A stretch of DNA of 64,000 nucleotides. Source: Nemopilema nomurai (Eukaryota > Cnidaria > Scyphozoa > Rhizostomeae > Rhizostomatidae). Shown one piece after another: positions 1 through 64,000 of this stretch; position 1 is the stretch's first letter, and the number at the start of each line of letters is the position of its first letter. The notes beneath the pieces are model-generated. The model saw only the letters and a list, made by a program, of their open reading frames with translations. It made no database searches and was not told the DNA's origin. The stretch lies in contig ML133401.1 in the NCBI GenBank assembly GCA_003864495.1, forward strand, positions 62,001 through 126,000, read 5' to 3'. The translations under genes and the position numbers were made by a program.

Positions 1-206
1 ATCTAAACAAAGGATGGCTTTCTGGGTTGCAAGCGAAGCAGTACTTATTCAATAGCAGTTGGAAAATAAAATGACGAACTAAAGTAAAATGATAACTAAA
101 CTAAAAACATATTGATAGATTTACAAATTAATTACTTTTGGCTAAATCTTAATGAATAATATATAGATGAATAAAATGGAGAAACAGAAAGGCTTTGGTT
201 GCATAC

Positions 207-3200
207 TTAGCGCATCACCAAGGGACAGAATATCCTTCTTGTCTCGGTCTCTATGTTTCGTAGGGTTCGCAATAAGCATGGCCAGGTGTTCCCTCCAGTC
301 CGCAGTTCCGTTCTTTACCGCATGGCACTGCATGGAGCAAGCATTTTAGATAAGCGCTGCGAGGGCGAATTTTTAATGTGCGGTGCAGCCCAATGAAGGC
401 TGGAGCACTGTCTTATTCGTAATAGCTACAGGCCACTTTTAAACAAAACTCTACAAGAAACAGCTATGATACAATACTTGCAGAGCGTTTAGTAGAGGCC
501 GGTATCATTTCTAAGAAGTGCTTTTAATCAGTGTCTATCATGAGTTTTTGAAGGATAATTAATGAAGGCAAAAACAGAAAAGACAATAAGGCGTATGACT
601 TACTGATTGCAGTGGAAGACCACGCCCACCCAGGTGGCCATAGAGCGATACCAAGGAATCGTTATCCTCAAGCGATGCGATTAATCTAAAATGATAGAAA
701 CGAAAATTGAGAATTCAAACCAGGAGCTTATGCTGACTTGCGTAATAAAACTGGTAACTTCATTTGCCAAGATATTCGTGACCGTACAGAGGGTGCTTCA
801 AATTAGGGGTCAGGTATTTCCGGACATCATTTTCAATTGGGTATTGGAGGGTAGGCATCAGGATTGGGGCCTACTGTTAATATCAAATGACTACGTATCT
901 CGCTTGCGCATGCCTCAAAACTGAAAGGCACTAGAATGTATGTACACCAACTCATAGTTTCTTTCAATTCTACAGGCATCAATTCCTGGCATCTGCTTCA
1001 GAGCAACAGCAGATTTTCTTTGCAAGCAGGAGCCACAGTTTTCTAGCTTTACTCGGCAAGCATTTAGTAAAAATTGATGGCTGGAAACAGTTTTCAAAAA
1101 CGACTTGCTTGAGAAAAAGGTACACAAAATATAACATTTGCTTCTGTCTTATATAGGCAAACGTAGTAGCTTAATATTGAATACAAGCAGCGATGAACAT
1201 CATCATGCTGAGGCGCTTTACCTGCTCATAACAACATGGTGGAGTTTGTGGTCCATTTTGTAAGACAGTGTTAAAGCATGTCCCCAAAGGTCGTGGTTCA
1301 TTGCAAAGTCCAGTGCTTCCTGCAGATTGGCAATGATGAAAACGTTTATTGATACAAAAAAAAATGATATAAAAAATGATATAAAAAAATGATATAAAAA
1401 AATGATATAAAAAAATGATATAAAAGTAGGCTCAACATAACCAAGCAACTGTCAAAAAATAACAAATACAGAGTACTAAAAGTTGTATCGCTAAAAGTTT
1501 GCAAATGAAAGCCCTGATAAAAAGACTTCTCGGAAAGTAGAGAAACTATTACATAGGCTTCAATTACTTCATTTACTGTATTATTCTACATGTCAGGTCC
1601 TGGAAACAACATTAAAGCTATTGAAACTTCAATCGAGTCCAAACAGCTGATTTATGCGATGTCGTACTCTGAATAACTCGGTAGTCCACCCGTATCAAGA
1701 TCTAAGGTATCACTTAAGTAATTATTTTTATCGATCCAATCTGAGGATGCAACTCAGGCCTTGACAGTATCATTCCTCCAACTACTGAACACAGATCATC
1801 GATCAGCTGATTTTTTCTCCTACCTTGCGAGAACCTTGTATCAAATACTCTCGATACTGCTGTAGAGCTGCCTTCTTCGACACCCTTGTGACTTCTTCCG
1901 GTGCGTGCAGACCAAGCAAATCATCTTCCTGTTGGCTTTCACAGCTTGCTTTGTGCTGCATCAGCATTTCCGCCACATCGGGTCCATCAAAAACCTGACA
2001 GAGACGTTTTGGAAATCAAAATTAAGAACACTTAAACAGAATTCTGACCCTTACAGAAAACGAGAGTCGAATAGAAAAATCTCTAGTGAAAACAAACTAG
2101 ATATTCAAATCACGTTTGGACTATTTATCCATCGCGTTTAGCAGATAGATGTAAACATTACAAAGAGAGAAAACAGTGGACTATCGCTTGAACTTGATCT
2201 GTAATCTAAACATGATTGAACGGCTAATGGATTTCTAACACTTTGAAGCACAATGTCCTAATGTAGCCCCAAAACACACTACTCCAAGTCAAGATTCCTA
2301 TTATAAATTAGAGTGCAGTTTAAAGGCATCCTAATATCAATCTCATCAAAGTGGTGATTTTCAAGTTTGCTTACGTTCTTATGACTTCTTTTGGAAAATA
2401 TTTGTGATGATTACAAAAACGAACGCAATCACAGGAATAGAAGGGGTGAATTTTGGGTTAGTTTTCTGGATACCCTTAATTATCACGTGGCTAAATCAAC
2501 TCACTCCATTGTGCTTAACCAGCATTGCCATGTACTCCCACAAAAGCGCCATGGAATCGCAAAAATCCTTTTTCATTTCGGTGCTTGTCAGCCAATGTTT
2601 TGCTCTTTTCTTCGCGAACATAATAACTTTTTTCTTGCTGCAATCCTCTCTGCAGAAAAAAACAAAGTTAGTAGGATAGAGATGAAAGGAAGTCTTTTAA
2701 ATTTAGATCAGAAACATGGAGCCTGTATTAAAAATGCATTGAATACCAAATCCCTACCTTATTAGAGGTCCAGGAAACTCTGCAAAGTCTGTCGTTGAAA
2801 ATAGGTTCTGAAAGATCGATTTGAAATCGTCAATGTTAAATATAAACTTACTACTTATAAGATAATGCTAAACAAAAATACTTTTACAAAGATATTTGCC
2901 CTGGATGAAAGACCTAGGGGCGTGGATAGAAATTTGGTTCTCCTGATGTCAAAATTCTGACGTTGTACAGAAGTTGCTGGTGGAAATTTCCTGTCCACCA
3001 TACATAAAGAAAATGACAAAATCCAAACAAAGAAATGAAACAAAAGAGCCATGGATTTCCAATATCAAGGTACTAACGATACGACAGCAAAAATTAATAA
3101 ATGAAAGATAATTCATTGATTATTTCATAAACTAGATAGCATGCATCTCTCTTGAGGCCATGATACCGAACACTCATAACGTGTAATTTTTGTAAAAAAG

Positions 3201-6200
3201 GAGCTGAAAAGTTAGGCCTAGAGACAAATTGATTCAAGATGAAGTACCTTGCTTGGTATGCAAAGAACCGATGGCAATTGCCCTAAGCTTGGGTCGTTGG
3301 GGTTGGTAATAATGCAGGACCCAGCATTTGTGAATCTTGCCGTCAAATGGGGCTTGTAGAAGTGCAGAGGGGTAAGACGCTCGATCGGTTCTGGTGTTCC
3401 TGGGGATCCAGAATCAAAAGGTTAGCAGGCACACATAAAGGACGTGCAGCCTTCGAATAAAAACTATCATTAAAAAGGACTTTGCAGTAATAATGTTTGA
3501 GTTCTAATTCTACAGATAAAATATTGAGTTACCAAGAAAATCCTACTTATTTTCATACGCGTCGCGAATCTCGTACATGGTTAATACTTTGAGACGGTGT
3601 CCAGTTATTTCTGGCCTTAGAAATAACATAAATCAATAAGGCTCCAAAAAAATGTTAACCAGAGAGGTGATGAACATTCTGCCACTGAAAACACACTTAC
3701 TTTGTTCAAAAGTAGAAATCTCCTTTTTGCCCATAGCAAGTGTCTCGATTTCGTAATCATCCAAAGGCTTGTTGTCAATAACGGATGAAGGTCTGCTGTC
3801 AATATCAACTTCCGAGTTAGTGGAGCTTCGGTACGACATCTGATCGCTGTGATGGGACCTCGCGTCCCAGTTCACACCTGGATAGCCGGGATACCCATAA
3901 CCCGGATATCCCCAGTTTGCCATGTTGCTGAAATACCAGTTATAATAGTCAAAGTTGTAATTTTGCATGTATTGTCCATACTGAGAGTTCCAGGCCTGCA
4001 TTTGCTGAGGGTCCTGATACCCTGGATACGGAGGCTGCATTGGCCCGCCTTGAGGCATGCCACCAAACCGTGGGTCCGCATTCGGTTCTTGTTGTTGGCC
4101 GTAGTACTGCGAGCCAAATGGCTGCTGGCCAAACTGTTGTGGTTGACTAAATGCAGGTTGCTGTTGTTGTCCGTATGGCAGTTGCTGCTGTTGGCTAAAT
4201 GGCTGTTGCTGTTGATGGAAAGGTTGCTGTTGCTGTTGATTGAAAGGCTGTTGTTGCTGTTGATTGAAAGGCAGTTGTTGCTGTTGATTGAAAGGCAGTT
4301 GTTGCTGTTGTTGCTGCTGCTGTTGATGTTGGAAAGGCTGCATTTGCTGCTGCGCGTGAATCTGCGCAGAAAACTGTTGCTGCGGTTGTTGTGGAAATTG
4401 ATTTTGCTGCAACTGTTGTTGCTGTTGAGATAGTTGAGCTTCGTGTTGCTGAGAGAACTGTGGTTGCTGCTGTTGAGATAGTTGGGCCTGTTGTTGCTGT
4501 TGAGATAGTTGAGCTTCGTGTTGCTGAGAGAACTGTGGTTGCTGCTGTTGAGATAGTTGGGCCAGTTGTTGCTGTTGAGGAAATTGAGTCTGTTGCTGGG
4601 AGGACATCGGTGGCTGCTGAGAGTGTTGACCCATCATTTGCTGGGAAAATTGTGGTTGCTGCTGAGAGAATTGTGGTTGCTGCTGCTGAGATAATGTAGT
4701 CGGTTGCTGCGAGGATATCGGTGGCTGCGAGGATATCGGTGGCTGCTGAGATGATTGGCCCTGAAGTTGCGAAGCGAATTGTGGTTGCTGCTGCTGAGAT
4801 AATGGAGTCGGTTGCTGCGAGGATATCGGTTGCTGCGAGGATATCGGTGGCTGCTGAGATGATTGGCCCTGAAGTTGCGATGCGTATTGTGGTTGCTGCT
4901 GCTGAGATAATCCCTGTTCCTGTAGTTGTTGCTGCTGCTGACGAGCCACATGCTGTTGTGTCGGCTGCTGTTGCTGCAAAGGCTGAGACATATTTTCCAA
5001 CAGTTGGTTACGCTGCTGGTTTTCCTTCTGTTCCTGGTTTGAAAAAGGTTGTTGCAGTTGTTGTGATGGCTGTGCAAAGAGCTGTTTCTGCTCGTTGAAG
5101 TGGCTCGTGTCCTTGTGGCCTTCTTGATACTCACTTTGGGGATACTGATTTCGAGACGGAGCATGTTGAAATGAATCATCTGCGTGAGGTGGTACTTGTT
5201 CCGACTGCGGTAAGATCTGACTATGAGACTGGTCTTCCAATGGCATGGGGTTGACTGCCTCTGGTTGGCTGCGGAGGTCCTGCCTATTTACAAAGCTGGA
5301 CTGGGGAGGCTCATTACCACCGTACTCATTACCCACTGAAGGCTGCTGGTGTGCGAGCACAGCTTCGTTTTGAGTATATCTGTGAGCCAGCTCTGTTCCC
5401 GACGCATAGATGGCACCACCTGCCGATTTCTCATTCACAATAACAGGATTTATATTCTCACTAATTGTGCCCGGTGGGTCAGCATCCACAAGGGGTTTCT
5501 TCACAGAGCTACCTCCTTGTGATGAAACTAGTCTGATTCCGAAATCGTTGCGCGACGGAGGAGCCTCTGTTTGTATCTGCTCAACCATAGCAGTTTTACC
5601 AGCAGAGACTGTTGACGGTTGAAGACCTGCTGTTCGATATTGCACCGTGTCTTGCGTATACCCTTGATCGCCGGCGCCTGACGAAGCTGAATACGCTGGG
5701 GAGGAGTAAACCGGATTTGCTGATGAAGCGCTAAATTGCCCAGGCAGTGCCGTGCTTGACTGTGGCAAAACTTCACCAGGCCATATAGGCTTAGAGGAGC
5801 ATGCGACTGATGGGAAGGCTGTTTGCTCATTATAACTAGATGAAACGGAATACATATTATCATGGCCGCTGAGATGCGGGGTATTCTCTTGCGAAGGCGC
5901 ACCAGAATCACCCTGTTGAAACTTTTCCGCGACCCTCGTTGCACGATGAGCCGGAGAAGATTCGCCCTGCGGGTTAAACTCAATGCCATGTATGTTTTCT
6001 TTAAATCCGCTGGACTGCACGTTTTCACCTCTAGCGGGCTCCATTTTAGTCCTATCAATCACACTTTTTGACGAGCTTCCACTAGACAAATCAGAAGAGG
6101 AATTGCTATCTACCTTCTTCGAGTCCTCAACTGCATCGAAATGTGGCCTCTCTCGTGAAGGCGAAAGAGAGCTATACGACCCACGGGATGGGAAGTTCTC

Positions 6201-8912
6201 TTTGCTCTTCGGGTAATCTCTACGAACATGGTGTTGCTGAGGCATGCTCTGAGATCTGTCCAATTCAGTTGAGGTATTCCCCAGCTCCTGGGACCTTGGG
6301 TCTAATATAAGAGAGGGCTGATCTTCAGTGTATCTTGGAGTATCATTGAAGATCTTGGAGCTGGTAGAAGCTGATGAGTGGGATAAATGATCTGCTTGAG
6401 AAGTGGACGGAAAAAGCAAAGCACTAGCCTCTGTGCCACTTTCTTTCATGCCAAAGGCCTTTGGCTCCTCAGCATCAAAGCCTGACTTTTCAAGACTATC
6501 TGCACTGAAGTTGGCAGGGCTTATCTGTTCAGCAGTCTTACTTGTCTTTACCGCTGCAAAGGCAGATGGATGACTGTGGTCTCCCAACTGCTGCCTTTCA
6601 AAGCTTGGAACTAGGCCCTGGGTTGGTGGTGGGTGGCTGGGATAGTTTGGTGCTACAACACCAGTTTGAAAATTCATAGGATCAGCTTGATTTCTAGTAT
6701 ATATGTTAAACGGTTCACTGTTACTAAAGCTGTCAACGACACTTTCATGTGGTTTAGGAGGAGCAGCCGCCATTGGAGGAGCGGTCGGGTATTGTGATGC
6801 ATTGAAAGGCACAACTTCTTTTTCTGCTTTATCTGGTACAGCATTTGGGCTAGCCTGTTAAGAAATCAAATGTCACCACATCATGACCATATACGATTTG
6901 GTAATTTTTATCAAACTGCAGAATTAAAATACTAAACAATACACATACATTTAATGCTTCACTATTGACTTTAATTATTCTCATGATTGGATGATACGGA
7001 ACCTGCATCTCAGAACAAAGGAAAAAAGTTCCCACAACACTCTTTAGCCATCAAGTTAAAATTTGGTAGATCAAGAAAATCAACCCAAACAAAATTCTTA
7101 ATTCTTAACCGCTAAGTGAGGCTGCATCTTGGTATATAAAAAGAATGAAACTGGCTATATGTCAAAAGGGTTATTTTCTTATTCCCATGATTTCTTCTGA
7201 CCGACTGGACTTTAAACGCTTTGGTAATTTTGACTTAAAAACTACAACGGAAATAAGGAAAGAAAAAAGCAGCCTACTTGGTTTTCATAGAATGAATCAT
7301 TTATTGTCTTGTCCCTCGTTTGTTGCAATAAGGTTTTTCCTGATTGCAGTGGTGCTACTGCTGGGGCATCTTTTGACCCTAGAAAAACGAAAGTTGTTGC
7401 AAGCAAAACAAGAAATCTTGGTTGAAGAATCTTTCAAAAATTTTCAGTCTGCTTTTTACAAAAAGCTATGATCAGTTTTTCAATGAGTGTGGATTCCTTG
7501 AAAGAAAATATTTGAATGCAGCTGTCAGAATGTAATGAATTAAGAAGCATCTTGATGTCAATCAATGCAAATTATGATACTGATGATTTTGGTATGGTGA
7601 AGTGTTGATGATAGTGATAGTGGAGTGATGATGATTTGAGGGACAATCCAAATGAATAACAAAGAGACAAATGGAGTATTATTGATTTTGACTGTTTGGT
7701 GATGATCATGACAGCATGATGGAAACTAAAAATCCAACATTGAGTGGATAGCATTATGGCAAAAGAAATAACTTTCCTTGTTTCATATTTGATTTTAAAG
7801 ACCCATTATGGAAAAAAAATATAGAGATTACATAGGCCATCTTACCCCTAAAAATATGTTGCTCATTTGTCTTCACGTCATCAGGGCTGGATGACAAATC
7901 ATCATCACTTTCAATATCATCATCAGATTCATTGTCAGATGTTGTCTCATCTGATTCATCAGTATCTTCATCTGCATAATCATTTAGACATTGGTCAGCA
8001 GGCATATTACCTCTGTTAGGAGGACCCATGCCTTTTGGAGACCTCAAACTGAGCTGATCAAAGGCAGAGCTAATGTTTTCAATGGCTGCGTGATTATAAT
8101 TCACATTATGATGGGTATTTAGTTTGTTATTATATTGAGGTACAACTGGCTTTGTTTCTTGTGGGCTAAATGTAGGAGGCAGACTTGCATGTGTCTGCTC
8201 AAGATATGGCCCTTCTTCAGGTGACCCAGGCCAACTGAGACTTCCAGTGCCGGGGGGTTTAATGTTCCAGGAATTATCATCACCTCGCATCTGCATTCTG
8301 TTAGCTGATTGTTGTGGGTCAAAAGGTGGTAGCATTGCTCCAGATGAAGGTGGAGCTCCAGGTACATAAGGGCCATTGACATTACCAGATGGTGTTAAGC
8401 TGGGGGGATTGAATGGTGAATGCATCATAGGTGGATATGTTGGTCTGTGTGGAGGGACATTCGTAGGAGGATTTGATGGTGCAAAAGCATTCATCTTGGA
8501 ATATGGGCTACGACTCTTTCCCTGCATACCAAAAGGATTCCCTGCTGGTAATCCCTGGCCCTGAAAATAACATTTAGCTGAGATCAGACATCAAAACCAT
8601 CATTTCAAAACAACATATCTGGTTTAAGTATAATTCAAAATTACAAAACAAGTTTGTGAATATTAGTAGTTTAAAGTACATGCCACCAAATAAATACCTG
8701 TGTTCAATAGTGCAACTTCAAAACTAGGGGTTTACAACAGACAAGAGTTTGAGGTTCAAACAAAGGATTAAATGTTCATCAGATATTGTGGGTTCCAATT
8801 TTGTCCATGTGTTTTAACCAAAACCCCAGTAACCCAATGAGGAGAAATGTACTCACCAGAGCTGCAGGAAATGGAGGTGGGCCAAACTGTCCAGAAACTG
8901 GTGGTCTTGGTC
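207..8912 (-). CDS. SEC16A: COPII coat assembly protein Sec16 (partial; C-terminus off left edge, first exon unresolved)
   Basis: Sec16 scaffolds COPII coat assembly at ER exit sites. Exons inferred on the minus strand, in coding order: 8912-8857, 8560-7846, 6854-3701, 3399-3248, 2807-2758, 2649-2505, 1994-1824, 1319-1222, 685-604, 327-207, about 1,580 codons. The last seven match the vertebrate Sec16 central conserved domain: EFPGPL (2.8 kb), MALLWEYMAMLVKHNG (2.6 kb), DLWGHAL followed by KMDHKLHHVVMSR (1.3 kb), and DWREHLAML with LSLGDAL (0.3 kb). Their phases agree across every junction. Upstream come a Pro-rich N-terminus, a run of Asp/Glu (about 7.9 kb), a Ser-rich stretch, a Gln-rich tract and a Tyr/Gly-rich segment, as is usual before this domain. 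The donor at 7846 (phase 1) does not fit the phase-0 acceptor at 6854, so either a small exon is missed or a weaker donor at 7877 (phase 0) is used. A possible 60-nt phase-0 exon lies near 6958-7017. The start codon was not found. Sec16 identity is confident; the 5' end is not. Confidence 0.9.
1358..1427. repeat. 13-bp tandem repeat in a Sec16 intron
   Basis: About five copies of a unit ATGATATAAAAAA. It ends some 35 bp upstream (minus-strand sense) of the acceptor of the exon at 1319-1222, so in the transcript it is a T-rich stretch ahead of that splice site. Confidence 0.85.
4130..5080 (-). repeat. Gln-rich coding repeat tract inside the large Sec16 exon
   Basis: Roughly 320 codons dominated by CAG/CAA, read on the minus strand, in a 3,154-nt exon. 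Two longer units are visible. A block of about 120 bp containing SSQQP and FASQLQGQSSQQPP motifs occurs twice (about 4690-4900), and a block containing FSQQHEAQLSQQQQQ occurs twice (about 4430-4560). Shorter LPFNQQQQ units follow near 4200-4300. The CAG and CAA codons are mixed rather than pure, which tends to stabilise the tract. Opposite-strand open frames here are artefacts of the repeat. Confidence 0.9.
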
Positions 8913-11639
8913 CTAGTTAAATGCAAAAACATGCAAATCTAACTATATACATCTGAAAAGTCTAACTATAGGTTTGTGATTTGAATAAGACTTAGAGCCC
9001 TTTCAAAAGTAAATATAAATCAACTTGATCAAGACTTTCATAGTAAGAAAATGTTTACCTTGAAACAACTTGAAATGATGGACATAGGGAATAAGGAGCT
9101 CAAAAATAAGGATGATGTAAATAATATGTTTTCCTCTATTTACATAAAAAAAATTAACCCCTCTGATCATAGTTTTACCACTACCTGAACTACTTTGTGT
9201 CTTTTGATATGAAGGAAAACAAATTAACAGTATCTTAACACATACTTAATTAAAACATATACATTTTGACAATGCAGATTTCATCGAAATTTCCTCCTAT
9301 TTTATGGGGATATTTCAATGGAAGCTTGCGGAAAATCTCCCTATCAAAGAAGAACTTCTTTGACGAGATAATAAATTGTCTGTCTGAAGGGCAGTTGGGA
9401 TTCAATTTGCAACCATGGTTTCTTCATGCAATAAACTCTTAATAATTTTTGAGTGTAGGGAACATATGAAAAACGTCAAAATCAATACATCAATACATTG
9501 TCTTCACATCCTTCCTACTGTAACCTTTTTTATTGGGTTTACCTACATAAAACGAAGAATGTTCTTGATAGTTAACAAACAACTAACTATTAAATTCGGC
9601 CGATGATCGTTACAAGTTATCGTAAAAGAGGAATGAAGAATGATTTATCAGAATTAGCACTTTTAGTAGAATACTCGACGGAGAAGTAATCCTCTTTAGA
9701 ACAACTAAAAAGCTACCATTACTCTGTCAAATAAATTTTATTTATTTATGAGCAATCAACAAATATACCCAGGAACTAACAACAAGTTGCATACGAACCA
9801 TAATTCCCAGGGCCATCCATACTGCACAAGCTTTCAGTTAAATTTCTTAACGCTCAGATTCATGTATTTATGTTCCATTTAGCGCAGCCAGATTTTGTCC
9901 ACTGATTGTTCGAAAACACTTCCAATAACTCCGTAACAAGGTTAAAAGCTTAGGCCCAAAGACTGTGCACCTTCACCACCTATGCTAGCTGGCCTCCTAA
10001 ACAAAATCCTCGATAGCTTGAGTAGTAAATCAATCGAGACAAGTACCACAATGCAAAAACTTACTATCTGCTTGGAAATTTGACTTTAACAACTCAATTA
10101 AGACCCAAAAAGTATTTAGCTGTTGCAGGAACTATTTCTCATAACAAAGCCACGTAACTGATTAAAGTCGTGCACCTGGGGGGGAACGAGGCAAGAGTAC
10201 CGCTGACACACGTGTCCGGACCGATAATCAAATTGAACAGGAAATTTTTCGAGAACAGTGATAAATCACTTGGCAACGGTAGTTTCCACGTCTAGTTTTT
10301 AGATATTATTGCGTCGTATCAGGGGTCAAAGAGGAAAGCAAGAGTATACGATTATTGAGAAAGACTTCAAGCCAAAGCCTTAATGCATTCACTGTTGAAA
10401 TGAAACAGTGTCTTCAGGTGAGATTAAAAATGTCAACACTTCAGCACATCAGGGAAGGAATTTTCTGTAAGGGTAAAGAATTTAGTGATTGCGGGCTAAA
10501 GGAAGGCAAGATAAACCATCTAAAATATAATGCGAACAAAGTCTTTTGAAGAAAGCATGTTCCAAAGTGAAACACCAAAACTTGTTATCTAGTCTGAGTG
10601 TTTGGTTATACGAAACTTGATGATACCCTAGAAGGAAGCGTTTAAGTTCCTTGTGTGGACTGTCATACTTATGTCAGGCTTGCACGAAACGATGCTTGCG
10701 AAAAAACGTCTTCATCTTTCTAAGTTCCACCTACAAAAATAAGTGAATTGACTTGTTTCCTTTGGAACCCAGAGCCATTCATTTGACCAAAACCTCTAGT
10801 TTTTAAAACAGTAACACACTTTGGAACATAGTTTTAGAAAAATTAAACATCGTTTCGAGGGGGAGCAGTGACAGCTTGATTAGTGCAAAAAGAAGCTATA
10901 ATGGTGTCTTCGAGAGACACTTCCACTAAAGTGCTCTAAGGAATAAAGCGGATTGCATACCAGAACAGAGGGAACATTGTGAAAGCAATTACATTCTTCT
11001 TACACAAAATAATCAGCTTTCGCAATAAGTATGTGCAATTTTCAGGATCTTCTTTAGGGACGAGGAAGAATATTGAGCACGTAATGTGTTTGTTTTTATC
11101 TTTGACGTAATGCTTCATTTAGGCTGCTGTATATAGATATCACATGCTCTTCTCACAATCCCCTACTGGCCCTTGGTGCGCTATTATTTCGCCAGCTTTT
11201 CGTTATTTCCCGATTTTTGGATGCTCTGAGGTGGGTCAGACGAAAAACATTTGACTATGCAAAAATGCTTCGGCTGCTGTTTTTTATTGTGAATTTTGGG
11301 AAAGCATGAATGGATCAAATAACAACTATGTTTCAATAAAATGTCCAGACAAGCCTTCCAAAGATTTTAAGTAAATTTGCTACAATACTTTCTGAGGGTG
11401 AATTTGGCTTTTCAAGTCGTACAAAATTAAAGCTTGTTGGAAACAGTGTAGGCGCGATTCAAAGAGACTGAATACACACAAAATTCAGTTTACTTTCGTT
11501 ACCAGAAACAGCCAGAATCTTGGAAGATCCGAACGCCGAACAGAGACTAACACATTCAAATATCGAAAAAACATCGATTGAGTAAACAAATAAGTCGCAC
11601 ATTATTAGTAGGGTTTAATTATTAAAAGGAGCTTCATTT
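8913..11639. other. Intergenic region between the Sec16 5' end and the ACADM 3' end
   Basis: No convincing coding exon was found on either strand. The missing 5' exon(s) of Sec16 should lie here. A slightly more CpG-bearing patch near 10,150-10,330 is a possible promoter area, but I see no defined core promoter motif. The variant poly(A) signal ATTAAA on the minus strand at 11,619-11,614, about 21 nt past the ACADM stop, may serve ACADM. Confidence 0.5.
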
Positions 11640-19302
<7,663 letters not shown>

Positions 19303-22098
19303 TTTGTGGCATGCAGGTTTGACAGACACACTCAACTTCGACGAAACGCTTCAGCTGAGAAGATGACCTTTGTACCGTTTGCCTTCCCGTCTCATCTTAA
19401 TTCTCGTGAAAACGAGACTGGAGTAGAGGGATGAAAATGCAGTTTGTTTTTATTTAAAAGATACAACGAACGTTTCTAGAGCTACACATGCAGCTTTCAA
19501 TATTATTTTATGATCACAACTTCAGAGCGCATGTTTTGGGGGTGAACAACTAAAAATGAAATCCTGGTCGCAAAGATGTAAAATTAATTGTTCAGAATAT
19601 TGAATATACCACTGATGTTTGCCACCCCAGACATTTTTCTTGAATACTCGTAACTTCTATAGGCACCGCGGAGCGTTGAGAAAACTGGGGGGGCCTAAAA
19701 AAGTGGGGGGGGGGCTAAAACCATTAAAAAGGGGCTTTCTTGGTAATTTATTACTTAATATTTCGCATTCTTTGCAAAAAGTGGGGGAGCCCCCCCTGCT
19801 CCACGGTGCCTGTTCTGGGCTTATAGATAACCAATGCTTAAAGAACAACTTTTCATGTGAAAAATAATTTCTCAGCACCTCACAATCGTACCACTATCAA
19901 AATAAAGAAAATAAAGTTGTGCTAAGTGCAAACTACCCTGTGTGATTCGATTACTTGTTATGATTGAGTGAAAAAACTTGCTTTGGAGAGATTTCCTCAT
20001 TTGTAGCAGTGTAGGCTGTTTACATTAAGAGATTCATGTTATGAGATTAATATTGTCTTGTCTTTGCATTATGCACACTTTTAGCTGCCCTAGGTATAAA
20101 TATACCTTTAGTATATCATTGGATTTATCAAAACTTTGCATATCATTAGTATATGTGCACTAAATAAATCCAGCATGTTGTTGGAAAATTGATTGAAGAT
20201 TTGGGGCTTGACCAGGTAAAATTTATTCAGTCTTTCAAAGAAATTCTGAAATAATGTTCAATCATCATGACTAAATTTTAATGTCTTTGACAATGTTGAG
20301 GCTTTTAAGAACTATGAAAAAATCAATAATATTTTTGCATTTGCTCATTTCAGTATCAAACCTTGAGAAATTTTCCAACTATAATATTACATTATAGCTG
20401 TTATAAAGCCCCTTGAAACCATTTGAAATTGAGTTGGCTAGAAAATCTCCCTACATTGCTACCATTCTGTTCCAGCCTGTGCAATACTTTTGCTCACTAA
20501 GTGCACAATGTTGTTTACCAAACCTGCTGTAAGTACTGCCCAATAACTAATTTCCAAAATTGGGATTTTCCTGATGATTAATGCAAGCTTTGTTCTGATG
20601 CAAAAGTTCTGGGAGCAATTTCTTTCCAAATATAAAAAAATGATTCTTTTGAAGAGATTATAGAAAAGATCCTGTGAAAATTTTACGTCTCCTGGTTTCT
20701 GGTTGCTTCTTATTTAATTAAACTTGCTTTAAAAAACCCTAGTTAGATGTCACCCCTTCACTCTCTTTAGTCAAGAATAAGCAGTTTTAATAAATTACTA
20801 AACTACTGCTAAGTCCTATCTTAAGGAATGGAGTGTGAGTGGTACAAATATTTTATCAAATTGTCAGAGGTACATTCCAAGTCAGAGGCAACAACCCAAA
20901 GCTTCAAACACTAAAAATCAGCATCAAGAAAATATCTTTCAAAAATTGAAACTTACAATTAATGTTCTCTAACAGGAAAATCTTACAATTAATATGTGTA
21001 CTGCAGGTGCCATACCAATGATATGAGTTATTAAAACTGTCCCTTAGGGGGAAGTTTTTATTTCCTGGTTCTATAATAAGATGTGCCCAGGGTGTGCTCT
21101 GACACTAAATGCTGAAAATGTAAATATCCTGCCTCAAAATACTCTACAATGTGTATTATTTGTCAAAAATATTAAAAATTAACTAACAGGAGAAGGAGTA
21201 AAGAAGAAATACAAAGTTTTTCTTAATACTATGGCCCAACAAATGCAATAAATTCTAAAAAAAAGAAATGGTTTTAAAAACTTTAGCATGTGGACTTTCT
21301 AAATAAGATAATTGGGCATATGGATCAGTCATGTTGAATTTCCTCTTAGAGACAAACACAAAAAAGTAAATAAAGTTGCTAAGCAGAAAGAAGGAATTTT
21401 TAATAAACTTGAGGTAAGTAAAAAACAATCAGTTTTCATTAACATTGGTTCATCAAACAAAAGTTGCAAATTTTAATGAGTACATTTCTTGAAAAACTTG
21501 TCCCAGGAAGTGAACAGGCGAGGCTTAGATTGGAAAAATGCAAGCGTACTGAGATTAGCAAACTGGGCTGATAAAATCACACCTTGGGTTCGTATGAAAG
21601 CTCCCAAACAAAGAAACACAAGCAAGAGATCTTATATTAACATATGCTGCTAAATTCATAATATTATCCAGACGCAGATATAAATACAAAGCTCGCACAG
21701 CACAATTGGCAAATATTCAAAACAGAGCTCTGACTCCCAAAACTACCTTTTTGTCCCCACAATATTGTTCCGTTCTTGACTGGATATGAAATAATCATAA
21801 TGTCATGAATCAGCTACATATTTTGCTTAGATGACAGCAAAGAAACCACAGCTCTCTGTCTTGTCTTTGTGCTTCCTGGGTCATGTTTAACTTTCATGAT
21901 GAAATTCATAATGGCGGCTCGTCTTGACTGCGAAAACCAAGAACATTCCTCTTGCTGTCCAAAATAATTCACTTTGTTAATTTTTTCCAAATTGTCCTAT
22001 AAAATTTGATGCTGCTTTCAGAAAGTGAAAAAACAGAAAAATCATGTGTCGAGTTCCTAAAATGTCCAAAAGAATGTAAGCGATTTCTTGGCATACAA
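19303..22098. other. Intergenic region upstream of ACADM
   Basis: Apart from the short inverted-repeat element at 19,661-19,811 I see only AT-rich unique sequence with scattered homopolymers. No exon with coding similarity was recognised. The ACADM promoter should lie just right of 19,302; no TATA box stands out. Confidence 0.5.
19661..19811. mobile_element. Short MITE-like inverted-repeat element
   Basis: Ends are inverted copies of AGGCACCGYGGAGC (left 19,661-19,674; right 19,798-19,811 on the other strand). G-runs at the left and a C-run at the right lie inside them, so the 151-bp unit can fold on itself. No coding capacity. I could not find a clear target-site duplication, so the superfamily is unassigned. 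Confidence 0.6.
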
Positions 22099-22284
22099 TC
22101 ATATGCTTGTACCAGCCTTCTTTCTCGCATAAGCACCAACACAAGCACAAATTCCTAAAATACCAATTACTAGTCCAATAACAAGAGCAGCAGCATCGCC
22201 TGCATCAAAGCTCGCTGCAACTGGCTTGCATAAAAACAGCAGAATGAAGGCAACAAGTTGAAAGAACGAGTTGACGGCGGCCAT
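22099..22284 (-). CDS. SMIM30: SMIM30-like small integral membrane protein (61 aa)
   Basis: Single-exon reading frame of 61 codons. Residues 1-25 look like a cleavable signal or N-terminal hydrophobic segment (FFQLVAFILLFLCKPVAA). Then comes FDAGDAAALVIGL, a membrane segment of about 20 residues, and a basic juxtamembrane end, ICACVGAYARKKAG. This order and the spacing of AGDA, GICAC and YARK match vertebrate SMIM30 (about 59 aa) along its length. SMIM30 is an ER/membrane microprotein encoded by a transcript once annotated as non-coding. The start context GAAGATGGCC is a good Kozak match. Function here is inferred from the family only. A chance frame is unlikely because the similarity covers the whole mature part. 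No poly(A) signal AATAAA was seen close by. Confidence 0.8.
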   Translation of the reverse strand: MAAVNSFFQLVAFILLFLCKPVAASFDAGDAAALVIGLVIGILGICACVGAYARKKAGTSI

Positions 22285-22561
22285 CTTCCCTTGTATAGCT
22301 TGGAAATCACCTGACCAGGCGAGGTCACATGCCTGTGCAACACTGCCTCACTTGCAGATTTGGAATGTTCACTTGACTTTTTATACCAAAAGAGAGTTGG
22401 ACCTAAGCTTCTTATTTGTCTGAAAAGTTGTTCGGAAAAGCAACCTATTAATTAGGTGAATTTGAGCTTGAATTTACTCCAACTGTCGAAAGTCAACAGG
22501 CATAATTATTAAATATTGTAGGAAGTCAAAGAATTAACAAGGCAAATGTTGTGGGCGTCAA

Positions 22562-24168
22562 CAGGGGCGTAAATATTGGGGGGTTGTGTGGGGTGTGACA
22601 CCCCCCAATAATTGAAAACCCGTATTTTGTCGGGCAAGCGCCAGAAAAGATGTTCGTAAATCTGCAACTATCGGGCCAAATAAAACAGTAATCGAGAAAT
22701 TATTTGTTGATTTCCTGCTTTGTCAAACAGCTTTGCCCGAAAAAAGGTGATGCTTTGCCTGACGAGAGGTGAAGTGTTCCCAACAGAAGGAGCTGTTTTT
22801 CCCAACAAAATGCGATAGGTTATTTATTCTCCTACTAGCAGGGCATTTTTACCCATTTTTAACATACTGAGTGGTGGGAAAATTGCCCCACTGGGCCCTA
22901 CGAGTTCCCCCACCACTGAAAAGAAAAATGCTACATTTGCCCCAAATTCGGCCATTTTGTGGCCCTTAGAGATAAAAGTAACCGGTGTTTCAAAAAGCTG
23001 GTAACGAATTTGGGGGCTCAATCGATGCTGATAGCAATCTTTATATAACTATATTTCTCATTTATCCACCTTGTAACTCGATTCATTGCTCAAGTTACCA
23101 AGATCTTAGTACTTCCTTGCACTTTTCAACCATACTCAGGCTGGGATATTGCCTTGAAATTGATATAACCCGTCTTTTCTCGTGTTTTGAGCCCATTTTT
23201 AGCATAATAGTTATCAGTGCTGGTAGTGTTCTTTGCTGTCAACAAATAATCCCCCCTTGTAAGCCCCACCCTCGAAGAAGCCCCTACCCTAAAATATTTT
23301 CTGCGAAATAAGTCCTCGGGGCTTATTCGAGGACATACGGTTGTGTCATATCATGGAGGCAAAAGTCTCAACCCTAAAATGGTTCAATATATATCACAAT
23401 CTGAAGCGCCAATCCGAAGAGTTATGTGTCGTTTCCTATATCATTTCTGGTAGTGTATAAGTGTGAGCTCTTTAGAAAAATGCCCCACTATTCAAAACTC
23501 CTTAAAAAATGCCATGGCTAATAGGTTCTGTTTTCAGCAAATTTGTAGGTTTTCATGCCATTTTGTTGTTCAAATACTGTAATATCTTGGGTCTTTCTTC
23601 GTCAATATTTTGAGTAAATCAATAGTTGGAGTGACCCCACCAGCCTGACCACTCTTGAAAACTAGTGTCGGTTTTTAGCGACCCAGTAATACATTTTTCA
23701 TCATCCATCAGCCATTCTGGATGCCACGATTTTAACAGTGTCTGGACGACGAAACCCAATGGCTAATTTTCAAAGGAACTTTGATAAAATCATCCGCTGT
23801 TAATAGTCGCTTATCCTTGTTGCCATTACAATATTTTACGAAAGGAAGTTAACACGACTGAACTGCAGCTTGTCTACTCGTGAACTGATCTCATAATAAA
23901 CACTGATTGACATTTGAACAGCAAGGCATTGACTTATGGTTTAAAGGACAATAGAAAAACGAAGCAAAAATACATAAAAATATCAGAAAACTACAAATAC
24001 AACAAATTTCATAACAGTTTAAAAATATAGAAGGAACCCCGCGAAGGCTTCTCCCAAAACAGATCTCATAACATTTTAGTAGATCAGTGGCGAAAATGTC
24101 GGGCAAAATCTTATATACACCCCCCCCCCCCCTCCCAAAGAAAAAGAAAAATGCTAGTTACGCCCCTC
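22562..24168. mobile_element. Non-autonomous hAT-like DNA transposon
   Basis: The left end reads CAGGGGCGTAA at 22,562; the right end is its inverse, TTACGCCCCTC, ending at 24,168. The flanks GGCGTCAA (22,554-22,561) and GGCGTCGA (24,169-24,176) form an 8-bp duplication with one mismatch. Short inverted termini beginning CAGGGG plus an 8-bp target duplication are the hallmark of hAT elements. G-runs lie just inside both ends, and a GTCGGGCAA motif occurs near each. No transposase frame is present in 1.6 kb, so it is a deletion derivative or MITE. Confidence 0.75.
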
Positions 24169-24176
24169 GGCGTCGA

Positions 24177-26455
24177 AGATGAAGACACACAGCCTTGCAA
24201 AGTCAAAAATTCCTAAAATCTTTATACCTGCAAATAAAAGGTATACTAATAATCTCAAGAGAGAGGGGCACCAAACCCATGGAGATGTTTTTCATTTGAC
24301 TTTTGCAAAAACGCTCTCCTTTGAACAAAACAGGCAAGAGCTCCACCCTCAAGCAGTGGCGATTGATATATGTGTTTGCTGTAAAGCTAGAGTCATTTAT
24401 AGAGCTTCAGTAGAAAAACGAGCAATGTAATTTTTGTCATCCTTTTGGGAAATTTATTTATCTGCCTGTCTGCCTGTCTGCCTGTCTGCCTGTCTGTCTG
24501 CCTGTTTGCATGTCTGTCTAGGCAGATGCTCACATTTGCAAGTACGATTAAATTTTTACAAGAAATCGAGAGTTTGGGAAAGTGATATGGTTATTTCCAG
24601 GTGATGACGATGGAAGTTACGATAGTTTCTAACTGCCAGCATAAGAGCGGTCTCGATCACCAACAAAGAACAATCGAATCTCTGGCAAAGAACAGATCCT
24701 ATAAGTTAACACTCCCTGCCAAAAACTAAGACCCTGAAAGTTTTGTTTTACATAATATTTTTACCCAGTTTATACTACATCTCGTAACGCATTCGTATCT
24801 TCCAAACATAAAGACATGTGCCAAGATTCTTAGCTTTAAGATTTGAAACCTCTACTAGCGTCAATTAAAATTTCATTCAGTAAGCTAGTCTCATTTACAA
24901 ACCAAAGAAAAAAAGCAAAGTGATTTCTTTTTGGTCATCATTAATGCAAAGATACCTTAGATACAAAGCACAAACACAGTTTTCTACAAGATCATCTTTG
25001 GCTTGGAAAATCATAGCAAATATCAAACATCGAGGAGCTTTCAGATAAGAAGTGGTTAAAAGTGGGTAAAAGTGTGTTGATTATAAAAAAAAAGCCAAGG
25101 ATTAACCAATTTAGCACAGATCATTTGGAGGACATGACTTAGCACGCAGACATTTCAAGGAGGAACTTTGACATGTTTAGCGGTGTTCAGCAAACGCTGT
25201 ATCTTCTTCAGTTAAAATGTAGCATTTCAATTGAAAGACTGAAATGTTATGAAATCAGTTTGGATTCCACGTTGATCATGCGGGTCGTTGCTCAGAAAAA
25301 CCACTGCACGTTGCTCAGAAAATTAGCCGCTATAAGGCATGTGTATTAGGTAATTATTTGGCAATAGGTGCTCAGCGTGCATAAAAAGGCATGGTCATCT
25401 TTCATTACTGCTTTTAACTGGCTTGAGTGAATGAAAACTCGTAATTTTATTTTTATTGGTAGATAGATTAAGACAAAACTCAGATTAGATAAAATGAGAC
25501 AGAGAGATACAGAGGGAGCGGTTTTAGGTTTTGTCAGTGATTGCTTGTTTGTTTCTACCTAGCTTCCTAAGGTAGTTTTAGGACAGTGAGAAGCTTAAGC
25601 TTATCAAGCAGTATCCTGGCCATTCCTCTCGATGTTACCATACCTCATGATTCCTTATGCCTGGAGTTACAGAGAGCAAGCTGATGCATCGTTAGATTCG
25701 AAAATGATGGTTTCTTCTGTGGCATGCAACTCGAGATACTGCGTCAAATGTTGCAAAGCAGCATCAATCCTAAGATCCTAGTTTATTTATAATCCTACCA
25801 GGGCCTAGAGCTTCTCAAGCAAAAGAGTCTGCGCACAGGATACTTAAGTCTTTGTTACTGCTAGAAAAGCATAGATACTATTTGAAAACATATTGAAGTG
25901 AACTAAAATGATAGAGATCCAGGGGCATTGGCATAGCCAGGGTTACTTCAGGCCTTATCAGGAACTAACTTTTCTATCATTTGTGGGGGATGGCAACTGT
26001 TTTCCCCTTTCCTATTCTACTGGCAGTAAAAGGTCTTGTTTTTTAAAAAGCTCCCAAATGCTTTTATATGTTATGCCTATACATGAGCTGGTTGAATGCA
26101 TAACAAAAACAACAACAAAACTTTGAATGTCATGCACATCAGGGTTGAAGGCAAGAAACATAAATAATTTTTCACACCATTCTTCAAATTTTGATTCATT
26201 TGAACTTACAGCCTAGAAACATTCAACAAGTGTCAATGTTATGATGAACAAAACCAAGGAAGTAAGTACATGAAAAAAGCAAACATCAATGTTTATCAAA
26301 CCAGTCTCTACTTACTTTAGAAAAGAACAAATTTAGCTAATTATGATTTAATGCAAATACCATTTTCACTTCATCAAATAGCTCAAAAATATCTGCTATC
26401 CACTGTAAATAGAAAAACCCAACTGGATGGAAAAGAATTCAGTATTCATGAGAAC
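24177..26455. other. Intergenic region right of the hAT-like element
   Basis: AT-rich unique sequence without a supported gene. It holds a CTGCCTGT microsatellite near 24.5 kb and, at 25,646-25,680, a short stretch resembling the 3' part of the SINE at 42.6 kb (shared TTATGCCT-x(4-5)-TTACAG). Confidence 0.45.
24461..24520. repeat. CTGCCTGT microsatellite
   Basis: About 60 bp of alternating CTGC and CTGT tetranucleotides, degrading towards the right end. Confidence 0.9.
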
Positions 26456-29400
26456 TCAAGCTGTCCTTAAGATCAAATGAATTCCAGAATCTGTAAACAC
26501 TGCATCACTCATCTCCCCAACTTGAAGTGCAAAACTAAAATAAAATGCACTAAAATTAGATGTGGTATAAGTAAACTATTTAAACACTGAACAAAGGGAT
26601 CATATTTGCAACAATAATTAAGAAAAAATGCAAGAGAAAAGCTAAAATATATTAAAAGTCAGTAGTTTTTTATTAATACTATATTAGAATATATAGTTAG
26701 TCACACAAAGGCATCTAGTTATTTCAAAGCTTTTCCAAATTTATCTGGGTAGATGGGAATTTGAAACTCATTGATGGAGAGTTTTTCTAAGTGTGACAGA
26801 TCAATGACAAATATTTTCAACAATGCAAGAACTCCTAAGGATATATCTAAAGACTTTTTCTCAAATCATTTAGATTGTCAAATACCACAAAGCAGCATTA
26901 GAATACCAAGTTCACTGGTATTGCTTAACAAATTTACAATTTGGGAGATCATTTAACTACTATGATATGCAAATTATATTTTAAACAGTATACTCACGAA
27001 ACATCTTCAAATTTTTCTAAAAAAGAGTCAAATTTTACATCACAAATAAGTCAAATTTGACTTTATATGCTAACGATAGAGAAGCAGTATATGTTAAAAA
27101 GTTTTTCCAAATAAGAGTAATAAATGAATAGCTGTATTATCAATTTCATACTTTAATGATGAACTAGATCCATCTAAGAACAACCTGAGCTGTCTTAATC
27201 AAGATAAAAAAACCATACTAATTCTATATATATATATATATATGTATATAGATACTTCAGTGCCCTATAGAATGTTGAACTGACACCAGGTTTTACAACT
27301 GGCACTGGCCAGGTTTGAATCTACTTGAATGAAAATATTTTGTTTATTTTAGTTCTCATATGATTCTTACATTATCCACCATTTCTTGTCAAGCATTATC
27401 TATATTAAAAGTATCCATAAGTAGTTTTATCTCAAGTATATATCCATAAAAGTAGCTTTATCTCAAGTATCCATTAAAGCCACACATAGGCAGAGCGTTT
27501 TGTAACAGTTTGGCTTGCATCAAAAGCTTTCGTCACCAATATGCATAGCACAGCTATGGAATAGTTGTGCTTTTTATGTGATTTATGTACTTCCTTGTGA
27601 TTTTCTGTTACAGTTATGATGTACATTCTCTACAAGGTTTCTGTTAGATACTCTTGCTAGAATCTCTCAAGTTAGCATTATCTTAGAAGGTAAGATAATG
27701 CTGGCTACAAAATAATGTTCATTGAGGATAAATATAATGCAATAAGATTCAAGGAACAATTAAACTTCACCTTTTTTGTATTCAAGCTATTCTCAATATT
27801 TGTCAAGCTAATTGTGATATGGATACTTTATCATTCAATTGGTCTGTCCAAGAAAAATGTCTATGGTCAAGATTTTAAGTTTCTGTGTAAGAGGGATGAC
27901 TAGAACAAGTTTCTTACTTTGCATTTTCCCCCTCGTAAAGAATCCCAAATCTCCTCCTGCTTTGCACTGCTACAGTCACTTTCAGTTTTTGCAAGCTCCT
28001 CTAAGGATACTTCACCAGCTTGTATCATCCTCTTGTAATCTGAAATAGTAAAAAAAGGAAAAATAATCATGGCAAACCTATTCAATTTCTTGATGACTAA
28101 CAAACTCACCTTAAGTTCTTTCCAGTTTGCACTGGTCAATACTGGATGCAGAATGACATGTCCCAAGGTATCAGTGTTTGACTGCGAACATGTGTATGAT
28201 TGAGATATTTGCATTTAATTCAGAAGTTTTTAATACATTCATTGTCACAATTTAAAGTCTTCGGAGCAGGCATTGTCAAGCAACTTACAAATTTGCTAAG
28301 TGGCTCTACTTGTTGAGAAACAAAATGCGTTTTACAACCGGTCTCTTGTAAGGCTGGTCTGGATTTCATGGCAATTTTTGATGAGATCTCAGGAGTGCAC
28401 AAGCAATTACCTGGGTGTTCAAGAGTGCACTTGTGATAAGTGTGCACATTTGAGTGTGCACTAAATTTCACAGCAAGTCTTCAATGTGTGCAAGTTATAT
28501 GGAAACTATATGTTTCATCAAAACAAATAGAACTTAACTTAAAAAACTTATTTTAAGTGAAATAATAATGGTTTATGAGTACAAGAATTGAAAATCTTCT
28601 ATAAAAATTTGGTTATTCTACTCACTTGCTAAAAATTTATATCTGGCATTTCTTAAAACTAAGCTTACTTACCACTGCCATTAGCATCTGTAATTAAATG
28701 CCTATAATTCTTAAAAGAAAAGCAATTGGAACAAAAGTCAATACTATTAACCATAGAGACAACCTGAAGAGAATCCATAAAGAAAGTGTCTTTGTTTGTC
28801 TATTAATATTAAGTTTAATATTTTATGATGAGACTTTCTTTCTTTCATTTGATATACTCCTCATTAAGTTTCTACTTCTAAACAGAAAATCATTATTTTT
28901 ATGGTGGCTAAAATGGATCTTTACAAATTACATTATTTTAGCAAGCACAGGAGTCATCTATTTTCCACATGTTCAGCCAGTTTATAACACTTTTTCCACT
29001 CCCTGTTGCAAACAAATTTAGAGATATATTTTGCCATCTGTAAGGAAGCCGTGTAAATTTGACCCAAGCCACGCCCAAAGCCACACCCATCACTCGGGTG
29101 TGCAAGAGTGCACTCGAATTTTTAGAAAATTTTCTCGAGAGTGCAGCTGCCATTGAATCCATACTGGAAGCAAGGGGGTAGCTGTACCAACATTAAGTGC
29201 GTTCCACCCAATCGCTTGTTTTCAATAAATGTTTCCTTCACGGAGTTTTCAGTGCTTTCATCTCTGAAGGGTAACTAGCAAATCGTGAATTTAGATAAAT
29301 AAATTTGCAGTATTTCTAAACTTTCTTAAATTAAATGAGATGCGCAGGGAAAAAATCTCTACACAAATAAAGCCTTGCAGTTAAATTACCAAACATTATC

Positions 29401-29676
29401 GTTACATGAATGTACAAAATCCACTTGCATACCTTCGATCTTTTCAAGTGCTTCTTCTTTGGTTCTTGTGATAGTTTCACTTTTCCATGAAGAAGGACGT
29501 CTTGATTCGTTGTGCTTTACAAGTAAGTGTGAGGCACGCACCTTCCCTGGTTCATTTCCAGATATTGCTGATTCGGTCGGCAATTCCCACTGGCTGTCCT
29601 GGGTTACAGTATTGAAGTAATATGTCTTCCCTGTAGAGCGTGATTCTTTTGCGATCCAACCGTCTGGCAATGACAT
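26456..29676 (-). CDS. PIN1: Peptidyl-prolyl cis/trans isomerase Pin1 (one-base deletion in exon 2)
   Basis: Pin1 isomerises phospho-Ser/Thr-Pro bonds in the nucleus and cytosol. Exons: 29676-29433, 28039-27918, 27016-26998 and 26534-26456. Exon 1 encodes a WW domain ([10 protein letters not shown]...TYYFN...W, Trp7 and Trp30) and the start of the PPIase domain: SHLLVKH and SRRPSSW supply the histidine, lysine and arginines that bind phosphate in human Pin1. Exon 2 carries SDCSSAK with the active-site cysteine at about residue 104. After SSAK the frame is one base short: the expected [13 protein letters not shown] is encoded only after a shift, and exon 2 is 122 nt where 123 is needed. Exon 3 is a 19-nt microexon (KFEDVS); exon 4 gives [20 protein letters not shown] and a stop. 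The corrected protein would be 154 aa against 163 in human. The deletion is either an assembly error or a true null allele or pseudogene; intact introns rule out a processed copy. Confidence 0.9.
27224..27250. repeat. TA microsatellite in a Pin1 intron
   Basis: Short run of TA dinucleotides with one interruption, between Pin1 exons 2 and 3. Confidence 0.9.
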
Positions 29677-32290
29677 TTTCCAATCTTTTAGGGAATTTTA
29701 ACAGAGACTGAGTTCACATGAAAACATTTTTGAGAATGCTGGAGGTGTGGAAAGCGTCTGGATGCTACGCAGGAAGTTGCCTCCCTTCGATAGAGAGACA
29801 ACGCGTTGCTAAAAGTCGAGGATAAAAATAGGAGGTCAGTAAAAGGTGTCAATGTATGAATAAATAAAAAAATCGCAAGTAAGTATTTTGATTCGTTTTT
29901 ACCCCTAAGAGAAGCGAAGACATTCATTAATATAATTAGCGATGGAAAAAAATCGGGATATTCGATGGTCTGAAGTAATCAATAACCCTAGCAAAAATGA
30001 TTATGGACGTCCAATACGTACAGCGCACATTAGATGAAAACCCATTAGAAATGAGATGCTTGGATAATAAGATGTTCTCCAAAGCCTGGAGAATAGGCGG
30101 TATTCAAGCCATCAGAAATCTTCTTGCGACATTTCGCCTCTTCCCTCTTGTCAACTTTCATTCTCTTACCAATGCTCATCACCAAACCGCTCAAGGTCAC
30201 AAGATGAAGCTGGATCGTTTCTGTACAAAGCACAAATAGATACGAATAGTTTGAACTGTTTAAAAACTCTCAATTTCTGCTACATCGTTTTCGAAATTCA
30301 GCATTAAACTATTTCATAAAGACATTAAATTTGATGGCCGGGGTAATGATTGTGATGGTAGGATGGAAGACAGCAAATGATAGGTCAGGAGCCTAATGAT
30401 TTTTCTGCAAATAATTGTGAACCATGTGCGATGCACAAACCGCCAACTGAAGAAGGTATGATCCAATCATACAACTGACGTACCACCTATAGATGCATAT
30501 CCAACCTAAGTGCATAGTTCAAGAATGTCTCGAGGCCTTTAGATGATTGGGTTTGATGGACATATTTGTCTGTCTTTGAATAAAGACAAAGTCAATCACA
30601 GTTTGGGATGAACTTCTCTTGAGCTTTCAAAAGCTCATTTAACCATGCGAAACTCCAGACTTGCTTGTGAGGAAGTTCTCTGTTAGGATTGCCAGGAAGC
30701 CTGGCATCAGCATTCTGCTAACGCCATTTATTTGTACTCGCTTGATTTCAAGTAATCATACATTTGAAGAATTAATTCTTTGTCCATTGCGTAAGTTAAC
30801 CCAGTGAAACTTTTCGTGACACGATACTCTTAGCTTGACAAAAATTTTGCGTGTTCCAAAACAGGTTCAAATATTGTAAGCTGGACTCATTTCTTGGAAC
30901 TGCATTGAACTTATCCTTGACGTAAAGAATGCATTAAAAGATCGTTTAGTCACTTTTGCAAGAAAGTGTTAGGTTTCCAGAGGCCACATCATATACCTTC
31001 AGTTAATTTCATTATGGTTTATCGGTCTTTGATGATTAATTATTTGTTTTCATAGATGCCTTAACTCATTTCATGAACAAATTATAATATGTATAGTTAG
31101 CTGGACATACCGTTTGTGAGGGTAGCTATAGAGGGGCATTTTGACCAATTTCCCCTACCCCTGCAACATCTCCCCTTTACGGTCTGTACTACTAGTCTGG
31201 ATAGGTGCTAATCTATTACCTCCACTTATGGCATGAATGCAGACAATTCGCTTATCTATACTGTTTGGGGGTGGGGGGCGATCTCTTGCACTTCCCGTCT
31301 GTGTATCATAAATAATATTTTGCTGTCAAATTTTCTAGTAAGGGAGGAACATGTCAACTTTTTAAAGGGTGGTTAATTTATTAAGTATAAACCCTTTATA
31401 CGTTCTTCATATTCCTAAGTTCACTATACAGGGAATCAAAATTTTAGCTTTAATTGTATTTACTATTGTCGAGACCTGCTGTTGTTAAGAGTTTTCAAAT
31501 TACATTTATTGTCGAGACCTTATAAAAACACTGCTATATATGAGATGCTTCATCCATTTATGACGCTGTATGAACTGCAGCTGCACTTTCAATAATCTAA
31601 TTCTCTTTTGCATATAATAAAGCTTCAGAGATTCGATCTTATTACCTACACAGGTACTTCATGCTTAGCAAGTGCCTTGTTAAGATATGATGCTGTTTGA
31701 CATTCAAGACTTGCAAAAAAGTGCTACTGAACATTGGAGAAAATTGAACAAAGAAGAATATGAAATGCAGCGAGAATGACTTTAACTCTATCTTTAACTC
31801 TCTGACTTTAATGCATTTCACTCTATCTTTATCATTTGGTCTTCCTTCAATTTGTTGGAGATTCGTGCAGCTACTAAATGGCATTTGGTAAAGCCATCGA
31901 GCATAATGGGGAAAGTTTGGTAGATAAATTGACAAAGAAAATTCGCAAGAAAACCTGTTTTAATATACACTCAACGGAATTAATGCAAAGCACTTTGTAA
32001 TTTAAACCCAGGTCACCAAGAAATGGTACCAACGACATCTTGGCCAGAATACGTGATAAACATGGTGCTGATACTAAAGTTATATCGGTTTTGCTCAATT
32101 TCATAAATACTAGGCAAATTATGGCAAAACTTCTATGCTAATAACAACATTCATATCCGGAGCATTAAAATAAGAAAGAGAACAACCTTAGAACAAATAG
32201 AAAGCGCCTTTATCAAAATCACTTTAGGAGAGGATAGCATCGATAACATAGATATAAAAGCAGTTTGATTCGTTCTTAGTCCTTCTTTAA
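29677..32290. other. Intergenic region between Pin1 and the TIR gene
   Basis: No supported exon. The Pin1 promoter should lie just right of 29,676. Short open frames here lack family resemblance or conserved composition. A C/G-run-bearing stretch near 31.13-31.28 kb resembles debris of the CAGGGG-type elements but has no defined ends. Confidence 0.4.
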
Positions 32291-32525
32291 AGCCCCTGAA
32301 TATATCAACACATTAAAAACAAGACTTTGCGTCTTCTAAATTTAACCATAGCTTGATCTTCGCAAGATCTTTAATAGATAACTTGAAGTGCAAAAAAGAT
32401 TACAGATTGAACAAGGATTTTATCAACTCATATTCTGTAAAAAGACTCATCGATGTCATTAAAAACATAAAAATAATCTTTCTTCTAGGTTGGTCGAAAA
32501 AGCTGTTTCAATTTCTCTTTCATAG

Positions 32526-32531
32526 TTTATT
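32526..32531 (-). terminator. Poly(A) signal of the TIR gene
   Basis: AATAAA on the minus strand, 35 nt past the stop codon at 32,566. The same signal is kept at 44,239-44,244 in the duplicated copy. Confidence 0.7.
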
Positions 32532-32565
32532 CACCACCTGGACAACATTCGCTTCACGCAAACGA

Positions 32566-34956
32566 TCACTGCTTTGCGGCCTGAAGCGCGTCCATAGCCG
32601 ACGGTGCCACGCGAATCATCCTCAGTGACAGGTTTGTGAATTCATAGGAATAACCCTTATAGGTAACCCATTTTCCATCTTCGGCTCCTCTCGTGTGGGT
32701 CCCGCTAACCAGCTTTGTTCCCTCGCTCATGCGACAGGAGGTCACAATGCCTTCGTGGTACCTCTCTCCGCCGGTGTTGTTGCCCTCTGTGCCCTTGTAA
32801 GCGCCCTGCGGAAAGAAGATGACTGAGCCAACACCTACGTCATCAGCGTCTGGCACAAGGTCAAGGGCGACCTGGTTGTAAGGCTGGACGCGCCCACTGG
32901 GGTCTCCGTCGTCCCAGTTCACGGTATACTCCAATGTTGATTGGTTGAAACTGACCACAGTCGCCATGTAGTAGGCACACTGGAAATGATGACTCACAAC
33001 ATGGTCACCGACTCTAGGTGCTCGATAATCAACCTTCTTGACTCCTTCTGATAACGGGGCCTCGATGTGGAGAATTTTATTTATTTCCTCCACGCACTGC
33101 TCCACCTTTGTTGCAAATGCTTGTTTATCAGAAAGGCCTTGAAGGTCTATTGTTTCCTTGGCACTTCCTGCAAGCAAAGCGCCAATCACCGATGACTTCC
33201 ACTGATCTCCCTGTCCAACGATCAGCGGGACAACAGGCTTCTTCAGTGACTTCATAGCGAACTGGAACTCCATGCGGCAGTTTGGACTACTGGCGTACTC
33301 ACTGCTCACACAAGGCACAAACACTTTGCAGTCTTTCAGTGCTGCGGTGAGTTGCTCGTACATGCCTGCCCCTTGATTCGCTGACCTCAGGCGCTCAATG
33401 TCGATCCAAACCTTCAGGCCAGCCTTCTGTAACTCGCTCTTCACCAAGCGTGGGTCGGAAAACTCACTGCCAATAAACCCATCAATCTGCTTGGCTGTTT
33501 CGGCAATTCGCGAATTGGTCCAATTGTACGACAGAAAAACGTCCGCATCGCCTTCTTCCATCTGAACGCCGCCTCCCGAGTCAGTGACGTCAGCAATTTT
33601 ACCGAAATGCGCTTTCAAGGCCTGCAGCAACTCGCTAAGCTTGTCGTTCTCGACTGTCCTGTCTTTGAAATGGATGTACAACTCCCCAGCGACTAGCATG
33701 CCCACTACCGACAGGGTCCAGTCGAATGACCCGTCGCCAACTACCAGTGGCACAACCGGGGTGCCAAGGGTGGTCTTTGCGTACTGAAATTCCATCCGGC
33801 ACTCGTTGTTGGCCACATACTGGTCACTGATGCATGCCACGAACACTTTCGCTTTTTTCATCATCACGGCTGTCTTTTTCAGGTCGTCGCTGTTGTTTGC
33901 TCTTCGTTCTCCAATTTTAAGGCCCTGTTGCCTCAAATAGGATATAATATCGCGCGGGTCGCACAGTCTATCAAGCACTGGGAGGTACCGTTCGGGCGCC
34001 TGCGCAATTTCATTGTTTTTGATGGCCGCAGGACTGTCAGTAACAGTGTAAGAGAAAAAGATATCAACACCATCATCGGGATCGTCGTTGCCTCCTGAAT
34101 TTTGATCGTCAAGAATGTCAAACACGTTAGGGCCGATTCTGAGGTCATGTAGCTCTTTTCCAGCAAATGTGTAATTATAACCGCCGTAGGTGACCCACTT
34201 ACCGTCCGCCTCACCTTTAGTATGGCAGCCATCGAACAGTCTTCGACCATCCGCAGTTTTAGTGATATGTGTAATTTTACCCTCGTGCCACCGAAGCCCA
34301 GAAGTGGCTCCCCCAAATCTGCTCCCAGAATAGCTGCCCTGCTGGAACAAAACAATACTGCCAATAGAGATCTCATTGGGGTCTGGGGTTTTGTCCAGAG
34401 CGAGGTTGTAATAGTCGACAAATCGCCCGGTGGTGTCTTGATCATCCCAGTCTATTTCGTACTGCAGCTCTTCGGATAGAAATCTTTTGATAGTCGCGTG
34501 GAAATACTGCCACTTTGTATGTTCCCACATGGCTAGGACTTTGTCGCCAACCCGGGGCAAAGACTTATTTCCCACTTTGTTCGGCTTCGGTGGCGTGTAT
34601 TCTGTATCCTTGGCCGCCATCAGTGCCATTGGTTTCGCCGCCGGCTTTACGATCTGGTTGGGCGTGTATGCGTGCGTCTGTTCATAGTGCTGCAGAAGAT
34701 CGGCACCGTTAGCGAAGCCCTTTCGATCACACTTTGGGCAGGAGATTTCAGCCTGCCTGTTCTGTGCGCCGCCGTGAGCTTCTTCCACGTGCGCGATTAG
34801 GTCTGCACCATTAGCAAAACCTTTCAAGTTGCATTTGGGACAGGCTAAGTTCTGCGGCGGGTGCTGTTTTTCTATGTGGTACAGGATGTCATCTGAGCTG
34901 ACAAACTTGTGGTCGCATCTCGGACATCGAAAGGGTTTCGACTGGCTGCAACCCAT
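32566..34956 (-). CDS. Lipid-anchored C2H2 / Tudor-like / TIR-TIR / Tudor-like protein (796 aa)
   Basis: One uninterrupted coding exon. The N-terminus MGCSQSKP is a textbook N-myristoylation site (Gly2) with Cys3 for palmitoylation, as in Src-family kinases. Three C2H2-like fingers follow: C11/C14/H27/H32, C39/C42/H56/H61 and C73/C76/H90/H95. Residues about 134-280 form a Tudor/Agenet-like module (VGDKVLAMWE, YEIDWDD, WVTYGGYNYTF). TIR1 spans about 296-452 (DIFFSY, KVFVACISDQY, CRMEF) and TIR2 about 470-630 (DVFLSYNW, VWIDIERL, KVFVPCVSSEY, CRMEF). A second Tudor-like module closes the protein (about 647-785; VGDHVV, YTVNWDDGD, WVTYKGYSYEF). Glu389 and Glu563 in CRMEF align with the catalytic Glu of NAD-cleaving TIRs such as SARM1, and TIR2 also keeps IDIERL like SARM1 IDVEKL. 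NADase activity and an innate-immune or cell-death role are inference. An acceptor eight bases before the ATG implies a 5' UTR intron. I do not recognise a named orthologue. Confidence 0.9.
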   Translation of the reverse strand: MGCSQSKPFRCPRCDHKFVSSDDILYHIEKQHPPQNLACPKCNLKGFANGADLIAHVEEAHGGAQNRQAEISCPKCDRKGFANGADLLQHYEQTHAYTPNQIVKPAAKPMALMAAKDTEYTPPKPNKVGNKSLPRVGDKVLAMWEHTKWQYFHATIKRFLSEELQYEIDWDDQDTTGRFVDYYNLALDKTPDPNEISIGSIVLFQQGSYSGSRFGGATSGLRWHEGKITHITKTADGRRLFDGCHTKGEADGKWVTYGGYNYTFAGKELHDLRIGPNVFDILDDQNSGGNDDPDDGVDIFFSYTVTDSPAAIKNNEIAQAPERYLPVLDRLCDPRDIISYLRQQGLKIGERRANNSDDLKKTAVMMKKAKVFVACISDQYVANNECRMEFQYAKTTLGTPVVPLVVGDGSFDWTLSVVGMLVAGELYIHFKDRTVENDKLSELLQALKAHFGKIADVTDSGGGVQMEEGDADVFLSYNWTNSRIAETAKQIDGFIGSEFSDPRLVKSELQKAGLKVWIDIERLRSANQGAGMYEQLTAALKDCKVFVPCVSSEYASSPNCRMEFQFAMKSLKKPVVPLIVGQGDQWKSSVIGALLAGSAKETIDLQGLSDKQAFATKVEQCVEEINKILHIEAPLSEGVKKVDYRAPRVGDHVVSHHFQCAYYMATVVSFNQSTLEYTVNWDDGDPSGRVQPYNQVALDLVPDADDVGVGSVIFFPQGAYKGTEGNNTGGERYHEGIVTSCRMSEGTKLVSGTHTRGAEDGKWVTYKGYSYEFTNLSLRMIRVAPSAMDALQAAKQ

Positions 34957-34966
34957 TTCAAAACCT
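34957..34966 (-). promoter_or_regulatory. Putative 5' UTR splice acceptor of the TIR gene
   Basis: Read on the minus strand, CTCTTTGCAG directly precedes GTTTTGAA-ATG, a strong pyrimidine-rich acceptor (AG at 34,966-34,965). It suggests a non-coding upstream exon, not located. Confidence 0.55.
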
Positions 34967-36649
34967 GCAAAGAGATGAATCTTAATATGAAGCTAGATAA
35001 TGTCTCTATTTGCCTGTAACGAAAAGGAATCGGTATCCTGAAAAATGGCACATGCTATTTTGATGGCACATGTTCTTGCACTCTATGGCTTCAACTGAAG
35101 AGAAAGGGTCAAATAACCTTAGACTACGGAAAGCGAACAGTTGAAAATGTTTGGAGCGTATAAGTGGGTCTCGCTGTAAAAAATTATAGACATACAGTTC
35201 CAGCAAATATCTCAAAATTTTTATTATAAATTCTCAAGGATTTTGATATGTATGTATATTACGAAATTGTTTGTTTCGAGAGACTTGCTAAAAATTGCCT
35301 CTTGAAGTTCCATGACGTATGATTGAAGTGAAAAAGAAATAAATGAAAAAAATTGAAAATTATAAACTTGGAGATTTGAGCAGTCTTGACTAAACGGGTC
35401 CTTCTAAACATTTTAATGTTTTTCTATCCTTGAAAGCATCAAGTAATTCTGAAATATCTTGGGATGCTTAAAAAAATTATGAACAAAGGCAGAAGCTTTG
35501 CATTTTTCGAGTTGACAAAACTTTTTCCCACGACAAAGGAAACAATCCCTAGCCAATAATCTGGATAATTCGGTTGCAAATCAAATTTTCTGATTGATCA
35601 AGTTGCGAATCTAATAATGATAATCTTGTAGTCTTACTTTCATTATGGTACGGCCTTGTGAAAACTTGGGAAGCAGTTTGAAAAAATTTAAATCAATTGA
35701 AACAGCTGGATGATTGCTTCGAATTTAAAGACGGGTTCAGAACACAAAGCTGTTGATAAGGAGCCATGAAAAGTAAGGGTTTTGACATTTCTCTGGTTTC
35801 AACATTAACCTCATAATCCACGCATTACATGTACTTTCAGTCAATACGGTTCATAAAGGTAATATGAATTGACCTAAGAGAACTGGAGCCATTCAAACCA
35901 AAGGACAACAGAGCACCATGGAAACTAACAGAGAGCCAATAACAATAACAACCTAACAATGCTCATTGTTGCATGTGGTAAGTCTAAAGCGGTCTTGAGG
36001 TGGCGATTTTTGGAAAACGACTGAATCGAGCACGTTGAAGCAGCCCGTGCTGCTATCTCTTGCTTGATAGATGATACGGCTGCTGTCCTTCCAAGTTCCG
36101 ATTTTAGCGTGATGTCACTTTTGGCATCACATCGAGGCTCTGGTCTTCCGAGGCTAAACGGCTAAACTAATGTTAATAGGGGTATAATTAGGGACAATTG
36201 TATTTTAGATTGTAATAGGGACTATAGGCAAGTCATGTGTAAACAGAACGCCGAAGTGAACTCAAATTGATACGGATCTTTTTGGGACGGGGTAACGGGG
36301 TCTCACATGAAGGCTATTGATCGTCATCATCACGACCACTCCCTAAGCCAGCATACACTGACATACAAAGCATTCAATTAAATTTGTCAAGCCAATTTAC
36401 GCTTGCCGATGGGGGTGGTCTCCCAACCTCCCACAACAACCCCTCATAAATGTATTTGTGATCGGGCAAAGGATTTTGCAACAACTTGACACTAAGGGAA
36501 ACAAAGCTTTATAATTATTTTTAGGTGCCTAATCAATGGGGGGGGGGGGAATAAGCGGGGGAGCATCGGCAATCTGAAGTAAGTCCAATAAGTGGGGGTC
36601 GAAATAAGGGAGAGCGGAGTTATCACGAACACTTCCGCTTTCGTAGCGT

Positions 36650-36965
36650 ATCTCTTTGTAATGTATTTTATAGTGCTGCATTGAATGATTGTGCGGCATT
36701 GCGACCTGTCAAAGTTTCATTGTGTTGGAGCTCCAAAGTATTGTGCTGCAGCAAAAATCAATTGTGCGGCGCTAGAAACAATGTGCGGCATGCAGAAGTT
36801 TGAAATGCCGCACACGTCATTGTTGGAATTTTGAGATGCCGCACAATCAACTTCTAGGAAGAACAATCGATTTGACAGCTTACACAATGCTGTTCAGGCA
36901 AATAACAAAAGGGTCTCAATGCCGCACAATCGATTGGGACCGCCGCACTTTGTACTAGATTGTTC
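36650..36965. repeat. Cluster of TGTGCGGCAT repeats in both orientations
   Basis: TGTGCGGC(AT/GC) occurs in the plus orientation near 36,691, 36,759 and 36,782, and inverted (ATGCCGCACA) near 36,805, 36,836 and 36,919, with CCGCAC again near 36,943. The two groups face each other around about 36,795, giving an imperfect palindrome of some 300 bp. Probably a degraded foldback or MITE element. Confidence 0.65.
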
Positions 36966-37322
36966 GACCTGAGACAGAAAACTACTTTTCGAAGCTTTGA
37001 AACCCAGTGGTCAACAATTTATTTTGGCGGAATTAAGTCAAGGAACGCTGGAAAATAAAAGAAAATTGAAGTTCTAAGAATGGTTAGATCTCGAATTGCG
37101 GAAGGTGCGATAAAGGAGCTCAATAAACGCAGCTTTTGTTATTGTAGTAAACGTAAATGTCTTTCAAAATCTTTATGATCTACACAGTTAATCGGTAGAA
37201 ATGGTGGCAACATTGTGTAAAGGATACCTAAAACAGTTTATGTAAAATGGGCGGTTACTATGTATTTCCTTAAAGTTGCTGTTTCGGAGGATCTAGAGGG
37301 CGTTGCAAAAGAAAAAATTTAA

Positions 37323-37392
37323 GGGGGCTCCGCCCTCCGGTCCCCTTTTCCGATAAGTGCGGCAGTCAACATTTCCACTGGATCCGCCCCTG
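37323..37392 (-). mobile_element. Terminus of a hAT-like element
   Basis: Read from the minus strand the end is CAGGGGCGGATCCAGTGGAA at 37,392, followed within 70 bp by a G/C-rich hairpin around GGGGGCTCCGCCC. This is the usual look of hAT termini in invertebrate genomes. The partner end was not found, so the element is truncated or diverged. Confidence 0.5.
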
Positions 37393-38599
37393 CAGTTACA
37401 CTTTTGGCTTTGCACAGCTTCGTAAACAAATAGAGATTAAGTTCGTTTGCAATCAAACTGTCTTGATATTTCGCGTGGCCTAGTCTTGAAGATGGGCCTA
37501 AACTAAAAGATTTTGATTGTTTTCGTAAGATTATAACAAGTTAAATGCACTTACTGATAATAATCTTGTCTTCTCTTTCATGAAGTGTTGTCTTGAGCCA
37601 TCACAAAGAAAGTGAACTACTTACTGTTCACATTCATCCTACATTAAGGCAACTTCGTAAGCAGTTGATGTTTGTGTTGTATCGAGGCAGCGCTCAGGCC
37701 AACCTATCAACATCGGCCCAAGGCTCTAGCCGCTGTCCCGGGGGCCCAATTTGCAAGCGCAGCCGCAATTTCAATGATACATTCTCAGATCAATTAAGCA
37801 GGTGGGTTGCGATGTTTCTCTAAAGTCCATTCATCAGACAAAATTAAATTTTCCGCGGTTTAAGTTACAGGTTTTCAAACATGAGATACAAGCAACACAG
37901 GAAAGCCTAGTGCCAACAAGAAGAAAACACTACTTTTAATTTCAACTACTATTCATGCCATCAACGGACAACGCAAACAAGTTACAGCGTATTTAGTCAC
38001 ATGCTAGGCTTGTGTCAATTTTTTGGGCAAAGGGCTTGATGCTGCAGTTTAAGGACCTTGTTCAATCTTTTGGCAGTCACAATTTGCTAAGGAAATCAGT
38101 AAACGATAGATTGAAGCTCTTCACTTATTTGATTCACGAGTATTTCGAAACTTGTGCAAGACGTACGTTTTGCATTAGTTTAGCTCAAATTCTAGAAGCG
38201 TAGTTTTGTCAACAAATCCACTTTTCAGTAAGTACGTTTGATTATCCAGGGCAACTAAGGGTCGTGATTTTACTGTTGTTACGCTGAATGGTGATTTGGT
38301 TTCGTGCATGAATGATCTCATTACCAATTGTCTTTGATTCCGCAAATCTCACACATAATTGACATAAATGGCATTGCTTTCGAGTTTTCTTGCTTCCTGT
38401 AGAAATAATCCGTTCCCCTGCAAGAAAATGTGCCGGAAAATTGCACAAGAACAGCTATGTCCTACGAAAAGAGTAGGCGATCTTTTAAGAAGCCAGCCTT
38501 TTCCTGGGGTGATAAAGATTGGCCATCGATCGAACTTCCAGCCATTATATCGTTTTTTGGGGAATACTATTGGGACTTCGGCCATAGCAATTAGCCTCG

Positions 38600-39941
38600 G
38601 CTAGTATCTTTCTTGACAGCACTGATAGAGAGGGACAATTTGAACAATGAAAATACAAAAGTGAACGGACATTCTAAAAGGCGGACACATCTGATTAGCG
38701 GACAATTTTTTTCCCCGATCGTTTTCTGGTCAAAGCCTAATAAAAAACTTTCTTAAAAGCGAACACTTAATTAGCGGACACTCTAATTAACGGAGAATAT
38801 TTTTTGCATTAAGTAGACAATTTGGCAGTATTTTCTTTCCAATTAGCAGACAGTACACGAAGTTAGGAGCCAGCGAACAAAAAACTGAGGTGACTGAATA
38901 TTTGTTCAAATACCTATTTCAGACACTTGGCAATCTATTTGGCCTTGTATAGCGTCGAGGTTCTTTACAGCCCAGTTTGCTAATTTTTCGTGTCCATGGA
39001 AGTAGTAAATTACTGGAATCTCCAGACCAAAGCCATCTCCACGATTTAACCTGTAATGTAAGTGTTTGGCACTTTCAAGAATAATATACATAACATTGAA
39101 ATGTTTTGTGGCACGTATCCAACAATTGCATTTTCGTCCACCTCATTAGATGGCTCATGCTGCATTGTTAAATTTCCCCAACCAACGTTCAATTAAAATT
39201 TCCCCATGTTCATATAGGTATGGTATCTTGCAAAAAACTTATACTGATACTAATTCCAGTTCTTTTCGATACAGATGGGTATCTCGACCTCGTACATATC
39301 TTCAGTAATCATATTTTAGTTACAAATTGCCATGTCTCCGAATAAAAATAGCTATTACTATGAATCATGTTCCTTTTTCAAAGAGAATTGTTTCGAGTGT
39401 GAATGATGAATATTTCCGTAAAGAATCTAGAGTAGAAGATGTAGAAGGGGTTTTGTCTGATGACAGTGACAATGATGATGAAAATGCTGACGCGGAAGAG
39501 AAGTTTACCACATATGAAGCGCTGACAATGATTGATAAATTGACAAGCTTGAACGATCGCAATAATGAGGAAAGAGCTTCTTTGTCCTCACTTAAAGAGA
39601 GACTAGAAATTATTCGTGTCAACAACAAAAAACGACAGTCGATTATAAACTTTTTTAAGGAAGAACATACAGTATGGCAAATAAACATTTTCTTGAGTTC
39701 GTTAGTTGATATTATGTATGATGTTGATGCTAATTTTTGTTGTAAAAAAAGTTGTGTTACGTTCAATTTGGTTACTTTTTCTTTTTTAAGTGTCTAATGT
39801 CAACCCGATAGCCACAAATAACCCAGATCACACCTTTTCCCCTTTTAATACAGAAACTCCGGCTTTTTCTTTTTGAGACTTTCATTGCAAAACTTTCCAA
39901 AAGGCGGCCAACGGTGTCCACCAATTGGAGAGAATACTGTA
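38600..39941 (+). mobile_element. Relic of a pogo/Tigger-like Tc1-mariner element
   Basis: The left part carries six copies of a subterminal motif close to TTAGCGGACA (near 38,665, 38,682, 38,694, 38,771, 38,786 and 38,842). The right end, 39,902-39,939, holds the inverse (GTGTCCACCAATTGGAGAG) and stops in TACTG followed by TA, consistent with a CAGTA-starting terminus and TA target site. A transposase C-terminal fragment lies between. The catalytic DDE part is missing. The exact left end is uncertain. Confidence 0.6.
39360..39797 (+). pseudogene. C-terminal fragment of a pogo/Tigger (CENP-B/jerky-type) transposase
   Basis: The open frame has a run of Asp/Glu (LSDDSDNDDENADAEE), then TTYEALTMIDKLTSL, a charged helix and KKRQSIINFFKEE. 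Acidic tail, a helix of the form EAL-x(2)-(I/L)-x(1-2)-L and a final basic ITDFF-like motif are the usual C-terminus of Tigger transposases. The DNA-binding and catalytic domains are absent upstream, so it cannot be active. Assignment rests on remembered family features. Confidence 0.5.
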
Positions 39942-42594
39942 GAACTGGAAGTCGCACGATCGTTGACGTCATTGAAAATAATTGACGAGAAGGGATTAGG
40001 AAGTTTTCTTAACTAAGCAGGCTAGAAGTAAATGATTACTTTAATATGCTATCCAGTTTACTGGAGAATACAATTACTTTTCAGAACGGGCTAAATCCAG
40101 AGTGTAGAGATACGGATAGTCGTTGCGTTTACACGGGAACTGATGGAACCGTTCAAACAACCGCTAGCAGTACCCACACGGGTCCACCTAGAGAGTAGGT
40201 ACCGTATAGTACCAGATACCTCGCAGCCATTGGGCTAGGAGGAAGATAGGTTAAAAGTTTACAGAAATGGGTGAAATTTAGTTTTTTCACTGAGAAGAAC
40301 AAAGAAGAGAAACAAAATATAAACGAATCTGTGTCAGCTGTGGTGATTCAGCATTGGGTACAGCATACTCATTGGTACCCGCAAGTTTTAAGTTACCTTT
40401 TTAAATATCTCTTTCTCGGCCTTCCCGTCTAGTGCTTACTCGGCTTGCTTTTTGTTTGGTCTAAATCTTTGAGAATCATTAATATGGTGTGCTGAACTGA
40501 GAGCTCGAACGTTCCGTGGAATGTGATATTTAGGATACATGCAGAAAACAGTAAGACAGCCATGACCAGTGACAGATCAAACGAGCGCCTTTGGACATTT
40601 GCCCTCCCTTTGCCGAGTTGAAGCTGATTTGGCAATCCTTTCTGGAAATTTGTTTGCCCATTATGAGGAGATTTCTCTTGAAGAGAACAAATCCTCGAAG
40701 GTCAATGAAAGATCTCAGCTCGAGTCGCAATGGTGGAGTGGAAAAGACCGCTATGCTAAAAAAATCCAAGATAAATTTTCAGATTAAAGGAGAAACTTTT
40801 AGGATACCCTTAGTTGTGTTCAGACTATACAGTATTGCTTTCATGCAATTGATTTTCAATAACTTTCCTAGAACGCTAAGAGAGGATCTTTCGACTAGGA
40901 GTAAGATTAAGAAATTATTGTATTAAGTCTACATTCGTCAATAATTTTTAAAATCTTTGGCATCCCTTTCATCTACTGCCCCTACTGCTCAAACGTTCTC
41001 TGGATATGCCACTTGCCCTGACTCAGCCAACACGTCTAGACCAGTGTACTCCATTTACAAAAGCATCGATTGCCAACCCACAGAGTACCCTAACGTAGCC
41101 CCTATTAAGCACTCTATTGCCGCATTAGTTACTTCAAGACAACGCTACGACATCCATTGAGGTACCTTCCCAATCTTTTCACTGTGACATTCCAAAAGTG
41201 AAGTTTGGAAAACAATTTCGCCCCCAACATGCTTTAGTAGTCTTTAATGACCACATTACGATGCCTTTAGAGAAAATAAAGAGGTTTCTTTTACCACATC
41301 TTGATTATCAAGCTAAGAGCATGCTCTAATGAGGCAAGCGGAACTTCGTACGGTTAGAAATGAGACAAGATGAAATTGTCAAAATGGAAAAAGACCGTTC
41401 TGCACAGTACGGTTCCAATGTCTTCGTGCAAACGCAGCCTTAATATCGAACATTTTAATGTAATTTAATACTAAAAAGAGGTACAGTAATAATGGAGTTG
41501 AAGACGTCATCTACTTATTGTCGAACGCATCTAATTCTGCACTGGGGGCCAAGGCAGACCAAGGATGAGCCAGTGTGATGACTAATCGACTTACGCATCT
41601 TTTAGAATAAATGGGCACAGTTTGTTTGGGTTGCATGTCGTGTGAAAACGTCCGCAAATTAGAAAATAAAAGAGCTTCTAACTATTGGCTTTGCTTTATC
41701 GAAGAGTGAATCTAAACGTAATCTGAATATGTGACAATGGATTACTCCCGAAGCAAAACGTTTGGTTGATATGAAATATTGGTTGTCATCTCAGCGCCAT
41801 CGTCACCTGATTTTTGGCATAACAACCAGGGATGTAGTCGTTCAATTTTAGCAGGGGGAGGGGGCTACTGGAATGTGAGAGATAATGGGTCCTTGACACA
41901 ATTTCACTTTGCCTCGTTTCAGTTTTCCTTTGGGAATATGATACACCTCTACGTTCTAGAACTAAGACTACCCTATCAAATCATTAGTCAAATTCCAGAA
42001 GAAACGCGTGGACCATTTTTTTTACAAAAATGAAGAGGGGCGGGGGGAGTTAATTGAGTTTGGGTCTCTTTGATCCCGATGTAGCCTCCTGTCAGTGGAA
42101 ATAAAATGTTCTGCTTTTTGATGATTGACGTAAAGAATTAAATGGAGTATGTCACTTAGGTTGTTCTCCTATTACTATTTGTAACTTACCACAACATTTG
42201 CTCTAGTGCTTCTGCCATTTAAAAGTAGGCCAGGCAGTGGTGCAAATGATAACGAGCCGTTGCGTTTTGAGTAAACATATAATTGCAACTTGGTACACCA
42301 GAACACTTGGGGCGGGTTAGCAATACCATCGAGAAAAGGCCGGACCTCCTCTTAACGGTCAAAACAACCGTGTTTTTGTTTCTTTCTATACGTCTCTTTC
42401 TGAATTCTGCTAAAATGCCTTCAAATCCTTCCTTTATAGAGAACGAGCTGCAGTAATTCGAAACATCTGATGTCCTCGTTGTGATCACATATTTACAAGC
42501 CCTGCGTAATTATTCAGCTTGAACTCGAGCACCATATACAGGCGGCCTAAGTTTCCCACTGTGTGAATTGTTCCGATTCAAAGACATGAACAAG
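39942..42594. other. Gene-poor region
   Basis: Short overlapping frames at 40.5-40.9 kb and 40.96-41.16 kb show no family resemblance. G-rich patches occur at 41.85 kb and 42.04 kb. Nothing else recognisable. Confidence 0.4.
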
Positions 42595-42735
42595 TCATGG
42601 ATCCCTTATGCCTTTAATTACAGGGAGCTGGCAACTCTCCTCATTCTGGGTGAAAGTTTGGTCACGCCAGGGACTCGAACCATGGACCCTTGGGTCCGTA
42701 GTCAGCGCCTCTAACCACTGAGCCATCCTCGCACT
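42595..42735 (-). mobile_element. tRNA-derived SINE
   Basis: On the minus strand an RNA polymerase III A box, TGGCTCAGTGGT (42,725-42,714), and B box, GGTTCGAGTCC (42,681-42,671), are spaced as in a tRNA. The acceptor arms do not pair (GCGAGGA against GCGTGAC), so it is not a working tRNA gene. A non-tRNA tail of about 75 bp follows. Confidence 0.7.
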
Positions 42736-42756
42736 CAAAGTATGAGATTGACTGGG

Positions 42757-44441
42757 AACAATGAAATTGTGCAGGCGCCCGAACGGTACCTCCCAGTGCT
42801 TGATAGACTGTGCGACCCGCGAGATATTATATCCTATTTGAGGCAACAGGGCCTTAAAATTGGAGAACGAAGAGCAAACAACAGCGACGACCTGAAAAAG
42901 ACAGCCATGATGATGAAGAAAGCGAAAGTGTTCGTGGCATGCATCAGTGACCAGTATGTGGCCAACAACGAGTGCCTGATGGAATTTCAGTACGCAAAGA
43001 CCACCCTTGGCACCCCGGTTGTGCCACTGGTAGTTGGCGACGGGTCATTCGACTGGACCCTGTCGGTAGGGGGCATGCTGGTCGCTGGGGAGTTGTACAT
43101 CCATTTCAAAGACAGGACAGTCGAGAACGACAAGCTTAGCGAGTTGCTGCAGGCCTTGAAAGCGCATTTCGGTAAAATTGCTGACGTCACTGACTCGGGA
43201 GGCGGCGTTCAGGTGGAAGAAGGCGATGCGGACGTTTTTCTGTCGTACAATTGGACCAATTCGCGAATTGCCGAAACAGCCAAGCAGATTGATGGGTTTA
43301 TTGGCAGTGAGTTTTCCGACCCACGCTTGGTGAAGAGCGAGTTACAGAAGGCTGGCCTGAAGGTTTGGATCGACATTGAGCGCCTGAGGTCAGCGAATCA
43401 AGGGGCAGGCATGTACGAGCAACTCACCGCAGCACTGAAAGACTGCAAAGTGTTTGTGCCTTGTGAGCAGTGAGTACGCCAGTAGTCCAAACTGCCGCAT
43501 GGAGTTCCAGTTCGCTATGAAGTCACTGAAGAAGCCTGTTGTCCCGCTGATCGTTGGACAGGGAGATCAGTGGAAGTCATCGGTGATTGGCGCTTTGCTT
43601 GCAGGAAGTGCCAAGGAAACAATAGACCTTCAAGGCCTTTCTGATAAACAAGCATTTGCAACAAAGGCGAGCAGTGCGTGGAGAAATAAATAAAATTCTC
43701 CACATCGAGGCCCCGTTATCAGAAGGAGTCAAGAAGGTTGATTATCGAGCACCTAGAGTCGGTGACCATGTTGTGAGTCATCATTTCCAGTGTGCCTATT
43801 ACATGGCGACTGTGGTCAGTTTCAACCAATCAACATTGGAGTATACCGTGAACTGGGACGACGGAGACCCCAGTGGGCGCGTCCAGCCTTACAACCAGGT
43901 CGCCCTTGACCTTGTGCCAGACGCTGATGACGTAGGTGTTGGCTCAGTCATCTTCTTTCCGCAGGGCGCTTACAAGGGCACAGAGGGCAACAACACCGGC
44001 GGAGAGAGGTACCACGAAGGCATTGTGACCTCCTGTCGCATGAGCGAGGGAACAAAGTTGGTAAGCGGGACCCACACGAGAGGAGCCGACGATGGAAAGT
44101 GGGTTACCTATAAGGGTTATTCCTATGAATTCACAAACCTGTCACTGAGGATGATTCGCGTGGCACCGTCGGCTATGGACGCGCTTCAGGCCGCAAAGCA
44201 GTGATGGTTTGTGTGAAGCGAATGTTGTCCAGGTGGTGAATAAACTATGAAAGAGCTTTTTCGACCAACCTAGAAGAAAGATTATTTTTATGTTTTTAAT
44301 GACATCGATGAGTCTTTTGACAGAATATGAGTTGATAAAATCCTTGTTCAATCTGTAATCTCTTTAACTTTAAGTTGTCTTGTATGATTAAATTTAGAGG
44401 AAGCAAAACAATGTTTTAATGTGTTGTTGAATTCAGGGGCT
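42757..44441 (+). pseudogene. Truncated, frameshifted inverted copy of the TIR gene
   Basis: Nearly identical to 32,291-34,017 in the opposite orientation. It begins inside TIR1, so the lipid-anchor site, zinc fingers and first Tudor-like module are absent. Frame is lost at three places: two bases missing at about 43,463 (TTGTGTGAGC reduced to TTGTGAGC), one at about 43,670 and one at about 43,682. The total of four missing bases explains why the reading moves through three frames (42,742-43,473; 43,454-43,693; 43,656-44,204). The second and third frames keep the rest of TIR2 and the C-terminal Tudor-like module. Homology runs about 200 bp past the shared AATAAA, so it arose as DNA, not as a poly(A)-ended retrocopy. 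The near-identity suggests a recent event. Confidence 0.9.
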
Positions 44442-47146
44442 CGGTATTGTTGTATACATTTTGTGTATCATACATTTGCAATTCATGAAGTCTGTGCTTG
44501 GATTTGTCATACTGCACGTTAAGCGGTTGTATTGAGGAGAAAAGGAAAGGACGATGGAATTAACAATGTTAGAACTGTTTCTGTGAACATCTGTTGCTGG
44601 GTGTGCTTTATTCATCCAGTGCTGTGTCATCACTTCATACCGGTTACAGGATGGGCTTTAGTATCTTTGTAGTCATCATATCAACTAGACCGCCAAGGAA
44701 ATCGTCAGATCCACCACTCTTTAGAAGCACAGGTGGCAAAAGCGACATATTTAAAAGGTCGTTTGTGCGGTTAACACGCTTTTTGGCTATTCAATCTTTA
44801 TGGAATATTCTCTTGCAATGAAGTCGCAACCACATTGGTTGTAATAAGCAGATTTCTTTTGTGTGGTTTTTCATTTATATCAGTTTGGAGATTTAAATTA
44901 TCACAAGTAGGATGAACTTCGGAATGTTTCTGTTGGATAATATGGAGAGATTTTGAATCAGGAATTTGAAAGAAATTCAAAAGAAATTTTTGAAGATTAA
45001 ATGCGATATGGAACAAAGAATGTCATGTCACTTTATTAAGTCCTGTTATCAATTCATTTTAAACCTGCACAATTTGTACAAAACATTTCTTGAAGGAGAT
45101 GTCTCTTAATGCCTTTGAGCATTCCTTTTCTTTCGTAGCAGTAATGAAAAAATTATCGATAAAGAAGTATTCAATCTATTTCGGAAGCTCCAAATAGGAT
45201 GTCAATGAGCATGTTTCATAACTTTAGAGGATAAAATGCCTTCACTATGAAAAACTACAAAGGTACAATCCACCCAACCATATCTAAAGAGCTCTAGGTG
45301 ATCATGACTAGTTAGACTGGACGGGAACTTTTCTTTGCACCTCCTGTAATAACTGTGTGTGGATTTGTTCATCTTCTTCACTTCTATAAGCACATTTTCA
45401 TTTTATTCTCTTCTTCATGGTAATCCACGCAATATTCAAAATACTGAGTACTCAAAATACTCAAAATACTCAATAAATAAAATATGCCAACAGCAATATA
45501 TATATAATAATCTTACTTACAATGTCTTGGTCATAAACACCCCCGTCTTGGTCATAAGCACCCCCGTCTTTGTCAAGGCTGTAGCCTTATGGTGTTGACT
45601 GCCTTTGGCTTTCCTCGCATTGCATTGTCTTGCAGCTTTCTTGTTGCTCCAGTTATGTATTCTTTGACATTAAACAAAGCTTTGGCAGAGCGCAAATTTA
45701 TAAATACAGCCTGAAAGAGGTTTTGATCCATAATTTTCTGTTAATTGAAGCGGATGGCTTGTTGAAAAACAAGCCATTGAATATTCCAAATAACGCTCGA
45801 GATCACAGAATTTTTCCCAGTAATTCTTTTTCAAAATAATTCCAGTGGTTAAATGACCTCTAATCCTTAAAAGCACATTGTAGTAAGTGCAAATCCATAG
45901 GGGAGGGGAGACTGTATTGATAATTGCAGAGCGAATAATTGATTCAACTTGCTTTTCTCTGCCAACCCAACATAAAACTATTTCTCTTGAGTCTCATAAC
46001 AAATTGTGCATAGCTATACAAGAGAACATGCTGCAAACATGGATTTAGTAAAACTGCAAATGAATTGAGTTCAGACCTTCGAGGCATCAAAATCTCAGTG
46101 CGTATGATTCACCATCGTTGCTGTTATTGGGTCTGTCTGTCTTTTGAAATTTCCCTGGCCCTTGGCGACCATAACAATATAACAGGGGACTATAACGATA
46201 TAACAACGAAAGATTCTTCAAATTACCAAACATTGTTGACGTCGTCAATTTTTGCATTCGCTATCTACGGATCTTTCACAAAAATGAACTTCAGAATTGA
46301 AATCTTAGTCTATCAGTTAGTTTACTATAAACAAAGTGATGTTGATTAGAAACTTCGTTCGCGAGTTACTTTTTTTGAATGTTTAGATTTTTCTTTAGAT
46401 TTGATTGTAATATGTTGCTGCGAAAATTTCACTTTAGCAGCAATTTCCATTTAAATGAATAGGAGAAGCAAAATTTTGAAAATGGGTTAATTCGCAGCCT
46501 GACAGCCCAAATACTTATATACGCTTTCAGTACATAATAATTTTACCATGAACATTCCAATTCTATCATCCATCTTTGCCAAATGTGAGGATAAAAAATG
46601 CATGGGCAGAGAATCACAACAGCATGTTCACTCTGATCACTCTGAGGTTCTTATCGTTCGACTTGTAGACATCCCTGCTGATTACCATAACTGTACAACC
46701 TTATTTTTGAATGCCTGTGTTTCATATAAGCAAATGGTGGTAGGAAGTACTGTTGAAGGGGGAGGAGGAGTGCCAGGGTGAGGGCATAGGGCTGCCTGTC
46801 ACCAAGGGCCCAGCAAAGAGGGCTCGAAGCTCTGTTGTTTGTTACCCAGGCCTGACTTTTCTTGCAATGGACATGCCTACGAAATGTTTTACACGTGATG
46901 AACATGGACAATCAGACGTGGACAAGAACGTTGCATTCCATTCATCTATTAGAATCGCATCGTGAATTTCTCTGTTGAATCTATTCATCCGGTATTGTGC
47001 GTGGACAAAGAAACTGTGTTCATGCAACAAAAGTCTCTAGCCAATCTTCATGGGTGTTGACCGTCTCCCTACTTTGGGTTGCCTTTGCTAAGGATAACAG
47101 AGAAGCTACGGCGGAGGTGAAGCTAAAGCTGCTTGCCTCGGACAAA
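44442..47146. other. Gene-poor region left of the signal-peptide exon
   Basis: Contains short tandem repeats: CTCAAAATA-type units at about 45,431-45,475 and a 20-bp unit GTCTTGGTCATAARCACCCC at 45,532-45,575. It also holds the left copy of a diverged direct repeat (46.23-46.62 kb). No supported gene. Confidence 0.4.
46231..46616 (+). repeat. Left copy of a diverged direct duplication
   Basis: Aligns with 53,551-53,892 in the same orientation. Shared blocks include ATCTACGGATC, TTTTTCTTTAGATTTGA and TTTGCCAAATGTGA, in the same order and similar spacing, separated by many substitutions and indels. Function unknown; both copies lie upstream of extracellular-protein exons. Confidence 0.7.
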
Positions 47147-47207
47147 ATGCCCAGAGTAACACTCCATTGGCTACTTGTGGTCTTCATTCTCTGTTCCCAG
47201 GTTTCAG
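47147..47207 (+). CDS. Signal-peptide exon, phase 1 (candidate first exon)
   Basis: ATG starts a 20-residue peptide with a basic N-region (MPR), a hydrophobic core (LLVVFILC) and a small-residue end (SQVS). It is cut by a donor TTTCAG/GTACAT leaving one base (phase 1). That phase fits the first C1q exon at 54,643 and also a short exon at 49,195. It could be an alternative first exon of the C1q-cadherin gene or belong to a small secreted gene. Confidence 0.5.
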
Positions 47208-49194
47208 GTACATGACTTTTTTTTAAACTTTGAATGACAGAATTTAATGTAATTGCAAGCAGGACATGATCCATTGCTTTGCTAAACGCTCTCAAAAATG
47301 GTTTTATGAATAGATGGTTTTTACAGCTACTAATTAGTAGTTTCAAATCCAAATTACATCGCGAAATGATAATCTCAATTTTCAAGCGACAGAATGCTTG
47401 GAAGTACAATTACTCCCTTTTGAAACTGTTGGGAGCTTCTTGTACTTTTCCTTAGCCCCGCTTTCTGGGGGGAGAGTTTAAAATTCATACATATTCATAA
47501 TGTACATTCCTGTACTGTTTCTTTATCTATTTATACATATTCTACTTATTTATAAGGGATTCATGTCCAGCTATTCACTTGCGTGGCTCGAATTACTGCC
47601 TTAAGCACGTGGGAGGGTAGGAGCGAGGCGAAGGCAGCTGAAGCGACTTGACTTCAGTTGACTTGACTAGGAGACCTGTACACTCTTCCAGTTCAGCTCA
47701 GTGTATTCTTCATATCTCTATTTGATTATGTGATCAATGGCAGCAAACAATTATTATGTGATCAATGGCAGCAATCATCAGATCAGTAGATAAATACATC
47801 GAGCGCATTACAAGAATTGGAGCTATCGAACGACTGCACAAAGATGAGTTCCTAGGGAGGGGACCCACAATCTCAGTTACAACTCTTATTATAAAAAGCG
47901 CATAGCTGAAAGGCTGTATCGCCAAGATTAATGATAAGAACCATGGAATGGGAATCTAATAAGACGTTTCTGCTATGGGGCTTGATGTGCCTATAAGTGA
48001 ATCATGCATTCTTTTCCTTTGTTTACAAGAATCTGTACCTCGCATTGGGGCACCTTTGTGCAGTCTTCCTCGCATAATGCAATGAATTCGAATAACATGC
48101 CTGCTTTAATACCCATCAAAGCAAATCATCTGGCTTAACTTTTAGGCCAAACCCACACTAATATGAGAGATGTGGCATATGAATCAGGCTATAATGCCTA
48201 TACTTTTCGTAAGAGTGACCAGAGACTCCGGAAAAAGACAGGGCGGTAAATCGGTGTGTCTTTGCCATTCACCTAGCAGTACGCGTGATTGTTTGGTCGG
48301 CATATTTTCCTGGTAGTCGCTTCCACTGCCTTCTTTTTGAAGGGGTCTCCGAGCATGTCGTAGAGTGGGATGACTCCAAAGGGCAAAGCTTAGTCCTTCA
48401 AAAGAGCCAAAATTACACGAGGAGTGCTTTCGGCCAAGAATGTTTTTTTCTCTTAATAAATTTACTCAATTCCTTAAACAGGCATGGGATAATTTCAAGA
48501 AATAGGATAAATCTAACTCTTATCATTTGGAATGCCATTCTCTCTGCACATGTGGGTTATCGGTGGTCTTTCTGAAAACTAATCCACTTTCTAATTGAAA
48601 GTTTTTCGAGTAATGGTTTAAGGGGGATCCAGGTTAGATGCGCTTCTGGTAACCCAGAAGGGACCCGCACCTAAGAAAAAATTGAAAAGAAATCGCAGGA
48701 AATCAAATTCTCTATGTAAAATGAAATATTTTTAAAGAAAGGGTCTGCAAAAGACCTGAAAGAAATATAGTTTTCATAATTAGGACAATACAAGGCACTA
48801 CCTTGAGGCGTAACAATTTTAACGGAAAATACTTGAAGAATAATCTTGGCTAACAAAAATTTTCAACAATAAATAAAGAATGTAGTGTGTTCCAGAGAAG
48901 AAAAGAAATATTTTCAAGAGAATGTTAGACGAATTATTTCAATGTGCATAGCCGTTGGTATTGAGAGATGGTTCAAGGAGACTTGATTGATAAAAATGTT
49001 GATTCTCTATAAACTCGGCGAGAGAGGAATAAATGAAATGTGGACAAACTCGAAACTGGACTCACAAGCGAATCCCAATGCTACTAGAATCAGATTCTAC
49101 CTTCGTGGCATATTTTAACGTTCTGAGTAAACCGTCTAGATACATATGCCTCCATTTTATTCCTTTGACTTGAAATACCTTATCTTGGTACAAG

Positions 49195-49361
49195 GAGAAG
49201 AGAACCTGACCAAACCTTGGTACGAAGCATGGCTCAAGGTAGAGGTCAACATTTACGCCTTGAAGCCACTAATGGCTATAAATTTTTACATGTGGACCAA
49301 CATCAAAGAAGGTGTAACACAATTCTGTATTAACTTCACTATTATAGGAATAACAGAATAG
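49195..49361 (+). CDS. Possible short terminal exon, phase 1 entry, ends in stop
   Basis: An AG at 49,193-49,194 followed by a 167-nt frame ending in TAG. The frame enters in phase 1, compatible with the signal-peptide exon at 47,147. The peptide alternates hydrophobic and polar residues (KVEVNIYALKPLMAINFYMW), as in a beta-sandwich edge, and could be the end of a degenerate C1q-like fold. The acceptor has a weak pyrimidine tract. Tentative. Confidence 0.25.
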
Positions 49362-49588
49362 CACTGTCCTCACATTTCCCTTCAAATCACCGTGGTTTTG
49401 GTAAAAATGATCATTTAACGCACGTCAATATTGTGATATACTTCACATAATTTCAGATAAGGCGCCCATGCTATCAAGGAGTTGTGTAATCATTAAGATA
49501 CCCCTGACTTTTATAGCCAGTACTTGATGTGAGGGGGCCTGCCCGCGTTCCCTTCCCCAAGAAGTTATCTTATGAAAATATACAACAC

Positions 49589-49780
49589 ATGCTCCTCTCT
49601 AATAGGGCCCATATGCTCCTTCCTTATATGACCCTTATGTTTCATTCTAATAGGGCCCCGTGCTCCTTCCTTATATGACCCTTATGTTTCATTCTAATAG
49701 GGCCCCGTGCTCCATCCTTATATGACCCTTATGCTCCTCTCTAATAGGGCCCCCTTTGCTCCTTTCTACTAGGGGCTCCA
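49589..49780. repeat. 46-bp minisatellite
   Basis: Three to four imperfect units containing CTTATATGACCCTTATG and TCTAATAGGGCCCC. The two central units are almost identical. Confidence 0.85.
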
Positions 49781-51274
49781 CGATGCCGCAGTTATGCTGC
49801 TAGCCAGAGAGATAAGTATGAATTTGAGCGATGATAAGGGAGGGAGAAAGCCAATCACACGATTCTTATTACCATTGGAGAAAGAGATAGGTTGCTCACT
49901 TGACTGATTTTGAAGATAAATCCTCATCTTTTTGGTCTGGAAAAGAAAGCAACTGATAAGAAGATATGCAAATTTCAACGTGATACCAGATTAGCGGTGT
50001 AGAAAGCAACTCTAACATAATTAATCAATTATCATTCTTTGAGTATTACAGCATTGGGTATGGTAATAGCAACTATTTATGAATTTGGTTCTTCAAGAGT
50101 TTCGCTATTAAAAGCGAGACCTGTTGCCGCGCACAGGATCACAAGAATTCCAGAATGAAGTTGGCATGATGACGCCATAATCGCCAATGACAACGTGACT
50201 TAGAATTCGACCTTTTGTCGTTGCTTGACACAAAAGTGTTTCGGGTTACTTTAATTGTAACAGTAAGTTTGATCGCCTTGGGAACTGCCAAACTTTCAAA
50301 GAATTTTGCATGATCAGCAAGAGAATCATAGTTATTAACTCGGCCAGCTTTATTGATATGGCCGCTAGCTGTCATCGTGGCTTCCGGGAGTCTGCTATTT
50401 CACGTTGCTACGGTTTGATGGCTAGGCCAAACAACTCCTGGCTGATTCTTGTGACTTGCGAGTTGTAGGAAAACTAGAACTCAATGTTTTATTAGCCTCT
50501 TTCGCCATGATATGTTATGCATCTTTTAAGTTTACTTCGCTCTTGAGTTCCATCTTCCCACCTAGTTTGACCACTGGTCAACATTTCCTTAGAACACCTC
50601 GTGCTCCTTTTTGCTTTAAAGCGCATTCAAACTTTCTCAGGTCCTTCCCACTGTAGGATGCAACATTCAAGCATCTCAGTAACTACGAATGAAACTTACT
50701 ATGTAGCAGCAGTTGTGGTTGTATTAATGACATCTCTAGCTCCTGGTGCAAAGAATTTCCCCGTTTTGATAGACACGAGGTGCCATATAGGGATGGGAAA
50801 GGGGGTTGAAAGCAACCTAACCTTCATAAAATGTCCCCAAATAATGGAAATTCTTTCATTTCTTCTTTTCCAACCTGCTCAAGCTAATGACGTGATCAGT
50901 AAGTGAGAATCTACATCATTCGAAAAAAATTTCTCCTTGATGAATATGTCGTCAAGAAGCCATTTTAATTTCTATGTAGCTATAGGAACGCTTAGCAGGA
51001 TATAGACGGGTCGTATGAGGGTCGTAGAGCAAAGACAAAAGCCATTACAATCTTTGGCTAATGACAATTGGAATAGACATTCCGATCCTACATGGAAACA
51101 AAGAGCCCAAAGTGTTTTTGCTGTTGCTTTCATAATCCACTTGCCAACCAAATTGAATTGGAAAATTCCATCGGTATGCCTCACCCCCTTATGATATGGA
51201 CAGTCTCTCTCCATACAAGTTTACGACGATCATGTTTTTTGACTGTGAAAATCATAACTCTTGCACGGACCACG

Positions 51275-51329
51275 ATGGCACAATTTCGTTTGGTTATAGT
51301 TTTATTGGCAGCCGTCTTTTCGGTAAAAG
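51275..51329 (+). CDS. Second signal-peptide exon, phase 1 (candidate first exon)
   Basis: ATG in the context CACGATGG, then MAQFRLVIVLLAAVFSVK and a donor AAAAG/GTAAAA leaving one base. The short basic N-region, a core of about 11 hydrophobic residues and the phase-1 exit are typical of secreted-protein first exons. It splices in frame to 54,643 (C1q gene) or to 52,245. It is the nearest signal peptide to the C1q exons and so my preferred first exon for that gene. Confidence 0.55.
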
Positions 51330-52244
51330 GTAAAAGCATTTATTTTAAATGTTTTTCTAGTAATTTTTATTGTCAATGTTGATTTATTGCATTTTTATGA
51401 CTTGGAATTTTTCTATGATTGGTCGGCACACGTAAAGGCACAGGAAAGAAGAATTCGCCAAAAACCGACAAATGAAGTAGCTAAGACAGTACTGTGTTTT
51501 TCGAAATAAGAATCATGAATGCAATATCGAAGCTTGGTTCTCAATTGTTATTAACAAGAGGATTCTCTCTTCATTAGACCTCTCCGTTTTGCCGTCCCCA
51601 TTAAAACAAGAAGTGTCACAAAGCAGAAAATGCTGTCCATTTCTCTAGTTAGCTTTGCTAGAGAAAATTAGTTTGTGGTTTATGATCAGGACAACATTTC
51701 GTGATTTCGGTGCCGCTATTTCACAACTGATTGCCGCTTGACAAAAGCGTACGCTACCTAACTTAAATTATGGACAACTAATCTTTTGATGAGGCTATTG
51801 TAAATTGGCTCCTCTCTGGTTGATGTACTCCTGTTGTTGAGAAATATCACGCGAATGGAGCTTTTGTTTGGTGCTACGGCTTTTGTGTTCCCCTTTGTAA
51901 GACATTGATAATGCGCCACAATGATTCCCATTCGAGTGCGACGCAAGAAAGAAAAATAATTCCAAGTTTGATGTAAAATCTAATATCCAGTTTTTTTGCA
52001 AAACTGATGATGAAAAGCATTCATAACCAAGTAGAGATATGAAATTAGCAATCATTCTTTAAATAGAATTTCTTCAGTCTCGCTGTCACGCAGCCGTCTG
52101 AGGGAACATATAATTAACAGTAACGACAATATAGCGAACTTGTTTACTTGTAGTATAACGCTGGAAGGAATTGCTTCACAAATCCATTACTTGAAGACTC
52201 ACTAATATGCGCGTTTCCATAACGCACTGTGTACCTCTGCGCAG

Positions 52245-52441
52245 GACCTGTTAAGAACGTTTTTGCTACGCATATATTTTGTGCTCATAGAATAGGTGGT
52301 AACTCAGATGGAAGCTCATATTTCAAGGCCCACATGAGTATTTTACAGATCGCGTCAGTTAATATTCGGAAACCAATGCTTTCTCTAATGATACTATCCT
52401 TTAACGATACGAACTTGTTCGTTGAATTTGAAAAGTTGTAG
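52245..52441 (+). CDS. Possible short terminal exon, phase 1 entry, ends in stop
   Basis: Acceptor GTACCTCTGCGCAG followed by a 197-nt frame ending in TAG. It enters in phase 1 and so joins the signal-peptide exon at 51,275 in frame, giving a predicted secreted peptide of about 83 residues. No family recognised. The pattern of a signal exon plus a short stop-ended exon repeats that of 47,147/49,195. It may be a small gene, an alternative terminal exon or a chance frame. Confidence 0.3.
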
Positions 52442-53550
52442 ACTCATCATTTACATTGACATAAATTGGCGACGAAAAACTGAAAAAAACACGAGAGATC
52501 TATAATATTAATTAAAGCGGGCGGGCGAAATCTAGCAGAAATTGCTGCTAGGGAATAATTCGAGCGAAAATCAAATTTATAATGTGGACGAAAATGACTA
52601 TCCTAATAAGAAACTGTACCATAACTTTCATTTCTTCAGTATCTTGAAAACAAAACTAAAGGTTTCTTTAACACCTTGGGAAAATATCGTTCTAATCTTC
52701 TTTTATAAAGGCATTTGTCGGGGCTAAGGTTTCTCTGTTGCTGGTGATGACGAGAGATGATCCTAGAACGAAGTACTTCTGAAGTTCGCCCTCATTCAAT
52801 TCAAGTAATTAAACGTTATTTCGCAGTAGGCTGGTGGGACTAGAATGACAAGTACTGAAGGCATCAAGTTTCCTATAATCTCGAAATCAATAGGTGGCTG
52901 AGTTTCAGCTGAAATTGGAGCAAATGCTGTACTTTTTCCTTACTGAATTGGGTTGTTTTACTTTCCTAACACATTTGTGACAGCTGAAAACATTCTGCTT
53001 TCAAGTTGAAATCCTTCCTTTCAACATACGGCACTTGAATTAAAAACACAGCGCTGCTACTACTGTCGTCTGATACACTGCAATTTGCCTTATAGAGAAT
53101 TATTAGGCTCTCTCTCTATCATTTTACAGGGATTCGAAACATTAAACTTGTCTGCCTCGAAATCCAATCTAGAAGTGACCTCCCATCAGCAATTTCCCAT
53201 GACGGTGGGAGACTGAAAGCGCTTTGTTTTGCCTACGCTTGCCTCATCCCAAAGGCGTTAATAAGATAGATCTGAAAAGACAATTACTTGGTTTCTAAGA
53301 CTTTGAAAGAAATGAATGCTGACATTACGTAATTTGCAGAGCTTTTCCCGAAGCCCTTTTAACTTTTCAATCCAATGTTAACAACAATTTTAATCTGAAA
53401 ATAATTTCATTGATATTGTTATTGTAGAAACTTTCCGCTCTAGATTATGTTTAACCACGCAAATCTGCACGTTATTAACAGCCAACCGACAATGCTTTTT
53501 CGGTTATGTAAGGATTGCATCATCTGAGCCTCAACATGTCCCATCCTCCA

Positions 53551-53892
53551 ATTCGGGTTGTCGTCATCAATTTTGTATTTCGTGATCTACGGATCATTCT
53601 AAAAAAGTATTGAAATTTTCACCTTTTAATTAGTTTCTACTAAAAAATTTAAGTTGTTTGGACCGTTCGGTCATAAGTTACCTTGTTTTGAATACTTTGG
53701 TTTTTCTTTAGATTTGACCGTAGTTTGCTGATGCAGTGAAAAGCCGCAAATTCCATTGAAGTTTACAGCAAAAGCTAAATTTTGAAAATAGACAGATTTT
53801 CGGCACGGCACAGAATTTTTATATGAAGATTCCTATTCTTTGATCCCTTTTTGCCAAATGTGAAGGTAAAAATTACCCGAATCAGAGAATTT
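53551..53892 (+). repeat. Right copy of a diverged direct duplication
   Basis: Counterpart of 46,231-46,616, about 7.3 kb away in the same orientation. The block order is conserved. It lacks an obvious signal-peptide exon at the offset where the left copy has one. Confidence 0.7.
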
Positions 53893-54122
53893 TTAATAGA
53901 GGCATTGTTTTAAGGTGCTTTCTGCCAAAGAACCTTATAGATGGCTTCATTAAACCTATAGACTGTGATTAATCACATTTAGGGGTGGCGACAAAAACAT
54001 CTCCCTTACAGCTGATGTAAGAAACATGAATTGCAGAGGCTGTTGGATTTTATGGAGCAGGGCAATCTTAATGTGGATTATGAATCCGAGATTCCTGTGT
54101 TTCATGTTTATAAAAGAAAACA

Positions 54123-54140
54123 TGATGATGATGATGATGA
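54123..54140. repeat. GAT trinucleotide run
   Basis: Six uninterrupted GAT/ATG triplets in non-coding sequence. Confidence 0.85.
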
Positions 54141-54642
54141 CCCTTAGTGGCTGATGTGAATGCCAACTAATAAGTTGGATAATTCATCCGATTTTATTCA
54201 ACTCTACTGTCTAAATATATACGAAGCAAGTTAAGTTCTTAATTTTATAATTACATGAGCTTTGCTTTCTCAGAAGTGTAAGAAATAGAAGTAAGATGTC
54301 ATTCAGAAAACAAAAATCTGTCCTAAAAAACTCTTAGTGTAGCTAGACTTACGCCTTTGTGGAAAGGAAATGATTCAGGAAAAGGCCCTAATTTCCTATG
54401 AAATGAGAAAATGACCTCCCTTTGAGTTACTCTAACTTGTAGTGACTCTACTAATTCCTTTTCCCCATTATTTGCCCTTGTAGTCACCATTCATATTCGC
54501 CCTTATTCTTTTACCCACATTTATTTCTGTACATCACTACCTAACGGCAACCACGATATGAACTACTGAACGCTTTCCAACTGAGCCAAGCTATTCTTTG
54601 AAAATCCCAACAAGCCATTCAATTGGAATCGTCTTCTTTTAG

Positions 54643-57600
54643 GCTACCCTGAAATCGGTTTTCTGGGCAAATTATCGGCAGACATAACCCAGACCTCCTC
54701 AGGATGGAAAAAGGTTTCTGGGTGGACGACAACTTTGACAGATGTCAAAGGCTTATACAACTTTGATGCCGATTACAAGAGCAATGGGGACATCAGTGTC
54801 TATGTTTCTGGGATCTTCTTTGTCTCGGTAACTATTCCTGTTACCAATGCAGACACAGGTGAGCTCTCATTAATCATTGATCGTTGATCATTAATCATCA
54901 ATTGATTGCAATGTAGTTACAGTAGATTGACTGATTGCTTGGACTATCTCAAAAGCTGGGGAAAACAGCTCACACTATTTGTTACAGTGACATTTTCAAT
55001 TTTGCTTCTTTTATGTCCTTGTGTTCTTAATTGCCTTCGACGACACACTAAATGAATAATTCCAGTGGAAAAAGGCTCTGTTCTCTTCAGAGTTCTCTTC
55101 AAGCAAACAAGAGTCCAGAAAATGTTTACGGCTCCACGGCTGGGAGCTAGAGAACGGTTTTGCCTATTAATGTCATATTTGAGGATGGTTTATTAGTAAT
55201 TTTTTTATCAAAAATAATGAAAATGACTGTAAATGATTGAACATTTTTGTTTTGAGTTTGTAATGAGAAAGATTTTCATTACAAAAATGGCAGCTGGAGA
55301 AAGGTTAAAGCTATTTTTGGACTTGAACCAATTATCCAACCAACGGTGAACACATGTATTTCCCCAAACTCTATGTTATCACTAGATCCAAACCAATCAC
55401 CTTTTTGAAAGGATTACAGCGTAAATGCATTACATTGCAGGTAAATTCAGAGCCGCTCTTCTCATTAATGACAAGACGGCTGAGAAGGAGATCGGGCTGC
55501 AGTGTGAGATGGAGAATGTCACTGCGGGGACGCAAATGCTTAGCTTTGCCGGATTCATCAGTCTGCGCGCGGGAGAAAACGTCGCCATTTATGCGTATGC
55601 ATCGACAGACAGCTCCTGGAGCATCAAGTCACAAGCCAGTCTGACGTTCCACTTCTTCGGGAACTACGGCTCATCGCCTGCTTTTCTTGTCACACCCCAA
55701 GCAGCGCAGTCGATTTCAAATCCGTCCGGGTATCATGTTCCTTCTTGGTCCAAGGTTGGACGTGCAGGCCTTTTCCAGAGTCTTACTGGTAAGGATGAAT
55801 TTGCGCGCAAACGTTTATTGATGCCCCCACAGTGCCGGGGACTAGATGTCTAGTGCTCAGAGGTTGAAGAAGAAGCTAGGAATGCATGGAGGAGATGTTG
55901 TCAAGTTTGTTGACTATGGATTTTCAGCGTGAAAACATTGTAATATTTGGCAAGAAGAAAGCTAACATTATTTTGGACAATGTTATGCAACCTGAATACT
56001 GAATATGCTTGAATTCGCCATTTAATTGCTAACTCCTCTCCATTTTCAGGTTTATCAGCAACTACAGGGAAATTCACTGCTGTTTGCTCCGGAGTGAACA
56101 TATTGGCGGCAAACATAATATTCGAAGGTGGCCCGGGCACGTATAGTGTGACAACAGTCATAAATGACAAACAGTCTGTGTTGGGTACGGTAGTGCTTCA
56201 AAGCAAAGGAATTGCAACGCTGAATGTGTACCAAGCGTTCTTCACTCCAAAGGCAGCCAGTTTGTACTTGGCGGTGACGTCAACGGCAGGTTCCATGAAG
56301 ATCTTTGGTCACAGTACATGGTCGATGGCTTTCATTGGTGGAACATCGTCAAATATCCCAGAATTCTCCAGCTTTTTGCGCTCATCGGTGGACCAAGCAG
56401 GCGGAAGCTGGAACGAGTTGCCGGGGCTGTTGAGGACAAGCGTGACGCAAGCATCGGATGGCAGTGACACAGGTCAGTTCATTCAGCCATCCAACCTGGG
56501 ATTGATCAACACGCAGAATTTCGTCATGCAAGAACAAACTGACTTGTACTTTGCATTCATCAATTTGGTGTACTCTGGCAACGCAACGAACATCGAGGCT
56601 ATGATTGCTGTCAGTGCGGACAAATCAACATCTACTGGTATGTGATGCGTTTAAATTACCTCCTTCTTTTTGCGATGCTCTTCAGTAATTGGTTTGTACA
56701 ATTCTCTTGAGTACTTGCTTAATTGGTATCAATCAAATTCCTGAGAGCAGAGAGTAAACTTCTGGCGCATTAGTTGCAAGGGAGCTGATAAAATATAGTT
56801 TTGTCTGAATATCTTATTCAGTCATTTAGAATTTTGAAATTGTGTCCCAGATGCAAACCCTGAGTAACATTATTGCTAGGATATAGCTTACACGCTTTTG
56901 AATACTGTAGAAACGGTTCATTCGGTGCTTATCTAGTATTGCATACTTCTTATTGTTTCAAAAGTGAAACATTGCAAATGACATTTCTACTTGCTTGTAA
57001 CAGGCAAAGAGGGAATCTATGGAACATTCTCAAAACAGGCCCAAGAATTTGGATCAATGTCTCTTGGGGGTATTTTCCAGATCCGCAAACAGGAACATTT
57101 GAGCGTTTTCATAAAGGCAAACAACAACGTGAAGATCCACAATACATCTTTCACTTCTTTCGTGCGGATGCGGTATGTTGTGTCTGGCTTTGGTGCCAGA
57201 ATACAGACCAAGATGACGATCCAGAAATCTGGATGGGTGGAGCTGACGGGCCCCTGGCTGACAGAGACCTATGGGAAGTTTTCATACGGCACGGACTTCA
57301 GTCCTTCGAACGGAAAGTTCACTGCCTCACAGCAAGGCGTTTACATGGTGTCAGCCAACATCCAAATCAACAATGGAGACAACGCCGAGATCGCTCTGCT
57401 CTTGGTGAAGAACGGGGTCATTGACGTCAACAACGGCTTGCACGCCGTGAACGGCCAACCATCCTCCGCGACAACGCTGAATATGTATGGGACTGTAAGT
57501 GTCAAGACGGGGGACGTCCTCAGTCTCTATGCATACAGAAGCAGCGCATCCACGTGGGAGGTTGATATTGACAGTGGATACTCGATCACGTACATCGGAC

Positions 57601-60600
57601 CCAACTGGGCAGCCCTCGGCTTCCATGCCGTCCTTACCAATGACCTTTCGAGTGCTAGCGGACAAACACTGGTAACGGGGTGGACTACAAACAGCTCTAG
57701 CACTTCAACCACGTACACAAACACTGAAGGGCTCACAGCCACTCAATTCACAGCCGAAAACGACGCAGTATACATTGTATCGGCAAACATCTACCTGCAG
57801 AATGTATCGATGCCCGGCAGCTCCAACGGCGATTCCAATTTTGACCTTCAGGGCTACGTCAACGGCATTCAATCGAACCGGCTGGGCCTGTCAGACATGA
57901 AGCCATCACTGGCAAGCAGTACACGAGATTACTTCACTCTGAGTTTCAGCGGCGGTGTGCGAATGTTGAAGGGTGACACATTCTCCATGTACGTGACAAC
58001 TGCAGATTCGACATACACAATATCAAAGAAGAGTGGCTTCTCAGTGGTCATGGTGTCCCTTTACACAAATGAACACAACGCTGGCTTCATGGCATCCAAA
58101 AATGTGGAATCATATATTGGCTTAAGCTCTGTGAACGTTTGGACAGGCTTGGTGGACATTCAGGATGGAGCCCTAAGTGGGAGGTACACGATCGGGCCCC
58201 CACTTACCAAGACGCCCGAGGCATACTTTTCCGTTTCAGAACCAGGGCTTTACTACGTGTTCGGGAACTTCCGGCTGGATAATGCTGGTGGTGGCACGGC
58301 GTTCGAAGCCCATGCGGAAATTGACAGCCAGTCCTCCGTCACGTACGGGATGTATTCCGTGGATGGATCCCCGAAGGGAAGGAAGTACAACTTGAACTTT
58401 GGAGGCACGATGTACTTGACCTCTGGCCAGGTCATACGAGCAATGATTCGCACATCCAAGTCGTCGTATACCATCGATGGTGGCTCAAGTTTCGCCATTG
58501 TGAAGTTGCAACTGGACCAACGGTTCCCTGGTATTGTTGTGGACAAAATTGAAACAATGTATCAGCCCAACCAAGTGCTTAGATCCTGGGAGGAAACCGG
58601 GAAGCCAGGCCTTTTCACGAGGTAGCTTTGATTCATAGAAAAATGAATTTCTTGTGCACATCTGTCATGTACTCATTATAGAAAGCATTCTGTTGTAGCT
58701 TCATTTGCAACGCTGAAGGTGAATAATAGTTCGGCTTTTAAAAAGAGCCAACACTCTTGACAGATTGTACCATTATTTTATCAATTTCGACAAGTGAATT
58801 TGAATAGTTGTTAGTCAAGGGTTTATGACTTTCTGTTGCATGAGCGCCATCTGTTTCTGCCTAATCATTTAATTTGACTACATATGTCATGTTTATGGTT
58901 CAATTGTCATTCACCATAAATCTTGTTCACAGCAACATCGGGTTTAACGCCTCGTACGGAGCATACACACCTCCATTTGCTGGCATATACATCGCCTCCA
59001 TCAACAACTACCTTGCTTCTGTAACTGGCAACAGCAGTGTATCCTTGATAACTATGGACAACTCGAACGTCTTTGGAGCCTATGGTTCGGAGGGCATAAA
59101 CAGGACAAAGCTTGCCACATCGGCCTTGTTCTTGAACACCAGTCAGGTCTATCAGCACCTACTCAACACCTCGGTATCTGGCAGCTACCCTATGCGAGCC
59201 GGTTGGTCCCTCTACTTCGTCAATCCGCTGAACCGAGCCATTGGCTTTGCTGGCCCTCTCGTGGACACCTACACCCTTTCCTCTGCCAATGTCTGGGGTG
59301 TCGTTTCTGGCTGGAACGCTAGCAGCGCTGCCTCGGGGTTCTCCACCGTGTCGCCATCTCAGCCCGACTCATACACAGCAACGAAAGCCGGCCTGCATTT
59401 CGTCAGCTTTCTTCCGATTTTTGCCCGATCATCCTCCGCTTACAATGTAAAGGCAGCCATTTACCTCAATTCAGAGGTATTTCTGCTCGCCTCTCACCAA
59501 TACCAATCCACTGGAGAGATCAAATCACTGCCGGTTTCTGGAACAGTGAACTTGAAAGTAGGAGACGTTGTTTCATTCAGAGTGTACAGTTCAATGCCTG
59601 ACCTGGTACTCACGACGGAGACAAGGAGATCATTGATATTTGTCGATGGTAAGTGGTGCCTTTCTGTAGTGCACTAAGGTCATTTGCTTCATTGCTCAAG
59701 CGACAGTCCGAGGTTGGCTAAACTGATTCTCCATATATTTATACAACCACGAGGCTGTTTATCCAGGTTCTGCAAAAACGCAGTGGATGTCAATTCTGTG
59801 CTGATAATGTTGACAGTCCTCTTAGGCTTCGGGTGCATTTCTACTTGTGCGCTAAACTTCTCATGAATGCAAAAACAATCCTGCCATATTCCTGGAACTT
59901 CTTCCAAGGTCTGGGCAGGTCTGTGAGTAAATGTCAAAGGATCCCAAGATGTGAATGCTTCCTCAAAACAAGTTTGGTTTTTTCTGCCTTTTTATCTTTT
60001 GTCTTTATATCTTTTTTGCAGCTTTTTTGATGCTTCTTGTTCTTTTAGACATCACGTCAAACACTGAGGGTGTTGCCGCACACCTTCCTGCAACGGAAAC
60101 AGTTTCAAGCACAATGACAACTCCATACCAACTCCGCAACTTTGTGACCTCGAAAACTGGATCATTTTTGCCACAAAATGAAACTATGGACGCTACAGGA
60201 GTTCTCACCAACTTTCACGCTGGCGTTTTTCTCTATACCACAAACATCGTAGTCAAAAACACCCAAAGTAGACAGAGGTTTGCATTTCTCACTAGTTTCA
60301 CATATTGATATTATTGTTAAAGGAAGTTGTCAAGATCAAGCTGACGTATCTGGCAAGCGCATGCTTGAGCGTTTGTCTAGCAATGTTCACTTTTCTGTTC
60401 AACTCCATAGTTTGCACAACTATGATCCCGGACAAAACTGTTGTAATAAACTGTATCGAGTTTCGAAAACACGCTCTCGAACGTTTGTGGAACACAGGAT
60501 ATTTTTAAACCAAAATCGTGAACAAACCATTGATGTTGCTGTTTTGATTTCAGGCGATTTCACATGTATGTGAAGCTGAACAACCAAACGGAAACTCCAA

Positions 60601-63600
60601 TAAGTTTGCAGTCGATTGAAACAATCCCCGCCATGGGAGAAGAAACGTTATCATTCTCTAGCAGCATGTTTCTGCCACGTTTCTCAAGAGTTGAAACCCT
60701 GATCTCAGCTGATGACGACTCTGCATTTGAGGTTGCAGCAAACAGCACAGTGACTTTTGTCCTTATAGGTAGGCCTTTGTCAATTTTCGGCTTCAGTCCT
60801 CTTGTTTTGATATATTGATAACGTAGTTTGACTGCAAACAGCTCCGTACTCGTCATTAAGCATTGCTAATACATACGAAGACAATATCCCTATACTACTG
60901 CTACACTTTGAAGCGAACAAGAGAAAAGACTCCCCCTTTTGTACAAAAGAAAGCTTTGTACCTTATACATTCACTATTGATGTCAAAGATCTTCATCATA
61001 GCTACTGACTGAAATTGGAAGAGTAATGAAGGGTCCACGTGACACTATCGCTTGCCCTGTTTTTCTAGTGTTTAGGATACGATCAACTAATGCTATGTAT
61101 TGTTATCTTCTTGATTACATTTGCCTACATTACATCTACTTGCAGATGACAATACAGGCCCAGTCTTGTGTGAAGATACTGGTTTGAACTTGGAGGCTCT
61201 CAACCCGTCCTCCCTTAGGATCAGCACTGAAAAGACAGCAACATTCACTTGTTCAGTTGTCGGCAACATCCCCGCCACTTTAACTTGGTACAAAAACGGA
61301 GTGGTAAGTTGCCTTAGGACTCCAATTTCTTAAAGAAATGAAATTGGCTTAAATATTTTGCATATCTAGAATCCATCCATTTTGCTTCTTGGTAATGTCC
61401 ACTGTATCTATTTCATAACTGTTGAACACTATTAATATGAATCTTCCACATTTGCCCTTTCACCTTCCACCTTTGCCCTTTCACCTTCCACCTTTGCCCT
61501 TCTGACCTTTTGTTTCATACATTACATCTCTCATCTTTCAACTTCTCACTTTCAATTATTGAACATCTTGCCATCCTTTGCATTTCTAGCTTCCACCCTA
61601 GAACTTTTATCATTTACGAAGCGTCTCTTTGTGGGATTAACTCTACATCTGACTTTCAAAAATGAGAAAGAGTTTATGCTGCCCAATAATGCCGAACCTA
61701 TAGGAAAAATTTCCTGCTCTCCACAATTTCATTCTTCATAAGAGCTATTAGACATGCTTTGGAATAAATGCTTCAGGTAATGCTTTAAACACATTCTTCT
61801 CAGTCTATGATCGATTTCATTTTATACTGCAAGGTAATTGTGTTTGATTTTCTCATTTGTAGCTTATCCCTGGAGCAAGTGGTGCAACTTTGACGATTAC
61901 CCCAACATCGTTGAGTGATTCAGGAAATTATGCGTGCAGGGCGGCCTACAGATCATTGACATCAACAACAAATAATGCTACACTCAGTGTTTATGGTAAG
62001 AAAATTTGTTCCATTTCAAGTACCAGTGCATCCCATCTCTATCAGAAGGTGTCGCATTTTCCCTCTTAGTACCAACTCCATAAGTACGTAATACCACAAT
62101 AGCCTGTAATCAGGTTGGCACCATTTCTATTTTTTTATTACCACGACAGTGACAGCAAAGGCTAATCATTATCTTGTGAAATATTCAACAAGGCTGCGTT
62201 GATAAAGATATCCAATCGTGCCTTTTTGGGCGCTTAATAATTGATGAACGTGGAAAGGATCGACACTTCCCCTATTGAAGTGGTCTTCATCTACTGTTTT
62301 AATGCTCAATTCCACAAAATTTTGTTTAATTTAGCTCTTCAATTATTGCTCATATAATTGCTTTCATCTGAGGTGACATAAATCTTGCCAGCCTTTGTAT
62401 GTATAGACACCCATGAGGGATTACCTCTGACATCTGCCCGTCCAAACTCCTCTTACCGAAACACATTTGTCTGTCTTCGCTTAGACCCAACTCCGCAAAT
62501 CACAGCAGCCTCGTACAGCGTCGTTGCTCAGGAAGGCACGATAGCCGGAACATTGATACAGACATTTACAGTCAGTGCGGAGAAGTTTGCGATTAACCAA
62601 AAAGCGATTGTTTCTGCCACAATTGTTGGAGGTTTGTTCATTCAAATGTTGTTAATTACTGATCATGTTTACAGCCAAAAGCTCCAGTCACATGCAGAAG
62701 GACCAGGTTAAACCCAACAGAGTTTGCGTGCAGAAAATGTTGTACCATTTAGGTAGCCAATTTGTTCAGAGTCTTATTGCCATCTGCAGCATTTTGTACT
62801 TTATTTCGTAATCCTTATGAGTACTTGTAAACTGGCCAAACATTTATTGTTTGTTGGTTAAAAGTGTCTCTACTGTGGGACTCTGCTGCACCTTACGATA
62901 CTGGTGCCGTATTTCACCCTTAGCTATTCTTCTTAATCTGTTACCAATAGGTGACCCGGATGGTGACCTACAGTTCAGCAGTGCATCAACAACAACTGTT
63001 ACCTTGACAACAACACGACCCCTTGACTATGAAAAGAAGTCTTTCTATCAGCTATCAATAACAGCTGTGAATACGGAGGAGCCGGATGCACGCAACACCA
63101 CGATAACCTTCAATTTGACCGTCATTGACATTAACGATAATGGGCCTGTGTTTACCCCAGCTTTGATTCACCAGCCTGTGCCAGAGAACCTCCCTGTTGG
63201 GAGTCATGTCATCAGTGTGACAGCAGTCGATGCTGACTCAGGTGTATTTGGGATGGTCAACTACAGCATTGTCAGCAACCTTTCAAGTCCCTTCTTCGCG
63301 ATCAACGCGACCACAGGTCAAATCACGCTACAGAAGTCGCTGGACAGAGAGCAAGAGGACCGCTACATCATCATCGTGCAGGCGCGGGACTCGCTCTTCT
63401 CCTCAATTGCCGAGATTGTGGTGAATGTCACCGATGTGAACGACAACCAGCCGCGATTCAACCCAAGCTCGTATGCGCTGGACATCGTCGAAAACACTCT
63501 CGTCACCAGCTCGCTCGTTCAAGTGTTTGCGTCAGACCCGGATCTCCAGCTCAATTCAACTCTTGTGTACAGCATCTTGAGTGGCAATTCAGCAGGGCAC

Positions 63601-64000
63601 TTTGCCATCAATTCCCAGAGTGGAGTTATCAGCCTTGCAACCTCACTTGACTATGAGACGACAAAAACATTCAAACTCCTGATTGGCCTTCGGGACATGG
63701 GCAGCCCAGTACTACAGTCGAGCAACAACGCAACTGTTACCATCAATATTGTTGACATCAACGACAACTTTGCTCATTTCGAGAAGTCTCTCTACACGGC
63801 GTCGCTGGCCGAGACCAGCAGTCTGTCAGCCTTCGTCGTGCAAGTGAAAGCGGTCGATCGTGACGGCACCTCCAAGCACAGCAACCTCACTTTCAGCATC
63901 AACCAGACGCTGGCTTCCAGCATGTTTGCCATCAATTCAGTCACTGGTGTCATCACATTGAAAGCGAAACTGGACTACGAGCGGGTCAAGGAGTACCACT
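54643..64000 (+). CDS. Multi-C1q-like / Ig / cadherin extracellular protein (3' end beyond window)
   Basis: Exons 54643-54858, 55441-55788, 56050-56637, 57004-58621, 58933-59648, 60049-60277, 60554-60768, 61146-61303, 61863-61995, 62485-62631 and 62951 to the window edge, about 1,806 codons, open throughout with matching phases (mostly 1). The first 59.6% holds about nine consecutive C1q/TNF-type jelly-roll units of some 130 residues. The clearest, near 57.2-57.6 kb, shows GKFTASQQGVYMVSANI, a central LLLVKNG strand, SVKTGDVLSLYAY and a closing GYSITYIG. Exon borders often fall at the GKFTA strand, inside the domains. An Ig domain split over two exons follows (TFTCSV, LTWYKNG, LSDSGNYACRA). 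Then come cadherin repeats with calcium motifs DINDNGP, VDADSG, DVNDNQP and DINDN; three are complete and a fourth is cut by the edge. The product is presumably a large secreted or membrane adhesion protein. The start exon is uncertain (51,275 or 47,147). The family is unknown to me; domain calls are confident. Confidence 0.9.
61443..61502. repeat. 21-bp minisatellite in the Ig-domain intron
   Basis: Three copies of a pyrimidine-rich unit CCTTTCACCTTCCACMTTTG within the intron that splits the Ig domain of the C1q-cadherin gene. Confidence 0.85.

Follow-up and report, generated by a model that had tools for sequence, protein, structure and literature searches.

Does a single gene of the scyphozoan Nemopilema nomurai join C1q-like jelly rolls, an Ig domain and cadherin repeats in one polypeptide, and could the jelly rolls form trimers within one chain? 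The question was raised by a first-pass annotation of the window, a stretch of 64,000 nucleotides (C36:62,001-126,000) of a genome of 213 Mb in 226 contigs.

Gene Model and Domain Order

Open frames and splice sites guided a manual gene model, which included 50 kb past the window (114 kb in total); C36 coordinates equal window coordinates plus 62,000. It comprises 31 exons and 30 introns, all of them GT-AG and 20 of the 30 in phase 1, and its single reading frame, which encodes 5,655 residues, opens with the ATG at 51,275 and closes with the stop at 81,195 (window coordinates). The window end at 64,000 cuts the gene, the remainder of which reaches this stop. Pooled GC content was 0.48 for exons compared to 0.36 for introns. 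Continuous and phase-consistent exons had been described before, and this was borne out, every joint being GT-AG with one frame kept. The start originally placed at 54,643 proved too late, as an exon with a putative signal peptide, judged by eye, lies upstream and joins exon 2 in frame (phase 1), whereas the exon content from 54,643 onward stood. The nine tandem units come from exons 2-8 (54,643-60,768), the Ig domain from exons 9-10 and the cadherin repeats from exon 11 onward (Table 1).

Table 1: Positions of the gene's features and of its two paralogues (window coordinates unless C129 is given).
Feature	Position	Strand	Remarks
Exon 1: start codon and putative signal peptide (MAQFRLVIVLLAAVFSVKG)	51275..51329	+	ATG, hydrophobic stretch, donor GTAAAA
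C1q/TNF unit 1	54643..55664	+	exons 2+3, intron 54859-55440; profile E 1.0e-26
C1q/TNF unit 2	55665..56357	+	exons 3+4, intron 55789-56049; profile E 2.1e-12, profile positions 2-83
C1q/TNF unit 3	56358..57176	+	exons 4+5, intron 56638-57003; profile E 3.1e-6, profile positions 67-131
C1q/TNF unit 4	57177..57602	+	exon 5; profile E 4.1e-35
C1q/TNF unit 5	57603..58061	+	exon 5; profile E 5.1e-19
C1q/TNF unit 6	58062..58508	+	exon 5; profile E 8.1e-17
C1q/TNF unit 7	58509..59236	+	exons 5+6, intron 58622-58932; profile E 1.4e-10, profile positions 14-81
C1q/TNF unit 8	59237..60056	+	exons 6+7, intron 59649-60048; profile E 5.3e-9
C1q/TNF unit 9	60057..60768	+	exons 7+8, intron 60278-60553; profile E 1.8e-12
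Ig domain	61146..61995	+	exons 9+10, intron 61304-61862; Pfam Ig_3 E 1.6e-11, 45 bits (cut-off 30)
Cadherin repeats 1-3 and part of 4	62485..64000	+	exon 11 (62,485-62,631), exon 12 (62,951-65,539, cut by window end)
Membrane exon 25	78,713-78,860	+	hydrophobic stretch from residue 5,442
Paralogue A	C129 about 431,920-440,943	+	six firm units (E <= 2.3e-6) and pieces with E 0.0026, 0.0027
Paralogue B	C129 about 2,757,905-2,768,309	+	nine jelly rolls in order, some by one half only

Elsewhere in the window, an 808-residue open frame at 32,566-34,992 (-) carries an unusual mix of Di19/C2H2-type zinc fingers, two TIR_2 stretches and Tudor_3. Two adjoining open frames at 42,715-44,204 (+), with TIR_2 and a Tudor-like match below the cut-off, perhaps represent the same kind of gene on the opposite strand. 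A 1,074-residue open frame at 3,633-6,857 (-) gave no Pfam match at E <= 0.01. At about 83,300-83,620 of the extended coordinates, a tandem repeat reads RHDPD or ATILI in two frames. Homeodomain matches in the genome numbered 88, many of them partial; together with the abundant cadherin matches described below, they give the genome an animal-like look.

Nine Units of the C1q/TNF Superfamily

Because Pfam C1q found nothing in the genome and only TNF passes in the window gene, in unit 3, we built our own unit profile from 17 units of the database proteins P0001 and P0003, with the window sequence excluded. About nine C1q/TNF-type units had been proposed; the homologue-only profile marked exactly nine, at residues 22-1,324 and with E between 4.1e-35 and 3.1e-6 (as for a search of one sequence), and across the remaining ~4,330 of the 5,655 residues its top hit had E 0.0072. 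Units 2, 3 and 7 were covered over about half of the profile. In a six-frame profile scan of the 114 kb, all 11 matches at E <= 0.01 were on the + strand and inside exons 2-8. Chance similarity was ruled out, the foreign profile marking nine units and no others and the antisense frames of the 114 kb being empty at E <= 0.01.

The first-pass annotation had also named Pfam C1q, TNF, Ig and Cadherin as families to look for. TNF (unit 3, in both pieces scanned), Ig_3 and cadherin were found over the cut-off, but C1q stayed below it in unit 4 (E 0.0057) and exon 6 alone matched no family; unit 8 was likewise without a Pfam match, and apart from unit 3 the single units remained below the C1q and TNF cut-offs. 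A Pfam C1q search of the N. nomurai genome gave 0 matches, as did the search controls, in line with how weakly these exons match the C1q model, and the corresponding TNF search gave 5 places, none of them inside the window gene. The genome's strongest TNF domain match (E 3.5e-22) lies at C133:552,196-552,567 (-).

Among homologues, the profile counted nine units in P0001 and eight in P0003, both of which pass the Pfam C1q and TNF cut-offs, and in alignment A2, 10/11 rows match TNF and 10/11 match C1q at E <= 0.1. Several exon-5 relatives stay under the cut-off in their C1q or TNF match, and P0129 has a match to neither family. PDB sequence searches reached C1QL2/3 only at E 0.16 and 0.21, and with P0001 they gave nothing at E <= 0.01. 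Judged by sequence, the window units are members of the C1q/TNF superfamily, an assignment that follows from the homologue profile, the Pfam matches of P0001 and P0003 and the A2 rows. Inspection of the protein sequence by eye revealed no Gly-X-Y run as expected of a collagen stalk before the units.

Cadherin Stalk, Membrane Part and Tail

With a profile from the protein's own repeats, the cadherin array was found to comprise 36 repeats at residues 1,429-5,276, extending to about 76,770. Beyond exon 11 the Pfam scan covered the window part of exon 12, exon 13 and the protein from residue 4,896 on; within the head, a minor part of exon 7 was included. Tandem repeats, each about 105 residues long, passed the cut-off of Pfam Cadherin (PF00028), exon 13 with up to 571.7 bits, and 15 DxNDN/E calcium motifs were counted among the 36 repeats, the exact motif being absent from the others; cadherin repeats with DxNDN motifs, as originally read, were thereby confirmed. 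EGF, LamG and catenin-binding domains had no match in the Pfam-scanned parts. Cysteine- and proline-rich linkers lie at residues about 4,330-4,406 and 4,632-4,650.

The membrane-proximal region, which has a basic RRKRR site (RRKR at residue 5,359), matched no Pfam family. A tentative assignment to an FN3-type domain of receptor phosphatases was supported by neither PDB nor Pfam and was dropped. After the hydrophobic stretch follows a tail of 179 residues with seven tyrosines, including NPVY, and the C-terminus ITKL. NPxY motifs can bind PTB domains and C-termini like ITKL can bind PDZ domains, so that the tail may have such partners. A search of the tail for a catenin-binding cytoplasmic domain gave only Cadherin_C_2 with 19.1 bits, below the cut-off of 31.5, and no other cadherin tail at E <= 1.

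Genome-wide, at least 150 cadherin matches were obtained (368 candidates, of which 150 were scored). Those at C120:1,196,474-1,206,787 (-) fall within one open frame of 4,043 codons, and those at C73:704-3,142 and C127:1,460,407-1,462,845 have identical scores and spacing, perhaps reflecting a duplicated or unpurged stretch of the assembly.

Relatives in Other Genomes

A query with exon 12 returned 2,296 proteins at E <= 1e-5. Among the best 120 of these 2,296, twelve relatives (P0004-P0012, P0014-P0016) are 60-73% identical, and the named matches that follow are mostly FAT/Dachsous- or cadherin-23-like, with about 28-36% identity. Exon 5 yielded nine relatives, 54-67% identical. The protein searches reach relatives of exon-like or head-like length only. 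The match to exon-5 relatives ends at residues 940-944 in eight of nine cases and at 953 in P0125 (model border 942, a donor in unit 7), and the match to exon-12 relatives starts at residues 1,472-1,475 in six of twelve (model border 1,475). P0130 and P0131 are continuous across the exon 4/5 joint within unit 3. Contigs sized 390,812, 457,365 and 3,215,741 occur in both lists of relatives, pairing P0008 with P0129, P0012 with P0128 and P0014 with P0124, the other relatives being unpaired. Because of these equal sizes, counterparts of exons 5 and 12 very probably lie together on three foreign contigs, distance and order aside.

A prokaryote origin was rejected: six P0001 peptide patterns, run against 84,980 prokaryote species with a single genome per species, gave 9 pattern matches, none of them a relative. 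Alignment A1 contained no conserved stretch usable as a search pattern, and P0002 had no match among phages.

Paralogues Carrying the Head on EGF Stalks

The TNF search of the genome led to two paralogues on C129, genes A and B, pieces of which pass the Pfam C1q and TNF cut-offs. In both, the units are followed by an Ig domain, an EGF part (seven calcium-binding repeats in paralogue B, a single repeat in paralogue A), a hydrophobic stretch and a tail, which in paralogue B is short and ends ESEV. The sixth unit of paralogue A seems to continue in another frame near 434,940; a further piece, at E 0.1, did not surpass the antisense control, the best of which reached 0.091. In both paralogues Ig_2 passes the cut-off, and the Ig halves lie in two open frames with the break after a WYKN/WFKN motif, as in the window gene. 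Unit order was kept on average, with a diagonal z of 8.06 against 3.85 for paralogue B (0/5,000 permutations as high) and of 8.74 against 4.23 for paralogue A (p 0.006); the best match was at the same position for 4/10 pieces of paralogue B and 1/6 of paralogue A. Among the 150 cadherin matches scored, none lies on C129. Because of the shared Ig break and the unit order, the jelly-roll and Ig head was probably copied as one unit and then attached to different stalks. The genome may hold further members of the family.

Predicted Folding and Alternative Readings

Two AlphaFold2 (AF2) models of units 4-6, derived from two alignments, showed jelly-roll folds with a pTM of 0.85-0.86 for the three-unit chain; in the second run, ranks 4 and 5 were weaker (pLDDT 63.9 and 62.8). 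The best structural matches of both models are single-chain C1q/TNF trimers, over all three units. The models thus predict that units 4-6 form an intrachain pseudo-trimer. Jelly rolls able to build trimers within one chain had been suggested for the whole array; AF2 predicts them for units 4-6, the only triple modelled. Taken three at a time along the chain, the nine units probably form intrachain pseudo-trimers and hence three trimer-like lobes per molecule, an extension to units 1-3 and 7-9 that we infer.

The model could also have wrongly joined two adjacent genes, one for a secreted jelly-roll (and Ig) protein and one for a cadherin. The joint is not covered by any single exon, no transcript was seen, and heads without cadherins do occur, namely in the paralogues. 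Nevertheless, exons 8-12 join in a single frame, and between 60,769 and 62,485 none of nine ATG-led frames (at least 18 codons) has a phase-1 donor of the patterns tried, while the sole polyA-like hexamer of this interval (61,763) falls within intron 9. Moreover, the Ig domain ends ...YG at a phase-1 intron, just as the Ig open frames of the paralogues end ...YG before EGF sequence; jelly-roll and cadherin exons are paired on three foreign contigs, matched by equal size; and a membrane stretch between unit 9 and the cadherins was not seen. Two genes therefore appear highly improbable, and one gene joining jelly rolls, Ig domain and cadherins, as the first-pass annotation had it, is supported by the gene model and the relatives. 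A different doubt concerns packing. Ordinary C1q/TNF domains trimerise between chains, and the units could be real jelly rolls that sit like beads on a string or form nine lateral trimers from three chains. Consistent with this, the similarity among unit sequences shows no period of three (p 0.43, 0.49 and 0.89). In addition, the engineered single-chain trimer entries were released in 2012-2016 and are possibly within the AF2 training data, because of which AF2 may favour intrachain trimer packing for any triple of C1q units. Against such an arrangement stand the pTM values and the full-length matches to single-chain trimers obtained from two alignments, as well as the recurrence of nine units in the window gene, P0001 and paralogue B, although P0003 has eight. 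On balance we regard jelly rolls lacking intrachain packing as rather unlikely. It is fairly likely that the locus is a single gene whose product is a type I membrane protein of ~5,650 residues with a C1q/TNF head, an Ig domain, 36 cadherin repeats and predicted intrachain trimers. The wider proposal, a receptor family with natural single-chain C1q-type trimer heads (3 x 3) shuffled between stalks of 36 cadherin, seven EGF or one EGF repeat, has about an even chance of being correct.

Proposed Function

In the mechanism that we propose, nine jelly rolls would form a distal head of three trimer-like lobes per molecule, offering up to nine different faces for partner binding. Intrachain trimers would therefore need neither partner chains nor a collagen stalk to assemble a binding unit. 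The partner of the head would sit on another cell, in the matrix or on a microbe; the Ig domain would connect the head to the 36 cadherin repeats, and this stalk would keep it far from the membrane. Stalk and tail might then convert head binding to adhesion and presumably signalling, with the tail signalling or linking to adaptors. The domains fit adhesion, and adhesion between cells is our first choice of role, with microbe recognition as a serious alternative. With the same architecture, the head could mainly serve an immune or microbe-recognition receptor for food bacteria or symbionts. Each produced on its own, the three units of HcC1qDC6, a mussel protein, are reported to bind bacteria (PMC5519582), and frames with TIR domains occur in the same window, a neighbourhood that says nothing on function. 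However, the head is conserved between species (54-67%) and not obviously hypervariable, and the cadherin stalk suggests adhesion. We consider a mainly microbe-directed receptor less likely than not, and cell-cell adhesion is retained as the preferred role.

Comparison with Known Systems

Long repeat arrays in a single-pass protein are shared with the giant FAT/Dachsous-like and cadherin-23-like cadherins, for which, to our knowledge, no C1q/TNF head is known. Early-animal cadherins of sponges, cnidarians and choanoflagellates, such as Lefftyrin, Hedgling and Coherin, carry other unusual extra domains. Classical cadherins have a catenin-binding tail, whereas the tail of the window protein has no match over the cut-off. 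C1q complement subunits and CTRP/adiponectin combine a collagen stalk with a single C-terminal C1q domain, in contrast to nine N-terminal units here, and the bivalve multi-C1q ghC1q proteins are secreted and consist of C1q domains only, whereas the window protein adds an Ig domain, cadherins and a hydrophobic membrane stretch. Cerebellins and C1QL proteins are synaptic organisers that work with surface receptors, ligand and receptor being separate.

One paper reports that Porifera and Coelenterata lack collagenous C1q (PMC11312191). Chains that naturally carry tandem C1q domains are described for CTRP4/C1QTNF4, with two units (PMC10206021), and for HcC1qDC6 of the mussel Hyriopsis cumingii, with a signal peptide and three tandem gC1q domains, the accessible text reporting no Ig, cadherin or transmembrane part (PMC5519582). 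These two- and three-unit proteins are the closest published ones found. Early-animal cadherins or C1q are treated in PMC5968619 and PMC5560861, the available portions of which contain no C1q-cadherin chain, nor the former a mention of C1q. The first-pass annotation knew of no family with a long C1q array before cadherins; likewise, the open-licence papers listed in the literature searches included no chain joining C1q and cadherin and no natural single-chain C1q trimer. The parts are of known kinds; what we have not met before is the way they are combined, the number of units and the predicted intrachain trimer. In T-cadherin and adiponectin a C1q-family trimer acts with a cadherin, but as separate proteins (available part of PMC12250294), whereas the window gene places both in one chain. 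C1q and cadherin are separate ligand and receptor in the papers and structures found; a single chain with a built-in trimer head would represent a new design for adhesion or recognition, and one kind of head on cadherin and EGF stalks would make domain shuffling traceable step by step.

The single-chain trimers of gC1q (5HKJ, 5HZF), adiponectin (4DOU), cerebellin-1 (5KCA) and APRIL-BAFF-BAFF (4ZCH) likewise hold three tandem C1q/TNF jelly rolls per chain. They are engineered mammalian fusions (inferred from chain size for 5KCA), whereas the window array is natural, with nine diverged units in a membrane receptor. Units 4-6 lie on one expressible exon, which makes the intrachain trimer directly testable. 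If true, one covalent trimer would carry three different, diverging faces and thus provide a multi-specific head for adhesion or recognition, and nature would have made the covalent C1q trimer that engineers built later.
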